Part shown: positions 1 to 64,000 of the stretch, one piece after another | Layout of the letters: every line of letters begins with the position of its first letter | Numbering within the stretch: the stretch's first letter is position 1 | Assembly (NCBI RefSeq): GCF_020852615.1 | Contig: NZ_JADZAJ010000032.1 | Location: 62,001-126,000 of the forward strand | Direction of reading: 5' to 3' | Length of the DNA stretch: 64,000 nt | From: Nitrosomonas sp. | GTDB taxonomy: Bacteria > Pseudomonadota > Gammaproteobacteria > Burkholderiales > Nitrosomonadaceae | Notes under the pieces: generated by a model | The model's database searches: none | Seen by the model: the letters and a program-made list of their open reading frames with translations, nothing else | Told to the model about the DNA's origin: nothing | Program-made: the position numbers and the translations under genes

Positions 1-1693
1 CACCGCTCACTTTAGCGTAAGGCAGTGTTTGCCGGATGATGCGGGTAGCCTCGATGAAGTCCACCGCGTAGTTACTGTGCTCCTCAATACCCGTGGCAAT
101 CGCAAAAATGTTGGGGTCAAAGATAATATCTTCGGGTGGGAAATCAGCCTGCTCAATCAGCGTATGGTAGCTGCGTGTACAGATGCCCACCTTGCGCTGC
201 AAGGTATCGGCCTGCCCGGTCTCATCGAAAGCCATCACAATCACCGCGGCTCCATAACGGCGTGCCAGCCTGGCGTGGTGCAGAAATTCCGCTTCCCCTT
301 CCTTGAGACTGATCGAGTTAATGATTGCCTTGCCCTGAATGCATTTCAGACCCGCTTCAATTACTGTCCATTTGCTGGAATCGAGCATGATCGGCAACCG
401 GCAGATATCCGGTTCAGCGGCCACCAGATTCAGAAAGGTCACCATCGCCTTTTGCGAATCCAGCATTGCCTCATCCATGTTGATATCAATAATCTGCGCA
501 CCGTTTTCCACCTGACTGCGCGCCACCGCCAGTCCTTCGGTGTAATTGCCGTTGAGAATCAGCCGGGCAAATGCCTTGGAACCGGTGACGTTGGTACGCT
601 CCCCCACATTGACGAACAGGGAATGCTCATCAATATTGAGGGGCTCAAGACCGGAAAGCCGTAATTTTTTGGGAATATCAGGCAGCCTGCGCGGTGGAAT
701 CTCCCGGATCGCTTCAGCAATGGCAGCGATATGCTTCGGCGTGGTGCCACAACACCCGCCAACAATATTGACGAACCCCGACTGTGCAAAATCTTTGATC
801 AGCCGCGCAGTATATTCCGGTGTCTCGTCATAGCCGGTTTCAGCCAGTGGATTAGGCAGGCCAGCATTGGGGTGCGCGCTGGTAAAAACCTCGGCCACAT
901 TGGATAATTCCTCCACATACGGGCGCATCAGTTCCGCTCCCAGCGCACAGTTGATCCCTACCGAGAGAGGGCGCGCATGCCGTACCGAATTCCAGAAAGC
1001 TTCCGGTGTCTGCCCGGAAAGGTTACGCCCGGAAGCATCAGTGATCGTGACTGAAATCATCACCGGCAGACGTAATCCGTGCGTTTCAAAATACTGGTCA
1101 ATGGCAAATAACGCTGCCTTGGCATTCAGCGTATCGAAAATGGTTTCGACCAGTAAAATATCCGCACCGCCATCAACCAGCCCGCGCACCGATTCGGTAT
1201 AGCTTTCCACCAGACTGTCAAATGTGATGGCGCGAAATCCGGGATCATTGACATCCGGTGAAATCGAAGCTGTTTTGGTGGTAGGCCCGATCACACCGGC
1301 AACAAAACGGGGCTTTCCCGGTAGTTTTGCTTCTATCGCCCGTGCTTCCTCACACGCCAGACGTGCGCCCGCCACATTCAGCTCGTAAACCAGGTCTTCC
1401 ATGTGGTAATCAGCCATTGAAGGCGCATTCGAGTTGAATGTATTGGTCTCGATGATATCCGACCCGGCTTCGAGATAAGCGCGATGAATGGCGCGGATCC
1501 CCTCCGGTCTGGTCAGACAGAGCAGGTCGTTATTACCTCTGAGATCATGCGGGAAATCAGCAAAACGCTCGCCCCGGTAGTCTGCTTCAGTCAGCTTGTA
1601 GCTCTGGATCATCGTCCCCATGGCACCATCGAGCAATACGATGCGCTCGGCCAGTAACTGTTTCAGCAAATCAGCACGTTCATGCATAGTCAT
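1..1693 (-). CDS. metH: Cobalamin-dependent methionine synthase, N-terminal part
   Basis: This gene is open from an ATG at 1693 to the left edge, about 564 codons, so only the N-terminal half of a normal ~1200-residue MetH is visible. The protein starts [10 protein letters not shown] and shows the homocysteine-binding barrel ([11 protein letters not shown] near residue 20) with its zinc-thiolate cysteines in GINCALG and GGCCGTTP. The pterin-binding domain follows ([14 protein letters not shown], then [11 protein letters not shown]). The family transfers a methyl group from 5-methyltetrahydrofolate through cobalamin to homocysteine in the cytosol. An AAGG element precedes the ATG by about 9 bases. 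gltX lies upstream on the same strand with a 54-base gap. The cut end is a window artefact, not a truncation. Confidence 0.95.
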
Positions 1694-1747
1694 AACAGAC
1701 CTTCAGGTTGAAATTGTTCAGTCAGTGAAAACAAAACGGGGGAGATT

Positions 1748-3139
1748 TTATTTGGGAAACGCAGTCATGCCATCACGCAGGCGAAGCAATGTTTCCTCTT
1801 TCCCCAGCAGCTCCAGTACAGCATCGATCGCCGGGGTTTGTGTCTCGCCGGTGGCCATGACCCGCAACGGCATCGCCAGATGGGGAAATTTCAGATTGTG
1901 CGAGGAAACTGTCTGTTTGATTTCATGGTGGATACTCTCCCGCTTCCACTCAATCTGTACCAGGCGATCAATCAGATATTCCAGTACCGGACGGATTTCA
2001 GCAGTGAAATACTGCGTTCTGAATGCCTCAGAAGGTTCGATCGTCTGGAAAAAATAAACTGAAGCATCAGCCAGTTCCTCAACGGTACTGACACGATCTT
2101 TCAGTAAACCAACAATCCTGTGCAGGCTTTCTGCTGCCGGCAGACGATAGTTTCTTTCCAGCAGGAACGGCATCACCAGCTCTGTCAGCCGCGCATCGTC
2201 AGCCACCTTCAGATAATGCTGGTTCAGCCAGGTCAGTTTCTCCGGGTTAAATTTTGCCGGGGAGCGATTGATTGCTGTCAGGTCAAACCACTCTACCAGC
2301 TCCTCCCGGCTAAAGATTTCCTCATCACCGTGTGACCATCCGAGCCGCGCCAGATAATTGATCAACGCTTCCGGCAGATAACCCTGATCCCGATAATGCA
2401 TCACCGACACTGCTCCGTGCCGCTTGGAAAGCCGTTCTCCGTCCGCCCCCAGAATCATGGGCACATGCGCATATTGTGGTACGGATTCTCCCAGTGCCTT
2501 AAGGATATTGATCTGGCGCGGTGTATTGTTGACGTGATCATCCCCGCGGATGACATGTGTGATTCCCATATCGAGATCATCAAGCACCACACCAAAATTA
2601 TAGGTAGGGGTACCGTCACTCCTCAGCAATACCAGATCATCCAGCTCGTGGTTAGCCACGCTGATTTTGCCTTTTACCAGATCATTGAACGTCACATACC
2701 CTTCCAGTGGGGTTTTCAGGCGCACAACCGGTTTGATGCCTGCCGGCGGCGTCTGCCTGCTGTCACGCCAGCGACCGTCATAACGTGGTTTTAACCCGGC
2801 CAGGCGCTGCTGTTCCCGCAGCGCATCCAGCTCCTCCTTACTGGCATAGCACTGATAGGCAAGCCCTTGCGAAAGCAGCTGTTCCGCAACTTCGTGATAG
2901 CGATGCAACCGCTGCATCTGGTAATACGGCCCTTCATCATAATCGAGCCCCAGCCAGGCCATGCCGTCAAGAATCGCCTGCACTGATTGTTGGGTCGAAC
3001 GTTCAAGGTCGGTATCCTCGATTCTCAGTACAAATTTTCCGCCTGATTTCCGGGCAAACGCCCAGGAAAAAAGCGCAGTACGTGCCCCGCCAATATGAAG
3101 ATATCCGGTAGGGCTGGGAGCAAAGCGTGTTTTTACCAT
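1748..3139 (-). CDS. gltX: Glutamate--tRNA ligase
   Basis: This class I aminoacyl-tRNA synthetase charges tRNA-Glu in the cytosol. At 463 residues it has normal length. The HIGH-type signature is [13 protein letters not shown] near residue 10, and the KMSKS-type loop is ERLSKRHGA near residue 240. The acceptor-domain insert keeps the shape of the Escherichia coli enzyme (KPRYDGR), but three of the four E. coli zinc ligands are missing: the segment reads QCYASKEE and later GRWRD, where E. coli has CYC and GRCRH. It is therefore probably a zinc-free GluRS. The ATG at 3139 matches the family N-terminus ([12 protein letters not shown]). Neighbours are metH downstream and a divergent RNase gene. 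Confidence 0.96.
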
Positions 3140-3487
3140 CTGATTACACTAAAAATTGGAGTGTGGTTGTATGCGGTCATTTCTGTTTCCAGAGCTGTTT
3201 TTTCTCACCCGGGCAAGGTGAAAATATCTCCGGGTTAAGCCGAGCAGAGCAGATAATCAAACACTATTGCCTGCAGCCCCTGTTTTTTGATAAGGGGTCA
3301 TTATGTTACCATGAACGGCGCGTTTCCCTGTCTCCCCGGGTAGCTGACTGGCACAGCCTTTACCGCCCCAGCCGTTGATCCTGCAGGCATAATCCGCTTG
3401 TTTGCTCCATTGTTCGTCATTTATTGAATCGGATAACAATTAGAAAATGTTTTTTCATACGCTTTTCCGGGATGAGCTGAGGTTGAT
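3140..3487. other. Divergent intergenic region between gltX and the RNase gene
   Basis: About 350 bases without a convincing gene. It must hold the promoters for the two divergent genes, but no -10/-35 pair stands out. A weak hairpin (CCCCT ... AGGGG around 3280-3300) and a GAGG ribosome-binding site at 3479-3482 for the downstream TTG start are the only elements I can point to. Short open frames here show no recognisable protein. Confidence 0.4.
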
Positions 3488-5347
3488 TTGGTAAATGTCT
3501 TTTACGAAGAAGCCGGTGCCCTCAAAGTCGGCAGTGTTCTGACTGACAATACTGCTTCCCTGCAAATCGAATCGGCGCACGGGAAACGTTCCAAAATCAA
3601 GGCAACATCGGTTTTGTTACGTTTTGAAAATCCGCCAATGCATGGATTCATACAGCAGGCACAGGAAAAAGCGGCCGATATTGATGTCAATTTCCTGTGG
3701 GAATGTTGTGAAGAAACCCGGGAATTCACCGGACAGGAACTGGCTGGCGATTATTTTGGCCACACACCGGATCCCGTCGAAATTGCTGCCATCACGATTC
3801 TGCTCAGCCAGAATCCGGTTTATTTTCATAAAAAGGGGGCAGGCCGTTTCAGGGCAGCCCCGCCGGAAATCCTGCGGGCGGCACTGGCCAGCCGTGAAAA
3901 GAAACGACTGGCTGAGGAGAAACAGGCCGGCTACGTGCAGCAACTGACAAAATTTGAGCTGCCCGACACCTTCCGGCCGCTGATTGATGACCTGTTATAC
4001 CGGCCGGATAAAAATACAGTTGAATGGAAAGCGCTGGAAGCCGCATGTGAGGCTACCCGACTGAGCGTGCCCGGATTACTGGAACAATGCGGTGCGATTC
4101 CTTCAACACATGATTACCATTTCAACCAGTTTTTACACGAACATTTCCCGGAAGGGATCAGCACAGATTCATACCCTGCCGATTTAGCCGGCATGGCTCC
4201 GGAAGATTTACCGGAAGCCGGTGTCAGGGCATTCAGTATCGATGATGCCACTACAACTGAAATCGATGATGCCTTCTCTGTTACCCCGCTGAGCTACGGC
4301 AGTTTCCGGATTGGAATACACATTGCCACGCCCGCTTTGGGAGTGGCACCAGATTCCCTGCTTGACAAACTGGCAGCAAGACGTCTGTCCACGGTTTATC
4401 TCCCCGGCCGTAAAATCACCATGCTCCCGGAAAGTGTCATTCAGCACTTCACCCTGGGAGAAACGCACCAGCGGCCGGTACTCTCGTTATATCTGGAGGT
4501 GGCGGATGATTTCACCGTCACCCGCACTTTCAGCCGGATCGAGACCATTGAAGTTTCAACCAACCTGCGCCTTGATTCACTCGAACAGCAGTTTAACGAA
4601 ATCACCCTGCAAGACAACCGGACAGATTACCCTTTTGCCCATGAGCTGAAACTGCTCTGGAATTTTGCCTGCAAAATGGAAAAATTACGTGGCAAGGATC
4701 AGGACATCAACAGTGAAAAAACCGATTACAGTTTCGTCATAGTTCAGGATCATGTTTCGGTTTACGAACGTCGCCGGGGTGCCCCTATTGACAAGGTCGT
4801 ATCAGAACTGATGATTTTCGCCAATGCTGAATGGGGCAAGCAGCTGGCAGATGCCGGTTATGCCGGGATTTACCGCAGTCAGGGAAACGGCAAAGTGAAA
4901 ATGAGCCTGTCCCCTGCGCCACATCAGGGGCTGGGTGTATCACAATATGCCTGGAGCAGCTCGCCCATGCGGCGATACGTCGATCTTATCAACCAGCGCC
5001 AGTTAATCGCACTGGTGTCGGGCACCCCTCCACCCTACACCCGGGAAAACGACACACTGCTGATCACTATGCGTGATTTTGAAATTGCGTATGCAACCTA
5101 TGCGGATTTCCAGCGCGGTATGGAACGCTACTGGTGCCTGCGCTGGCTGCTGCAGGAAAACGTCAGCACATCCGGCGCCATCGTCATCAGGGAAAATCTG
5201 GTTAAACTGGATCGTCTGCCGCTGGTTGTCCGCGTACCCTCGTTACCGGATCTGTCTCCCGGCACGCCAGTCGCGATCGGCATCTCACAGATCAATCTGC
5301 TTGATCGTTCGCTCAACGCCAGTTTTCTTGGTAAAAGTGAAGGTTGA
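3488..5347 (+). CDS. RNase II/VacB-family 3'-5' exoribonuclease
   Basis: A 619-residue RNB-domain exoribonuclease, predicted to degrade RNA processively from the 3' end in the cytosol. The RNB active-site signature is visible as AFSIDDATTTEIDDAFSV near residue 250, with the metal-binding aspartates conserved. A second family block, SSPMRRYVDLINQRQL, lies near residue 495. The N-terminal ~200 residues do not look like the usual paired cold-shock domains, and the C-terminal part after the RNB domain is short, so it resembles the divergent RNase II-like proteins of betaproteobacteria and cyanobacteria rather than E. coli Rnb or Rnr. The start is TTG with GAGG five bases upstream. tonB follows after 3 bases, so the genes are probably co-transcribed. 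Confidence 0.88.
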   Translation: MVNVFYEEAGALKVGSVLTDNTASLQIESAHGKRSKIKATSVLLRFENPPMHGFIQQAQEKAADIDVNFLWECCEETREFTGQELAGDYFGHTPDPVEIAAITILLSQNPVYFHKKGAGRFRAAPPEILRAALASREKKRLAEEKQAGYVQQLTKFELPDTFRPLIDDLLYRPDKNTVEWKALEAACEATRLSVPGLLEQCGAIPSTHDYHFNQFLHEHFPEGISTDSYPADLAGMAPEDLPEAGVRAFSIDDATTTEIDDAFSVTPLSYGSFRIGIHIATPALGVAPDSLLDKLAARRLSTVYLPGRKITMLPESVIQHFTLGETHQRPVLSLYLEVADDFTVTRTFSRIETIEVSTNLRLDSLEQQFNEITLQDNRTDYPFAHELKLLWNFACKMEKLRGKDQDINSEKTDYSFVIVQDHVSVYERRRGAPIDKVVSELMIFANAEWGKQLADAGYAGIYRSQGNGKVKMSLSPAPHQGLGVSQYAWSSSPMRRYVDLINQRQLIALVSGTPPPYTRENDTLLITMRDFEIAYATYADFQRGMERYWCLRWLLQENVSTSGAIVIRENLVKLDRLPLVVRVPSLPDLSPGTPVAIGISQINLLDRSLNASFLGKSEG

Positions 5348-5350
5348 CGA

Positions 5351-6265
5351 TTGACGCAGCTCACCGCAGTTATCCGCTACCCCATGCAACCCGATCACAA
5401 AATTTATCCGGCACTGTTGATCTCACTGCTGTTGCATATGGCTGTCATTGCAGGTGTATCACTCAGTCTCCCCCAGCAGAAAACGACCAGGATCACCAGA
5501 TCCATGGATGTCATTCTGGTCAACAGTCAATCCTCAACCAGGCCGGCAGATGCGAAAGTACTGGCCCAGGCCAACCTTGATGGTGGCGGCAACGTGGCGG
5601 AAGACCGGCGGGCAAAAACGCCGCTGCCGGTACTGCCTGGTGTGAAACCCGTCATGAATCTGGCTGAAGCCACCCGGAAAACCAGACAACTGGAACAGGA
5701 AGTCAAAAAACTGCTGACGGCAGCTGAAAGCAAAACCCAAATTATCCAGCCGCCACCCCAGGCAAAGCCGGGGAAAGATAAACCCGTCCGGAATCCACCT
5801 GCCGCCAAACCGGATAATTACAATGATTTTATGCAGCGCAGCCTTGAAATTGCGCGTCTTGAAGCACAAATCGCAAAAGATCACGAGGCCTATCAGAAAC
5901 GGCCGAAGCGTACCTATATCGGGGCCCGTACCCGCGAATACCGCTTTGCCCGCTACCTGGAAGACTGGCGGCTCAAAGTGGAACGTATCGGTAACCTGAA
6001 TTACCCGGAAATTGCCAGAAAACAAAAACTTTACGGCAGCCTGCAGCTCACCGTGGGTGTGCGCTCCGATGGCAGTCTGGAATCAATCGGCATTGACCGT
6101 TCTTCCGGAATACAGGCACTGGACGATGCCGCCATCCACATTGTACGGCTGGCCGCACGTAACGGATTTGCGCCCTTCCCGCCCGATATCAGCCGTGATA
6201 CCGACATCCTGCATATTACCCGCACCTGGGTATTTTCCCGCTCAGACAAACTGCTGAGTGAATAA
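5351..6265 (+). CDS. TonB-family energy transducer
   Basis: This 304-residue protein has TonB architecture. There is one N-terminal inner-membrane helix (about residues 19-38, PALLISLLLHMAVIAGVSL), a proline/lysine-rich periplasmic spacer containing a coiled-coil-like segment (residues ~95-190), and a C-terminal TonB fold (YPEIARKQKLYGSLQLTVGV ... GIQALDDAAIHIVRLAA). Such proteins couple the proton-motive force to outer-membrane receptors. No exbB/exbD or receptor gene is adjacent. The TTG start at 5351 is supported by AAGG seven bases upstream; an ATG at 5384 is a weaker alternative without a Shine-Dalgarno. The gene begins 3 bases after the RNase stop and aroE follows after 26 bases. Confidence 0.85.
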   Translation: MTQLTAVIRYPMQPDHKIYPALLISLLLHMAVIAGVSLSLPQQKTTRITRSMDVILVNSQSSTRPADAKVLAQANLDGGGNVAEDRRAKTPLPVLPGVKPVMNLAEATRKTRQLEQEVKKLLTAAESKTQIIQPPPQAKPGKDKPVRNPPAAKPDNYNDFMQRSLEIARLEAQIAKDHEAYQKRPKRTYIGARTREYRFARYLEDWRLKVERIGNLNYPEIARKQKLYGSLQLTVGVRSDGSLESIGIDRSSGIQALDDAAIHIVRLAARNGFAPFPPDISRDTDILHITRTWVFSRSDKLLSE

Positions 6266-6291
6266 CGCTCAGATAACCGGAATCAGCAGGC

Positions 6292-7125
6292 ATGGATACC
6301 TACGCAGTCATTGGCAACCCGGTCACACACAGCAAATCACCATTTATTCATACCCGATTTGCACAGCAGACCGGCCGGATCATGCGCTACATCGCCCTGT
6401 CAGCACCATTGGACGGATTTGAACAAACTGTTCTGGATTTCCGGAAAGAAGGCGGCAAAGGCATGAACATCACCGTTCCGTTCAAATTTGAGGCTTACGC
6501 CCTTGCCAGTCGGCTGACAGATCGTGCCAGCGCAGCGCGTGCAGTCAACACATTCCGGTTTGAGGAGGCTGGAGAAATACTCGGCGACAATACCGACGGG
6601 ATTGGGCTGGTACGTGATATTGAGATCAATCTGAATTTTCCGCTGGAAGGTAAACAGATTCTGCTGATGGGAGCAGGGGGTGCCGCCAGCGGCGTCATTC
6701 TGCCATTGCTGCAACAGCACCCCGGTCTGCTGGCTATCGCCAACCGCAATCCGGATAAAGCCGTGTTACTGCAGCAGCAGTTTACAGGCTACGGCGATAT
6801 CGTTGCCGGGCATTATCAGGATTTTACCGGGCAACATTTTGACCTCATCATTAACGCCACCTCTGCCAGCCTGCACAATGCACTTCCCCCTGTACCGGCA
6901 GATTTACTGCATGGCACAGCACTTGCCTATGACATGCTTTACAGCAGCAGGCTGACACCATTTCTGGAATTCGCCAAAGCACAGGGAGTGACACATCTGG
7001 CTGATGGCGCCGGTATGCTGGTGGAACAGGCGGCAGAATCTTTTTCTCTGTGGCATGGCATTCACCCTGAAACACAGCCTGTTATCCGGCAACTCCGGGA
7101 TGAGTTGCATTGTCATGCCCCGTGA
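6292..7125 (+). CDS. aroE: Shikimate dehydrogenase (NADP+)
   Basis: A 277-residue AroE, which reduces 3-dehydroshikimate to shikimate in the chorismate pathway. The substrate site is visible as VIGNPVTHSKSP at residues 5-16. The catalytic lysine lies in MNITVPFK (~residue 62-65), the partner aspartate in GDNTDGIG (~100) and the dinucleotide-binding glycines in LLMGAGGAASG (~125). Its TGA overlaps the likely GTG start of mtgA, so translational coupling is probable. No oddities were seen. Confidence 0.96.
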   Translation: MDTYAVIGNPVTHSKSPFIHTRFAQQTGRIMRYIALSAPLDGFEQTVLDFRKEGGKGMNITVPFKFEAYALASRLTDRASAARAVNTFRFEEAGEILGDNTDGIGLVRDIEINLNFPLEGKQILLMGAGGAASGVILPLLQQHPGLLAIANRNPDKAVLLQQQFTGYGDIVAGHYQDFTGQHFDLIINATSASLHNALPPVPADLLHGTALAYDMLYSSRLTPFLEFAKAQGVTHLADGAGMLVEQAAESFSLWHGIHPETQPVIRQLRDELHCHAP

Positions 7126-7856
7126 AATTCACACGCACACCTCCATCTTCCCCATCCAAATCCAGGCTGATCAGCACCTGGCTGCTGCGTCCGCTGTTAC
7201 TGCTCCTGACGACAGCCCTGCTTTACCAGTCCTGGTTCCTGCTGCACATCGTCTACTGGCACACCTACCCTGTCACCACCAGCGCACTGATGCGGGACCG
7301 GCTGGAAACCATGCGCCGGCAAAACCCTGCTGCAGAATTACAGCACCAATGGGCAGATTACGCACAGATCTCCGGCCATCTCAAACGGGCTGTTATTGCC
7401 GCTGAAGATGCCCGTTTCCTGCAGCACCAGGGGTTTGATTACCAGGCGATTGAAACCGCCTGGAAAAAAAACCTGAAACAGCGCAAATGGGCAGCCGGCG
7501 GATCAACCATCAGCCAGCAGCTTGCCAAGAATCTGTTTTTATCCACAGAGAAAACTGTGTTGCGCAAGTTCCAGGAAACCCTTATCACCCTGATGCTGGA
7601 AGCAATACTGACCAAACGGCGTATTCTGGAAATCTACCTGAACATCATCGAATGGGGTGATGGTATCTTCGGCATCGAGGCTGCCGCCCGCCATTATTTT
7701 GGAATACCTGCATCATCACTCACCCCTGCACAGGCCGCCTGGCTGGCCTCCATCATTCCGAATCCACGTTTTTATGACAGCCACCGCAAACTGCCTAAAC
7801 TGCTCAGAAAATCCGAAATTATTCTGTCACGCCTGCCGACAGCAAAAATTCCCTAA
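7122..7856 (+). CDS. mtgA: Monofunctional biosynthetic peptidoglycan transglycosylase
   Basis: This GT51 enzyme polymerises lipid II into glycan strands at the inner membrane. It has an N-terminal transmembrane segment (LLLLLTTALLYQSWFLL, residues ~20-40). It then shows the canonical GT51 motifs in order: EDARFLQHQGFD with the catalytic glutamate, GGSTISQQLAKNLFL, RKFQETLITLMLE and KRRILEIYLNIIEWG. No transpeptidase domain follows, as expected for MtgA (about 240 residues). I prefer the GTG at 7122, which overlaps the aroE stop as GTGA; a TTG at 7110 would add four residues. It lies downstream of aroE in a likely rnb-like/tonB/aroE/mtgA operon. Confidence 0.93.
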   Translation: MKFTRTPPSSPSKSRLISTWLLRPLLLLLTTALLYQSWFLLHIVYWHTYPVTTSALMRDRLETMRRQNPAAELQHQWADYAQISGHLKRAVIAAEDARFLQHQGFDYQAIETAWKKNLKQRKWAAGGSTISQQLAKNLFLSTEKTVLRKFQETLITLMLEAILTKRRILEIYLNIIEWGDGIFGIEAAARHYFGIPASSLTPAQAAWLASIIPNPRFYDSHRKLPKLLRKSEIILSRLPTAKIP

Positions 7857-8033
7857 CCTTGCTGAAAATAACCCGGTTCATTCTCCCGGAAAGATTTTTT
7901 TGTAATCTTCCCTTTCCACGCTTGCACTAACTGGTATTCTCCACACCAGTTTCCGGGTAATGGTAATGGATATCAGCGGATATAATTGCCTTGCTTTTTT
8001 ATAACGCCCAGTAACCTGAACAGCAAACCTGCC

Positions 8034-9464
8034 ATGACTGAAGAAAACCGCGAAAATCCGGAAGAGAAACAGCAGAAAGTAATTTCCCTGCTGCAAAAAT
8101 ACAAGCTGGTCGAAGGATTTGTCCGCCTGCAGGATTCCCCGGAGCCGGAGCTGATCGAATCAATCATACAAAAGCAGAATCTGGCCAATTTGCGACAGGC
8201 GCTGGACAGACTTCATCCGGCAGATATCGCCCATCTCCTTGAATCCCTCCCGCTTGAAGATCGCCTGATTATCTGGGGGATGGTCAAGGCCGAGCAGGAT
8301 GGTGAGGTGCTGCTTGAAGTCTCCGACGCGGTTCGCCAGACACTGATCGAGGACATGGACAGCAGGGAGCTGGTTGCGGCGGCAGAACAGCTCGATGCAG
8401 ATGAAATTGCCGACCTGGCACCGGATTTGCCATCTGAAGTCATGGAAGATGTCTTTCGGGCATTGCCGACGGAAGAACGTGAACAACTGCGCGCTGCCAT
8501 GTCCTATTCCGAGGATGCAGTCGGCGCGTTAATGGATTTTGATGTGATTACCGTGCGCAGCGATGTGCGCATCGAGGTAGTGCTGCGCTATTTGCGCCGG
8601 CTGGGTGAATTACCGGATCACACCGATCAGCTGTTCGTGGTTGGCCGTGATGAGCAGCTGCAGGGTGCATTGCTGTTGAATCAGTTACTGGTGAGTGACC
8701 CTGAATCTTCAGTGGCAGAAGTTATGGCGCACGACACCGTCAAATTTTTGCCGGATGATAAAGCGGAAGAGGCCACTCATGCATTTGAACGCTATGATCT
8801 GGTCACGGCTCCGGTTGTCTCTCAGGAAGGAAAATTGCTGGGCCGGGTAACTGTCAATGCAGCCATTGATTTCATCCGCGAAAGAGCTGATCTCGAAGCG
8901 CGCAACCAGGCCGGGCTGAGTGAAGAAGAAGATCTGTTTGCCCCCATCTGGAAAAGTGTACGCAACCGCTGGGCCTGGCTGGCGATCAATCTGGTCACGG
9001 CGTTTATTGCTTCCCGTGTCATTGGATTGTTTGAGGATTCAATCGAGAAACTGGTAGCACTCGCGGCGCTGATGCCGATTGTGGCAGGTGTTGGCGGGAA
9101 TTCGGGCAATCAGACCATCACCATGATCGTCCGCGCCATCGCGCTGGGACAGGTGAATCAGGACAGCACGCTCAAACTGATCAGCAAGGAAATCGGTGTC
9201 GGTATCGTCAACGGTATCGTATGGGGAAGTGTGGTCGGGATATTCACTTACACCCTCTACCATGATGTCCAGCTGGGTCTGGTCATTTCTCTGGCCATGC
9301 TGCTGAATCTGCTGCTGGCAGCAACGGTTGGCGTGCTTATCCCGCTGATTCGCATAAAACTCGGGCGCGATCCCGCTCTTGGCTCCAGCGTCATGATCAC
9401 GGCTGTCACTGACAGCGGCGGTTTTTTTATTTTCCTGGGTCTGGCCACGTTATTTCTGCTTTGA
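8034..9464 (+). CDS. mgtE: Magnesium transporter MgtE
   Basis: An inner-membrane Mg2+ channel of the MgtE family, about 476 residues from the ATG at 8034. The order is a cytosolic helical MgtE-N domain (residues ~25-125, with HPADIAHLLESLP), two CBS domains (~130-250, MDFDVITVRSDVRIEVVL and MAHDTVKFLPDD), a connecting helix, then a five-helix membrane domain starting near residue 305. The pore signature GGNSGNQTITMIVRA is intact. In known members, Mg2+ binding to the cytosolic part closes the channel. An in-frame TTG at 7986 would add 16 unlikely residues. The 177-base upstream gap shows no recognisable M-box. Its 3' end overlaps the convergent nucleotidyltransferase gene by 15 bases. Confidence 0.94.
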   Translation: MTEENRENPEEKQQKVISLLQKYKLVEGFVRLQDSPEPELIESIIQKQNLANLRQALDRLHPADIAHLLESLPLEDRLIIWGMVKAEQDGEVLLEVSDAVRQTLIEDMDSRELVAAAEQLDADEIADLAPDLPSEVMEDVFRALPTEEREQLRAAMSYSEDAVGALMDFDVITVRSDVRIEVVLRYLRRLGELPDHTDQLFVVGRDEQLQGALLLNQLLVSDPESSVAEVMAHDTVKFLPDDKAEEATHAFERYDLVTAPVVSQEGKLLGRVTVNAAIDFIRERADLEARNQAGLSEEEDLFAPIWKSVRNRWAWLAINLVTAFIASRVIGLFEDSIEKLVALAALMPIVAGVGGNSGNQTITMIVRAIALGQVNQDSTLKLISKEIGVGIVNGIVWGSVVGIFTYTLYHDVQLGLVISLAMLLNLLLAATVGVLIPLIRIKLGRDPALGSSVMITAVTDSGGFFIFLGLATLFLL

Positions 9465-10574
9465 AATTTCAGTTCTGGCAGGCAATACCGACAGATAGAA
9501 TTTATAGGCAAGATGCGGTAGCAAACGGTATAGCGGCATTCGCAGCCAGTGGCTGCGCCAGTAAAGCCACATGCGCGCATATTTTGCTCTTCTGGCAGGA
9601 TAATCAGGATGTTGCGGCAGCAATGCCAGCGGTACACAGTAATGCATGACACATTGCGCAATTCGGCCAGGCCGCCGGTCAAGCTGCTTTTCCAGGCCAT
9701 CCGGAATAGCAGATCGCAGCAGCAGGCGACTGAAATACAAACCATAAAACAACGGCTTTCCCAGCCCAAGCTGATTGGCGCGCCCGATCAGTTTCTGCCG
9801 GAAAAGTGGCTGCCGGTTGCTGAAAAACAGTAACAGCTCGCTGAAATCCACCAGATGACGCAGATCATCGGCCAGCTCATTGTTCTGGAACAGATTGACG
9901 GCACAGTGCAGCACCATGTCTTCCGGGCTTAATACATAGCACCCGGCCTCTTTCACTTCAATTGCCGCTTCCCGGAATGACTGCGGGTCAATTTTCAGTT
10001 TGCCCAGTGGAGAAGAAAGCGTATGGTGAACATCCACTTCAATACTGCGTTCAGGATGTACCAGCGCGGGAATTTCATGGCTCCACTCACGATAGTAACG
10101 CTCATCGTAATCAGTCAGCGCGTGATGCTGCCAGCCTTTCTTCAGCAGGGCAGCTTCAACCCGGCGCAGATTTTCCTTTGACACCAGCAAATCGAGATCA
10201 GCAAACATGCGCCCTGCCGCATTCGGCAGATCCTGCAGCAGATAGGCCATTCCCTTGAGCACAATGACGGGCATATCAGAATCATCCAGCGCCCAGCGCA
10301 CCCGGTTCAGCTCCCAACGTACTGATTGCTGCTGTTTTCTCGCCTGGATCAGACCGGAACGCAACAGATTGGCGGCACGTATCGGGATATTGTCCAGCAA
10401 TCCTTCTCTTTCCAGTCTGGCTGCCAGATAGCCGGATAGCTGCGCCCGTCTTGCCAGCCGCAGCAGTAATTCCCATTGCCGATTATCGTATCCGATCAGG
10501 GAAGCAGGCTGAATGATCGCTTCCAGCAGCAGCCGGTGATGCTCCGCCCGGAGACCTGTCTTAAATTCAATCAT
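9450..10574 (-). CDS. Nucleotidyltransferase family protein of an HprK-related (type A) system
   Basis: A 374-residue protein resembling the uncharacterised nucleotidyltransferase family NTP_transf_5. The core is VIVLKGMAYLLQDLP followed by GRMFADLDLLVSKENL (residues ~100-130). The D-x-D pair there is the expected metal site, and IEVDVHHTL (~190) supplies a third acidic residue. The substrate is unknown. The ATG overlaps the stop of the kinase gene (ATGA at 10574), so the two are translationally coupled. In lasso-peptide clusters, a homologous nucleotidyltransferase acts after an HprK-like kinase to decorate the phosphate, so a similar late tailoring step is a reasonable guess. It is the last gene of the four-gene operon. 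Confidence 0.75.
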   Translation of the reverse strand: MIEFKTGLRAEHHRLLLEAIIQPASLIGYDNRQWELLLRLARRAQLSGYLAARLEREGLLDNIPIRAANLLRSGLIQARKQQQSVRWELNRVRWALDDSDMPVIVLKGMAYLLQDLPNAAGRMFADLDLLVSKENLRRVEAALLKKGWQHHALTDYDERYYREWSHEIPALVHPERSIEVDVHHTLSSPLGKLKIDPQSFREAAIEVKEAGCYVLSPEDMVLHCAVNLFQNNELADDLRHLVDFSELLLFFSNRQPLFRQKLIGRANQLGLGKPLFYGLYFSRLLLRSAIPDGLEKQLDRRPGRIAQCVMHYCVPLALLPQHPDYPARRAKYARMWLYWRSHWLRMPLYRLLPHLAYKFYLSVLPARTEISKQK

Positions 10575-11497
10575 CAGTTCATATCAGCCGGCATATCAGT
10601 CAGCGCATCCAGTGCTGCCAGCACACTGTCAAAATCGGAATACACCAGTTTGCGGCATTCACAATTCCGAACCAGATGCGTGACCGCATTAAACGCGGTT
10701 TCTCCCAGCAGCTCATAGTTAAATGCATTGCTGGCAAGTAACAGAAATGCCTCGGATCGCGGTAGCGGCTCCAGTTGCAACGCTGCACCAGTTGACCATT
10801 TTGGAAAAACAATCCAGCGGGATTGTGCTGTCTCATCGGTACGCCTGATACTCTCCTGCGGCGGGCGCACATGGGCAACCGTACCTTTCAGCGTACCAGG
10901 TATTTCCGGCCCCAGCACAGCTTCCGGCAGATAATCGCGAATGACTTCTATGGACCGGTTCTTGAGTGGCATCAGCCGGGGCAGTGGAAAAAACGCACCA
11001 GACTGCGGATCCATCAACCCGAACTCATCGGAAAACAGCCGGTAGCCGCGGTGAATCAGTGCCGTGCACAAGGTTGTCTTACCACTGCCGGGCCAGGCTG
11101 GCAGCAACAGCACATGGCCATTGCGTTCCACGGCAGCAGAATGAAACAGCAGAAGGTGATTGATACGCATGGCGATGGCCAGATTGATACCCCACTCCAG
11201 CGTTGCCAGCGCCTGCTCTGCAGGAACAGGTGGAAATGGAGAGCGGCCATCAACCTCAAACTGAATCAGCCGGGCAAACGGTCGCCTGATCGAACACCTT
11301 GATATTACCCTGACGTGGAACTCGGCAATCTCAGCCTCTCCCATCAGCGAATAATGGGCATACATCCGGTAAAGCTGATCAATAAGCTGGGGCAGCCGGG
11401 TGCGAATGGACAGGTTGAACGGCCCTGTTTTTACACGCAACCCCGACCCGGTAAGCAGTACACGGAATGCATCCCGCGACAGTTGTCCAGCCCTCAC
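10574..11497 (-). CDS. HprK-related kinase A
   Basis: A 307-residue protein with an HPr kinase-like P-loop fold. The Walker A sequence is LLPAWPGSGKTTLC near residue 130, followed by the conserved acidic motif FSDEFGLMDP (~155) and PRLMPLKNRS (~170), the arrangement of the HprK/phosphoenolpyruvate carboxykinase-like P-loop. The N-terminal half of classical HprK is replaced by an unrelated ~110 residues. The family is known from small operons with a PqqD-like protein and is presumed to phosphorylate a peptide or protein, not HPr. It overlaps pqqD-like by 4 bases and the nucleotidyltransferase by 1 base. No PTS genes are nearby, which argues against carbon catabolite control. Confidence 0.82.
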   Translation of the reverse strand: MRAGQLSRDAFRVLLTGSGLRVKTGPFNLSIRTRLPQLIDQLYRMYAHYSLMGEAEIAEFHVRVISRCSIRRPFARLIQFEVDGRSPFPPVPAEQALATLEWGINLAIAMRINHLLLFHSAAVERNGHVLLLPAWPGSGKTTLCTALIHRGYRLFSDEFGLMDPQSGAFFPLPRLMPLKNRSIEVIRDYLPEAVLGPEIPGTLKGTVAHVRPPQESIRRTDETAQSRWIVFPKWSTGAALQLEPLPRSEAFLLLASNAFNYELLGETAFNAVTHLVRNCECRKLVYSDFDSVLAALDALTDMPADMN

Positions 11498-11781
11498 GCG
11501 CTTTCTTTTACTCTCACAATCAGGCCCAGTGCTTCAAAACGCTGCAAGGTCCGGGCGATTTGTTCGGGAAATTGCGTATCAGGCAACAATGTAAAATATT
11601 CCGACAATTTTTGGCACAATCCCTCAAGGGTAACAGGAGACTGGCCCAGCATTATAAGAACCTGCAATCCCATTTCATTCAGGAAATGGGTTTTGCCGGA
11701 TTCCGGCTGGAAGACAGTAAATTCACCATCCCAGTTTTCTATGCGGAGTGATGAAAAGCCGTGTACTTGCCAGTGATCCAT
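11494..11781 (-). CDS. PqqD-family peptide chaperone of an HprK-related (type A) system
   Basis: A 95-residue protein with the winged-helix layout of PqqD/RiPP recognition elements. The N-terminal beta part is FTVFQPESGKTHFLNEMG, followed by helices LQVLIMLGQSPVTLEGLCQKLSEYF and EQIARTLQRFEALGLIV. PqqD-like proteins bind leader peptides and present them to modifying enzymes. It lies 21 bases after the small Tat-exported protein gene, which makes that protein a natural candidate partner, and overlaps the kinase gene by 4 bases. The family assignment is from length, pattern and context; no catalytic residues are expected. Confidence 0.8.
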   Translation of the reverse strand: MDHWQVHGFSSLRIENWDGEFTVFQPESGKTHFLNEMGLQVLIMLGQSPVTLEGLCQKLSEYFTLLPDTQFPEQIARTLQRFEALGLIVRVKESA

Positions 11782-11802
11782 TCAGGCCGGCGTGACAGCT
11801 AA

Positions 11803-12201
11803 TTACAGCCCGGGAAGAAATACCCCCTTGCCCGATAAAGAGGTATATGCAGCCGAGGAAATAAGAATGCCGCCATTATTTAGGCAATTCTCCGAAGAAT
11901 CTTCCAGACTCAGCGTAGCAACCGGAGGTTCGCCCAAATCATAAGTTGAGCTGCCATTTTCTACAGGAGTCGCACCGTTAACACATACATATTTACCATC
12001 GACCTGGTGCGCATTACCTGCATCGACTGCACCCACCAGATTACTCGATCGTGCCAGCGCTGCACCGCTATGCAGTGTCATGATGACGGGGATAGCAACG
12101 GTACTTTTAAGCAATCGTCTGCGAGCCGGCTGGGGAGCAGCAGCCACTTGTTCACCGGTAATAATCTGACCTGTTTGTCCCTGTATTTTTTCTTCCGACA
12201 C
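11803..12201 (-). CDS. Small Tat-exported two-cysteine protein, possible substrate of the kinase/PqqD system
   Basis: I do not recognise a family. From a GTG at 12201, chosen because AAGG lies 8 bases upstream, the protein has 132 residues. It begins with a ~25-residue polar leader, then a twin-arginine signal (ARRRLLKSTVAIPVIM) with a hydrophobic stretch ending SGAALA-RSS. The mature part is about 80 residues, rich in Gly, Ser, Asn and Val, with two cysteines (YVCVNG and ENCLNN) and a terminal SGKGVFLPGL. A GTG at 12210 would add three residues. It is the first gene of the operon with pqqD-like, kinase and nucleotidyltransferase genes. A role as modified precursor is inferred from position and size only. 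Confidence 0.65.
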   Translation of the reverse strand: MSEEKIQGQTGQIITGEQVAAAPQPARRRLLKSTVAIPVIMTLHSGAALARSSNLVGAVDAGNAHQVDGKYVCVNGATPVENGSSTYDLGEPPVATLSLEDSSENCLNNGGILISSAAYTSLSGKGVFLPGL

Positions 12202-12540
12202 GTTAATCACCTTTCATGTAAAAACATATAAAATTCCGGAGACCCTGCCGTCAGTATAACAACAGGAAGCAGGTTATTGCCCACCTGCCTTCTTTATATT
12301 TCATACAAGCAGATTTCATACCATACTAAAAAACCAGTTCTATTCCATTAAGAAACAATCAGTTAAAACCATATATCGGCCATGACAGGCCAAATATCCA
12401 TAAAAATGTAAAATAATCCGACAGTTATTTTCTCATAATCCAGACAACTCCCGAGAAAACCACGGCCTGCATTGTAACGATCTCTGATCATATTGCGGTT
12501 ATTTTCCCGATACAGAAAACCTGGTATTACTGCAAAAATG
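12202..12540. other. AT-rich leader region upstream of the kinase/PqqD operon
   Basis: About 340 bases without a supported gene. It should contain the promoter of the minus-strand operon starting at 12201. A TATACT-like -10 box lies on the minus strand at about 12253-12258, but no good -35 is at the right distance. An imperfect hairpin (GAAGCAGGT with ACCTGCCTTC, about 12265-12292) is present. Nothing else was recognised. Confidence 0.35.
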
Positions 12541-12564
12541 AAAAAATCCCGGCGAATCGCCGGG
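12541..12564 (-). terminator. Rho-independent terminator downstream of czcA
   Basis: A perfect 7-bp GC stem (CCCGGCG/CGCCGGG, loop AAT, 12548-12564) is followed on the minus strand by a run of T (12546-12541). It lies 59 bases past the czcA stop, in the right orientation to end the czcCBA transcript and isolate it from the kinase/PqqD operon. Confidence 0.85.
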
Positions 12565-12622
12565 AAATTTCATGAAGTGCTGTATCTTAACCGACAATTC
12601 AGTCATGGCATGATTACCCCTT

Positions 12623-15850
<3,228 letters not shown>

Positions 15851-15924
15851 TTACCGGATAACACAAGAAGCGAGCATCGTGCAGCACTGCGATGCACCCG
15901 AAAAACCAGTTCCCGGAAATGTCC

Positions 15925-17424
15925 TTAGTGTTCATGCGCTGCCTCTGCCTTGCCCAGTTCGGATTTGAGAATAAAACTGTTACCCGCAGCGTAGTATTCT
16001 CCGGCAGACAGGCCATCAACGACTTCGGCCATTTGTTTATCGCTACGTCCCAGTTTGAGTGGACGCATTTCGAAAACATCACCGTAACGGCCAAATACGA
16101 CCGACTGATCGCCTATTGTCTGTATGGCGTCCAGCGACACCGCAACCGGGACTTCAACCGCTTCGGTCTGCAAATCCGCTTTGACGAACATACCCGGCCG
16201 CCATTGCTCATCCTTATTTTCCAGCTCCACCCGGGCAACCGCCGTGCGAGTCTGCTCATCAAGCAGCGTCGTCACATAAATCACTTTTCCTTTTCGTATC
16301 AGATCATAAGCATCTGCCCGGATAATTGCGGGCTGCCCCGCATGAATCTGGTGCAGATTACGGGGAAATACCCTGACAGCTGCCCAGATCGTGGAAATAT
16401 CAGCAATGATGAATGCGGTTTTATCTTCCTTGACCGCTTCTCCGGTAACAATTGTCTCGTCAATAACAATTCCGGAAATGGGAGAACGGATTTCATAACG
16501 GGTGATATTTTTTACTGACGATCCGGATTCCAGTGATACCCCCAGCGCCAGCAGACGTTCGGCTGCCAGCTGGGTCGTAATACTGGCTTCGTCCCACTGC
16601 TGCCGGGCGGAGAGATAATCCTGCCGGGCAGTAATCTTTTCTCGCCACAGCTGTTCTTCCCGATCATAGATCGTTTGTGCCAGCGCCTGCCGCCTGCGGG
16701 CAAGCAGATACTGACTGCGCAAATCAGCCAGTATGGCGCTTTCCATGACAGCAAGCACCTCTCCTTTTTTTACACGCTGGCCGTGATGACGCTCGATGGA
16801 TACCACCATACCGGGCAGACGCGGCACAACATGCACGATCTTGTGTTCATTGAAGATGATTTCACCCGGCAGGGTAATCTCTGAGTGGATGACAGCCGGG
16901 CCGGCTGCAGCCAGCCTGATGCCGTTGTTTTGCATTGTTGCATCGGACATTTCCACTCGCCCTTCGACCTGGCTGTAATTCCAGCGATAGCTTTTCCCCT
17001 GATATTCAGCAGCGATAACCAGCTCAAAAGAATGGGGCTCTTTGACTTCCTGATCACTGACCAGAAAATCATTTTCCGGCCGAAAATGGAACAGCTGCGC
17101 CGGCTGGCCAAGGCGCGACAATGCCACCGTTACTTTCACTTCTGCCGGTGGCAAGGATTTTTTCTGCTGGTACGGATATATCCTGAACTGTGGAAATGCA
17201 CCACTTTCATGAATGATAAGTTCCAGACCAAGACCATCTTCCGAGAATAAATTTCCTCCATGCGGCCCGATTGCAGATCCAGATCCAGGCGCAGCTTTGT
17301 TTTCTGAAACAGGCTGCCCAGCAGTATCCGGTGTTACAGATTTATCCTGTATCAGTATCCAGGTTCCCAGCAGGACGCCGGCCAGAATAACCGCCACGAT
17401 GGGTAATCGTCCGGTAACGTTCAT
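15925..17424 (-). CDS. czcB: Periplasmic adaptor (membrane fusion) subunit of the CzcCBA pump
   Basis: A 499-residue HlyD-like adaptor anchored by an N-terminal membrane segment (LPIVAVILAGVLLGTWILI, residues ~7-25). An N-terminal extension of ~130 residues with beta-rich sequence, typical of CzcB rather than CusB, precedes the barrel/lipoyl part (VVPRLPGMVVSIERHHGQRVKKGEVLAVMES, around residue 200). A helical hairpin with the second lipoyl half (IRSPISGIVIDETIV) follows. It links the RND pump to the outer-membrane channel. The C-terminus (LGKAEAAHEH) ends with histidines. The start overlaps the czcC stop by 4 bases (ATGA). Confidence 0.9.
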   Translation of the reverse strand: MNVTGRLPIVAVILAGVLLGTWILIQDKSVTPDTAGQPVSENKAAPGSGSAIGPHGGNLFSEDGLGLELIIHESGAFPQFRIYPYQQKKSLPPAEVKVTVALSRLGQPAQLFHFRPENDFLVSDQEVKEPHSFELVIAAEYQGKSYRWNYSQVEGRVEMSDATMQNNGIRLAAAGPAVIHSEITLPGEIIFNEHKIVHVVPRLPGMVVSIERHHGQRVKKGEVLAVMESAILADLRSQYLLARRRQALAQTIYDREEQLWREKITARQDYLSARQQWDEASITTQLAAERLLALGVSLESGSSVKNITRYEIRSPISGIVIDETIVTGEAVKEDKTAFIIADISTIWAAVRVFPRNLHQIHAGQPAIIRADAYDLIRKGKVIYVTTLLDEQTRTAVARVELENKDEQWRPGMFVKADLQTEAVEVPVAVSLDAIQTIGDQSVVFGRYGDVFEMRPLKLGRSDKQMAEVVDGLSAGEYYAAGNSFILKSELGKAEAAHEH

Positions 17425-18791
17425 TGATTGCGCTCCTTCCCTTGAATATTGAGTCTCGTGGAATCTGCGGCTGAATCAGCAAGCGGTGCTGCAATCAGCT
17501 GCTCGATGGTGTTGACCAGACGCTGATAACTGGCCAGCGCCCGCACATAAAGAATGCGATTCTGAAAAAAGGCACGCTGGGCATCCAGCATTTCCAGAAA
17601 ACTGAATTTACCCAGCTGGTAACCCCGATTGGTAATCTCAAAAGCATTTTTCGCACCTGGCAATACCTCATCATGCAATAGCCGGATTTCATTCCGGGCA
17701 GCCAGCAGGTTTTCGTAGTTGCGTGTAAATTCAGTTCTGAGCTGCAATTCAACTGATGCACGCTCGTCTATTGCCTTATTCAGGCGGTGGTGTGCTTCCA
17801 GTTCATTTCCCTGGTTGCGGTTAAAAACCGGGAGGGGGATGGTTACTCCCACCACAGCGGTTGTGGCATCTACCCCGAGATAGCGCCGAATACCTGCATC
17901 AACAGTGATATTCGGAATTTTTTTCGCTTTTTCCAGCGCAACCATTGCCTCACGCTGTGCAATATTTTTAAGGCTTTGCAGTACGATCGGATTTTCTTCG
18001 AGGCGATTTACCAGTTGATTAAACTCCGGTATCTCAACGAATGACTCCAGTTCGCCCAGCACCTGACTAAACCGGGGTTCCGCTTCTCCCCAAAGCAGGG
18101 CGAGCCTGGTTCTGGCGGCTGACAGATTGTGCCGTGCCTGCTCCAGCTCGATATTTGCCGTAGATAGCGCAACTTTCGAACGTATCGCTTCCATGGGCGG
18201 CGATTTTCCCGCCTCAACCCGTTTCACCACTGTCTCCATGGCAGCCTGAACCAGATGCAAGGTATCGCTCAGTACACTGACCTGCGCCTGGTTTTCCAGC
18301 ACATCAACAAAAGCACTGGCCGTGCGGGCAATGATTTCCAGCCGTTTGGCCGCATACGCCTGGTCTGCCATCTCCTGCCCCAGTGTTGCCACATTCACCC
18401 GGGCCGGCCGCTTGCCACCGAGCTCAATCAGCTGGCTGATACGAAAAGTCGTAAATTTCTGGATGTCACTTCTGGAGGAATTGATATCCTCTGCTTCGAT
18501 GCTGAATTCAGGATTGTTAAACAACCCTGCCTGTAATTTAGTCCCTTCATAAGCAGTGACCTCTTTAGAAAAGGCTGCCAGCTCGGGATTGTTCTGCAGG
18601 ACCAGCTGCAACGCCTGCCGCAAGGTAAGCTCACCCTTCCCGCCAACAGCACCGGCCTGGACATTCATGACCGGCACCGCACCATCGCCCAGGGCGGGGA
18701 GCGCTCCTGTCAGCAAAGATGCCAGAAAAAACATTACCCGCCCCGGGCGAAATAATCCCTGCCTTCTTTTTATTACCTGATATTCGATCAT
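17421..18791 (-). CDS. czcC: TolC-family outer-membrane channel of the CzcCBA pump
   Basis: An outer-membrane efflux protein of about 456 residues. It has a basic n-region (KRRQGLFRPGR), a signal peptide (VMFFLASLLTGALPALGDG), then two tandem TolC repeats, the first starting ELTLRQALQLVLQNNPELAAF (~residue 50). Long helical stretches rich in Leu, Ala and Glu follow, and the second repeat ends RALASYQRLVNTIEQL. It forms the exit duct for metal exported by CzcAB. I prefer the ATG at 18791; a TTG at 18821 would extend it by ten residues. It is the first gene of the pump operon and its stop overlaps czcB. Confidence 0.9.
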   Translation of the reverse strand: MIEYQVIKRRQGLFRPGRVMFFLASLLTGALPALGDGAVPVMNVQAGAVGGKGELTLRQALQLVLQNNPELAAFSKEVTAYEGTKLQAGLFNNPEFSIEAEDINSSRSDIQKFTTFRISQLIELGGKRPARVNVATLGQEMADQAYAAKRLEIIARTASAFVDVLENQAQVSVLSDTLHLVQAAMETVVKRVEAGKSPPMEAIRSKVALSTANIELEQARHNLSAARTRLALLWGEAEPRFSQVLGELESFVEIPEFNQLVNRLEENPIVLQSLKNIAQREAMVALEKAKKIPNITVDAGIRRYLGVDATTAVVGVTIPLPVFNRNQGNELEAHHRLNKAIDERASVELQLRTEFTRNYENLLAARNEIRLLHDEVLPGAKNAFEITNRGYQLGKFSFLEMLDAQRAFFQNRILYVRALASYQRLVNTIEQLIAAPLADSAADSTRLNIQGKERNQ

Positions 18792-18945
18792 GATGATTGA
18801 TAACGAAGTTATGCTGCACAAACGTATCGAATGTGGACAGCGAACAGGTCAGGCTGCCGGACAGATATCCGTTTCGAGATACTGAAAACTGTCTGGTACC
18901 CGGTGTTTTTACCCGGCTTTACTGCAATAACCAGCCGGAAATAAA

Positions 18946-19317
18946 TCAGGAGAAGAACCGAGGGGGGTGATAAAGACGATCAGGTATTGTTTCCGGGAAT
19001 GTGCTGTCAACGGCTTCCAGCACCCTTTCACTGATATCGGCAGCATTTATCTGCAATAACGAAGGCAGATAAAACGCCTGAAGCTGGCCGGCAGCGTGCA
19101 GACACGAGTGCGTGGCAGTGTCCAGATCCACATCTCCATCAAGCGCGTGATGCAGTTCAAGATGCACATCCGGATACATCAGAAACAGCTCTCTGTAGTA
19201 ATGATGCGCCAGCTCATGTGTAAATACCTTGCCGTTGAACGACCATCCGAACGTATTTGTCAGCATGCTGACAAGAAACGCCAGAACGACCAGCCTGACA
19301 GCAGAGGGTTTATTCAT
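18946..19317 (-). CDS. Small histidine-rich exported protein, possibly CzcI-like
   Basis: About 123 residues from the ATG at 19317 (an upstream start at 19353 would add 12). A signal peptide-like stretch (LVVLAFLVSMLTNTFGWSFNG) is followed by a segment dense in histidine and acidic residues: THELAHHYYRE, ELHHALDGDVDLDT and HSCLHAAG. The protein ends YHPPRFFS. Size, export signal, His/Cys content and position just upstream of czcC resemble the small CzcI-type periplasmic proteins found next to Czc pumps, thought to sense or buffer metal. The family assignment is tentative because I see no diagnostic motif. Confidence 0.5.
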   Translation of the reverse strand: MNKPSAVRLVVLAFLVSMLTNTFGWSFNGKVFTHELAHHYYRELFLMYPDVHLELHHALDGDVDLDTATHSCLHAAGQLQAFYLPSLLQINAADISERVLEAVDSTFPETIPDRLYHPPRFFS

Positions 19318-19440
19318 TTGGAAACAGCAGATATCTGTATAAGATGCTGCCAATGTAACACGAAAATGCAGATTTCTGCCATTTTACACCCGGCTGAAAT
19401 ACCGAAAGAATCCGGCACAAGGATTGGAAAAAATCCCGAA

Positions 19441-20037
19441 CTAAAACAGCTCCACCCCTTCCTGCATCAGCATTTCCACCAATGCGATCAGGGGCAGTCC
19501 GATAAGGGCATTAGGATCATCTCCTGTGATCCGTTCGATCAACATGATCCCCAATCCTTCCGCTTTTGCGCTGCCGGCACAGTGATAAGGCTGTTCCTTT
19601 ATCAGGTAGCGCTCGATCTGGCTGTCGCTCAATTCGCGGTATTTCACCGTACAGGGAACCACTCGCGCCTGCAAATGATCTGTTCGGCTGTTAAACAGAC
19701 ACAGTGCTGAATAAAAAACAACTTCTTTCCCACGCATGAGGCGAAGCTGGCGAACTGCATTTTCATGATTCAACGGCTTGCCCAACTGCATTTCCCCTAG
19801 GGCTGCAACCTGATCTGCTGCAATAATGAGCGCATCGGGAAACAGCTTTGCAACTGCATATGCCTTTTCCCTGGCCAGACGTAATGCCGTCATCTCAGGC
19901 ATTTCTCCGGATAAGGCCGATTCATCAATGGCAGGGCTTGCTGTTTCAAAAGGAATTTGCAGACGCTGCAGCAATTCACATCGGTAAACCGAGCTGGAGC
20001 CCAGCACAAGAGGTGGGTAATTCGTACGATTTTTCAA
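19441..20037 (-). CDS. yceF: Maf-family nucleotide pyrophosphatase (YceF type, 7-methyl-GTP)
   Basis: A 198-residue Maf protein that hydrolyses non-canonical nucleoside triphosphates. The N-terminal [17 protein letters not shown], the catalytic [12 protein letters not shown] (~residue 70) and the C-terminal [21 protein letters not shown] match E. coli YceF (m7GTP-specific) more closely than YhdE. The gene is divergent from yceD-rpmF, the same arrangement as in E. coli. The first available start is TTG at 20037, but a TATAAT box at 20046-20041 on this strand would place transcription start near 20034, so a GTG at 20007 is a possible alternative. Confidence 0.9.
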
Positions 20038-20067
20038 AATATTATAGTAATGTGCCGATCCGTGATT

Positions 20068-20096
20068 TTGACACTTTGTTATAAAAAATATAACAT
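20068..20096 (+). promoter_or_regulatory. Sigma-70 promoter for yceD-rpmF-plsX-fab
   Basis: TTGACA at 20068-20073 and TAACAT at 20091-20096 are separated by 17 bases. The predicted start site (about 20103) falls only a few bases before the yceD ATG at 20106, and no Shine-Dalgarno precedes that ATG, so the transcript from this promoter would be nearly leaderless. Confidence 0.65.
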
Positions 20097-20105
20097 GCGC
20101 GCCTT

Positions 20106-20615
20106 ATGTCTGACCAACTTGTTATAGATACGCTGGATTTTGTCTACAGCAGCAAAACACTTCAGGGAAATGTCCCGCTGTCTAACCTTGAACGTCTAAA
20201 AGATTATCTGGCGAGCTCAACGGGAAAGCTGACTTACCTGGTCACTGGCCTGTTGGATGAACAGGAAAGGCCAATGCTGGAAATATCTGTAAACGGCGCT
20301 ATCGATTTAAGTTGTCAGCGTTGCCTGGGGAAAATTGAGCACACACTCGATGTAAAAGCGGTATTACTTCTGGCCAGAAATGAGGATGAGCTGCAACGCT
20401 ACGACGAAGATATTTTTGCGGATGCAATTTATGCTTCAACCGAACTGGATATTCTGGCTTTGATAGAAGATGAGGTGATTCTGAGCCTGCCGGTTTCCCC
20501 GCGCCACGAGAACATTGAGTGCCATATATCGGCCCGGGCCAAAAAGTGTGAAACCTCTGTCTCTGTAAAAGAACACCCTTTTACCGTACTGGCATCACTG
20601 AAACGGCCGCACTGA
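20106..20615 (+). CDS. yceD: DUF177/YceD protein, 23S rRNA accumulation factor
   Basis: A 169-residue YceD-family protein. The family signature [27 protein letters not shown] (about residues 70-95) and the acidic [28 protein letters not shown] segment are present. E. coli YceD is linked to 23S rRNA accumulation. The usual partner rpmF follows after 43 bases. It is the first gene of the lipid-synthesis operon, and its ATG sits almost at the predicted transcription start. Confidence 0.9.
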
Positions 20616-20658
20616 ATTTGAACTGTTTTTACAAGTCGCTTTTACTCTGGAGTTAAAC

Positions 20659-20841
20659 ATGGCTGTTCAGCAAAATAAAAAATCCCCTTCCAAGCGCGGG
20701 ATGCATCGTTCTCACGATGCGCTAACCACCCCCCCACTGGCGATTGAGCCTGCTACTGGAGAAACTCATTTACGGCACCACATTAGCCCGAATGGCTATT
20801 ATCGCGGTAAAAAAGTTATTAAAACCAAAAACGACGATTGA
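20659..20841 (+). CDS. rpmF: Ribosomal protein bL32
   Basis: A 60-residue bL32 of the 50S subunit. The N-terminus [21 protein letters not shown] and the [15 protein letters not shown] tail are diagnostic. The zinc-ribbon cysteines found in some bL32 proteins are absent, as in most proteobacterial versions. CTGGAG lies upstream as the ribosome-binding site. It lies between yceD and plsX, the usual proteobacterial order. Confidence 0.97.
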
Positions 20842-20891
20842 TGGTATTGGTTTCTGCTGCCTTAATCCTGCTGCCAACTCCTTTTTAACAA

Positions 20892-21938
20892 GTGAAAATA
20901 ACAGTAGCAATCGATTGTATGGGGGGTGACCATGGCCCGCATGTCACGATTCCGTCAGCAGTTGAATATTTGCGTCTTGACCGTAAAACCAACATCATTC
21001 TGGTCGGTAATCCTGATGTGATTTCCAGGGAGCTGGATACACTCAAGGTTTCGCCTGGTGAACAGCTCAGATTACACCCGGCAAGTGAAGTGGTCAGTAT
21101 GGATGAGCATCCGGCTCTTGCCCTGCGCAATAAAAAAGATTCCTCCATGCGTGTAGCGCTTGATCTCATCAAAAATGGTGAAGCACAAGCGTGTGTTAGC
21201 GCAGGTAATACCGGAGCGCTTCTGGCTACCTCCCGGTTTGTACTTAAGACCATTCCCGGGATAGATCGGCCTGCATTGGCAGTTGTGCTTCCAACCATGT
21301 CCGGCCATACCTACGTGCTTGATCTGGGAGCCAATGTAAACTGCACAGCAGAACATCTGCTCCAGTTTGGCATGATGGGGGCATCGCTGGTTTCGTCTGT
21401 CGAGAATAAACCCAATCCCAGCATCGGCCTGCTGAACATTGGCGAGGAAGAAATCAAGGGCAATGATGTTGTCAAGCAGGCAGCTGAACTGTTTCGTTCC
21501 AGCGGGATGAACTTTTATGGCAACATTGAGGGTGATGACATTTACCGCGGGACAACCAACGTAGTAGTATGCGACGGCTTTGTTGGCAATGTTGCACTCA
21601 AGACTTCCGAGGGGCTGGCCCAAATGCTGGCCAGTTACCTGCGAGAAGAGTTCAGACGTTCTTTATTCAGCAGATTTGCAGGATTAGTGGCTTTACCGGT
21701 TATCAATGCCTTCAGGCGGCGAGTTGATCACCGCCAGTACAACGGTGCAAGCCTGCTGGGTTTACGTGGTATTGTCATCAAGAGTCACGGCTCCGCGGAC
21801 AGCTATGCTTTTCGGTGTGCTATCAGACGAGCAGCAGAAGAAGTGCGTGGCGGCACCTTGCGTAACATTGTCGAACATATTGAAGCATTACGGTATAACG
21901 CCGGACATAACATCGGGCAACCGGTATCAGTAGAGTGA
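20892..21938 (+). CDS. plsX: Phosphate acyltransferase PlsX
   Basis: A 348-residue PlsX that converts acyl-ACP to acyl-phosphate for phosphatidic acid synthesis at the cytosolic membrane face. The protein begins [16 protein letters not shown], the family signature, from a GTG at 20892. It contains [10 protein letters not shown] (~residue 100), [20 protein letters not shown] and [13 protein letters not shown]. Normal length. fabH follows 10 bases after its stop. Confidence 0.96.
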
Positions 21939-21948
21939 GCAGCTGAAC

Positions 21949-22911
21949 ATGACCATGTATTCACGAATCATTGGCACCGGCAGTTATCTGCCAGAAAAGG
22001 TTCTGACTAACAGGGACCTCGAATCGATGGTTGACACCAGCGATGAGTGGATACGAACACGTACCGGTATTGAGCAGCGGCATATTGCCGCAGAAAACCA
22101 GATGGCAAGTGACCTTGCACTGGAGGCAAGCCGCAAGGCCATTGAGGCTGCAGGAATTCAGACAAAGGATATTGATCTGGTCATTGTCGCAACAACAACA
22201 CCGGACATGATCTTCCCAAGCACGGCCTGTATTCTGCAGCACAAGCTCGGCCTGTCCAGTGGACCAGCGTTTGATGTTCAGGCTGTCTGCAGCGGGTTTA
22301 TCTATGCATTAGCTACAGCAGATATGTTTGTCAGCTCCGGAAAATCCAGAAACGCGCTGGTGGTGGGTGCAGAAGTTTATTCGCGCATTATAGACTGGAA
22401 TGATCGCAGTACCTGTGTTCTGTTTGGTGACGGTGCGGGAGCCGTCGTTCTTACGCAAGACCAGAAGCCGGGTATTCTCTCATCCCATCTGCATGCGGAT
22501 GGGAGCTATAACCAGGTTCTTTCTGCTCCTGCATCCATTCATTCCGGAAAAATACAAGGTACACCCTTCATTACCATGGAAGGAAGCACCGTCTTCAAAT
22601 TTGCGGTTAAAGTACTGGAAGAAGCGGCATTGGAAGCATTACAGGCAAATCAGCTGCAACCTTCTGATATTGACTGGCTGATTCCACACCAGGCCAACAT
22701 TCGTATTATTACCTCAACAGCAAAAAGGCTCGGCATTCCCGAAGAAAAAGTAGTAGCGACTGTTTCACAGCATGGCAACACCTCGGCCGCATCTGTTCCG
22801 CTGGCACTGGATCAGGCTGTGCGTGACGGACGTATCCAGCCGGGCCAACATATCATACTGGAAGGGGTGGGTGGCGGGTTCACCTGGGGATCCGTTCTGG
22901 TGCGCTGGTAA
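21949..22911 (+). CDS. fabH: Beta-ketoacyl-ACP synthase III
   Basis: A 320-residue initiating condensing enzyme, joining acetyl-CoA to malonyl-ACP. The catalytic triad is visible: Cys in [11 protein letters not shown] (~113), His in [11 protein letters not shown] (~246) and Asn in [11 protein letters not shown] (~276). The C-terminal [13 protein letters not shown] is typical. The ATG at 21949 is used; a second ATG two codons later is possible. Three bases separate it from fabD. Confidence 0.96.
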
Positions 22912-22914
22912 AAT

Positions 22915-23853
22915 ATGAAGATCGCTTTTGTTTTTCCCGGGCAGGGGTCACAATCAGTTGGCATGATGGGCAGTTATTCAGAGCTTCCATCCGTTCGTGA
23001 CACTTTCAGTGAGGCCACCGACATTCTGCAGCAGGATTTATGGTCGATGGTCAGTAACGGGCCTGAGGACAGTCTGAATCTCACCACCAATACTCAGCCT
23101 GTTATGCTGACTGCGGATGTGGCTATTTACCGGGCATGGCAGCAGGCTGGAGGAATCAAACCACATTATCTGGCCGGTCACAGTCTCGGAGAATATGCTG
23201 CACTGGTTGCAGCAGGATCACTTACTTTCCCGGATGCTTTGAAGCTGGTCCGTTTTCGCGCAAGAGTCATGCAGGAAACCGTCCCGGAAGGCGTCGGCGG
23301 CATGGCGGCCATTGTGGGTCTGGATGATGATACCGTCGCTTCAGTCTGTACTGAGGTAATCAGTACAATGCCGGGAATATCACTTGAACCGGCAAATTTC
23401 AATGCGCCGGGCCAGGTGGTAATCGCCGGCCATTCCCAGGCGGTTACACAAGCCGTAACACTTGCGAAGTCAAAAGGAGCAAAGCTGGCTGTCACGCTGC
23501 CAGTGAGCATTCCATCACATTGCTCTCTTATGCAACCGGCTGCTGAAAAGTTAGCATTTCTGCTGGAAGAAACCACATTACGCCCTCCTGAGATTCCGGT
23601 TTTCCACAATGCCGATGTTCAGCAACATCCCGAAGCAGCCTCCATTCGCGAAATACTTGCACATCAGCTTTATCGCCCTGTTCGCTGGACAGAAACAATT
23701 AAAACGATTGCCGCACAGGGTATACAACATGTTGTGGAATGTGGCCCGGGTAAAGTGCTGTCCGGACTAAACCGCCGTATTGACAAGAGCCTGGAAAATA
23801 TTGCACTGACGGATACCGGTACCCTGCTCAAAACGGCAGAAACGCTGAAATAG
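22915..23853 (+). CDS. fabD: Malonyl-CoA--ACP transacylase
   Basis: A 312-residue FabD, loading malonyl groups onto ACP. The N-terminal FVFPGQGSQSVGMM, the nucleophile elbow AGHSLGEYAALVAAG (Ser ~92), the arginine of the malonyl carboxylate site in VRFRARVMQ, and VSIPSHCSLM with the catalytic His are present. Normal length, between fabH and fabG. Confidence 0.96.
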   Translation: MKIAFVFPGQGSQSVGMMGSYSELPSVRDTFSEATDILQQDLWSMVSNGPEDSLNLTTNTQPVMLTADVAIYRAWQQAGGIKPHYLAGHSLGEYAALVAAGSLTFPDALKLVRFRARVMQETVPEGVGGMAAIVGLDDDTVASVCTEVISTMPGISLEPANFNAPGQVVIAGHSQAVTQAVTLAKSKGAKLAVTLPVSIPSHCSLMQPAAEKLAFLLEETTLRPPEIPVFHNADVQQHPEAASIREILAHQLYRPVRWTETIKTIAAQGIQHVVECGPGKVLSGLNRRIDKSLENIALTDTGTLLKTAETLK

Positions 23854-23908
23854 CACATCGGCACTATATATTCGGGAATGTTTGTTCCAATTACTCATTA
23901 ATCCTCAG

Positions 23909-24652
23909 ATGCCACTAGCACATAAAATCGCACTGGTAACCGGCGCAAGTCGTGGAATCGGTAAAGCTATTGCACTGGAACTCGGCAAATACGGTGCAAC
24001 TGTTATCGGAACTGCCACTTCTGAAACTGGCGCTGCACACATTGGCCAATACCTCGGCAAAGCCCAGATATCAGGCATGGGCCTGGTCATGGATGTCAAC
24101 AATATCGAGCACATAAACAGCGGTATTGAAACCATACAAAAATCACTGGGTGATGTTGCGATACTGGTTAATAACGCTGGTATTACACGAGATAACCTGC
24201 TGGCACGCATGAAAGATGATGAATGGGACAGCGTCATTCAAACCAATCTGAAATCCGTGTTTTGCCTCAGCCGTGCTGTATTGCGTGCCATGATGAAAGC
24301 TCGCAGCGGCCGAATTATCAATATCTCATCCGTCGTGGGAGCGACCGGGAATCCCGGGCAAACCAACTATGCGGCTGCCAAAGCGGGCATAATTGGATTC
24401 AGCAAATCACTTGCAAAAGAAATTGGCAGCAGGAACATTACCGTAAACTGCGTGGCTCCGGGTTTTATTGATACCGATATGACGCGTTCCCTTTCATCCG
24501 ATCAGCAGCAATCGTTAATTCAGCACATTCCGCTTGGCAGACTTGGTCAACCTGAAGATATCGCTGCTGCCGTCGTTTTTTTGGCTTCCTCGGCAGCAGA
24601 TTATATTACCGGTACCACGCTGCATGTTAACGGTGGCATGTTTATGGAATAA
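23909..24652 (+). CDS. fabG: 3-oxoacyl-ACP reductase FabG
   Basis: A short-chain dehydrogenase of 247 residues from the ATG at 23909; an in-frame TTG at 23882 would add nine residues atypical for the family. The cofactor motif TGASRGIGKAIA (~residue 13), NNAGITRDNLL, the catalytic serine in NISSVVGATGN, and the YxxxK pair in NYAAAKAGI are intact. PGFIDTDMT and LHVNGGMFME complete the FabG pattern. It reduces beta-ketoacyl-ACP with NADPH in the elongation cycle. Confidence 0.95.
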   Translation: MPLAHKIALVTGASRGIGKAIALELGKYGATVIGTATSETGAAHIGQYLGKAQISGMGLVMDVNNIEHINSGIETIQKSLGDVAILVNNAGITRDNLLARMKDDEWDSVIQTNLKSVFCLSRAVLRAMMKARSGRIINISSVVGATGNPGQTNYAAAKAGIIGFSKSLAKEIGSRNITVNCVAPGFIDTDMTRSLSSDQQQSLIQHIPLGRLGQPEDIAAAVVFLASSAADYITGTTLHVNGGMFME

Positions 24653-24714
24653 CCGGGTTAATCATTTCGGACCTGAAAAGAATTTAATGTTTTTATAGCA
24701 GTAAAGCATGTTTT

Positions 24715-24737
24715 ACCTGCAGAACAGTGCAGGTTTT
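24715..24737 (+). terminator. Weak terminator-like hairpin between fabG and acpP
   Basis: A 7-bp stem (ACCTGCA/TGCAGGT, loop GAACAG) is followed by only four T residues. It could attenuate read-through from fabG and raise the relative acpP level from a promoter in the 147-base gap. The U tract is short, so termination would be partial. Confidence 0.4.
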
Positions 24738-24799
24738 GCCAGTAGTTTGAAATTTGTTAAACTTGCGGAAGTTTTTTACCTGAAAAGGATGGTGTATCA

Positions 24800-25045
24800 A
24801 TGGAAATCACTGAAATAGAAGAACGTATCAAGAAAATCGTAGCTGAACAGTTGGGTGTCAATGAAGCTGACGTTAAAAATGAATCTTCGTTTGTCAACGA
24901 TCTGGGAGCAGATTCACTGGATACCGTTGAACTCGTCATGGCACTTGAAGAAGAGTTCGAATGCGAAATTCCTGATGAGCAGGCTGAGAAAATCAATACG
25001 GTTCAGGAAGCAATTGATTTTGTAGCAGCTAACGCAGCTCAATAA
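24800..25045 (+). CDS. acpP: Acyl carrier protein
   Basis: An 81-residue acidic carrier protein of fatty acid synthesis. The phosphopantetheine attachment site is [22 protein letters not shown] (Ser ~39). A strong ribosome-binding site (AAAGGATGG) precedes the ATG. It is the housekeeping ACP, clearly different from the specialised ACP at 33.1 kb, and sits in the standard place between fabG and fabF. Confidence 0.97.
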
Positions 25046-25078
25046 AACCTATTTTTTCAATGATTCATTGGGGTTGTC

Positions 25079-26320
25079 TTGTCCAAACGTAAAGTCGTCA
25101 TTACCGGATTAGGCATAGTTTCACCAGTCGGTAACACCGTTTCCGAAGCATGGGAAAACATCGTTGCCGGGAAATCCGGTATCACACAGATCACGCGCTT
25201 CGACGCATCAGATTTTTCCTCAAGAATTGCGGGAGAAGTCAGGGATTTTGAGATAACAGAATATCTCTCTGCCAAGGAAGCGCGTCGTATGGATATATTT
25301 ATCCAGTATGGAATGGCAGCCGCCATTCAGGCCATTAAAGATGCCGGAATCAGTGATGTCACCGGGTTCAACGCAGAACGTATCGGTGTAAACATTGGTT
25401 CTGGAATCGGTGGCCTGCCCATGATCGAAAATACCGATGCCGCCTATCATGCAGGAGGCCCGCGGAAAATTTCTCCATTCTTCATCCCCAGCACTATCAT
25501 CAACATGGTGGCCGGCAATCTGTCCATCATGTTTGGATACAAAGGGCCAAATCTTGCCATCGTTACTGCCTGTACGACTGCAACACACTGCATAGGCAAC
25601 TCTGCCAGAATGATCGAACACGGTGATGCCGATATCATGATCTGCGGTGGTACAGAATCATGTGTTACACCGCTGGCTATAGGGGGATTTGCATCGGCAC
25701 GTGCCCTGTCATCAAATAATGATAATCCGGCATTAGCCAGCCGGCCCTGGGATCTCAAACGAGATGGATTTGTTCTGGGAGAAGGTGCGGGTATCCTTGT
25801 TCTGGAAGAGATGGAGCATGCGAAAAAACGCGGTGCCAACATTTACGCGGAACTGGCCGGATTTGGTATGAGCGCGGATGCATATCATATGACTGCACCG
25901 TGCGAAGATGGAGAGGGTGCATCCCGCTGTATGACGAACGCTTTATCTGATGCGCAGATGAACATTGATGAACTCCAGTATATCAATGCACACGGAACAT
26001 CAACTCCTCTGGGGGATATTGCGGAAACAGTTGCAGTCAAACGGTGTTTTGGTGAGTATGCAAAAAATATCGCTGTCAACTCCACCAAGTCAATGACCGG
26101 ACATCTGTTAGGTGCAGCAGGTGGTGTGGAGGCAATTTTCTCGGCTTTGGCGATTCACCATCAAATAGCCCCTCCTACCATTAATCTTGATGATCCTGAT
26201 CCCGCATGTGATCTGGACTATGTGCCAAATAGTGCCAGAGAAATGAGAATTGATGCAGCCCTGTCAAACTCATTCGGATTCGGCGGAACTAACGGCACAC
26301 TGGTCTTTCGAAAAATCTGA
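25079..26320 (+). CDS. fabF: Beta-ketoacyl-ACP synthase II
   Basis: A 413-residue elongating condensing enzyme. It starts [15 protein letters not shown] from a TTG at 25079, with a GGGG Shine-Dalgarno just upstream. The active-site cysteine lies in [14 protein letters not shown] (~165), the first His in [11 protein letters not shown] (~305) and the second in [13 protein letters not shown] (~342). The [14 protein letters not shown] end is typical of KAS I/II. It elongates acyl-ACP, including the step that shifts palmitoleate to vaccenate. mltG follows; pabC, often between them in gammaproteobacteria, is absent. Confidence 0.96.
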
Positions 26321-26376
26321 GAATCATTCAGGGATTCCCGGAATACACCGTCTGTAAGAATAGACCCCAGGCAGAA

Positions 26377-26423
26377 ACAGCAGGCCATACTTTACATAGA
26401 CAGGAAGAAGCATGACCTGCTGT
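26377..26423. repeat. Long imperfect inverted repeat upstream of mltG
   Basis: ACAGCAGGCCAT (26377-26388) and ATGACCTGCTGT (26412-26423) form a 12-bp stem with one mismatch and a 23-base loop. It sits in the 136-base fabF-mltG gap, about 33 bases before the mltG start. There is no U tract, so it is not a classical terminator; an mRNA-stability or protein-binding role is possible. Confidence 0.4.
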
Positions 26424-26456
26424 CTGACCAACTGATCACCCGGTTTATGTGCTGAT

Positions 26457-27473
26457 ATGTCTAAATCAACACGTCTCAGGCAATTTATCCGTTTTATCCT
26501 TATCACCACTCTGATTGGCTGCACGTTGTTTTCAGCATGGTTTTACCGGCTGGCTACAACCCCGCTAAGCCTCCCGGCAATACCCTGCGAATTTTCAATT
26601 GAATCCGGAAACGGATTGCGTAATATCGCCCGGCAATTAACTGAAGCAGGTATTCTCCCTAACGAATGGTCTTTCATACTGCTTGCCACGGTCACCGGGT
26701 ACAACGCTTCACTCAAAGCCGGCGATTATCAGCTTACTGAAAAACTATCCCCTCTGGACCTGTTGGAATATCTTGCCCGGGGGAAAGTCAGGCAATATGC
26801 AATTACCTTTCTCGAAGGATGGTCGTTCTCGCAGTTCAGAAAAGTGCTGGATGTACACCCTGCTCTCCGTCATGAATCTGGCAAACTCGGTAATCCGGAA
26901 ATATTGCGTGCCATTGGGGCAGAAGAATCCAGTGCTGAAGGCCTGTTTTTCCCGGATACTTATTTTTTTACCAGAAACAGCAGTGATCTGGTTATTCTGC
27001 AACGAGCCTACCAGGCAATGCAGCAGCACCTTGAAACAGCCTGGCTCGCCCGACAGCCATCTCTCCCGTTAAAGAACCGGTATGAGGGCCTGATTCTGGC
27101 TTCGATCATCGAAAAAGAAACCGGTACTGATGGCGAGCGATCCCAGATTGCCGGCGTATTCATCAACCGACTGCGTCATAACATGAGACTCCAGACTGAT
27201 CCAACTGTAATTTACGGCATGGGTGAAAAATTTGATGGCAATCTGCGCAAAACCGATCTTCAAACTGACCATGAATACAATACTTATACCCGTTCCGGCC
27301 TGCCTCCCACTCCTATTGCCATACCCGGGCTGGCCTCCATCCGGGCTGCCTTTAATCCTGCGATAACTGATGAACTTTATTTTGTGGCCAGGGGTGATGG
27401 AACCTCACATTTTTCATCAACACTTGAAGAACATAATCGTGCCGTCGTGAAATACCAGAAAAACCGTCCATAG
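26457..27473 (+). CDS. mltG: Endolytic murein transglycosylase
   Basis: A 338-residue MltG/YceG protein. One N-terminal membrane helix (FIRFILITTLIGCTLFSAWFY, residues ~10-30) is followed by a LysM-like part (IESGNGLRNIARQLTEAGILP). The catalytic YceG domain contains LILASIIEKETGTDGER with the catalytic glutamate near residue 218. LQTDPTVIYGMG, YNTYTRSGLPPTPIAIPG and LYFVARGDGTSHFSSTLEEHN are family blocks. It cuts nascent glycan strands in the periplasm and sets their length. It closes the fab cluster. Confidence 0.94.
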   Translation: MSKSTRLRQFIRFILITTLIGCTLFSAWFYRLATTPLSLPAIPCEFSIESGNGLRNIARQLTEAGILPNEWSFILLATVTGYNASLKAGDYQLTEKLSPLDLLEYLARGKVRQYAITFLEGWSFSQFRKVLDVHPALRHESGKLGNPEILRAIGAEESSAEGLFFPDTYFFTRNSSDLVILQRAYQAMQQHLETAWLARQPSLPLKNRYEGLILASIIEKETGTDGERSQIAGVFINRLRHNMRLQTDPTVIYGMGEKFDGNLRKTDLQTDHEYNTYTRSGLPPTPIAIPGLASIRAAFNPAITDELYFVARGDGTSHFSSTLEEHNRAVVKYQKNRP

Positions 27474-27582
27474 CACTTCCGGCCCATTCATTACAGATCC
27501 CCGGCTACTACACACCATCCACTTCAGGAAAGCATTCCCCAATCTTAATTACCAGGGTTTCTGGAAAAAATTTGAGCCTAAC

Positions 27583-30186
27583 ATGCCATTTTCACTCATT
27601 ATCCCCACTCTGAATGAAGCAGAAAATATTGATCCATTACTATCAGGTATCTTTTCGCTTACCGATTTGGGAAATCAGTTTGAGGTCATTATCATCGATG
27701 ATGGTTCTGCTGACGGCACGCCTGATAAAGTCAGGCAATGGCAGCGCACGCATAACGTACGCCTGATTGAGAGGCATGGGCAGCCAGATTTAACAGCTTC
27801 CATTATCGAAGGGACGGCTGCTGCCAAATATGAAGTTATTGCTGTCATGGATGCCGATCTGAGCCACCCATCAGACCGGCTGAGCGCACTTGTCCAGCCT
27901 GTATTGGATGGCACACATGACATTGCTATTGGCAGCCGGTACATTGCCGGTGGCAATACAGTTGGCTGGCCCTTTTATCGCCTCTGGCTGTCCCGGGTTG
28001 GAGGCTGGCTTGCGCGCAGTATCTGTGATGTCAATGACGCCACTTCCGGTTTCTTTGCTTTCCGGCGGGAGCTGATCAGCAACATTACCCGGAATGCAAG
28101 AGGATACAAGATCCTGCTGGAACTGTTGATGACAGGGCAAGGTCGCTTGCGTGTCAAGGAAATCCCCATCAGCTTCCGCGACCGGCAATATGGTAATTCA
28201 AAACTGTCTCTTACCCATCACCTGGCCTATCTGCTGCAGCTTATCACCCTGGCGGGCGGTACCATCTCTTTCCACACAGCCAGCCGCTTTGCCATAGTCG
28301 GGTTTCTGGGTATTTTCATTGATGTACTGATTTTCCGGTGGATGACTGAACATGGAGCCAGCCTGGCTTCAGCACATATCTCCAGCTTCATCACGGCAGC
28401 CAGTTTCAACTATGCGCTAAATTCAAAATGGTCATTCCGGCTGCATCACGCAGGCCATTTGCACTGGAATCAATTCGCCCGTTTTCTGACAGTGGGCATA
28501 TTTGCAATGCTTCTACGGGGAGCTGTCCTGGCCTGGCTGGTTTATACCTGGGACATGCCTGCCGAATGGGCAATTTTCCCCGCCATCCTGACAACAGCCA
28601 TAGTGAACTATCTTGGATCTGCCTTCTATGTATTCCCCCGGACAGAACCTCCTGTTTCCACTGATACACGATGGCGTATTGCCTCTGTAGGCGTCGTATG
28701 TTTCGTCATCCTGTTACGCCTGGTTTACATGGATGTGGCGCAGCTGATCCCTGACGAAGCTTATTACTGGCAATATGCACAGCATATGAGTTTAAGTTTT
28801 TTTGACCATCCACCCATGGTTGCCTGGCTGATCTGGCTGGGAATAGCACTGGCGGGGCAAGATGAATTCGGAGTCAGAATCGGTGCCTTCGTGTGTGGAT
28901 TGGTCGCAATGGCTTATTTATTTGCCCTGGCACGCAACCTCTACGACAAGTCTACCGCCATGCGTTCGGTATTGCTGTTTGCCATTATGCCAGTCGGTTT
29001 TGCGTCAGGATTGGTAATGACACCGGATGCACCGCTGATTGCCACCTGGGCAGCCACACTTTACTACATGGAACGTGCTTTGCTTGCCAGTCAGGGCCGG
29101 GCGTGGATTGGCATCGGCATTGCTTTCGGGTTAGGGATTTTATCCAAATATACGCTTGGCTTACTTGGTATTGCTGCGCTGCTTTACACAATCCTGGATC
29201 CGGTTGCACGTCGCTGGTTACTTCGTCCCCACCCCTATCTTGCTGTATTGATTGCATTGGCCCTGTTCAGCCCGGTAATTATCTGGAATATGGAAAATAA
29301 CTGGGCATCATTCCTGTTTCAGACTGGCAGAGTTGGCAGTACACATACATTCTCCACCCCCAAGCTGATACTCCAGATAGCAACTGTACTGACACCGGTC
29401 GGTCTGATTGCAGCTGCATTCGCATTGCGATCCATTCCTTTGTATTACCGGAAAACCCCTCGAAAATATCTTTTTATCGGGATATTCACCGGTGTCCCGT
29501 TACTGGTTTTCCTGATTATCAGCACCTTTGATTCTCTGCGTTTTCACTGGACTGCTCCGCTCTGGCTGGCACTCATTCCTACCATGGCCTGGATGATCGG
29601 CCAGCATAATGCATTCAAATGTATCTCGACGCGACTCAGCGCAGCCTGGCAGCCAATGATTATCCTATCCCTGCTCACTTATGCCTTTATTTTGCATTAC
29701 GTCACACTGGGAATACCGGGACTACCTTATCAGTTTCTGAGCGAGCATTATTTCTGGAAAGAAACTACGGCAGAAGTCGAACAGATTGCCGGGAAAATCA
29801 GGCAAACGACAGAAAAAGAACCAATCGTGATTGGAATGAGTAAATGGTCAACCGCCAGTGCACTTGCGTTCTATAACAAAACACCGGTCCTGGATATCCG
29901 GTCACGCAATCTGTTTGGTCAGCATGCTTCCATGTACAGTTTCTGGAATCCTGTTGAACCGGCGACTGATCGGCCGATACTGCTGATAGGAATGAAGCCT
30001 CAGGCACTGGAATCCAGTGATGCAACCGGAAATTTTGAGGCCAGACTGGTCAACCCCGGAAAGATACAGACCCGCTCCATCTATCGGCATGATGGTGTTT
30101 TACTGCGAACACTCTACTACCGGACAGCAGAAGGGTATCGCGGAAATTCCGCGGCACCACAGCAGCATACGCAAAAATCAGATTAG
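27583..30186 (+). CDS. Fused GT2 (dolichol-phosphate-sugar synthase-like), GtrA and ArnT/PMT-like glycosyltransferase
   Basis: An 867-residue three-part membrane protein. Residues 1-~225 are a GT2 domain (SLIIPTLNEAENIDPLL, IIIDDGSADGTPDKV, VMDADLSHPSDRL with the D-x-D) like polyprenyl-phosphate mannosyl/glucosyl synthases. Residues ~230-350 are a GtrA-like four-helix domain (FAIVGFLGIFIDVLIF, FNYALNSKWSF). Residues ~365-850 are a GT-C transferase of the ArnT/PMT type, with the catalytic acidic loop IPDEAYYWQYAQ near residue 387 and at least eight membrane helices. The fusion suggests that one protein makes a lipid-phosphate sugar, flips it and transfers it to an acceptor in the periplasm. 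The acceptor is unknown. The 3' end overlaps the convergent zip gene by 4 bases. Confidence 0.88.
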   Translation: MPFSLIIPTLNEAENIDPLLSGIFSLTDLGNQFEVIIIDDGSADGTPDKVRQWQRTHNVRLIERHGQPDLTASIIEGTAAAKYEVIAVMDADLSHPSDRLSALVQPVLDGTHDIAIGSRYIAGGNTVGWPFYRLWLSRVGGWLARSICDVNDATSGFFAFRRELISNITRNARGYKILLELLMTGQGRLRVKEIPISFRDRQYGNSKLSLTHHLAYLLQLITLAGGTISFHTASRFAIVGFLGIFIDVLIFRWMTEHGASLASAHISSFITAASFNYALNSKWSFRLHHAGHLHWNQFARFLTVGIFAMLLRGAVLAWLVYTWDMPAEWAIFPAILTTAIVNYLGSAFYVFPRTEPPVSTDTRWRIASVGVVCFVILLRLVYMDVAQLIPDEAYYWQYAQHMSLSFFDHPPMVAWLIWLGIALAGQDEFGVRIGAFVCGLVAMAYLFALARNLYDKSTAMRSVLLFAIMPVGFASGLVMTPDAPLIATWAATLYYMERALLASQGRAWIGIGIAFGLGILSKYTLGLLGIAALLYTILDPVARRWLLRPHPYLAVLIALALFSPVIIWNMENNWASFLFQTGRVGSTHTFSTPKLILQIATVLTPVGLIAAAFALRSIPLYYRKTPRKYLFIGIFTGVPLLVFLIISTFDSLRFHWTAPLWLALIPTMAWMIGQHNAFKCISTRLSAAWQPMIILSLLTYAFILHYVTLGIPGLPYQFLSEHYFWKETTAEVEQIAGKIRQTTEKEPIVIGMSKWSTASALAFYNKTPVLDIRSRNLFGQHASMYSFWNPVEPATDRPILLIGMKPQALESSDATGNFEARLVNPGKIQTRSIYRHDGVLLRTLYYRTAEGYRGNSAAPQQHTQKSD

Positions 30187-30971
30187 TGGTTATGGCCAAA
30201 GAACAGCCCAATCAGCCATATCGTACTGATTCCCAGCGTAATGAGCGTAACCTGCTGGACAGTTGCCCCGATTTCCGGGCGTTTATGCAGGCCCGGAATC
30301 AGGTCTGACATTGCCACATAAATCATACTTGCAGCAGAAATGGCAAGTATGGGTGCGATCATGTGATCCAGCCGGTTCAGCATAAAATAGCCCAGCAGTC
30401 CCCCAAACAGGGTTGCCGTACCCGATAGCAAATTAAGCCACAACGCACGAGCCCGGGTAAAACCCGAGTTAAGTAAAATGATGAAATCTCCGGCTTCCTG
30501 CGGAATTTCGTGAGCAGTAATTGCAATGGCTGTAATGACACCAAGCTGGGTATCCGCCATGAAAGCTGCGGCGATCAGGACACCATCCACAAAATTATGG
30601 AAAGTGTCACCCAGAATAATCATCATGCCGCTGCGGCCATGATCGTCTGACGATGTTAATGGAACGGCAGATTCGTGTACCTCACATTCAGACAGGTGGC
30701 AATGGCGCCATAACAACAGTTTCTCCAGTATAAAAAATACAAGAATACCCAGCAGCAGAATTAACGTCAGCTGCTTGGGGGATTCTGCCAGTTCAAGTGC
30801 TTCAGGTAGTGCATTCAGAAATGCTGCACCAAGCAATGCGCCAATGGCATAGGAAACCAGTATGGAAATCCATTTGCTGCTACGGACATTGAGCGCAAAT
30901 AAGGCTGCCACCCCGATACTCAACAAACCACTGGCTATACTGGCAAAAATGATCCAGGCTAATACTGGCAT
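30183..30971 (-). CDS. ZIP-family metal permease
   Basis: A 262-residue inner-membrane protein with eight predicted helices. The metal-binding helices carry the ZIP signatures GDTFHNFVDGVLIAAAF (~residue 125) and ITAHEIPQEAGDFIILLNSG (~155). The cytosolic loop between helices 3 and 4 has a His/Cys/Glu cluster (LLWRHCHLSECEVHE), a likely metal sensor or chelating site, and the protein ends FFGHNH. It probably imports Zn2+ or another divalent metal. It is convergent with the glycosyltransferase fusion. Confidence 0.92.
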   Translation of the reverse strand: MPVLAWIIFASIASGLLSIGVAALFALNVRSSKWISILVSYAIGALLGAAFLNALPEALELAESPKQLTLILLLGILVFFILEKLLLWRHCHLSECEVHESAVPLTSSDDHGRSGMMIILGDTFHNFVDGVLIAAAFMADTQLGVITAIAITAHEIPQEAGDFIILLNSGFTRARALWLNLLSGTATLFGGLLGYFMLNRLDHMIAPILAISAASMIYVAMSDLIPGLHKRPEIGATVQQVTLITLGISTIWLIGLFFGHNH

Positions 30972-31154
30972 GGGTTATCCAAGGTAATCAGGAACAGGCA
31001 GAAACAGCTCGCACAATCACTTACGGGTTGAAATGCAGACAAGTAACGACGGAAGACAGTAAGAATAAAGATTTCCGATGAATCAACACTGAGGCTGCAA
31101 CAGAAAATGTGACTTTATTGTCTCTGTCCGGCAGCAGGATTAAGAGGGGAGCCA

Positions 31155-31913
31155 TTACACGTCAGAAGACGGATTCATCCACAACAAACCGGCCATCCTG
31201 CCTGTTTTTCCATCACGACGATAGGAATAAAATTTTTCAGGATTGCTGAACGTACATATATCACCACCGTAAACCTGACTAACCCCAACATGCGACAGTC
31301 GTTGACGCGCAAGTTCAAAAAGGTTGGCATACCATTTCCCGTGTTCCTTTCCCGGCAGAAAAGCACGGGCTGCGTATCGATCATGTCCGACAAACACCTC
31401 TCGCACTTCATTGCCTACTTCAAAGTGCTGTGGACCAATTGCCGGGCCCAGCCATGCAATTATCTGCTCACTGCGACTATACTTGCGTAACTCTCCGAGA
31501 GTATTTTCGATAACACCACCAGCCAGCCCGCGCCAACCGGCATGAACAATCCCCACTACACTGCCTGCCGTGTCGCACAACAATACCGGTAAACAATCTG
31601 CCACTAAAACAGCACACACTACACCTGGGCAGCGACTCATCGCGGCATCGGCTTCAAATGTTTGAGTATCCGGGTCAACCCATACTGCCCTGGAACCGTG
31701 AACCTGCGTCAGCCAGCGGGGAGAATCCGGCAGGTATTGACGAAGCTGATTGCGATTCTGCTGAACGATCAGTGGATCATCATCAACATGGCTGGCCAGA
31801 TTCAGGCCGGCATGACTGTTTCTATTCCCGGCAGCAGGCTGAATATTCCGGGTGGTGAACATGGCACTGATATTCGCAGGAGCTGGCCAGTCCGGTACAA
31901 TCCGGTCAATCAT
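31155..31913 (-). CDS. pgeF: Peptidoglycan editing factor / purine nucleoside phosphorylase, laccase-domain family
   Basis: A 252-residue YfiH/PgeF protein. The copper/zinc-type site of the family is visible in LTQVHGSRAV, LVADCLPVLLCD and GIVHAGWRGLAGGVIENTL, and GPAIGPQHFEVGNEV and YGGDICTFSNPEKFYSYRRDGKTGRM are further family blocks. Members act as purine nucleoside phosphorylase/adenosine deaminase and, in E. coli, remove wrongly inserted residues from peptidoglycan precursors. It starts 12 bases after the serine-palmitoyltransferase-like gene on the same strand and may be the last gene of that transcript. It is usually found next to rluD, which is not here. Confidence 0.9.
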   Translation of the reverse strand: MIDRIVPDWPAPANISAMFTTRNIQPAAGNRNSHAGLNLASHVDDDPLIVQQNRNQLRQYLPDSPRWLTQVHGSRAVWVDPDTQTFEADAAMSRCPGVVCAVLVADCLPVLLCDTAGSVVGIVHAGWRGLAGGVIENTLGELRKYSRSEQIIAWLGPAIGPQHFEVGNEVREVFVGHDRYAARAFLPGKEHGKWYANLFELARQRLSHVGVSQVYGGDICTFSNPEKFYSYRRDGKTGRMAGLLWMNPSSDV

Positions 31914-31925
31914 CAGGTGAGCGCT

Positions 31926-33110
31926 CTACGCTACAGTGGAGTACAGTTTGGAAAAGACGTCACAAACCTTGTCAATTTGTTCTGTCGTATGCGCTGCGTT
32001 AATACTGCAGCGTACCAGCGATTTTCCTTCCGGAGCAGCGGGCGGCAACACCAGGTTCACGTAAATATCGTGCTCCATCAATCCATTCCATAATGCGAGC
32101 GCCTGCCTGGCGCTATCAAGCAAAACTGCCACAATCGGGCCAGGATGCGGGCCGAGACGATATCCGGTTTTTTCAAGGCTGGAATAAAGGTGACGGGCAT
32201 TCTGCCATAACTGTTCACGCAACAAACGCCCCTCTCGCAGCAGTTTCAATGCGGCACGTGTGGAAGCGATCGTGGCGGGTGAGGGAGATGCAGTAAATAT
32301 GTAGGGGTGACTGACGTATCGGAGCTGATCAAGCTGAGAATGATTGCTGACACAGAAACCGCCAATACCACACAGGCTTTTACTGAAAGTTCCAGTAATG
32401 AAATCCACATCATCATTCACACCAGTTTTCTCCACTAGCCCCTGGCCCGTTTCTCCCAGAACACCAAGTGAATGAGCTTCATCAAGCAGTAAAATACTTT
32501 GGTAGGCTTTTTTTATTGCCACGATCTCAGCCAGAGGAGCCTGATCGCCCAGCATACTGTAAATACCTTCAACAATGACCAGTGTATTTCGGCTGCGTTC
32601 ACCCAATCGACGCAGTCGTTTCTCAAGATCCGCCGGGTCATTATGCCGAAAGCGGAGGATATCAGCCCCACTCAGGACACAACCATCGTAGATACTGGCA
32701 TGGGAATCTCCATCAATCAGCACAACATCACCCGGCCCCACCAGTCCAGAGATCGTACCTAAATTTGCTTGATAGCCTGTCGTAAAAACAACACATTCAC
32801 GACAGTTATAAAACTCGGCAAATTCATGCTCCAGCGCACGGTGGCCATAATAATTACCATTGGCCATTCGTGAGCCTGTTGTTCCGGTACCTTCCTGATC
32901 AATAGCCCGGTGAGCCGCTTCTCGGCACTCTGGTGCGAAACTGAGTCCAAGGTAGTTGTTTGTACCCAGCATTAATACCCGGCGCTCACCGATTCTGGCT
33001 TCAGTCGCTGAGTAGGATTCTTCTATAGGAATGCCAAAAGCACCGACACCTTCGGGTAATTGTGCCTTCCTTGCTGCTGCTGCAGCGTCAAGTTTTTCCA
33101 GCAGACTCAT
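31926..33110 (-). CDS. spt: Serine palmitoyltransferase-like alpha-oxoamine synthase
   Basis: A 394-residue PLP enzyme of the BioF/KBL/SPT family. GTNNYLGLSFAPE, TGSRMANGNYYGH, DGDSHASIYDGC, RFRHNDPADLEKRL, VEGIYSMLGDQAPL, LLDEAHSLGVLG and GTFSKSLCGIGGF (PLP lysine ~245) run in order. The stretches SHASIYDGC, RFRHN, EGIYSMLGD and YIFTASPSP, and the C-terminal IYVNLVLPPAAPEG, match bacterial serine palmitoyltransferases better than BioF or KBL. The predicted reaction joins serine to an acyl thioester to make 3-oxosphinganine. It overlaps the ACP gene by 4 bases, which suits a bacterial SPT using acyl-ACP. An AONS with another amino acid (sulfonolipid or signal synthesis) is the main alternative. 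Confidence 0.82.
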   Translation of the reverse strand: MSLLEKLDAAAAARKAQLPEGVGAFGIPIEESYSATEARIGERRVLMLGTNNYLGLSFAPECREAAHRAIDQEGTGTTGSRMANGNYYGHRALEHEFAEFYNCRECVVFTTGYQANLGTISGLVGPGDVVLIDGDSHASIYDGCVLSGADILRFRHNDPADLEKRLRRLGERSRNTLVIVEGIYSMLGDQAPLAEIVAIKKAYQSILLLDEAHSLGVLGETGQGLVEKTGVNDDVDFITGTFSKSLCGIGGFCVSNHSQLDQLRYVSHPYIFTASPSPATIASTRAALKLLREGRLLREQLWQNARHLYSSLEKTGYRLGPHPGPIVAVLLDSARQALALWNGLMEHDIYVNLVLPPAAPEGKSLVRCSINAAHTTEQIDKVCDVFSKLYSTVA

Positions 33111-33364
33111 TGTGATGACAATTTGATTTTGTAGATTAAATCGGCAAGATCCTGTACTGTTAAAACGTCTACGAGCGTATTCAAAGGAACGGATATATCA
33201 AACTGATCTTCAATTTCCATTACCAGATTCAACAGTTTGACCGAATCAATTGCAAGGTGTGTAATGAGGTTTGTTTCAGGAAATACTTCCATCCTGGTCT
33301 CTGTAAAATATGCCAGACGCTGGCAAAGCAGCTCTGTAATTTGTTCCTGAGTTACTTCAGACAT
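33107..33364 (-). CDS. Specialised acyl carrier protein of the sphingolipid-type operon
   Basis: An 85-residue carrier protein whose phosphopantetheine site is THLAIDSVKLLNLVMEIEDQF (Ser ~41). It differs strongly from AcpP at 24.8 kb: it has IDS in place of ADS, and less acidic helices. It lies between the reductase and SPT-like genes and overlaps the latter by 4 bases. In Caulobacter-type ceramide clusters a dedicated ACP (AcpR) receives the fatty acid from an acyl-ACP synthetase and feeds SPT; that role is inferred here. Confidence 0.88.
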   Translation of the reverse strand: MSEVTQEQITELLCQRLAYFTETRMEVFPETNLITHLAIDSVKLLNLVMEIEDQFDISVPLNTLVDVLTVQDLADLIYKIKLSSQ

Positions 33365-33476
33365 GAAATCAGTCCCATCATCGGGGGAGAAAAATAATAT
33401 TAGAACAGAGGTAATGTTCGCAAAATAGGCGGTTATTGTCGACGAACATTAGCAGCACTTCAAGAACAAATACCTG

Positions 33477-34400
33477 CTAGTCTCTAACAAGCAAGGGCAG
33501 TGCTGTTTGCAGCTTGATTGCCGGAGACCAGCCAGCCAGTTCCTTTTTTAAAGAAGAAATATCACACGTCCAGTCCGGATGTCGAAATTCCGAGACTTTA
33601 CCTGGCGTTAATATAGGTGCATAGTTCAAAAAACGTGCCAGCCATAAATTAAAGCAGGACAGCACACGAATGCCACTCAGAGGTATTTGAAAACAGCGTA
33701 CCGGTTTATTCAGCACTTGTTCAGCTATTGCAGCAATAGATGTGTAATCATACCCGCCTGGCGTTCCATCATCGATTTCATAAACCCCGCTCACCGGTCG
33801 GCCGGCTTCAAGCCAGCCGTAAATAGCCGCAACCACATCGTCCACATGGATCAGACCAAAACGGTTACCGGCGTTACCTGGAACCGGAAGAATACCATAA
33901 CCCATGGCCCGAAAAAATGGCTGCATCGCTTTGTCACCAGGGCCATAAACTGCTGCCGGCCTGAATACAGTTGAAGCTAATTTCCCGGAAAATTCAGGGA
34001 TTAACTGTTCCGCCTCATATTTACTTCGTGCATACCAGGAAAGTTGGAACTCACGAGCGGCCAGTGAAGAAATAAATAAAAACCTTGAACATGAAGACGA
34101 GTCAGAAGCGGCCCGCAAAATATTTTTTGTTCCAATCACATTAGCCTGGAAGAAATCATCCCAAGATTTTCCTCTAATTGCTCCAGCGCAATGTATAACT
34201 GCTTCAGTACCAGAAACAAGGTCACGCAATACACCATCACGACTCAAGTCGCCGTAAACCCACTCCACAAGGGGAAAATCCTGCCCTGGTGCTGCTCTCC
34301 TGGCCAGTGCACGCACCCTCCACCCGGATGCTGTCAACTTTGAGATTAGAACATGGCCGATAAAACCTGTGGCACCCGTTAATGCAACAGCTCTAACCAT
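33477..34400 (-). CDS. NAD-dependent epimerase/reductase, CerR-like
   Basis: A 307-residue extended short-chain dehydrogenase. The Rossmann motif TGATGFIGHVLISKL is at residues 9-23, NAD-adenine contact VRALARRAAPG follows, and the catalytic tyrosine/lysine pair lies in SWYARSKYEAEQLI (~150). VFRPAAVYGPGDKAMQPFFRAM and RFGLIHVDDVVAAIYGWLEAG are typical. Sugar epimerases share this fold, but placement between the acyl-AMP ligase and ACP/SPT genes suggests reduction of an oxidised ceramide or 3-oxosphinganine, as for Caulobacter CerR. The substrate assignment is inference. 112 bases separate it from the ACP gene. Confidence 0.75.
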   Translation of the reverse strand: MVRAVALTGATGFIGHVLISKLTASGWRVRALARRAAPGQDFPLVEWVYGDLSRDGVLRDLVSGTEAVIHCAGAIRGKSWDDFFQANVIGTKNILRAASDSSSCSRFLFISSLAAREFQLSWYARSKYEAEQLIPEFSGKLASTVFRPAAVYGPGDKAMQPFFRAMGYGILPVPGNAGNRFGLIHVDDVVAAIYGWLEAGRPVSGVYEIDDGTPGGYDYTSIAAIAEQVLNKPVRCFQIPLSGIRVLSCFNLWLARFLNYAPILTPGKVSEFRHPDWTCDISSLKKELAGWSPAIKLQTALPLLVRD

Positions 34401-34479
34401 AGATACTACCGGAAGTGAGAAGGAATTTTACAGCCCCTTCTCACATAAAGAAATGATTTATTGATAGATAATGGAGCTG

Positions 34480-36303
34480 TCAGCCAGCAGTATAAGTAGT
34501 GGCTACAGGCTGCTCCAAGTTTGCACGCTGCAAGAAACCCTGGCGTGCTGCAAAACGTGACAACTTCCCTGACGAAGTCCGAGGCAGTGTATGGGGCGGC
34601 ACCAGTTCAACCAGGCAACTAACCCCAAAAGCCATATACACCATCTGCTGAAGTCTGTTAATTAGCGACTGCCGGTCTACTGCTGAAGCAAGTCTGCATT
34701 CAACAACCAGTACCACCGATGTTGAGCCATCCTCATTACTGACACCAAATGCAGAGGCTTCCCGTGCCCTTACTTCCGGCTGCTGCTCGGCAAGTTCTTC
34801 GACATCCTGCGCCCGTATATTTCTACCGTTGACAATGATGACATCCGTACGTCTTCCTGTGATATACAGATCCCCTTCAAACAGGAAACCAATATCACCT
34901 GTATCCAGCCAGCCATCTAATCTGATTGCTCTCGCAGTTTCATCCGCATTATTAAAATATCCACTCATCACGCTTTCCCCTCTAACCAGAATACTTCCAA
35001 CCGTCATATGGGGAACTTCATGATCTGCTTCATCAACCACTCTGACTTCATGGCCTGGCAACGGGCGGCCACAATTCACGAACTCATTATACTTCCTGCC
35101 GTCTGCCTGAACTCTTACCGCAATTTTTTTCTCAATCAGCGTCTTGGCATCTACACGTAAACTTCTTGCCCCCAAACCAATATCAGGGAAAGATACTGCG
35201 AGTGTTGACTCAGCCAACCCATAACATGGTAAAAAAGCACGCTCATCAAATCCTGCAGCAGAAAATTTGGCAGCAAAACTCTTCAGCGTATCCAGTCGGA
35301 TCATTTCAGCCCCTACACCTGCTGCTCGCCAGCTACTCAGATCCAAGTCCACCAGATCCGATTCACGTGCACGCAAAGTACATAATTTAAGACCGAACGG
35401 TTGGCTAAAAGCGATAGTACAGCGATTACGGCTAATTAGTTTAAGCCACTGCAAAGGACGAACAGCAAAATCCCTGGTAGCCAGATAATCTACAGACAGC
35501 TGAGCCGCCAAAGGGGCCAGCACCAGGCCAACCAAGCCCATATCATGATAAAAAGGCAACCACGATGCACACCGGTCACCAAACCGGACATCAAGACCAT
35601 TGCAGACGATACCCTGCAGATTAGCCATTAAAGCTTTCTCGGTAATAACAACTCCCCTTGGCAAACGAGTACTGCCGGAAGTAAACTGCAGGTAGGCTGT
35701 TTCGTCCGGTGTATTGGGGAGGAGTGCCACATCGGCTTCCGGTAACAAATCAAGCTGCTCAGGTGTACCGCTCCATTTAAGCTCGTTATTTACCAGGCCA
35801 TTAACAGCCTCGTTGAGAAATTCAATAAAATCGAGGCTGGCTACAGCCACGTTTGCTCTACTGCTCTCAAGCATCCCTCTAAGCTGCTGCACATAAATTG
35901 CACGACTGCCAAGATTTACGGGTACCGGCATCGCAAAGGGAATAAGGCCAGCAAACCGGCAGGCAAAAAACAGCTCAATAAACGCCGGAGTAGTATCAGC
36001 GATCAGTGCAACCCGGCTGTTACGAGCCAATCCAAGACCGGACAGCCGTTTTGCAATTATTTTTGAATTTGTACACAACACCCTGTACGGAAGTACAGAT
36101 TTAAGATTACCTCTTGAATCGTAAAAATTGTACCCAGTCTCACCTTGAGCCGCGTACTCAAGTGACTCCACTAAGGTTGTAAAATTTGCTCTTCTCTGGG
36201 CCAACAAATTATGAGTAGGTGTTGGCGCAATACCTATCCTGAGCGACTGGGAATCATTTTTTTGTACTGGCGGAATGCCCAACTTGGCTATTGTCGAACT
36301 CAA
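34480..36303 (-). CDS. Fatty acyl-AMP ligase / acyl-ACP synthetase
   Basis: A 607-residue adenylate-forming enzyme. The ATP-binding P-loop is YLQFTSGSTRLPRGVVIT (~residue 205), SWLPFYHDMGLVG (~250) is the motif shared by fatty acyl-AMP ligases, and GWLDTGDIGFLFEGDLYITGRRTDVIIVNGRNI (~450) covers the hinge. The C-terminal domain ends with RTSSGKLSRF, carrying the catalytic lysine. The predicted job is to activate a free fatty acid as acyl-AMP and load it onto the operon's own ACP, as AasR does in Caulobacter. It is the first gene of the operon; 79 bases separate it from the reductase gene. Confidence 0.85.
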   Translation of the reverse strand: MSSTIAKLGIPPVQKNDSQSLRIGIAPTPTHNLLAQRRANFTTLVESLEYAAQGETGYNFYDSRGNLKSVLPYRVLCTNSKIIAKRLSGLGLARNSRVALIADTTPAFIELFFACRFAGLIPFAMPVPVNLGSRAIYVQQLRGMLESSRANVAVASLDFIEFLNEAVNGLVNNELKWSGTPEQLDLLPEADVALLPNTPDETAYLQFTSGSTRLPRGVVITEKALMANLQGIVCNGLDVRFGDRCASWLPFYHDMGLVGLVLAPLAAQLSVDYLATRDFAVRPLQWLKLISRNRCTIAFSQPFGLKLCTLRARESDLVDLDLSSWRAAGVGAEMIRLDTLKSFAAKFSAAGFDERAFLPCYGLAESTLAVSFPDIGLGARSLRVDAKTLIEKKIAVRVQADGRKYNEFVNCGRPLPGHEVRVVDEADHEVPHMTVGSILVRGESVMSGYFNNADETARAIRLDGWLDTGDIGFLFEGDLYITGRRTDVIIVNGRNIRAQDVEELAEQQPEVRAREASAFGVSNEDGSTSVVLVVECRLASAVDRQSLINRLQQMVYMAFGVSCLVELVPPHTLPRTSSGKLSRFAARQGFLQRANLEQPVATTYTAG

Positions 36304-36478
36304 AATCTTCCCCTAGAAATATTTTCTGGCCAATTTGCTGAATTGATACACAACTCGCCACTTACGCAACAAGTAAGTACCACCACCCATGGTGTATATA
36401 TGGGCTGCGAGCTTATAGAAGGGCCCTTTAACTGTCAAGAAGACACCCTCTCTACTGTTGTTTTTCAACAACGATATA

Positions 36479-36507
36479 ATTATCGCATTCCACCTGTAAA
36501 AAACCAA
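36479..36507 (-). promoter_or_regulatory. Possible sigma-70 promoter of the sphingolipid-type operon
   Basis: On the minus strand GATAAT (36484-36479) is preceded by TTGGTT (36507-36502) with a 17-base spacer. The -35 match is poor. The leader to the first gene would be about 170 bases and contains a GTTGTT/AACAAC hairpin at 36457-36472. The gap from 36304 to 36577 is AT-rich and divergent to the L,D-transpeptidase gene; nothing else was recognised in it. Confidence 0.35.
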
Positions 36508-36577
36508 AATATTAGCTTTTAAACTTCATGCTGGATAAAATCACCGGCATTATAAATCGTTTACGACGCAACACGAA

Positions 36578-37558
36578 ATGAAGCATAAGCTCCCCACAAA
36601 AACAGGAATCGGTTTGTTCCTGTTTTTTGCAATACTATCTGCGTCAACTTACATTCATGCAGAAAGCTGGATACGGCCGCCAGATGACGTTGATATTTTC
36701 GGTCAAATTCAAACAACAGCAGCCAGTCGTGAAGAAACATTACTTGATATAGCACGCCGGTACGATATTGGTCAGGATGAAATGGTATTGGCCAATCCCG
36801 AGGTAAACCGCTGGCTACCCGAAGATGGCGCCACAGTCGTACTGCCGTTACGTTTTATCATCCCACAGGCTGAACGAACCGGTCTTGTCATCAATCTGCC
36901 GGAAATGCGGCTCTATTATTTTCCCAAACCGGCAAAGGGACAAAAACCCGAAATTATCACCTATCCTGTCAGCATCGGCAGAATGGACTGGAAAACACCA
37001 TTGGGCAGAACAACTATTGTCAGAAAACAAAAAAACCCGACATGGACTCCCCCTCAATCACTCAAAATTGAGGCAATAACAGAGGGAAAGCCTCCTCTGC
37101 AAGATATCGTCCCACCCGGCCCTGACAATCCTCTTGGACGATATGCACTATATCTTGGCCTGTCCGGCTACCTGATCCACAGCACCAATAAACCATTTGG
37201 AGTTGGCATGCGCGTCACACACGGCTGCATGCGCCTGTACCCTGAAGACATTGAAAAACTGTTTAATCTTGTACCTGCAGGCACACCAGTGCAGATCGTT
37301 AACCAGCCTATCAAACTGGGATGGCAGGGCAGTATTTTATTTATTGAACTGCACCCGCCGCTGGAAGAGGATAACACCAGCTTTTCTGATTACGAGCGAA
37401 AGGTCCATAGCACAATCTCGGAATTTCTCGAAAAAACCACCAGAAATTCCAGTGGGACAATCATAAAAGAAACCAGAATTAATATGGAAGCTCTGGCATC
37501 AGCGATCCGGACCAGGAACGGCATACCGACCCTGATTTCAGAAAATCAGGAAAACTAG
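36578..37558 (+). CDS. L,D-transpeptidase, ErfK/YbiS family
   Basis: A 326-residue exported enzyme. A signal peptide (IGLFLFFAILSASTYIHA, residues ~11-28) is followed by a LysM-like segment (EETLLDIARRYDIGQDEMVLANPEVN). The YkuD catalytic domain has YLIHSTNKPFGVGMRVTHGCMRLYPEDIEKL, with the catalytic cysteine near residue 213 in the H(T)HGC box. Such enzymes cross-link meso-DAP residues or attach proteins to peptidoglycan. The start ATG lies 3 bases after an ACGAA stretch, without a strong Shine-Dalgarno. The convergent greA gene ends 3 bases away. Confidence 0.92.
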   Translation: MKHKLPTKTGIGLFLFFAILSASTYIHAESWIRPPDDVDIFGQIQTTAASREETLLDIARRYDIGQDEMVLANPEVNRWLPEDGATVVLPLRFIIPQAERTGLVINLPEMRLYYFPKPAKGQKPEIITYPVSIGRMDWKTPLGRTTIVRKQKNPTWTPPQSLKIEAITEGKPPLQDIVPPGPDNPLGRYALYLGLSGYLIHSTNKPFGVGMRVTHGCMRLYPEDIEKLFNLVPAGTPVQIVNQPIKLGWQGSILFIELHPPLEEDNTSFSDYERKVHSTISEFLEKTTRNSSGTIIKETRINMEALASAIRTRNGIPTLISENQEN

Positions 37559-37561
37559 CCA

Positions 37562-38038
37562 TCAAATATATTTAACGTCCAGAATTTCATACTCCCGAAT
37601 ACCGCCAGGCGCCTGCACTTCAGCCACATCCCCCGCGTATTTGCCAATTAGTGCCCGGGCAATAGGTGAACTGACAGAAATTTTACCTTCCTTGATATCA
37701 GCTTCATCATCACCCACGATCTGGTAGGTCACGACAGTATCATTGCTCAGTTCCATCAAATCAACAGTGGCACCAAATACACAGGCGCCATCTGCATTTA
37801 ATGTTGCGGGGTTAATAATCTGCGCATTGGCCAGCTTACTCTCCAATTCTGCAATACGTCCCTCTATAAACCCCTGCTTTTCTTTGGCAGCATCATATTC
37901 GGCGTTTTCCGACAGATCGCCATGGGAACGTGCTTCTGCAATGGCAGCAATGACAGCAGGACGATGAACTGTTTTCATTTCATGTAACTCTGCACGCAAT
38001 TTCTCTGCGCCAGCTTGGGTAACGGGAATGACATTCAT
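37562..38038 (-). CDS. greA: Transcription elongation factor GreA
   Basis: A 158-residue GreA, which rescues backtracked RNA polymerase by stimulating transcript cleavage. The coiled coil starts [15 protein letters not shown], its acidic tip is [14 protein letters not shown] (~residue 42, key Asp/Glu), and the C-terminal FKBP-like part contains [25 protein letters not shown]. It follows carB after 172 bases, the common proteobacterial order carA-carB-greA. That gap holds an AGGAGG-like stretch but no clear terminator. Confidence 0.96.
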
Positions 38039-38210
38039 GACCTAGGTTCTCTTTTGATCTAAAAAACAACGTTATTCAAACAACAGGCTGCATTCAGCAC
38101 ATTGCCTGAAAGCACATAGCACATTAGCTATCTGATTAAAAATCTCACAAACAGACACCTATCCTTTCAGATTAGTACCCAACAGGCTCAGGAGGAGAAA
38201 TAATTGTTGC

Positions 38211-41200
38211 CTAGACAGCCAGATTTTGCAAACGATAAACCTGCAATTCCTGACGAGCGGCCATGCCGGCACAAGCGGCCCGTGCACCGGCAATGGTTGT
38301 GTAATAAGTTATCTTGGCCTGTAAAGCAGCACGCCGGATAGAATAAGAATCCCGCACCGCACTGCGCTTATTTGTTACCGTGTTGATGATCAGAACAATC
38401 TCTCCGTTCTTGATCATATCCACAATATGTGGCCGGCCTTCCGTCACCTTATTGACTGCAATCACCGGCAATCCCGCCTCTTGTAAAATTTGAGCTGTTC
38501 CGCGTGTGGCATAAAGCGAAAATCCCAGTTCAATTAATTTGGCAGCGATGGAGACAGCTTCCTGTTTATCGCTATCTCTTACACTGATCAGTACATTGCC
38601 CGATGTCGGCAACTGAACACCCGCAGCAAGCTGTGATTTGATGAATGCCTCAGCAAAAGTCCTGCCGATCCCCATTACTTCACCGGTTGATTTCATCTCC
38701 GGCCCAAGTATGGTATCCACACCGGAAAATTTAGCAAACGGGAAAACAGCCTCCTTGACTGAGAAATGAGGAGGATGAATTTCTTTTTTGATGCCCTGAT
38801 CAGCCAGGGTCTGGCCTGCCATACAGCGAGCTGCAATTTTAGCCAGTTGTAAACCAGTTGCTTTGGAGACGAAAGGAGCCGTACGCGATGCCCTGGGATT
38901 CACCTCCAGCACATAGACAGTATCATCCTGGATGGCAAACTGGACATTCATCAGTCCTCTGACATTCAGTGCACGCGCCATGGCCCCGGTTTGTCGACGC
39001 AATTCATCTTGCAGAGAAGCAGAAAGATTGAAAGGAGGCAATGAACAAGCAGAATCACCGGAATGAACTCCGGCTTGTTCGATATGTTCCATAATTCCAC
39101 CGATCAGTACGGTTTCCCCGTCAAAAATCGCATCAACATCCACCTCGATTGCGTTATTAAGGAAATGATCCAGCAATACAGGAGAGTCATTTGATACCTT
39201 CACGGCTTCCTGCATATAACGCTCCAGATCGCGCGCCTCATGCACAATTTCCATGGCACGGCCACCCAGCACGTAACTTGGCCTGACAACCAGGGGATAA
39301 CCGATTTTATCCGCTGCAGCCAGAGCTGCTTCCGGAGTACGCGCGGTAAAATTGGGGGGCTGTTTAAGACCCAGCTCTTGCAGCATGGCTTGAAAACGCT
39401 CACGATCTTCAGCACAGTCAATCATATCCGGGCTGGTGCCAATAACAGGGACTCCGTTTGCTTCCAGTGCACGCGCCAGCTTAAGCGGGGTCTGCCCACC
39501 GTACTGCACGATAACACCAACCGGTTTTTCCACTGCCACAATTTCCAGAACATCTTCAAGCGTGAGCGGTTCAAAATACAGCCGGTCAGAAACATCATAA
39601 TCAGTCGAGACTGTTTCCGGATTACAGTTGACCATAATTGTCTCATACCGGTCTTCACGCAGTGCCAATGCAGCATGTACACAGCAGTAATCAAATTCGA
39701 TTCCCTGGCCGATACGATTAGGCCCACCCCCCAGCACCATGATTTTCTTTTTATCAGTTGGATGAGATTCGCACTCTTCCTCATAGGTTGAGTACATATA
39801 GGCCGTATGTGTATCAAACTCGGCTGCACAGGTATCCACTCGCTTATAGACCGGGTGTAAACCCTGTTCATGCCGTCTGGCACGCACTTTATCCTGGCTG
39901 GTACCAAGCAAAGCTGCCAGCCGCCTGTCTGAGAAACCGCAGCGTTTCAAATGGAGCAGCTCACGCCGATCCAGTGTGTCCAGCTGTCTTCCCGAAAATG
40001 CCTGCTCCTGTCTGACCAGATCTTCAATCTGAACCAGGAACCACGGATCAATCCGGGTAAGTGCGTGAATTTGATCGAAAGGAATATTGCAGCGAAATGC
40101 ATCAGCCACATACCACAAGCGCTCAGGCCCGGGATGACCCAGCTCGGCCTTTATGACTTCAAGATCCAGGGTCTTTTCATCCAGACCGTCCACACCTGTT
40201 TCCAGCCCGCGTAACGCCTTCTGCAGCGATTCCTGGAAAGTACGCCCAATCGCCATGACCTCACCCACTGATTTCATCTGTGTAGTTAAACGATCATTTG
40301 CCTGGGGGAATTTTTCAAATGCGAAGCGAGGCACCTTGGTTACAACATAGTCGATGGTCGGCTCAAACGAGGCCGGAATAATACCACCGGCAATATCATT
40401 GCCCAGTTCGTTGAGTGTATAACCGACGGCCAGCTTGGCGGCAACCTTGGCAATCGGGAAACCCGTTGCTTTCGAAGCCAGTGCAGAAGAACGTGATACG
40501 CGGGGATTCATTTCGATCACAAGCATATTTCCGTTTTCGGGATTAATGGCGAACTGCACGTTGGAACCGCCTGTTTCCACGCCAATTTCCCGAAGTACCG
40601 CAATTGATGCATCGCGCATACGCTGATACTCTTTATCCGTCAGTGTCTGAGCAGGCGCAACTGTGATCGAATCACCTGTATGGACCCCCATGGGATCAAC
40701 ATTTTCGATAGCACAAACAATAATGCAGTTATCCTGCTTATCACGGATAACTTCCATCTCATACTCTTTCCAGCCAATAACCGACTCTTCGATCAATAAC
40801 TCCCGGGTAGGGGAAGCTTCCAGGCCGCGCTCACAAATCTCAATAAATTCTTCCCGGTTATACGCAATCCCCCCCCCGCTCCCTCCCAGGGTGAAAGAAG
40901 GCCGGATAATGGCCGGGTAGCCGATCATGGCTTGTGCCTGTATCGCTTCTTCCATGCTGTGTGCCATAGCAGAGCGTGCAGATTGCAGGCCGATACGTGT
41001 CATTGCCTGTTTGAATTTCTCGCGATCTTCCGCTTTGTCGATAGCTTCTCGGGAAGCGCCAATCAACGCCACACCATATTTTTCCAGCACACCATGCCGC
41101 ACCAGATCCAAAGCACAGTTAAGTGCTGTTTGCCCTCCCATGGTTGGCAACAGTGCATCCGGCCGCTCAATCTCGATTATTTTTTCAACAGCCTGCCAGA

Positions 41201-41408
41201 TAATCGGCTCTATATAAGTAGCATCGGTTAATTCCGGGTCAGTCATGATCGTTGCCGGATTGGAATTGATCAAAATGACGCGATAACCTTCCTCTCGCAA
41301 TGCCCGGCACGCCTGCACACCAGAATAGTCAAATTCACAAGCCTGGCCGATAACAATCGGCCCTGCACCAATAATAAGGATAGATTTCAGGTCGGTACGC
41401 TTTGGCAT
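38211..41408 (-). CDS. carB: Carbamoyl-phosphate synthase large subunit
   Basis: A 1065-residue CarB, which makes carbamoyl phosphate from bicarbonate, ammonia and two ATP for arginine and pyrimidine synthesis. It has two homologous ATP-grasp halves: the first begins [22 protein letters not shown] and contains [13 protein letters not shown], and the second begins [20 protein letters not shown] and contains [16 protein letters not shown]. The C-terminal ~130 residues are the MGS-like allosteric domain ([18 protein letters not shown] ... [11 protein letters not shown]). Normal length. It lies 25 bases after carA. Confidence 0.98.
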
Positions 41409-41433
41409 TTGTGATGAAGGTTATTCCGGTGGC

Positions 41434-42597
41434 TCAGACTGATTGCTTGTTTTTCGCCATCCGGCTGATGAAACGACTAAATAAGTAATCCACATCCTGC
41501 GGGCCCGGGCTGGCCTCAGGGTGTCCCTGAAAACAGAAAACCGGATGATCTGTCAGCTCAAACCCCTGAAGACTGCCATCAAACAATGAATGGTGCGTAA
41601 CACGCACATTGGCAGGCAAGGTGTCAACATCAACTGCAAATCCGTGGTTCTGGCTGGTAATCATCACACGGCCACTATCGATATCCAGCACCGGATGATT
41701 AGCACCATGATGCCCGAATTTCATTTTGATTGTTTTGGCACCTATCGCCAGTGCAATTAGCTGGTGACCGAGACAGATACCAAAAACAGGAATTTTGCCA
41801 GCCAGCAATGCACGGGCTGTATCGATCGCATAATCACAGGCTTCCGGATCACCCGGACCATTGGAAAGCACCACACCATCCGGCCGGGCAGCAAGAATTT
41901 CATCAGCCCGTGTCTGCGCAGGATAGACGGTCACCTGGCAGCCACGCTCAACCAGTTTGCGCAAAATTGCACGTTTGACACCATAATCCAGCACAGCAAC
42001 CCGGTAAAGGCGCTCACCCGCTGCCTGATAACCTTTTTCAGGTGACCACGCCCCCTCACTGAATTCCCATGATCGGCTGCAACTGACCACACGCGCAAGA
42101 TCCATTCCCGTCAAACCGGGAAACATTTGCGCCTGCTGCAATGCTTCAGCCTCATCAACATGGCCAGCCATGATACAACCGGCCTGTGCACCCTTCGTTC
42201 TCAGAATGCGTGTAAGTTTGCGTGTATCTATCCCGGCAATTGCCGGGACGCCGTACTGCTTGAGAAAATCAGGTAATGTCTGGCGACTGCGCCAGTTGCT
42301 GGCAATAAGCGGCAGGTCACGAATCACCAGCCCTGCCGCATGGACAACTCTGGAAGAAATTACAGATTCTATATCCTCATCATTAACACCGGTATTACCG
42401 ATATGAGGATAAGTCAGCGTAACAATCTGGCGGCAATAAGAAGGATCAGTGAGAATTTCCTGGTAACCGGTCATGGCTGTATTGAAAGCCACTTCCCCGG
42501 TAGTGATACCTTCCGCACCGACTGAATCTCCGTGAAAAACAGTACCATCAGCCAGAACAAGTACAGCACGCGGACGGTTCAACACAGAATTCCCCAA
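41434..42597 (-). CDS. carA: Carbamoyl-phosphate synthase small subunit
   Basis: A 387-residue glutaminase subunit that passes ammonia to CarB. The N-terminal CPSase domain has [34 protein letters not shown]. The class I amidotransferase domain carries the nucleophile in [15 protein letters not shown] (~residue 270) and the His/Glu pair in [13 protein letters not shown] (~355). It is the first gene of carA-carB; the leader contains a terminator-like hairpin. Confidence 0.98.
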
Positions 42598-42626
42598 TAT
42601 TTTTGTAATACGATACAGACAGACAG

Positions 42627-42660
42627 AAAAAAAGCGGTTTGAAGTTGACGCTACACCGCT
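42627..42660 (-). terminator. Terminator-like hairpin in the carA leader, downstream of prlC
   Basis: On the minus strand, AGCGGT (42660-42655) pairs with ACCGCT (42638-42633) and is followed directly by a run of seven T. It lies about 135 bases after the prlC stop and 30 bases before the carA start. A TATAAT box just upstream (42674-42669) could be the carA -10. It may end prlC transcription or act as an attenuator ahead of carAB; the sequence alone does not decide. Confidence 0.55.
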
Positions 42661-42793
42661 ATACGTTAATTATACGCCAGAAACAGAAGCTTTTCCAGAA
42701 ACAACCTTGCCCGCACATGCCCTGTATAAGCCCTATATAAATCAGAGATTACAGATCAAAGGCAAAATACCCCCTTTCAGAAAAATGGTTTTC

Positions 42794-44899
42794 TCAAGCC
42801 ATCATACCGTTATGCCTCAGTAGCGCATCAATTTTTGGCTCACGTCCACGAAATGCGATAAATGATTCCAGTGCCGAACGGCTGCCGCCTACAGCAAGAA
42901 TTTCATGCCGGAAATGCTGGCCGGTTTTCGCACTCACCACCTGGCCGGTCCCATTTTCTTCAAACAGGCTGTAAGCATCCGCAGATAACACCTCTGCCCA
43001 TTTATAACTGTAATAACCAGCGGCATACCCTCCGGCAAATATGTGGCCGAAGCTGTCCGGGAACCGATTGAAAGCAGGGGGAATAATAACTGCCACCTGC
43101 TGACGGATTTTATCCAGGCGCTGCAATACTGTTTCACTTCCCTGCGGATCAAAGTCAGTGTGTATTTGCATATCAAATAATGCGAATTCGATCTGGCGCA
43201 AAGTCTGAAGACCGCTTTGGAAGTTTTTGGCAGCAAGCATTTTGTCAAACAATACGCGCGGCAGCAGATTACCGGTTTCCACATGTGCCGTCATATCACG
43301 CAGCACTTCCCATTCCCAGCAAAAATTCTCCATGAACTGGCTGGGAAGCTCAACTGCGTCCCACTCAACTCCATTGATACCAGAAACCCCCAATTCCTCC
43401 ATTTGAGTCAGCAAATGGTGCAGGCCATGGCCAAATTCGTGAAACAGCGTAATTACCTCATCATGTGTAAACAACGCCGGGCGCAACTGTCCGTCAATCG
43501 TCACCGGTGCAGAAAAATTGCAGGTAAGGTAGGCAACCGGTGTTTGAATTTCAGAACGACCGATCTCCGGTACGTCAATCCGTCGCCGTGTAATGGCATC
43601 ATCCATCCACGCTCCCCCGCGCTTGCCGGGGCGGGCGTAGAGATCCAGATAAAATTGCCCCAGCAAATTACCTTTGGCATCTGTGATATCGAAAAACTTC
43701 ACATCCTGATGCCAACGCTGAACATGGCGTGCCGCCCCTGCCTCGCTGATATGTATCCCGTACAAAGCCTCCACCAGCTGGAACATGCCGGACAACACCT
43801 TATTTTCCGGGAAATACTGTTTAACCTCCTGATCGGAGAAAGCATAACGCTCAATACGCAGTTTTTCGCTGACATAAGCAATATCCCAAGCCTCAAGCTG
43901 AGCCAGCTTCAGTTTTTCGGCGGCAAACTGCTGCAGCTCCACCAGATCCTTTTCTGCATAAGATCTTGCTCTGGCAGCCAGTTCATTGAGAAAACCCAGC
44001 ACCTGCTGTGGTGTTTCTGCCATCTTTGGTGCCAGAGAGACCTGCGCATAGCAGTCGTAGCCCAGCAACCGGGCCTCCTCCCGGCGCAAGCGTAAAATCT
44101 GCTCGATTAAAGGCATATTGTCGCGATTTGCCGCCTGATCTGAAACCGTTTCAAGCTCGCTCGCCCGTGTCGCATATGCCCGGTACATCTGTTCGCGTAA
44201 ATTACGATTGTCTGCATACTGCATAACCGGCAGGTAGGACGGTGCGTGCAGGGTAAACTTCCAGCACTGCGCAGTAACTGATGTATCCCCGGTCGCTGCT
44301 TCGCGTGCTGCCTGTAATACATCTTCCGGAATCCCGGCAAGTTCATCCCGGTTTTCCACAAGCAGGGAAAATGCATTGGTAGCATCAAGCAGGTTATCGC
44401 TGAATTTCGCACTCAATGCTGACAACTCTTCCTGAATCTGCATAAACCGGGCTCTATCTTCCGGTGGCAGTTCAGCACCTCCCAGGCGAAAGTCGCGCAG
44501 CTGGTTATCTACAATTTTTTTGCGCGCCTGGTTTAATGCATTGAACGACGAATCTGCCCGTAACTGTCGGAATTTTTCAAATAACACCTGATCCTGCGAC
44601 AATTCGGCATAGTACTGCGTAACACGCGGCAGGTTAGCGTTATAAATCTCTCGTAACTCCGGGTTGTTCATGACCGCATTCAAATGCGTTACCTGCCCCC
44701 ACGCACGCGATAAACGTTCGTTTACATCTGTCACCGGTTGTACAAAGTCCTGCCAGTCGGGAATTTCTGTTGCATTTTTAACTGCATTCACCACGGCGCG
44801 GCAATCACGCAACAGCTCATCTATGGCCGGCGCAATGTGTTCATTGCGAATTTCTTCGTAGTGCGGAAGTGTGGAAAAATCAAGTAGCGGGTTTTTCAT
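42794..44899 (-). CDS. prlC: Oligopeptidase A (M3 family zinc peptidase)
   Basis: A 701-residue cytosolic oligopeptidase that degrades peptides, including released signal peptides. The zinc site is VITLFHEFGHGLHHLLTQ (~residue 470), with the third ligand in NGVEWDAVELPSQFMENFCWE (~500). The N-terminus NPLLDFSTLPHYEEIRNEHI is typical of PrlC. The C-terminus IDALLRHNGM is also conserved. Normal length. pyrC-like lies 41 bases upstream on the same strand. Confidence 0.96.
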   Translation of the reverse strand: MKNPLLDFSTLPHYEEIRNEHIAPAIDELLRDCRAVVNAVKNATEIPDWQDFVQPVTDVNERLSRAWGQVTHLNAVMNNPELREIYNANLPRVTQYYAELSQDQVLFEKFRQLRADSSFNALNQARKKIVDNQLRDFRLGGAELPPEDRARFMQIQEELSALSAKFSDNLLDATNAFSLLVENRDELAGIPEDVLQAAREAATGDTSVTAQCWKFTLHAPSYLPVMQYADNRNLREQMYRAYATRASELETVSDQAANRDNMPLIEQILRLRREEARLLGYDCYAQVSLAPKMAETPQQVLGFLNELAARARSYAEKDLVELQQFAAEKLKLAQLEAWDIAYVSEKLRIERYAFSDQEVKQYFPENKVLSGMFQLVEALYGIHISEAGAARHVQRWHQDVKFFDITDAKGNLLGQFYLDLYARPGKRGGAWMDDAITRRRIDVPEIGRSEIQTPVAYLTCNFSAPVTIDGQLRPALFTHDEVITLFHEFGHGLHHLLTQMEELGVSGINGVEWDAVELPSQFMENFCWEWEVLRDMTAHVETGNLLPRVLFDKMLAAKNFQSGLQTLRQIEFALFDMQIHTDFDPQGSETVLQRLDKIRQQVAVIIPPAFNRFPDSFGHIFAGGYAAGYYSYKWAEVLSADAYSLFEENGTGQVVSAKTGQHFRHEILAVGGSRSALESFIAFRGREPKIDALLRHNGMMA

Positions 44900-44940
44900 A
44901 TCAACAGTAAAAAGTTTTTATTATTCAAGATGGAATCTTG

Positions 44941-46212
44941 TCAGCCATAAACAATACGCCCGTCAATCAGGGTAAACCGGGCACGTCCATACAACTCCAT
45001 TCCAAGGAAAGGAGTATTTTTCCCCTGGCTCTTCAGTTCGGTATTATTAACGACCCAGCTTTCATCCGGATCAAAAATACATAGATCTGCAGGAGCACCC
45101 GCTGCAAGCTTCCCCGCCCCGATTCCCAGAACCTGTGCAGGGTGAAGCGTAATTTTTGCCAATGCTTCGGACAATGACAGTCTGTTTTCCATGGCCCATT
45201 TCAGCGTAAGCGGCAGCAGCAGCTCCAATCCGGTTGCGCCAGTTTCGGCTTGAGCAAACGGCAGCAACTTGGCATCTTCATCGACTGGTGCGTGATCCGA
45301 ACAGATCGCATCAATTGTTCCATCCATCAGTCCGGCACGCAGCATATCCCGATCAGCCAGACTTCTCAGTGGCGGCATAAGATGGCAGTTGGCATCAAAA
45401 AAACCGATATCCATGTCAGTCAGGTGCACGTGATGAGCAGAAACATCACAAGTTAACGGCAATCCCTGCCGTTTCGCCGCCCGTACCAGCGCAACTCCTT
45501 CGGCACTGGAAATGCGACAGAGATGCACGCTGGCACCGGTTTCTTTCATCAGTGACAGAATACTGGTCAGCGCAATCGTTTCTGCGCATACAGGAATTGC
45601 CGGCAAACCCAGACGGGTGGCAACCTCTCCTTCATGTGCAACCCCATGATTGGCCAGATGCCTGTCCTGAGGGCGCAACCAGACCTTGAAATCAAAAGTG
45701 GCAGCATACTGCATGGCTCGCATCAGCACATGCAGATTGACAATCGGCGCATCAGCCTGGCTGAATGCAATGCAACCAGCGTCATGCAATTCAACCATTT
45801 CTGTCAAATACTCGCCCTTGAGCCCCCGAGTCAGTGCTCCCACCGGATACACGTGTGCCCGGTCCAGGATGCGCGCACGATGTTTCAGCATTTCCACCAA
45901 ACCCGGTTCATCCAGCGGCGGATCCGTATCAGGAGGACAGGCAAGACTGGTTACCCCCCCCGCTACCGCAGCCTCCAGCTCTGATTCCAGCGTAGCCATA
46001 TACTCAAACCCCGGTTCGCGCAACCGTGCTGACAAATCAACCAGGCCGGGACATACAATCATTCCGTCAGCATCAATCTCGCGATCGTCACAAAACCCTT
46101 CCGGCCGTGAATCGATTGATACAATTTTGCCTTCAGCCAGATAGAGATCACCGATACGGTCCATCCTGCTGCCGGGATCAATCAAACGGCCATTTCGGAT
46201 ACAAATGTGCAT
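44941..46212 (-). CDS. Dihydroorotase-like protein lacking the catalytic metal ligands (PyrX/PyrC' type)
   Basis: A 423-residue protein with the full type I/III dihydroorotase fold, but the metal site is lost. The HxH motif after PGLVD is replaced by S61 and R63 (GLVDLSARLREPG). The later ligands are R180 (VWLRPQD, normally a His) and R233 (HLCRISSAEGV, normally His). Only the C-terminal SDHAP aspartate (~306) remains. This is the pattern of the non-catalytic partner (PyrX/PyrC') that stabilises aspartate carbamoyltransferase in pseudomonads. Directly following pyrB by 13 bases fits that role. A true dihydroorotase must be encoded elsewhere. Confidence 0.88.
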   Translation of the reverse strand: MHICIRNGRLIDPGSRMDRIGDLYLAEGKIVSIDSRPEGFCDDREIDADGMIVCPGLVDLSARLREPGFEYMATLESELEAAVAGGVTSLACPPDTDPPLDEPGLVEMLKHRARILDRAHVYPVGALTRGLKGEYLTEMVELHDAGCIAFSQADAPIVNLHVLMRAMQYAATFDFKVWLRPQDRHLANHGVAHEGEVATRLGLPAIPVCAETIALTSILSLMKETGASVHLCRISSAEGVALVRAAKRQGLPLTCDVSAHHVHLTDMDIGFFDANCHLMPPLRSLADRDMLRAGLMDGTIDAICSDHAPVDEDAKLLPFAQAETGATGLELLLPLTLKWAMENRLSLSEALAKITLHPAQVLGIGAGKLAAGAPADLCIFDPDESWVVNNTELKSQGKNTPFLGMELYGRARFTLIDGRIVYG

Positions 46213-46225
46213 AGGACAGTACGTG

Positions 46226-47176
46226 TTAATTTCCGGCGAGAATTGACATCACCGCCATACGAACGGCAATACCGAAGTTTACCTGGGACAAAATGACGGA
46301 CTGGGTGCCATCCGCCACTTCTGAATCAATTTCCACGCCACGATTCATCGGACCCGGATGCATTACGATTGCATCCGGTCTGGCAAGTGCCAGTTTTTCC
46401 GGCGTCAACCCATAGTATTTGAAATATTCTTCCGTGCCCGGCAAATGTGCCGATTTCATGCGTTCATTCTGTAACCGCAACATCATCAGTACATCCACCT
46501 CTTTCAGACCTTGCGACATGTTGTGATAAACATGCACGCCAAGCCGCTCAACTTTGGCCGGTAACAGTGTTTTGGGAGCAATAACACGGATTTCAGGCAC
46601 ACCCAGTGTTGTCAGCGCGTGAATCTGTGAGCGCGCCACCCTGGAATGCAGAATATCCCCTATGATTGCCACGCGTAATGCGCGGAAATCCTGCTTGTAG
46701 CGGCGAATGGTAAACATATCCAGCAATGCCTGCGTGGGGTGGGCATGCCACCCGTCACCCGCATTGATAACATGAATCTCCGGTCTGACATGGCGGGCAA
46801 TCAGATGCGCCGCCCCACTTTGATTATGGCGTACGATAAACATATCCGCATGCATGGCAGACAGGTTATCCACCGTATCCAGCAGCGTTTCACCCTTGGT
46901 CTGGGATGAGACTGCCATATTGAGGTTAATGACATCCGCCGAAAGACGCTTTGCTGCAATTTCGAAAGTGGTACGGGTCCGGGTACTTGGTTCAAAAAAC
47001 AGGTTGAACACTGACTTACCCCGCAACAGAGGAATTTTCTTGACATCGCGTTCAGTCACACCGGTGAACGATTCTGCCGTATCAAGAATATGCTGCAAGA
47101 TTGAAGCAGGCAATCCCTCTGTCGTCAGCAGGTGCTGCAGCTCACCATTCCTGTTCAGCTGGGGATGCAGGCCCAT
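46226..47176 (-). CDS. pyrB: Aspartate carbamoyltransferase catalytic subunit
   Basis: A 316-residue ATCase joining carbamoyl phosphate and aspartate. The carbamoyl-phosphate site is [22 protein letters not shown] (~residue 55), followed by [40 protein letters not shown] and [13 protein letters not shown]. There is no pyrI regulatory gene; the pseudo-dihydroorotase that follows probably completes a class A ATCase. The slightly extended N-terminus ([19 protein letters not shown]) resembles the pseudomonad enzyme, in which this region binds nucleotide effectors. Confidence 0.97.
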
Positions 47177-47248
47177 TACACAGAGATCCCGAAAAAATTA
47201 CGATGGTACATAGGTTCTAAATACAGGTAAAAATCCGGGAATCACGCA

Positions 47249-47752
47249 TCAGCCTGCCGTCAGGTTGCGTAAATCCAGACTCAGCCTGCCGTCATCTGAT
47301 TGCCTCAACTCCAACATACTGTTTTCCGGCAAGGTGATAATGGCTCCCGTATATCGGGCAGCAATCGGCAGCTCCCGCCCGCCACGATCCACCAGTACCG
47401 CCAGATCAATACTGGTCGGGCGACCATAATCAAACAGCTCATTTACGGCTGCACGCACCGTCCTGCCGGTGTAAAGCACATCATCCACCAGAATAATACG
47501 GCTGTTTTCAACATCGAAAGGAAGCTGAGAGGGCCTAACCTGTGGATGCAGGCCGATTTTACTGTAATCATCCCGGTAAAAAGATATATCCAGCACCCCT
47601 ACCGGCAGCACAACCCCCAATATCTGATGAATACGCTGAGCCAGCCAGGCACCCCCGGTATGAATTCCCACAATAGCAGTACTCCCGGTTACATCCGGCC
47701 GTATTTTTTCAATAAGCTGCACCAGCAGTTGTTCTGCGTCAGGAAGCTGCAT
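47249..47752 (-). CDS. pyrR: PyrR bifunctional pyr regulator / uracil phosphoribosyltransferase
   Basis: About 167 residues from the ATG at 47752, which overlaps the ruvX stop by 14 bases; an upstream start at 47836 would add 28 atypical residues. The PRPP-binding loop is RIILVDDVLYTGRTVRAAVNEL (~residue 90), and AIVGIHTGGAWLAQRI is the phosphate loop. In Bacillus PyrR binds pyr mRNA; in proteobacteria it is mostly known as a phosphoribosyltransferase. I see no PyrR-binding anti-antiterminator in the 72-base gap before pyrB. Confidence 0.9.
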   Translation of the reverse strand: MQLPDAEQLLVQLIEKIRPDVTGSTAIVGIHTGGAWLAQRIHQILGVVLPVGVLDISFYRDDYSKIGLHPQVRPSQLPFDVENSRIILVDDVLYTGRTVRAAVNELFDYGRPTSIDLAVLVDRGGRELPIAARYTGAIITLPENSMLELRQSDDGRLSLDLRNLTAG

Positions 47753-48191
47753 GAGATAAATCGAAATAAATTTGGAGGATATGTTGCGCGGCAATCTGAT
47801 CGAGCATTGGCCGCTGCTTTTTTCTACCGGTGACACCCGCTTCTTCCAGTGCCGAACGTGCGATCACTGTGGTGTAACGCTCATCTGCCATTGCTACCGG
47901 AATATCAAACCGCCCTTCCAGCCGCCTGGCAAAACGGCGACACAACTGGGTGATCTCGTGCTCAGTACCGTCAGCATGAACCGACAGCCCCACCACCAGC
48001 AAGACCGGCTGCCATGTTTTGATCAGTTCTGCAATTTTCTCGAAACGGGGTTTAGTCATGGCCTGATCGATCGTCGTCAGCGGATGAGCCATCTGCAACT
48101 CAAGCTCTCCAATCGCAACACCAATGCGCCGCGTACCAAAATCAAACGCCAGCACCGTACCGGACACCATATTACCAAGCGCATCAGGCAT
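47739..48191 (-). CDS. ruvX: Putative pre-16S rRNA nuclease / Holliday junction resolvase-like YqgF
   Basis: About 150 residues with an RNase H-like fold. The first acidic motif is [17 protein letters not shown] (~residue 15), [14 protein letters not shown] lies near residue 70, and [17 protein letters not shown] near 110 carries the other conserved acids. E. coli YqgF is implicated in 16S rRNA 5'-end maturation. The ATG at 48191 overlaps the algH stop by 8 bases; a GTG at 48203 would add four residues. It is part of the chain coq7-algH-ruvX-pyrR-pyrB. Confidence 0.93.
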
Positions 48192-48744
48192 GACCGACGT
48201 CACTGGACAGATTATAAAAATTGATTCCCAGCAAGCTCATGACTGCAGGCAATCGTTCTTCAAAGGACAGCTCAAACAATATCTGCGACTGAGCTGGCAC
48301 CGTCAGCCAGGCATTTTGCGCCAGCTCCTGCTCAAGCTGCCCCGCCGACCAGCCTGAGTAACCCAATGCCACCAGCATTCTTTCCGGCCCCCGGCAATCG
48401 GCAACCGCCTGCAAAATATCAATGGAAGATGTCAAACCGATCGACTCATTGGCAGACAGCGTAAACTTCCATGACCCAACCGGTTCATGCAGCACAAACC
48501 CGGTGTCAACCTGTACCGGTCCGCCCAGTAATACCGGCGAATTGGAAATCGTCGCATTTTTGGGGGACATTCCCAGTTGGAGCAATAATTTTTCTACCGA
48601 TAAATCCGTCGAACGATTCACCACCAGACCCAGCGCACCCCGTTCATTATGTTCACAGATATAGGTCAGCGTCCGGGTAAAAAAGGAATCCTCCAGCCCC
48701 GGCATGGCAATCAGGAAATGATCGGTAAGATTGATGCTTTGCAT
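48184..48744 (-). CDS. algH: YqgE/AlgH family protein
   Basis: A DUF179 protein of about 186 residues from the ATG at 48744 ([19 protein letters not shown]), which matches the family N-terminus; a GTG start at 48798 would add 18 residues. [20 protein letters not shown] and [25 protein letters not shown] are the family blocks. Its molecular function is not established; Pseudomonas AlgH affects alginate regulation. It is almost always next to ruvX, as here. Confidence 0.92.
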
Positions 48745-48788
48745 TAAGATTGTGCCATCCAGGAACAAATAAGAAATTTCCTCTGACT

Positions 48789-49415
48789 TCACACCCAATA
48801 GGCGGTACGCGTCATGATCCCGGAACTGAACTTCATAACACGCCTGACCGGAGCAGGTAACTGCCCTCCACCGTGCGAAACAGCCATGGTAGCGTGACAG
48901 GCCTCATCAGTCTTCATTTGTGTCACAATCGCCCGGCTGCGAACATCCTGATGAGGTAATCGCTGCAGATGATCCGCCAGATGCGCCTCAACCTGGCGCT
49001 CGGTTTCTGCCAAAAAACCCAGATTCCATTTATCACCGAGCACACCCGCCACCAGTCCCAGCGCAAACGACCCGCCATACCATAACGGATTCAGGTAACT
49101 TTTACGTCCATCCAGTTCCACAATGCGACGCTCCGTCCATGCAAGATGTTCGGTTTCTTCACGCGCCGCCTGATCCAGCGCCTGCCTGACCTGCTCATTA
49201 CGTGCTGTCAGCGCCTGGCCCTGATACAGTGCCTGAGCACACACCTCACCCACATGATTAATGCGCATAAGCGCAGCAGACTCACGCTTTTCGATCTCAC
49301 TCAATGCATTCTCGGGCAGATCCTTCCCGGGCACCGGGCGCACAGTATTGGCCGGCGCCAGCAATGTCCGCAAGGCGCTATCAAAACCTATAATCAACTT
49401 GTCCACGTTCAGCAT
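48789..49415 (-). CDS. coq7: 2-polyprenyl-3-methyl-6-methoxy-1,4-benzoquinone monooxygenase
   Basis: A ferritin-like di-iron hydroxylase of ubiquinone synthesis, about 208 residues. Two carboxylate repeats are visible: [20 protein letters not shown] (E-x-x-H near residue 64) and [19 protein letters not shown] (~95), with the second half in [18 protein letters not shown] (~145) and [13 protein letters not shown] (~178). The ATG at 49415 is strongly supported by GGAGGGG six bases upstream, so the longer frame from 49445 is unlikely. It starts the minus-strand chain into algH and the pyr genes. Confidence 0.94.
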
Positions 49416-49495
49416 AACAACCCCTCCACTCTCCGTTCTCTCCATCCCTGCCTGCTGTTTTTAATCAGCAAACCACCTGGAGACCACACGAACCC

Positions 49496-50794
49496 TTATT
49501 TTATACGCATTTGCCGCGCGAGCAATGTTACCGGATGCAAAACCTCTATATTGATACCCTTCCTCACCAGTCCATTAGCAATATGCAAAGCACAACCGAT
49601 ATTCGCCGTCACCAGACAGTCCGCCCCTGTATGTTCGAAAGCCTGTAATTTTGCATCGAGTAACGATTTTGCAAACTCAGGCTGATCAAGATAATACGTA
49701 CCGGCAGCGCCGCAACACCGCTCATTTCCGGGGAGTTCCACAACCTCTATTCCCGGGATACGCTGCAACAAAGTATACAGATGCTTTGAGGCGCACAACG
49801 TATTACGCAGCGTACAGGGTTCATGCACAGCTACTTTGCGCACCAACGGCTTAAAACTGATTGCATCCCACTCCAGTCCATCGAGAAACTGACTGATATC
49901 CATTACCGGCACAGAAAAACCCACACCCGATTGCGATGAATATTCCGCCAGCTGCACACCGCAACCGGAAGCAGTACTGATAATGGTTTGAGCACCTGAA
50001 TCTTCAAATACACGAAGATTTTGTCGGGCAAACGACCTGGCCATATCGATCCGGCCACTATGCTGATGCAATGCCCCGCAACAGGTCTGCTTACCGGGTA
50101 CATGTACCGTATAGCCCATCCGGTTAAGCACCTGTATAGATGAAAGCAGCGTTTCGGTATCAATCAGCCGCGCAACACACCCTACAAACAGGGCCACCTC
50201 CCCACGTGAGGCGCCTCTGGCCGGGTATTTACGCCGCCATAATGTTCCCGGCAGATTGCGCACTGTCAAAAACAGCAGCGATTGGGCCAGATCATTTTTT
50301 CTCAGCATTTCCAATCGCAACAACAATGACAGCAGGCCCATCCTGGTGAGTAAACGCAACATTGGCCGCAGGATATCGAACCGGGCTGGCTGAGCTATCA
50401 GCTTCCGCTCAAAGAAATCCCTCAGCCCATTTTTTTTACGCTGATTTACATCTTGCGCAGATGAATGCGCATAAATCATGGCACGCGCACCGTCAATCAG
50501 CTGACCATAAGCAACGCTGTTCGGGCAAACCTGCTCACAGGCACGGCAAGTCAGGCACCGATCCATATGCTGAATAAATTTTTCATTCAGAGGAATATGC
50601 CCGTTTGCGACTCCACTCATCAGCGCAATCCGCCCACGCGGCGAATCTGCTTCAGAATATGTCAGATGATATGTTGGACAATGCGGCAAGCAAAGCCCGC
50701 ACGCCACACAACGATTTGCTTCAGCCAGCAGAGCTTCCGCCGGCGAAGCATCCTGATCCTGATCCATATCCCTCTTTGTTTTTAGGTCAACCAT
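49496..50794 (-). CDS. glcF: Glycolate oxidase iron-sulfur subunit
   Basis: A 432-residue GlcF. Two 4Fe-4S ferredoxin motifs lie at the N-terminus: NRCVACGLCLPHCPTYHL (~residue 30) and DRCLTCRACEQVCPNSVAYG (~82). Two cysteine-rich CCG domains follow (VPGKQTCCGALHQHSG ~235 and LPGNERCCGAAGTYYL ~365). With GlcD and GlcE it oxidises glycolate and passes electrons to quinone. Those partner genes are not adjacent. In a Calvin-cycle organism it would salvage 2-phosphoglycolate. The ATG at 50794 is chosen by default; another lies nine codons inside. Confidence 0.92.
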   Translation of the reverse strand: MVDLKTKRDMDQDQDASPAEALLAEANRCVACGLCLPHCPTYHLTYSEADSPRGRIALMSGVANGHIPLNEKFIQHMDRCLTCRACEQVCPNSVAYGQLIDGARAMIYAHSSAQDVNQRKKNGLRDFFERKLIAQPARFDILRPMLRLLTRMGLLSLLLRLEMLRKNDLAQSLLFLTVRNLPGTLWRRKYPARGASRGEVALFVGCVARLIDTETLLSSIQVLNRMGYTVHVPGKQTCCGALHQHSGRIDMARSFARQNLRVFEDSGAQTIISTASGCGVQLAEYSSQSGVGFSVPVMDISQFLDGLEWDAISFKPLVRKVAVHEPCTLRNTLCASKHLYTLLQRIPGIEVVELPGNERCCGAAGTYYLDQPEFAKSLLDAKLQAFEHTGADCLVTANIGCALHIANGLVRKGINIEVLHPVTLLARQMRIK

Positions 50795-50917
50795 TTCAGC
50801 GAAATCCGGTTATATAAAATTTGTAACTCACGCCTGCCCAGGCAATTACTGTTGCTCTCCCGATTCTGCCACGATCTTCTTTCTCAAATGCAGCCATATT
50901 GCCATTCTATTTACTTC

Positions 50918-50947
50918 TTGCCATGCAAGATGAAATTGCAATAAAAT
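50918..50947 (+). promoter_or_regulatory. Sigma-70 promoter of rpsP-rimM-trmD-rplS
   Basis: TTGCCA (50918-50923) and TAAAAT (50942-50947) with an 18-base spacer lie 46 bases before the rpsP ATG. Between them and the gene is an ACAAGGGGTACC ribosome-binding site. The rest of the 199-base gap between glcF and rpsP shows no gene. Confidence 0.6.
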
Positions 50948-50993
50948 TAGGGGTTATCGTTAACAAACAACTACTTTTATTACAAGGGGTACC

Positions 50994-51263
50994 ATGGTAG
51001 TAGTGAGACTGGCACGAGGTGGTGCCAAGAAGCGTCCTTTTTACAACATGGTCGTGGCTGATTCCCGCAATCGGCGTGACGGAAAATTCATAGAACGTGT
51101 CGGGTTCTACAATCCGCGCGCCACGGGTGGAGAAGAAAGTCTGCGCATTCAGATGGATCGCCTGACTTACTGGCAATCCCAGGGAGCACAACTGTCCGAT
51201 ACCGTTTCACGACTTGTCAAACAGTTTGGCAGACAGCAGCAGGCTGCACAACCACAAGGGTGA
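50994..51263 (+). CDS. rpsP: Ribosomal protein bS16
   Basis: An 89-residue 30S protein. The N-terminus [41 protein letters not shown] is diagnostic. The C-terminal [14 protein letters not shown] and a short basic Gln-rich tail follow. An AAGGGG Shine-Dalgarno precedes the ATG. It is the first gene of the conserved rpsP-rimM-trmD-rplS operon. Confidence 0.97.
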
Positions 51264-51291
51264 AACGAGGCTCCTTGAAGCAAAGGAGCCT

Positions 51292-51804
51292 ATGGTCGTG
51301 CTGGGTCGGATCATCGGGCCACATGGTATTCGGGGGCAGATAAAGGTTACCCCTTTTACCGAATGTACCGGCGGGCTGATGGAGTACGCCGTGTGGTGGC
51401 TGAGTAAAGATGAAAAGAAGTGGCAGGTTGTGCATCCCGTTTCATTTTCCGGCCATAACAACAGTGAGCTCATCGTTAGCCTCAGTGAACACGAAGACCG
51501 AACGAGCGCATCTGAATTGAAAGGTTTACTGGTTGCCGTACCACGCAGCCAACTGCCTCTGTTATCAGAAAATGGTGAAGAGGGCTACTATTGGGCGGAT
51601 CTGATCGGGATGGATGTTGTTAATATTCAGGGGGAATTGTTCGGTACGGCAGCAGGTTTGTTTGAGACTGGTGCAAATGATGTATTACGTGTCCGGCTGT
51701 CTGGAGATAACAAAGAAGAATTAATCCCCTTCATTGACCAGGTTATCATGCGTGTAGATCTGAAATCACGACAAATCACGGTAGATTGGGAGCTGGATTA
51801 CTAA
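51292..51804 (+). CDS. rimM: Ribosome maturation factor RimM
   Basis: About 170 residues from the ATG at 51292, supported by AAAGGAG five bases upstream; a frame open from 51214 overlaps rpsP and is unlikely to be used. [21 protein letters not shown] is the RimM N-terminal barrel. [20 protein letters not shown] and [25 protein letters not shown] form the PRC-barrel domain. It assists 30S head assembly. Confidence 0.95.
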
Positions 51805-51814
51805 ACTTGGTACC

Positions 51815-52627
51815 ATGTCGTTTGAATTTGATGTTATCACGCTACTGCCCGATATGTTTGACGCCGTTACACAGTATGGTGTAACAGGCAGAGCAAATAA
51901 AGACAATTTATACCATCTGCACACTTGGAATCCTCGCGACTATGCTGCAAACCGTTACCGGACGGTAGATGATTCGCCTTATGGTGGAGGGCCAGGCATG
52001 GTCATGATGGCTGAGCCATTGGGTAAAGCCATTACAGATGCCAAGACCAGACAGGCTGAAAATGGCATTGGAAAGACCAGCGTAATTTATCTTTCACCAC
52101 AAGGTAAATTACTGAATCATAAAAAAGTTTTGCAAATTTCCGCATTAAATGGAGTAGTGTTACTCTGTGGTCGCTATGAAGGGGTTGATGAAAGGCTAAT
52201 AGAGGATCAGGTAGATGAAGAAATTTCAATCGGGGATTATGTGATATCCGGTGGAGAGCTGGCAGCAATGGTTTTGATTGATGCCGTGGTAAGACAACTG
52301 CCTGGTGCGTTAGGTGATGCGCAATCAGCCGGTCAGGATTCTCACGTTAACCAGCTGCTTGAATACCCGCACTATACCCGACCCGAGATATACAAAGGGA
52401 AACCGGTTCCTCGGGTGCTGCTGTCCGGCAACCACGCAAAAATAGAGTGTTGGCGCCTGCAACAGTCAATTGGCAGGACGTGGCTAAAAAGGCCGGATTT
52501 ACTGGCAGAAAAATATCCGGAAAAGCTCCCGGAAAAGGAAAAGAAGTTACTGGAAGAATTCAGGCAGTTACGGTGTGCAGCAGTTGCTGACCAATCGATG
52601 GATAAAATTAAAGAACAGGAGCAATGA
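51815..52627 (+). CDS. trmD: tRNA (guanine-N1-)-methyltransferase
   Basis: A 270-residue SPOUT enzyme that makes m1G37 in tRNAs and prevents frameshifting. [41 protein letters not shown] and the trefoil-knot SAM site [33 protein letters not shown] are intact. The C-terminal tail ([18 protein letters not shown]) is highly charged. It lies between rimM (11-base gap) and rplS. Confidence 0.97.
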
Positions 52628-52628
52628 A

Positions 52629-53018
52629 ATGAATTTGATAGAACAGCTGGAACGTGAAGAAATTGAAAGACTGGGAAAAATTATTCCTGATTTCTCACCC
52701 GGTGACACAATCGTAGTCAATGTAAATGTAGTAGAAGGCGACCGCAAACGTGTTCAGGCTTTTGAAGGAGTTGTTATTGCCAAGCGTAATCGCGGACTTA
52801 ATTCCTCATTTATTGTCAGAAAAATATCCAGCGGGGAAGCAGTCGAACGCACATTTCAGACTTACTCCCCTCTCATCGCCAGCATGGAAGTTAAACGGCG
52901 AGGTGATGTACGTCGAGCAAAACTTTACTATCTGAGAGAGAGATCCGGTAAAGCAGCAAGGATCCGGGAAAAATTGCCAGCCCGTGGTACGCGGCAGGAA
53001 AGTGCAGCACAAGAGTAA
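52629..53018 (+). CDS. rplS: Ribosomal protein bL19
   Basis: 129 residues from the ATG at 52629, one base after the trmD stop. [30 protein letters not shown] and [27 protein letters not shown] are diagnostic. The end ([10 protein letters not shown]-like) is slightly longer than in E. coli. It binds at the 30S-50S interface. The upstream frame from 52575 overlaps trmD and is not used. Confidence 0.96.
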
Positions 53019-53079
53019 TTCAGCTCTAACAGAGCAAACTCCCTGGCTGTTACAATTTCTCTCCGGCAAAAAGAGCGTT

Positions 53080-53112
53080 ATTCCAGGTACAGTTAACAAC
53101 TGCACCTGGAAT
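53080..53112 (+). terminator. Strong hairpin after rplS
   Basis: ATTCCAGGT and ACCTGGAAT (9 bp) enclose one A/C mismatch, a CAGTT/AACTG 5-bp stem and an AAC loop. It is 61 bases past the rplS stop. The bases after it (ACAGGTCTTTACAG) are not a real U tract, so it may be a weak terminator or an mRNA 3'-end stabiliser. Confidence 0.5.
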
Positions 53113-53204
53113 ACAGGTCTTTACAGTGCTTTAATATGGACTGAGCACGAGGTGTTCAAGGCACGCCTCTACTACATATATTGAATACGTAAACGAGACC
53201 GTGA

Positions 53205-54329
53205 GTGCCGCACAACACCGCACCTGAAGAACCCGTTTCCGGAAGTTCTCGGCAGAACCCCCTCCCCTATAGTACAGCCAGCTCTCCGCCAGCTATGCCG
53301 AATGAAACAATACCACCCAGCGCAAAGCAGGTTGATATCGTAATACCTGTCTACAATGCACCAGTCCTAACCAGGCGTTGTATTGATTCCGTCATTCACC
53401 ATCTGAGCCCGTCCATACATAAGGTACTTATCCAGGATGACGCATCTGAAAGTGAAACGCGTGAAATGCTGGACCACTTACCCCACCCGTGTGCGAAAGT
53501 CTTTCACTCAGAAAAAAATCAGGGGTTCGGCAAGACAGTTAATGCGGCAATCAGTCGGTCAAATGCTTTCTATGTATTTATTCTGAATTCCGATACTGAA
53601 GTTAAATCAAATATCCTGCCGTCGCTTTGTGCAGCATTTGATGCAGACCCCGGGCTGGCTGCCATTATCCCCACAGGAAACAGTTACGATAAATTTGATC
53701 TGAGCCGTTATACACTGCAGCCTGGAAACTACATTCAGACACATTACCTGCGCGGCCATGCTGTTTTAATACGCCGCGATGTGTTCCTTGCCGTTGGCGG
53801 ATTTGATTCGATTTTTGGTCGCGGATATTACGAGGACATTGACCTTGGGCGCCGTCTTGATCTTAACGGCTGGCGTTTTGGAGTCCTCCCGGGAGCTTAC
53901 ATTTACCACAAGAAAGGTGGCTCATTCGGCAGCGCCCGTGTACCGCTGGCACGGAAGAATCGGGCTATCTACCTGTCACGTTACCCAAAAGCACAGCGAA
54001 ACCTCCTGTTACTCACATGGAATGATACCCTGGCCGACCTTGATGAAGAACTGATCAGCACCATGAATAAAATCTTTCATAATGGCGGTTATGTTCACTG
54101 GTTAACACCAACCCCGCAAAACCAGCTGCCCTGTTTACAAATGTATAACTACCGTCTGAACTGGTATTCCGTGATCAGAATCCCATTACGAGGCTGGAAA
54201 CGGGCAGACAGGAAGATCGCTGAAATATGGATTACACCAGATGTCCCCTTCTTGCTGCGCACTTTTCTGACTCTCTGGGGAAAATGTCGGGGAATTAACG
54301 TTTTGCTACCCGGGAAAACAGAAAATTAA
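53205..54329 (+). CDS. GT2-family glycosyltransferase
   Basis: A 374-residue glycosyltransferase of the rhamnosyl/galactosyl GT2 type. VDIVIPVYNAPVLTRRCIDSV (~residue 44) opens the GT-A fold, VLIQDDASESETREML and FILNSDTEVKSNILPSL (D-x-D, ~125) bind the nucleotide sugar, and FGRGYYEDIDLGRRLDLNGW (~205) is the acceptor ED motif. The first ~40 residues are proline- and serine-rich and may not be translated; an ATG at 53295 is an alternative to the GTG at 53205. The donor and acceptor are unknown. It follows the ribosomal operon after 186 bases. Confidence 0.82.
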   Translation: MPHNTAPEEPVSGSSRQNPLPYSTASSPPAMPNETIPPSAKQVDIVIPVYNAPVLTRRCIDSVIHHLSPSIHKVLIQDDASESETREMLDHLPHPCAKVFHSEKNQGFGKTVNAAISRSNAFYVFILNSDTEVKSNILPSLCAAFDADPGLAAIIPTGNSYDKFDLSRYTLQPGNYIQTHYLRGHAVLIRRDVFLAVGGFDSIFGRGYYEDIDLGRRLDLNGWRFGVLPGAYIYHKKGGSFGSARVPLARKNRAIYLSRYPKAQRNLLLLTWNDTLADLDEELISTMNKIFHNGGYVHWLTPTPQNQLPCLQMYNYRLNWYSVIRIPLRGWKRADRKIAEIWITPDVPFLLRTFLTLWGKCRGINVLLPGKTEN

Positions 54330-54383
54330 AGCAGCTACCGACACTCTGCAGCAAGAAATCAGACTGTCTCAAACCGCATGGAT

Positions 54384-54731
54384 TCATTCATCCAGCAGCT
54401 TCTTTATTTTCTCTGGCGGCCGCCCCAGTACGGCACTATCACCACGAACCACTATCGGACGCTGAATTAAGTCAGGATTTTCCGCCATCAACCGTAACAG
54501 CTCATCGTCACTCGCTGACTCTGAACCCCTGGCAAGCGGCTCATCCGCACGCAACAAACCCTTCACCGGAATACCCAGCTTACGCACCAGTTCACGTAAA
54601 ACATCAACAGTTAAACGGTCGTTGTAGTAATTAATACTCTCAAACACCTGACCACTTTCACTGAGAATGGTCAGGGCTTCACGACATTTACTGCAGGTGG
54701 GTTTTTGATAAATGGTTATTTTATTGCCCAT
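54384..54731 (-). CDS. ArsC-family reductase (arsenate reductase/YfgD-like)
   Basis: About 115 residues from the ATG at 54731 (MGNKITIYQKPTCSKCREAL); a longer frame from 54773 overlaps the upstream gene. The catalytic cysteine lies in YQKPTCSKCRE (~12), with a CxxC arrangement that also occurs in Spx/YffB relatives. The three arginines of glutaredoxin-dependent arsenate reductases appear in KGLLRADEP, IQRPIVVRG and VLGRPPE. It may reduce arsenate, but there is no arsR, arsB or acr3 nearby, so a thiol-redox role is equally possible. Confidence 0.78.
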   Translation of the reverse strand: MGNKITIYQKPTCSKCREALTILSESGQVFESINYYNDRLTVDVLRELVRKLGIPVKGLLRADEPLARGSESASDDELLRLMAENPDLIQRPIVVRGDSAVLGRPPEKIKKLLDE

Positions 54732-54741
54732 GAATCCAGTC

Positions 54742-55260
54742 TCACTTGACTCCGCATTCTTTGGAAATCGCATTATAGGCTGCTGTCGATCCTTTCAAAC
54801 CGAAAGTATCTGTTGTAGCTGTTCCCTGCGAAGAAACCCCGTTTACCACCATCTGGCTGCCGCTGCGTATCGCTGATATCAGCTTGTTATCAGTCGCTGA
54901 ATCCGGTGCCCAGGCGGTATCATTCTGGGTAAACAGCTTAATACGCTGACTGCCAATGCTGACCGTCACATCACTGTTTGGTTTATACGAATAACCTGCA
55001 ACAAAGCTGAACACATTTTTACTTTTCTCGGCAGGACGGTGGGTAATTAATGCATAAACCGCCCCACGCTTGGTATAGTTGCCTTCCTCTTTTTTGGGCT
55101 TGCCAACCATATAACAGACCTTGCCACCATCTTCGGTATAAACATAGGCCGCCCAATCTTCAAATTCCCCAACCAGCCTGGGATCAGCCGCATAAACCAC
55201 ATTACCCGCCATCAAAGAAATGGCTGACAGCAACAGCACCTTCGAAAATATCCGCCTCAT
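54742..55260 (-). CDS. IalB-family (invasion-associated locus B) periplasmic protein
   Basis: About 172 residues from the ATG at 55260, chosen because GGAG lies nine bases upstream and the product then starts with a clean signal peptide (MRRIFSKVLLLSAISLMAG ... VYAADP). The mature part has the IalB pattern: EFEDWAAYVYTEDGGKVCYMVGKPKK, VYALITHRPAEKSKNVFSFVAGYSY and a C-terminal cysteine in ISKECGVK, probably disulfide-bonded to the first one. The name comes from Bartonella; the function in non-pathogens is unknown. A frame open from 55395 is not needed. Confidence 0.8.
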   Translation of the reverse strand: MRRIFSKVLLLSAISLMAGNVVYAADPRLVGEFEDWAAYVYTEDGGKVCYMVGKPKKEEGNYTKRGAVYALITHRPAEKSKNVFSFVAGYSYKPNSDVTVSIGSQRIKLFTQNDTAWAPDSATDNKLISAIRSGSQMVVNGVSSQGTATTDTFGLKGSTAAYNAISKECGVK

Positions 55261-55339
55261 TTCACCAAACTCCATCATTATCAGATCAGAACAGTGACGG
55301 CTCAACACCCGGGGCAAGAGCCGCCTATCCCCGAGGTTA

Positions 55340-55597
55340 TCAGTTACATCCTTCCATTTTATAAATGAAATAGCCATTCTGTTTAATCGCTTCAATCACT
55401 GCATCAGGTGCTTTCTGGCTATGGCAAAAACGGCATTCTTCACTGGTTACAGTTGCTCCTTCCTCTCCAATCGAAGCAAGCCATTCTTTAGCAAATTCAA
55501 CTGCTTTTTTGTCATCCCTGACATCGGTAAATACATCAAAATGCATCACATGCCCATCTTTGGCCTTGACGTAAGTGTCATAAACGTGAATCTGCAT
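55340..55597 (-). CDS. DUF2024 family protein
   Basis: An 85-residue cytosolic protein. IHVYDTYVKAKDGHVMHFDVFT at the start and TSEECRFCHSQKAP (~residue 52) with the CxxCHS motif are the family marks. FIYKMEGCN ends it. The function is unknown. The cysteine/histidine box could bind a metal. GGAGAG precedes the ATG. Its 3' end lies just before the IalB-like gene on the same strand. Confidence 0.85.
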   Translation of the reverse strand: MQIHVYDTYVKAKDGHVMHFDVFTDVRDDKKAVEFAKEWLASIGEEGATVTSEECRFCHSQKAPDAVIEAIKQNGYFIYKMEGCN

Positions 55598-55653
55598 AAA
55601 AACTCTCCTTGATAAGAAATGTTGAGTAACGAAAACACTGAAAATGAACGTTA

Positions 55654-56304
55654 TTATGCCATTTTTCGACGTGCCACGATAACGCCATCCCGCGTTGGGT
55701 TAATGAAGCTGTCGAATTCCGTGTCAGCCGAAATCAACCGGTTATGCTCCCTGATTGCCTTCGTCCAATTCGGTCTGGCATCTGCAGCGTCCTCTGCCGC
55801 CACACAGCCATGCCACAATACATTGTCGGCAATATACAGGCCACCGGGGCGAATCCGTTCTCTGGCCATCAGCCAGATATCGGGGTATCCGACTTTATTG
55901 GCATCGTTGTAGCAGACATCAAAATCCCCTTCTGTCCGGCCAAACACATCCTGAGCATAGCCTGTGCTGAACGTCACCCTCTCCCATAATCCGGCAGCTG
56001 CAAGGCACTGTTCCGCTTTGCCCCGATTGCGCGGATTACTGTCTGTACAAATAACCCGCCCATTCGGACCAACCGCCCTGCTGAACCAGTAAGCCGAATA
56101 TCCGTACCCGCTGCCAAACTCAAATACCCTGCGTGCCCCGATCATTTTTGCGTAAATTTCCAGCGAAACACCAACCAGCCTCCCGATAATCGGGAAATTA
56201 TTTTCTCGCGCAAACATTTCCATTTCATCCAGAACAGGATGATCAAACTGCTCCGCCAGGGCATACATGTAATGTTCAATAACTGGATTAACGGGTGTCA
56301 ACAT
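55654..56304 (-). CDS. Class I SAM-dependent O-methyltransferase (family 3)
   Basis: About 216 residues from the ATG at 56304 (MLTPVNPVIEHYMYALAEQ); an upstream frame from 56379 overlaps the O-antigen ligase. The SAM-binding motif is ARRVFEFGSGYGYSAYWFSRAV (~residue 58), followed by RVICTDSNPRNRGKAEQCL, FDVCYNDANKVGYPD with the metal-binding acid, and LYIADNVLWHG. This is the pattern of divalent-metal-dependent O-methyltransferases (CCoAMT-like). The substrate is unknown. It lies 26 bases after the O-antigen ligase gene. Confidence 0.82.
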   Translation of the reverse strand: MLTPVNPVIEHYMYALAEQFDHPVLDEMEMFARENNFPIIGRLVGVSLEIYAKMIGARRVFEFGSGYGYSAYWFSRAVGPNGRVICTDSNPRNRGKAEQCLAAAGLWERVTFSTGYAQDVFGRTEGDFDVCYNDANKVGYPDIWLMARERIRPGGLYIADNVLWHGCVAAEDAADARPNWTKAIREHNRLISADTEFDSFINPTRDGVIVARRKMA

Positions 56305-56330
56305 ACCTGAGTTACCGGCTTCCCTTATCC

Positions 56331-57554
56331 TTATTTCAGACCGGCCGCGCCGGAATTTTTCTGATACTTCCGCCAGCAAACGGTTATGGCCGTCACTGTA
56401 AGCAGAAATGGCGGAATCCTACCGTATAACAAAAAAGTATCAGTCAATCCGGACATAAAAATAAAAAATACGATTGCACTGCCCAATAAAGCCACCTGGC
56501 TCTGCCTGAAGCTCCGGAACCAGCACCATAACAAAAAACCAAAGGCCAATATACCCAGTAATCCGAGATGCATGCCAATTTCGATCAGCTCATTATGAAA
56601 ATGTGCAGTTTCCTGAAATTCCGGCAGCTTTCTGTAAATTCCCTGTTTATAGGTGGCAATGCTGTCATCGAAATATTTTTCTGCCATACCGGAGCCATGG
56701 CCCAGTAAAGGATGCTCGGCAATACCATGCAAACCGACATCCCACATTGCCAGCCGATAGCCCACACTGGTCTGGTAGTACCCCTGCTGAAAAGCATGTA
56801 AATCTGCAACAGCCTGCTGCAGCCTGTCGCGAAAAATATCACTGCTGGCAGCAAACAATACCGTCATGGCCATAATTAAAAACAAACCACCTGCCAGCCT
56901 TCTCCACGCTATCCGGTATCGTAAAACCATCATCAGCAATAGTGCTGCCTGCGTGGCAATCAGCATACCTCTCGCACTCTGATTGAACTGGAGGAATAAC
57001 AGCAATATGGCGGTCAGCCATAACAGAACGGACGGCAGTCTTTTCCCTCCTGATAACGTTTCCCAGCCCAGAAAAACCGCCAGAATGACCCCCGCTCCCA
57101 AAGCCGACGAATAGGACAGGTAGGACATGTCAAGCAAGGCAATTCCCTGTGTTCCCTGTGTGGCCCACTGATACCCCCCCAAAGCCACTATCCCCAGATA
57201 ACTGCAAAGGAGCGCCCCGGCTGCCCAGGGCAAACGTTCCTTATTCAAAAGTGAAAACAGGGGAATAAATGTCAGCAGGATAAAGTATTTTCTCCATTTC
57301 CCCTGAAAAATGGCAGCAGAATCGCTCCACAGCAGACCAAGCAGCCATAACCCGCAAAAAACGAGAATACCCATGACCAGCGGCTCTTGAAGCAGATCAG
57401 AACATCTGGATATTCCTCCATCCATCAGCCAGGCAAAAACCAGCAGACCCATCCCCCAGTATATGAATCCCTTTGGCCACAACGTAAAGCAAAAAAGCAC
57501 CAGTACAAACCGTATAAATAGTTCGCGCCAGTTCTGTGTAATCCATTCTTCCAA
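56331..57554 (-). CDS. O-antigen ligase family (WaaL/Wzy-C) membrane protein
   Basis: A 407-residue polytopic inner-membrane protein with about eleven hydrophobic helices. The periplasmic loop signature SVGYRLAMWDVGLHGIAEHPLLGHGSGMAEKYF and the histidine in FHNELIEIGMHLGLLGILAF (residues ~270-340) are the O-antigen ligase pattern. It would attach a lipid-linked glycan to lipid A-core or another acceptor at the periplasmic face. It is divergent from the ulosonic-acid-type operon, separated by 258 bases with no recognised gene, which links the two functionally. Confidence 0.85.
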   Translation of the reverse strand: MEEWITQNWRELFIRFVLVLFCFTLWPKGFIYWGMGLLVFAWLMDGGISRCSDLLQEPLVMGILVFCGLWLLGLLWSDSAAIFQGKWRKYFILLTFIPLFSLLNKERLPWAAGALLCSYLGIVALGGYQWATQGTQGIALLDMSYLSYSSALGAGVILAVFLGWETLSGGKRLPSVLLWLTAILLLFLQFNQSARGMLIATQAALLLMMVLRYRIAWRRLAGGLFLIMAMTVLFAASSDIFRDRLQQAVADLHAFQQGYYQTSVGYRLAMWDVGLHGIAEHPLLGHGSGMAEKYFDDSIATYKQGIYRKLPEFQETAHFHNELIEIGMHLGLLGILAFGFLLWCWFRSFRQSQVALLGSAIVFFIFMSGLTDTFLLYGRIPPFLLTVTAITVCWRKYQKNSGAAGLK

Positions 57555-57812
57555 AAAAACTCCTTTACATGTAACGCCCCATGCTCAACCTATTACCGTA
57601 GCGCAGAAATAAGGCTTTCATACCTGTGCTATCATGCCCCGAACTGGTGAAACGCGCATGACACCGGCAAAAGCTGCGTTATTATAAAAGCGCAGAATAT
57701 TCCGGAATGCGGCACTTTACAGTAATATTTACCTGTCTCGCCAACAGAACATCTTGAGCAAATCCCGGTTGTTTCATCACTTTCCGCAAATCCGGCCACT
57801 CATTTCAACATC

Positions 57813-58571
57813 ATGAAAACAATTGCCATCATTCCCGCGCGCATGGGTTCTTCGCGTTTTCCCGGCAAGCCTTTGGCGCCACTGCTGGGCCGTACCATGC
57901 TGGAGCATGTTTACCAGCGCGTTGCCATGAGCCAGTCGCTCAGCACAACCTATATCGCCACCTGCGATGAGGAAATCCGGCAGGCTGCAGCCGCCTTTGG
58001 CGCACCTGTCATCATGACTGCAGATCGCCACGAACGCGCCAGTGACCGCATCGCAGAAGCTGCTGCACACACGGATGCCGATCTGATTGTCATGGTGCAG
58101 GGAGATGAACCGATGACGTACCCTGCCATGATTGATGCCGCCATTGCACCTTTTCGCAATGATTCCAGTCTGGAATGTGTCAATCTGACGAAACGTATCG
58201 ACGATGAAGCTGATTTCCGCAGCCCCAACACCATCAAGGTGGTTATGGATCAGCAGGGAAACGCCCTGTACATGACCCGCCAGCCGGTCCCAACGCTGGC
58301 GCCGGATGGTTTTGGTGCAACCGCTGCCTACAAACAGGTGTGTATCATTCCCTTCACTCGCACCTGCCTGATTGAATACAGCCGGCTGCCCCCCACGCCA
58401 CTGGAAAAACTCGAATCAATCGACATGCTGCGCCTGCTGGAACATGGTCGCCGTGTCAGGATGATAGAAACTGAATATGATACGCAAGCCGTTGATACCG
58501 AAGCGGATCTGGCACGCGTTGCAGAATTGATGGCCAACGATCCGCTGCTGGCCAGCTATCAAAAACCCTGA
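57813..58571 (+). CDS. KdsB-family CMP-ulosonate (Kdo-like) cytidylyltransferase
   Basis: A 252-residue cytidylyltransferase. IAIIPARMGSSRFPGKPLAPLLGRTM is the CTP-binding loop, and DADLIVMVQGDEPMTYPAM (~residue 95) carries the metal-binding aspartate. It departs from housekeeping KdsB in several places: HERASDRIAEA in place of the usual HQSGTERLAE, and PTPLEKLESIDMLRLLEHGRRVRMIETEYD near the end. It probably activates a 3-deoxy-2-ulosonic acid as the CMP sugar, perhaps one other than Kdo, because the aldolase gene that follows is not KdsA. It is the first gene of the operon. Confidence 0.82.
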   Translation: MKTIAIIPARMGSSRFPGKPLAPLLGRTMLEHVYQRVAMSQSLSTTYIATCDEEIRQAAAAFGAPVIMTADRHERASDRIAEAAAHTDADLIVMVQGDEPMTYPAMIDAAIAPFRNDSSLECVNLTKRIDDEADFRSPNTIKVVMDQQGNALYMTRQPVPTLAPDGFGATAAYKQVCIIPFTRTCLIEYSRLPPTPLEKLESIDMLRLLEHGRRVRMIETEYDTQAVDTEADLARVAELMANDPLLASYQKP

Positions 58572-58590
58572 AATCCTACCCGAAATTTTC

Positions 58591-59352
58591 ATGTCACTCA
58601 AAACCCGACTCGCCCGCCGTGAACTGACCATTGGTTCATGGGTCACACTTGGGCACCCTTCAGTTGCCGAGATCATGGCTAAAGCCGGTTTCGACTGGCT
58701 GGTGCTGGATACCGAACACAGTGTGCTGGAACTCAGTGAAGTACAGGCCCTTATTCAGGTGCTGGATGGACAGCAGTGTCCGGCGATTGTGCGGCTGACT
58801 TCCAATCATCCCGACCAGATCAAGCGCGTCATGGATGCCGGTGCCAGCGGAATCATGGTGCCAATGATCAAATCTGCAGAAGATGCTCGCGCTGCAGTCA
58901 GTGCTGTCTACTACCCGCCTGAAGGAACACGCGGCGTCGGACTGGCGCGTGCACAGGGTTATGGCGCCAGTTTTCAGGCATACCGGCAATGGCTGCGTGA
59001 CAGCGCCGTCGTCATCGCGATGATTGAACATATCCAGGCCATCGAACATATCGACGCAATTCTGTCCACCCCTGGTATTGATGCCTACATCATCGGCCCT
59101 TACGATTTATCAGGCTCAATGGGACGACCGGGTGAACTGGATCATCCTGATGTACAGGCCGCCATTCAGGTGGTGCTTGAGGCTGGAATCCGTCACCAGA
59201 CAGCAGGCGGTATTCATGTTGTCGAACCTGATCCGGCACTGCTGCAACAGCGTATCGGGCAAGGTTTCACGTTTCTGGGATACGGCCTGGATATTCGTAT
59301 GCTTGATTCCCTCTGCCGCACTCATCTGAACCACATCAAAGCATCTTTATGA
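58591..59352 (+). CDS. HpcH/HpaI-family class II aldolase
   Basis: A 253-residue metal-dependent aldolase. LGHPSVAEIMAKAGFDWLVLDTEHSVLELSE (~residue 20) with the catalytic His, VPMIKSAEDARAAV, a metal-binding Glu in VVIAMIEHIQAI (~148) and the metal Asp in YIIGPYDLSGSMGRPG (~175) are all intact. Relatives make or split 2-keto-3-deoxy acids from pyruvate and an aldehyde. Next to a CMP-ulosonate transferase, synthesis of a 3-deoxy-ulosonic acid is the most natural reading. The stop overlaps the next gene (ATGA). Confidence 0.88.
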   Translation: MSLKTRLARRELTIGSWVTLGHPSVAEIMAKAGFDWLVLDTEHSVLELSEVQALIQVLDGQQCPAIVRLTSNHPDQIKRVMDAGASGIMVPMIKSAEDARAAVSAVYYPPEGTRGVGLARAQGYGASFQAYRQWLRDSAVVIAMIEHIQAIEHIDAILSTPGIDAYIIGPYDLSGSMGRPGELDHPDVQAAIQVVLEAGIRHQTAGGIHVVEPDPALLQQRIGQGFTFLGYGLDIRMLDSLCRTHLNHIKASL

Positions 59353-60284
59353 GCAAAATCGTCGTTTCCACTTCATCCTTCGGCTTCGATCATAATCCGG
59401 CCATACAGCAACTGCGTGCACAAGGCTTCACCATCACCGGCAACCCTTACCAGCGCAAGCTCACCGAAGATGAAATTATCGGCCTGCTGGGAAATGACAC
59501 TGTTGCCCTGCTGGCAGGAGTCGAACCACTGACAGAACGGGTACTGGCCAGCGCCAGCGCTCTGCGGGTGATTGCACGCTGCGGTACCGGGATGGACAGT
59601 GTCGATCTGGCAGCTGCCCAACGACGGAACATTAGAGTTTCCAACACACCCGAGGCCCCGGCACAGGCCGTTGCGGAGCTGACACTTGGACTGATGCTCG
59701 ATTGCCTGCGCCAGATCAATCATACCGATCGTTCCGTGCGCCAGGGAGAGTGGCCACGCTCGCAGGGAAGACTGCTGGCTGCACGTACCGTTGGCATTAT
59801 CGGGCTGGGGCATATCGGTCGCCGTGTTGCGGCACTGTGCCAGGCATTCGGCGCTAAAGTCATCGCACATGATCCTTATCTGCAACAGGCGCCCTCTGGA
59901 ATCGAACTCGTTTCCCTGGCTGATCTGCTCGAACAGGCCGACCTCATTACCCTGCACTTACCCTATTCTCCGTCAGTTCACCACCTGATCAGCGCTGATG
60001 CCATTGCCCGCATGAAACCGGGGACGATCCTCATCAATGCTGCCCGCGGCGGATTAGTCGATGAGGCCGCCTTATGTGCAGCACTGGATAGCGGCTATAT
60101 TGAAGCGGCTGCCCTGGACAGTTTTGAACAGGAACCGTATCAGGGCCCGTTGTGCAAGTGTAATCAGGCGATACTGACTTCCCATATTGGCTCGCTTGCA
60201 CGAGAAACACGGCAGCGTATGGAACTCGAAGCCGCTGAAAATCTGCGAAAAGGGCTCATCGAAGCAGGGTTGATCAATGCATGA
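59349..60284 (+). CDS. D-2-hydroxyacid dehydrogenase (phosphoglycerate dehydrogenase-like)
   Basis: A 311-residue NAD-dependent dehydrogenase. The cofactor motif is TVGIIGLGHIGRRVAAL (~residue 145). The catalytic arginine lies in LINAARGGLVDEAAL (~230), the glutamate in DSFEQEPYQGP (~262) and the histidine in ILTSHIGSLARETR (~280). RCGTGMDSVDL is the substrate loop. No ACT domain is present, so it is not a typical SerA. In this operon it may supply or use a hydroxy acid of the sugar pathway; the substrate is unknown. It overlaps both neighbours (4 and 8 bases). Confidence 0.88.
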   Translation: MSKIVVSTSSFGFDHNPAIQQLRAQGFTITGNPYQRKLTEDEIIGLLGNDTVALLAGVEPLTERVLASASALRVIARCGTGMDSVDLAAAQRRNIRVSNTPEAPAQAVAELTLGLMLDCLRQINHTDRSVRQGEWPRSQGRLLAARTVGIIGLGHIGRRVAALCQAFGAKVIAHDPYLQQAPSGIELVSLADLLEQADLITLHLPYSPSVHHLISADAIARMKPGTILINAARGGLVDEAALCAALDSGYIEAAALDSFEQEPYQGPLCKCNQAILTSHIGSLARETRQRMELEAAENLRKGLIEAGLINA

Positions 60285-61224
60285 AGGAATACAGCCCGGA
60301 CAAACAGCCGTTGTACTGGGAGCAGGCGGGTTTCTGGGCAGCCATGTCGCTGATGCCCTGTCCAATGCCGGTTATCAGGTACGGCTGTTTGATCGCCATC
60401 CTTCGCCGTTCCGGCACCCCGATCAGGAAATGATTACCGGCGACCTGATGGACATCAATCAGGTCATCAGGGCTGTCGAGGGGGCAACGACAGTTTACAA
60501 CTTTGCTGCCATCGCTGATATCGACGAAGCCAATGACAACCCGCTGGGCACTGCAAATATCAATGTGATCGGTAACATGCACGCGCTGGAAGCAGCCCGG
60601 ATCACCGGTGTCCGCCGTTTCATCTTTGCCAGCAGCATTTATGTTTACTCGGAATCCGGTTCCTTCTACCGCGCCAGCAAACAGGCTGCCGAGCGCTTCA
60701 CTGAGACCTACCATGAACGCTACGGGCTGGAATACACTATTCTGCGCTACGGCTCGCTCTACGGCCGCCGTTCCGACAGGCGTAATGGCATCTACCGCAT
60801 GCTGTATGAAGCCATACAAAACCATTCTGTCACTTATCACGGCAGCGGTGATGCGATCCGGGAATATATTCATGTCGAAGATGCCGCCCGCATGAGTGTG
60901 CAGGTGCTTGCTCCGGAATTTGCCAACCGCCACCTGATCCTGACCGGGCAGGAAAAAATGCGTATCCGCGATGTTATGACCATGATCTCGGAAATGATGC
61001 CATGGGATGTTGCACTGCATTTCGATCAGGACAAACCGGGGCACCATTACCAGATTACGCCGTACGCATTTCAGCCGCGCATTGGCCGCAAGCTGGTGCT
61101 TAATGAACATGTCGACCTGGGCCAGGGGTTGCTTGACTGTATCCAGGAAATTCACCAGCAGATCAATCATGGTGATACAGCAGAGAATGATGCCATTCCC
61201 TCTTCTACCGATAATCAGGCATGA
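60277..61224 (+). CDS. NAD-dependent epimerase/dehydratase
   Basis: A 315-residue extended SDR. TAVVLGAGGFLGSHVADAL (~residue 10) is the Rossmann motif. The catalytic Ser/Tyr/Lys are in FASSIYVYSES and FYRASKQAAERF (~130). EYTILRYGSLYGRRSDRRNGIYRM and DAIREYIHVEDAARM follow the nucleotide-sugar epimerase pattern. It could epimerise or dehydrogenate a sugar intermediate of this operon. It overlaps the dehydrogenase by 8 bases and the HAD gene by 4 bases (ATGA). Confidence 0.88.
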   Translation: MHEGIQPGQTAVVLGAGGFLGSHVADALSNAGYQVRLFDRHPSPFRHPDQEMITGDLMDINQVIRAVEGATTVYNFAAIADIDEANDNPLGTANINVIGNMHALEAARITGVRRFIFASSIYVYSESGSFYRASKQAAERFTETYHERYGLEYTILRYGSLYGRRSDRRNGIYRMLYEAIQNHSVTYHGSGDAIREYIHVEDAARMSVQVLAPEFANRHLILTGQEKMRIRDVMTMISEMMPWDVALHFDQDKPGHHYQITPYAFQPRIGRKLVLNEHVDLGQGLLDCIQEIHQQINHGDTAENDAIPSSTDNQA

Positions 61225-61889
61225 ACACAAACAGAAACATAACAGCCCGGCCTGCTGATTACTGGCAGGCTATCATCTTTGATTTCGATGGTGTCATCGT
61301 AGAATCCGGTGACATCAAAGCGCAAGCCTTTGCCGATCTGTACCGGCATCATGGTGATGCCATCGCACAGGCAGCCGTGGATTACCACCGCGCCAATGGC
61401 GGTATGTCACGCTACCTTAAATTTCACTATTTCCAGCAGAATCTGCTGAACAATCCCCCGCTCACCAGAGAAGAAGAACAGGAGCTGGACCGGCAATTTT
61501 CCGAACTGGTCATGAACGCGGTCATTGCCTGCCAGCCGGTTGCAGGCGCGGAAGCATTGCTGAATAAAATGGCAAACCAGATCCCATTGTTCGTTGCCTC
61601 CGGCACCCCGGAAAACGAGTTACAGGTCATTGTCGAACGGCGCGGGTTATCCTGCTACTTTACTGAGGTACGCGGCTCTCCCCGACTTAAGGAAAATCTG
61701 GTGGCTGACATTCTGTCCGCTTACCCGCTTGACCCCGGACGCGTACTGATGATTGGGGATGCACTGGTCGATTATGAAAGTGCACATCAAAACGGTATCG
61801 TATTTCTGGGTCGCGTCCGCCCGGGCGATATCAACCCTTTTCCCGAACCCGTCGAAACCGTATCTGACCTGTGTCCACTGACCACCTGA
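61221..61889 (+). CDS. HAD-superfamily phosphatase
   Basis: A 222-residue HAD subfamily IA hydrolase. Motif I is IIFDFDGVIVESGDIK (~residue 16, nucleophile Asp and general acid Asp), motif II is LFVASGTPENELQ (~115), motif III includes the lysine in GSPRLKENLVADIL, and motif IV is VLMIGDALVDYESA (~175). Its role is probably to remove a phosphate from a sugar or sugar-acid intermediate, as KdsC does in the Kdo pathway. It overlaps the 6-phosphogluconolactonase-like gene by 19 bases. Confidence 0.88.
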   Translation: MNTNRNITARPADYWQAIIFDFDGVIVESGDIKAQAFADLYRHHGDAIAQAAVDYHRANGGMSRYLKFHYFQQNLLNNPPLTREEEQELDRQFSELVMNAVIACQPVAGAEALLNKMANQIPLFVASGTPENELQVIVERRGLSCYFTEVRGSPRLKENLVADILSAYPLDPGRVLMIGDALVDYESAHQNGIVFLGRVRPGDINPFPEPVETVSDLCPLTT

Positions 61890-62560
61890 TCAAACGCCAT
61901 ACTTTCAGTGACCTGACCTCGTTATCGGAAGCACTGGCCCGGTCTGCCGCCATCACACTGCGCAATGCGATTGCACAACACGGCCAGGCCAGCCTGGTCG
62001 TTCCCGGCGGACACACGCCCGCTACTTATCTTCCCCGGCTGGCACAAATGGATCTTCCCTGGCAGCAGGTTTTCATCACGCTGAGTGATGAACGCTGGGT
62101 TGAACCTACCAGCGAGCAATCCAACGAGCGACTGGTACACGAACATTTTTTGCAGCATATGCCGCGGCAACCCCGCTTCATCCCCCTCAAAACTGAATGT
62201 GCTCACCCTGATCAGGCTATCACCGGCCTCAATGAACGCCTGTTCGGATTACCGTTGCCATTCAGCCTTGTTATCCTTGGTCTGGGAACGGACGGTCACA
62301 TCGCTTCCCTGTTTCCCGGCATGACGCTGGATATGAACTCAGCCAGCCTGTGCCAGACCGCCACACCACCAGCGGCACCCTCCCTGCGTATCAGCCTGAG
62401 CCTGCGTGCACTCGTCAACAGTGAACGTATCGTACTGGTCATCTCAGGGAAGGAAAAAAGGCAACGGGTTGACCGGCTCATTGCGTTACCCGACCCAAAT
62501 ATACCGTTTGTCCGGCTCATGCAGCTGAAACCGGTGGAGTTATTCGAAACGGACTCATAA
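61871..62560 (+). CDS. pgl: 6-phosphogluconolactonase-family protein
   Basis: A 229-residue protein of the NagB/RpiA/DevB superfamily. ASLVVPGGHTPATYLPRLAQ (~residue 40), QVFITLSDERWVEPTSEQSN (~70) and LVILGLGTDGHIASLFPGM (~140) are the lactonase signatures. The gene starts with GTG at 61871. Ordinary 6PGL works in the pentose phosphate pathway, usually next to zwf; here it is the last member of the sugar-acid operon and overlaps the phosphatase gene, so it may hydrolyse a lactone of that pathway instead. Confidence 0.87.
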   Translation: MSTDHLIKRHTFSDLTSLSEALARSAAITLRNAIAQHGQASLVVPGGHTPATYLPRLAQMDLPWQQVFITLSDERWVEPTSEQSNERLVHEHFLQHMPRQPRFIPLKTECAHPDQAITGLNERLFGLPLPFSLVILGLGTDGHIASLFPGMTLDMNSASLCQTATPPAAPSLRISLSLRALVNSERIVLVISGKEKRQRVDRLIALPDPNIPFVRLMQLKPVELFETDS

Positions 62561-62581
62561 CGCACCCGGGTGAACTGAACG

Positions 62582-63382
62582 TTGAAAAAATTTCTGCGCC
62601 GCTATCTTTATAAAAAACCTGCCCGGAAACTCGCTGTACAAGTCAAATCAGCAGTGGATTCTCTGGAAGGAGCCCTGCCGATCATCGTCATATCCTATAA
62701 CAACGGTATCTATGTCGATCACTGTGTACGGCAGCTCAATGCACGATCCATCAAACCGCTCATTATTGATAACGCCTCGAAGGATGCTGAAACACTCGCT
62801 ATCCTTTCTGAAATCAGCATGGCAAAACAGGCTTTTGTCGTACGATCTGCGATCAACATGGGGGCACGCACCGGGTTTCAGTGCCCGATTTATGATGTTT
62901 TACCGGATATTTTCGGTTACACCGATCCGGATTTGCTGTTTAACCGGCATCTGCCTGCAGATTTTATTCAGCAACTTATCGGTGTCTGCGATTACTTCAA
63001 GTGCTTCAAGGCGGGCTTTGCCCTGCCCTATCAGACCGAGCACGAGCTGACCAGTTGCCGCATGAAGTCAAGCCTCGGTAAAATTATTCCTTACGAAAAA
63101 CTGGTGACTGTATCGCAATGGGAATCACGGTTCTGGAATAAGCCGCTCAAGCATGACCGGCTGGAAGTATACGCCGCGCCAATCGATACCACTTTCGCGA
63201 TCTATCACAAAAAATACTATCGGGGGGATTTTTTCGATGCGGTACGGGTTGCCGGCAATTTTTCCGCACTGCACATGCCGTGGTTTCCCGATCTGGATCT
63301 GCTCTCGCCCCACCAGCGATCAACTTACCTGAAAGGCAATAAATCATCGACCTGGATCACAGACCGGATTTCGGACCCGTAG
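62582..63382 (+). CDS. Glycosyltransferase, GT2-like
   Basis: A 266-residue putative glycosyltransferase from a TTG at 62582. LPIIVISYNNGIYVDHCVRQL (~residue 35) and LIIDNASKDAETLAIL start a GT-A fold, DIFGYTDPDLLFNRHLP (~118) supplies the D-x-D-like site. The N-terminus is very basic (KKFLRRYLYKKPARKLAV), suiting a peripheral membrane enzyme. It follows the sugar-acid operon by 21 bases and may be the transferase that uses its product. This substrate link is inference. Confidence 0.75.
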   Translation: MKKFLRRYLYKKPARKLAVQVKSAVDSLEGALPIIVISYNNGIYVDHCVRQLNARSIKPLIIDNASKDAETLAILSEISMAKQAFVVRSAINMGARTGFQCPIYDVLPDIFGYTDPDLLFNRHLPADFIQQLIGVCDYFKCFKAGFALPYQTEHELTSCRMKSSLGKIIPYEKLVTVSQWESRFWNKPLKHDRLEVYAAPIDTTFAIYHKKYYRGDFFDAVRVAGNFSALHMPWFPDLDLLSPHQRSTYLKGNKSSTWITDRISDP

Positions 63383-63449
63383 CGGCTGTCACCCGCCACG
63401 CTGTCCCGATTCTGACGGAATGCAACCATTAACCAGACACCGGTTCATT

Positions 63450-63809
63450 ATGCGCGAGATTGGGCTTACCATCGGACTGCTGTCCATCAGCAACATTTTT
63501 ATGACATTTGCCTGGTATGCACATCTGAAGGATTTAAGCAGCAAACCATGGCTGGTGGCAGCCCTGGTCAGCTGGGGAATTGCCTTCTTTGAATACATGC
63601 TGCAGGTGCCGGCAAATCGCATCGGATTCAGTGTTTTATCCCTGGGACAGCTCAAAATCCTGCAGGAAGTCATCACTCTGTCTGTATTCGTACCCTTCAG
63701 CCTGCTCTACATGAAAGAACCGCTCAAGCTCGACTACCTCTGGGCGGGGTTATGCATTCTCGGTGCGGTGTACTTCATTTTTCGCGGCGAGATAGCGGCG
63801 GATCAGTAA
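63450..63809 (+). CDS. DUF486 family small membrane protein (DMT-like)
   Basis: About 119 residues from the ATG at 63450; an ATG at 63420 would add ten. Four predicted helices. The family blocks LLSISNIFMTFAWYAHLK, FFEYMLQVPANRIG, QLKILQEVITLSVFVPFS and YLWAGLCILGAVYFIF are clear. The function is unknown; the fold resembles half of a drug/metabolite transporter. Its stop overlaps the stop of the convergent gene by 7 bases. Confidence 0.85.
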   Translation: MREIGLTIGLLSISNIFMTFAWYAHLKDLSSKPWLVAALVSWGIAFFEYMLQVPANRIGFSVLSLGQLKILQEVITLSVFVPFSLLYMKEPLKLDYLWAGLCILGAVYFIFRGEIAADQ

Positions 63810-64000
63810 CCATCTGAAGATTCAGGAGGATGCCGGGGAGATTTCCCGTCCTCCCGGCTGCTTGCAGCCTCCGCTGCTGCGGGTGGTGACATAATCCTCA
63901 GGAATTGCGCTGTTTTCACCAGCAACCCCCTGATCAGTCTCCACAGTTTTGGCAGCAGCCAGATTGCCAGGCCGATAAATATAACAAACAGGATCAGAAA
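63803..64000 (-). CDS. C-terminal end of a DUF4126-like membrane protein
   Basis: The minus strand is open from the right edge to a TGA at 63805-63803, giving 65 residues of the C-terminus. A hydrophobic helix (FLILFVIFIGLAIWLLPKLW) is followed by RLIRGLL and a polar, Ser/Pro/Glu-rich tail (SPPAAAEAASSRED). The helix-LPKLWR pattern is typical of the end of DUF4126 proteins. The start lies outside the window. Confidence 0.55.
   Translation of the reverse strand, partial: FLILFVIFIGLAIWLLPKLWRLIRGLLVKTAQFLRIMSPPAAAEAASSREDGKSPRHPPESSDGY

Follow-up and report, generated by a model that had tools for sequence, protein, structure and literature searches.

Four neighbouring genes of Nitrosomonas sp. 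encode an exported protein, a PqqD-like protein, an HprK-related kinase and a nucleotidyltransferase, and judging from their sequences we think it rather probable that they together yield one exported, phosphate-decorated protein by means of an RRE, the kinase, the nucleotidyltransferase and a Tat leader. The same four genes are found side by side in numerous bacteria that are only remotely related. Three of them already belong to named families, and the exported protein is their new partner.

In the window, the whole 64-kb stretch of DNA that was analysed, the four genes form a run on the minus strand: the exported substrate protein at 11803..12201, the PqqD-like protein at 11494..11781, the kinase at 10574..11497 and the nucleotidyltransferase at 9450..10574. 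The junctions between successive genes are +21, −4 and −1 bases, and these coordinates agree with an earlier note on this DNA that described a one-direction run of four genes with a 21-base gap followed by overlaps of 4 and 1 bases. The nucleotidyltransferase gene, the last of the set, overlaps by 15 bases with an MgtE gene on the plus strand that ends at 9464. On the other side, an AcrB-family RND pump gene on the minus strand ends at 12623, and a terminator-like hairpin (12547..12565, minus strand), recognised by consensus match only, lies between the set and the upstream efflux operon; 8 such hairpins were found across the window vs 3.5 in shuffles. As the note had also stated, no PTS or PQQ genes adjoin the set in the window. 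A macrolactam cyclase and a B2 leader peptidase were absent among the neighbouring genes in the window, no SpI-like leader peptidase gene was found among the direct neighbours (MgtE and the RND pump), and no MsbA-like exporter adjoins the set there. A crude search for such an exporter detected an LSGGQ frame within the fetched flanks of 5/82 loci. A reading as a defence system was set aside: PADLOC gave no match to any of the four proteins.

The exported protein has 132 amino acids when started from the GTG at 12201 and 135 (P0001) when started from the GTG at 12210. The former has AAAGGTG upstream and agrees better with the starts of relatives (MSE...); residue numbers given here count from GTG 12210 and are reduced by 3 for the GTG 12201 start. 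No significant match was obtained in Pfam or NCBIfam, and no family model covers the protein. Its predicted model was poor (pLDDT 63.9), with confident parts only at about residues 61-80 and 98-127, and had no structural match in the PDB. The leader, RRRLLKSTVAIPVIMTLHSGAALA, runs from the twin arginine R30-R31 to a predicted cut after Ala53 (12052..12123, minus strand), reading ALA|RSSN. The cut was placed by the (−3,−1) rule, which scores −3, −1, proline at −2 and +1 and the distance from the twin arginine, and ignores +2 onward.

For comparison, 128 substrates were reduced to 123 unique ones and, after one with a lost start (L161) was dropped, to 122. The twin arginine was found in 122/122 by a search that favoured RR over KR/RK by a bonus (the RR of L146, where the frame is over-extended, is doubtful), and in 49/49 and 24/24 by alignment. 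Generic Tat-signal models each matched only 1/24 members (E 0.11 and 0.16). The lasso/LPP leader motif [YW]xxPx[LVIFA] occurs in 1/122 leaders and is absent from that of the window. TatC is encoded in the same genome, and the motif of the leader suggests that the protein may be exported by the Tat route.

The substrates fall into two classes, A and B, which correspond to the two branches parted by the earliest division in the kinase tree. The class labels change 2 times on this tree vs 32.7 in shuffles, with 17/132 kinases carrying no label; linked genes, however, co-diverge whatever their role. One protein, L107, is B by the loose pattern yet stands among the class A kinases, and its C-terminus reads AIVSATTSVF. 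Class B comprises 76/122 substrates with serines near the N-terminus. Class A, to which the protein of the window belongs, is defined by a C-terminal motif; the motif patterns, like the cleavage rule, were drawn up after inspecting the sequences. Of the 39 class A proteins, 24 were aligned, and R30, R31, P41 and T45 of the leader are invariant among them (24/24).

Ser56 (12043..12045, minus strand), at predicted mature position 3, is the first-choice candidate for the phosphate acceptor. It is invariant in 24/24 aligned class A proteins, and this is not due to the motif-based selection of the class. A serine at predicted +3 is present in 34/39 class A proteins and 7/76 class B proteins, and the rule is therefore limited to the class of the window. 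A precedent comes from the linear polyphosphorylated peptides (LPP) of Bacillota, where LppK polyphosphorylates Ser3 in AQSN (Popov et al. 2026, Nat Commun, PMC13381572); the predicted cut places a serine of RSSN at the same core position. Within the same pathway, the kinase could instead target Ser124 (11839..11841, minus strand), the serine of the C-terminal motif, with the N-terminal serine kept for another reason such as the signal-peptidase site. The motif occurs in 39/122 substrates vs 3.1 in shuffles, at a distance of 2-16 residues from the C-terminal end, and the paeninodin kinase is described as modifying a C-terminal serine (PMC9266682). However, the motif itself defined class A, so that the invariance of Ser124 is partly a matter of selection, class B has no such motif and carries its serines near the N-terminus, and the LPP site is at Ser3. 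We regard Ser124 as an unlikely first target and keep it as the second candidate acceptor.

The PqqD-like protein matched PqqD_rel_X (TIGR04353) with 69.8 bits (E 2.8e-19, cut-off 35), and this model matches all 33 PqqD-like proteins of the alignment set. The best solved relative by profile was the lasso RRE TfuB1, with a weak E of 0.015. The protein is RRE-like, in line with the recognition-element size given in the note, and may bind the leader. The kinase matched HprK_rel_A (TIGR04352) with 348.3 bits (cut-off 200). Its P-loop reads WPGSGKTT, confirming the intact GSGKTT noted before, and H119, K140, D157 and E158 are invariant in 50/50 loci of the order and in 67/67 of a second alignment. 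The kinase model (pLDDT 96.6) has the PEPCK/HprK fold. Lasso or LPP kinases did not appear in the fold lists, an absence by which kinship is not judged, and a single-sequence search found no solved relative for the kinase or for the nucleotidyltransferase. The latter matched NTP_transf_5 (PF14907, E 6.5e-59); the D-x-D site seen earlier lies in the stretch FADLDLL, and LKG108, D126xD128 and D181 are invariant in 50/50 order loci. In these order alignments, L062 was replaced by the window's own four proteins (P0001-P0004).

Both the kinase and the PqqD-like protein thus score above the curated cut-offs of the HPr-rel-A system of NCBIfam, whose names cover the enzymes only and leave the exported protein outside. 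HPr kinase/phosphorylase (TIGR00679) shares the fold and the P-loop region with the kinase, which reached 11 bits against this model (cut-off 240). A true HPr kinase (at C39) and HPr are encoded elsewhere in the genome, and HPr, which the note had named as a target that would speak against its reading, is therefore unlikely to be the kinase target. The SynChlorMet cassette has a related kinase and PqqD-like protein, with matches far below the curated cut-offs (ScmC, E 0.00099 for the kinase; ScmD, 8/33 PqqD-like proteins, best E 0.001). This cassette includes radical-SAM partners, which are absent beside the set.

Two peptide systems also resemble the set. Lasso peptides of the paeninodin/pseudomycoidin type share an HprK-like kinase, a nucleotidyltransferase and an RRE with it; their kinase acts on serine, with polyphosphate possible, and PsmN was reported to add hexose onto the phosphate (PMC9266682). 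Unlike these phosphorylated lasso peptides, the set has an exported protein of 130-280 amino acids as its substrate and lacks the macrolactam cyclase and the B2 peptidase. The LPP system (PMC13381572), compared by domain type, likewise has a discrete RRE, an HprK-like kinase and an NTP transferase, and a precursor with a conserved N-terminus and a variable C-terminus, and needs no lasso cyclase; LppN was inactive in its test host. It differs in its SpI-like peptidase and exporter genes, neither of which is in the set, in its leader (YxxPxVLxHQ vs the twin arginine), in its kinase, which does not share the H-K-D-E residues of the set, and in its host phylum (Bacillota vs Pseudomonadota). The earlier note had taken the lack of a lasso cyclase or leader peptidase to imply a different product. 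The absence of the cyclase stands, but LPP is non-lasso and so provides a precedent for the trio. The set is, in our view, a proteobacterial system with a Tat-type leader that may otherwise work like LPP.

The enzymes might also catalyse another chemistry, for example the direct nucleotidylation of the substrate or the modification of a lipid or sugar that is attached later. The reaction is not fixed by fold and active site, Foldseek ranks PEPCK above HprK for the kinase model, and the second acidic residue of the kinase is Glu (H-K-D-E), whereas H-K-D-D is reported for lasso kinases (PMC9266682). Against this, kinases of the same type phosphorylate serine in the lasso and LPP systems (PMC9266682, PMC13381572), and the active-site residues H, K and D do not vary. 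Such a chemistry seems to us improbable, and phosphorylation of the exported protein remains the preferred reading.

The kinase was found above its curated cut-off in 50/300 genomes of the order. The other three genes were present at all 50 loci, and the exported protein adjoins the kinase in each. A profile trained on the order substrates detected the partner in 77/80 loci of another collection (genome_contigs); two of the three misses lie at contig ends, and in one a transposase gene replaces the substrate. The co-occurrence check suggested in the note therefore found the small protein in nearly all loci with the other genes. In the 300 order genomes, each of the 46 substrate-profile matches with E under 1e-8 is no more than 1.6 kb away from a kinase, and in a genus sample the kinase was present in 4/8 genomes and the substrate in the same 4. 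The substrate of L094 escaped the profile and was identified by inspection as the upstream 161-aa hypothetical protein, and at L093 a profile missed the PqqD-like gene; loci L175-L200 were left out of the locus analysis. No flanking family occurs in more than 9/82 loci among frames of at least 100 aa, with some flanks ending at contig ends, and a larger conserved cluster was not seen. That the exported protein is merely co-transcribed, with the kinase and nucleotidyltransferase targeting another cell component, is very improbable: polysaccharide-export genes near up to 9/82 loci offer other targets there, but the substrate accompanies and co-diverges with the kinase, other flanking families reach 9/82 loci at most, the PqqD-like protein implies a peptide substrate and HPr is served by its own kinase.

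In the proposed pathway, the PqqD-like protein would bind the substrate's conserved N-terminal leader, offering it to the kinase, which would phosphorylate, perhaps polyphosphorylate, Ser56 just behind the leader. The nucleotidyltransferase would next put a nucleotidyl or sugar group on the phosphate. We place the modification in the cytoplasm, before export, because ATP and NTPs are required, and the finished protein would leave by the twin-arginine route. The leader would be RRE-binding leader and signal peptide at once and would be removed by the ordinary signal peptidase; a dedicated peptidase or exporter would therefore not be required.

In the open-licence literature, no paper was found that uses the names HPr-rel-A, TIGR04352, TIGR04353, PqqD_rel_X or HprK_rel_A, none for PF14907, and nothing that combines twin-arginine with a RiPP leader peptide and a recognition element; HprK-related or HprK-like kinases appeared there in the LPP paper only (PMC13381572). 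The terms kinase, HPr and nucleotidyltransferase have a count of 0 in PMC7470986 and PMC12710340. A broader reading, which we hold only tentatively, is that the set represents a widespread class of exported proteins, as opposed to small peptides, matured by RiPP logic, with the Tat signal peptide as the RRE-binding leader and only the modified protein released to Tat. The signal peptide would then stay bound to the RRE as the kinase (poly)phosphorylates the serine by the signal-peptidase site. The nucleotidyltransferase would supply a handle, either nucleotidyl or sugar-phosphate, by which the protein might be joined to surface polysaccharide.

Annotation pipelines already name the HPr-rel-A enzymes, but their substrate is without a family model. 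A partner in nearly every locus examined, with a conserved serine at an LPP-like position, offers a substrate and a residue that can be tested directly. If the proposed pathway is true, the chemistry of RRE, HprK and nucleotidyltransferase would reach beyond lasso and LPP peptides, into the exported proteins of Gram-negative bacteria, and would be tied to signal-peptide-guided export.

The four genes lie on the minus strand of the window, with junctions of +21, -4 and -1 bases. The exported protein, here called the substrate for its proposed role, lies at 12201 (or 12210)..11803 and is followed by the PqqD-like protein (11781..11494; TIGR04353, 69.8 bits, cut-off 35), the HprK-related kinase A (11497..10574; TIGR04352, 348.3 bits, cut-off 200) and the nucleotidyltransferase NTP_transf_5 (10574..9450; PF14907, E 6.5e-59). 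The set is thus partly named in databases already; NCBIfam calls the PqqD-like protein HPr-rel-A system PqqD family peptide chaperone. Among the matches listed, the closest named kinases were those of Nitrosomonas sp. HPC101 (85%) and N. eutropha (80-81%). Downstream lies a convergent MgtE gene, and upstream an RND efflux operon (12623-18821, minus strand; AcrB-family RND pump, HlyD-type fusion protein and OEP by Pfam) is separated from the set by a terminator-like hairpin.

The window's substrate, P0001, gave no significant Pfam or NCBIfam match. Neither did 10 relatives (a single match at E 0.025) or the 24 members of the substrate profile A2 (isolated single matches, best E 0.0072). The substrate is annotated as "hypothetical protein" in a Sphingomonas plasmid record listing all four genes, and likewise in Vibrio alfacsensis.

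Across 300 genomes of the order, 50 carry a TIGR04352 match above cut-off, as do 61 of the 398 genomes searched for the phylum; the 50 kinase loci from the 300 genomes formed our order sample. The four-gene set is real and conserved. A profile grown from P0001 found a single substrate relative, encoded on the same strand as the kinase, at 49 of the 50 order loci; L087, which it missed, also has a substrate, giving 50/50. The PqqD-like, kinase and nucleotidyltransferase genes were each present at all 50. The window's gene order, substrate-PqqD-kinase-nucleotidyltransferase, was seen at 42 of the 50, and at five the substrate gene follows the nucleotidyltransferase gene. At the genome_contigs loci (best 80 of 279 confirmed stretches; five kinases identical to ones in the order sample), the same profile detected the substrate at 77/80, and the PqqD-like protein was present at 80/80 and the nucleotidyltransferase at 77/80, two of them on the other strand. 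Among the three substrate misses in these best 80, L112 and L113 are at contig ends and L129 carries an IS1-type transposase gene instead. In this Phycisphaeraceae MAG the transposase occupies the expected substrate site (L129:3816-4655), and the other three genes look intact. The nucleotidyltransferase was missed near contig ends at L115 and L163, and away from them at L114. The nucleotidyltransferase gene of L138 and L166 lies upstream on the opposite strand rather than at the operon end, and a single 442-aa frame (L061:4162-5490) matches both the PqqD-like and kinase profiles, a possible natural fusion.

When the 300 whole genomes were searched with A2, 58 matches were obtained at E <= 0.001, 49 beside the kinase and 9 elsewhere; below E 1e-8, all 46 adjoined the kinase. 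The strongest match away from the kinase (E 3.6e-8) lay inside a 2888-residue frame. Partial matches within very long frames were seen at G088:C22:153547-153849 (2888 residues) and G067:C65:867-1172 (1597), and the class B domain described below may, judging from sequence, also occur in large proteins. With P0001 as sole query, 8 of 11 matches at E 0.01 adjoined the kinase; the other three were at E 0.00497-0.00935, and one kinase-adjacent match was equally weak (0.00605). In a genus sample of 8 genomes, the kinase was present in 4 and the substrate in the same 4. Flanks were compared at 82 loci (the genome_contigs loci, best 80 of 279, and two plasmids). A cluster with an RND pump recurred at 8/82, seven Nitrosomonas loci and L138, and no flank family outside the set exceeded 9/82. 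Scans of one representative per family identified, among the more frequent ones, a polysaccharide-export protein, a protein of the GNVR chain-length type and a trypsin-like protease.

The 123 unique substrates included 122 with the N-terminus kept, which were used for motif counts. All 122 have RR ahead of a weakly hydrophobic stretch, in a search that favoured RR and with L146 doubtful; by alignment, RR was found in 49/49 and 24/24. Outside these elements the sequence is variable. Class A, which includes the window, comprises 39/122 substrates that carry [STAGC][CAS][WYFLA]xS[FLVI] no more than 32 residues from the C-terminus, and class B 76/122 with S[GASRE]xxS directly behind the leader; 7/122 have neither motif. 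In their strict form the class patterns matched 39 and 54 of the 122 substrates, where shuffled sequences gave 3.1 and 5.8; these counts are descriptive and no blind test, since the patterns were written after viewing the sequences and the sequences are related. On a FastTree tree of 132 kinases (17 rows without class label), the labels required 2 changes each, against 32.7 in shuffles, and 0/500 shuffles were as low. A 99% split placed all 39 class A and one class B on one side and the remaining 75 class B on the other. Since linked genes co-diverge whatever their function, what this shows is joint inheritance of the cassette; it does not show recognition of the motif by the kinase.

In 24 aligned class A proteins R30, R31, P41, T45, S56 and S124 are invariant (P0001 numbering from the GTG at 12210; subtract 3 from the GTG at 12201); the invariance of S124 is partly due to selection by the class motif, that of S56 is not. 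Ser occupied the predicted +3 position in 34/39 class A substrates under a (-3,-1) cleavage rule that is blind to +2 and beyond but was formulated once the Ser pattern had been noticed. By this rule Ser was at +2 in 14/39 and at +1, +4 and +5 in at most 3 each. The window's substrate reads ALA|RSSNLVG around the predicted cut. Class B, with Ser at +3 in 7/76, does not follow this +3 pattern.

The closest characterised logic is that of the linear polyphosphorylated peptides (LPP) of Bacillota. According to PMC13381572, their leader is bound by a recognition element (RRE), an HprK-like kinase adds one to four phosphates to core Ser3 (AQSNWK), Ser3Ala abolishes phosphorylation, an SpI-like peptidase removes the leader, and NTP transferase deletion brought no change in the host used. 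By analogy, our set probably works like LPP: the kinase, guided by the PqqD-like protein as RRE, would phosphorylate substrate Ser56, the nucleotidyltransferase would then elaborate the phosphate, and Tat export with an ordinary signal peptidase would replace the dedicated peptidase and exporter. Tat-signal models hardly matched the 24 members of A2. An alternative candidate acceptor would be Ser124, by analogy with paeninodin, a precedent described in the review PMC9266682. Since it differs from LPP in peptidase, exporter, leader motif and phylum, we did not file the set under LPP; the lasso/LPP leader motif was found in only 1/122 substrates. The window kinase also differs from the reported lasso kinases, with Glu at the second Asp of H-K-D-D. 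A polysaccharide-export-type protein lies <5 kb from the set at 9/82 loci (L128, L135, L150, L154, L157, L162, L165, L171, L172; one representative scanned), reminiscent of LPP clusters near capsule loci. What is new is a near-universal substrate, its two classes and a candidate phosphorylation site.
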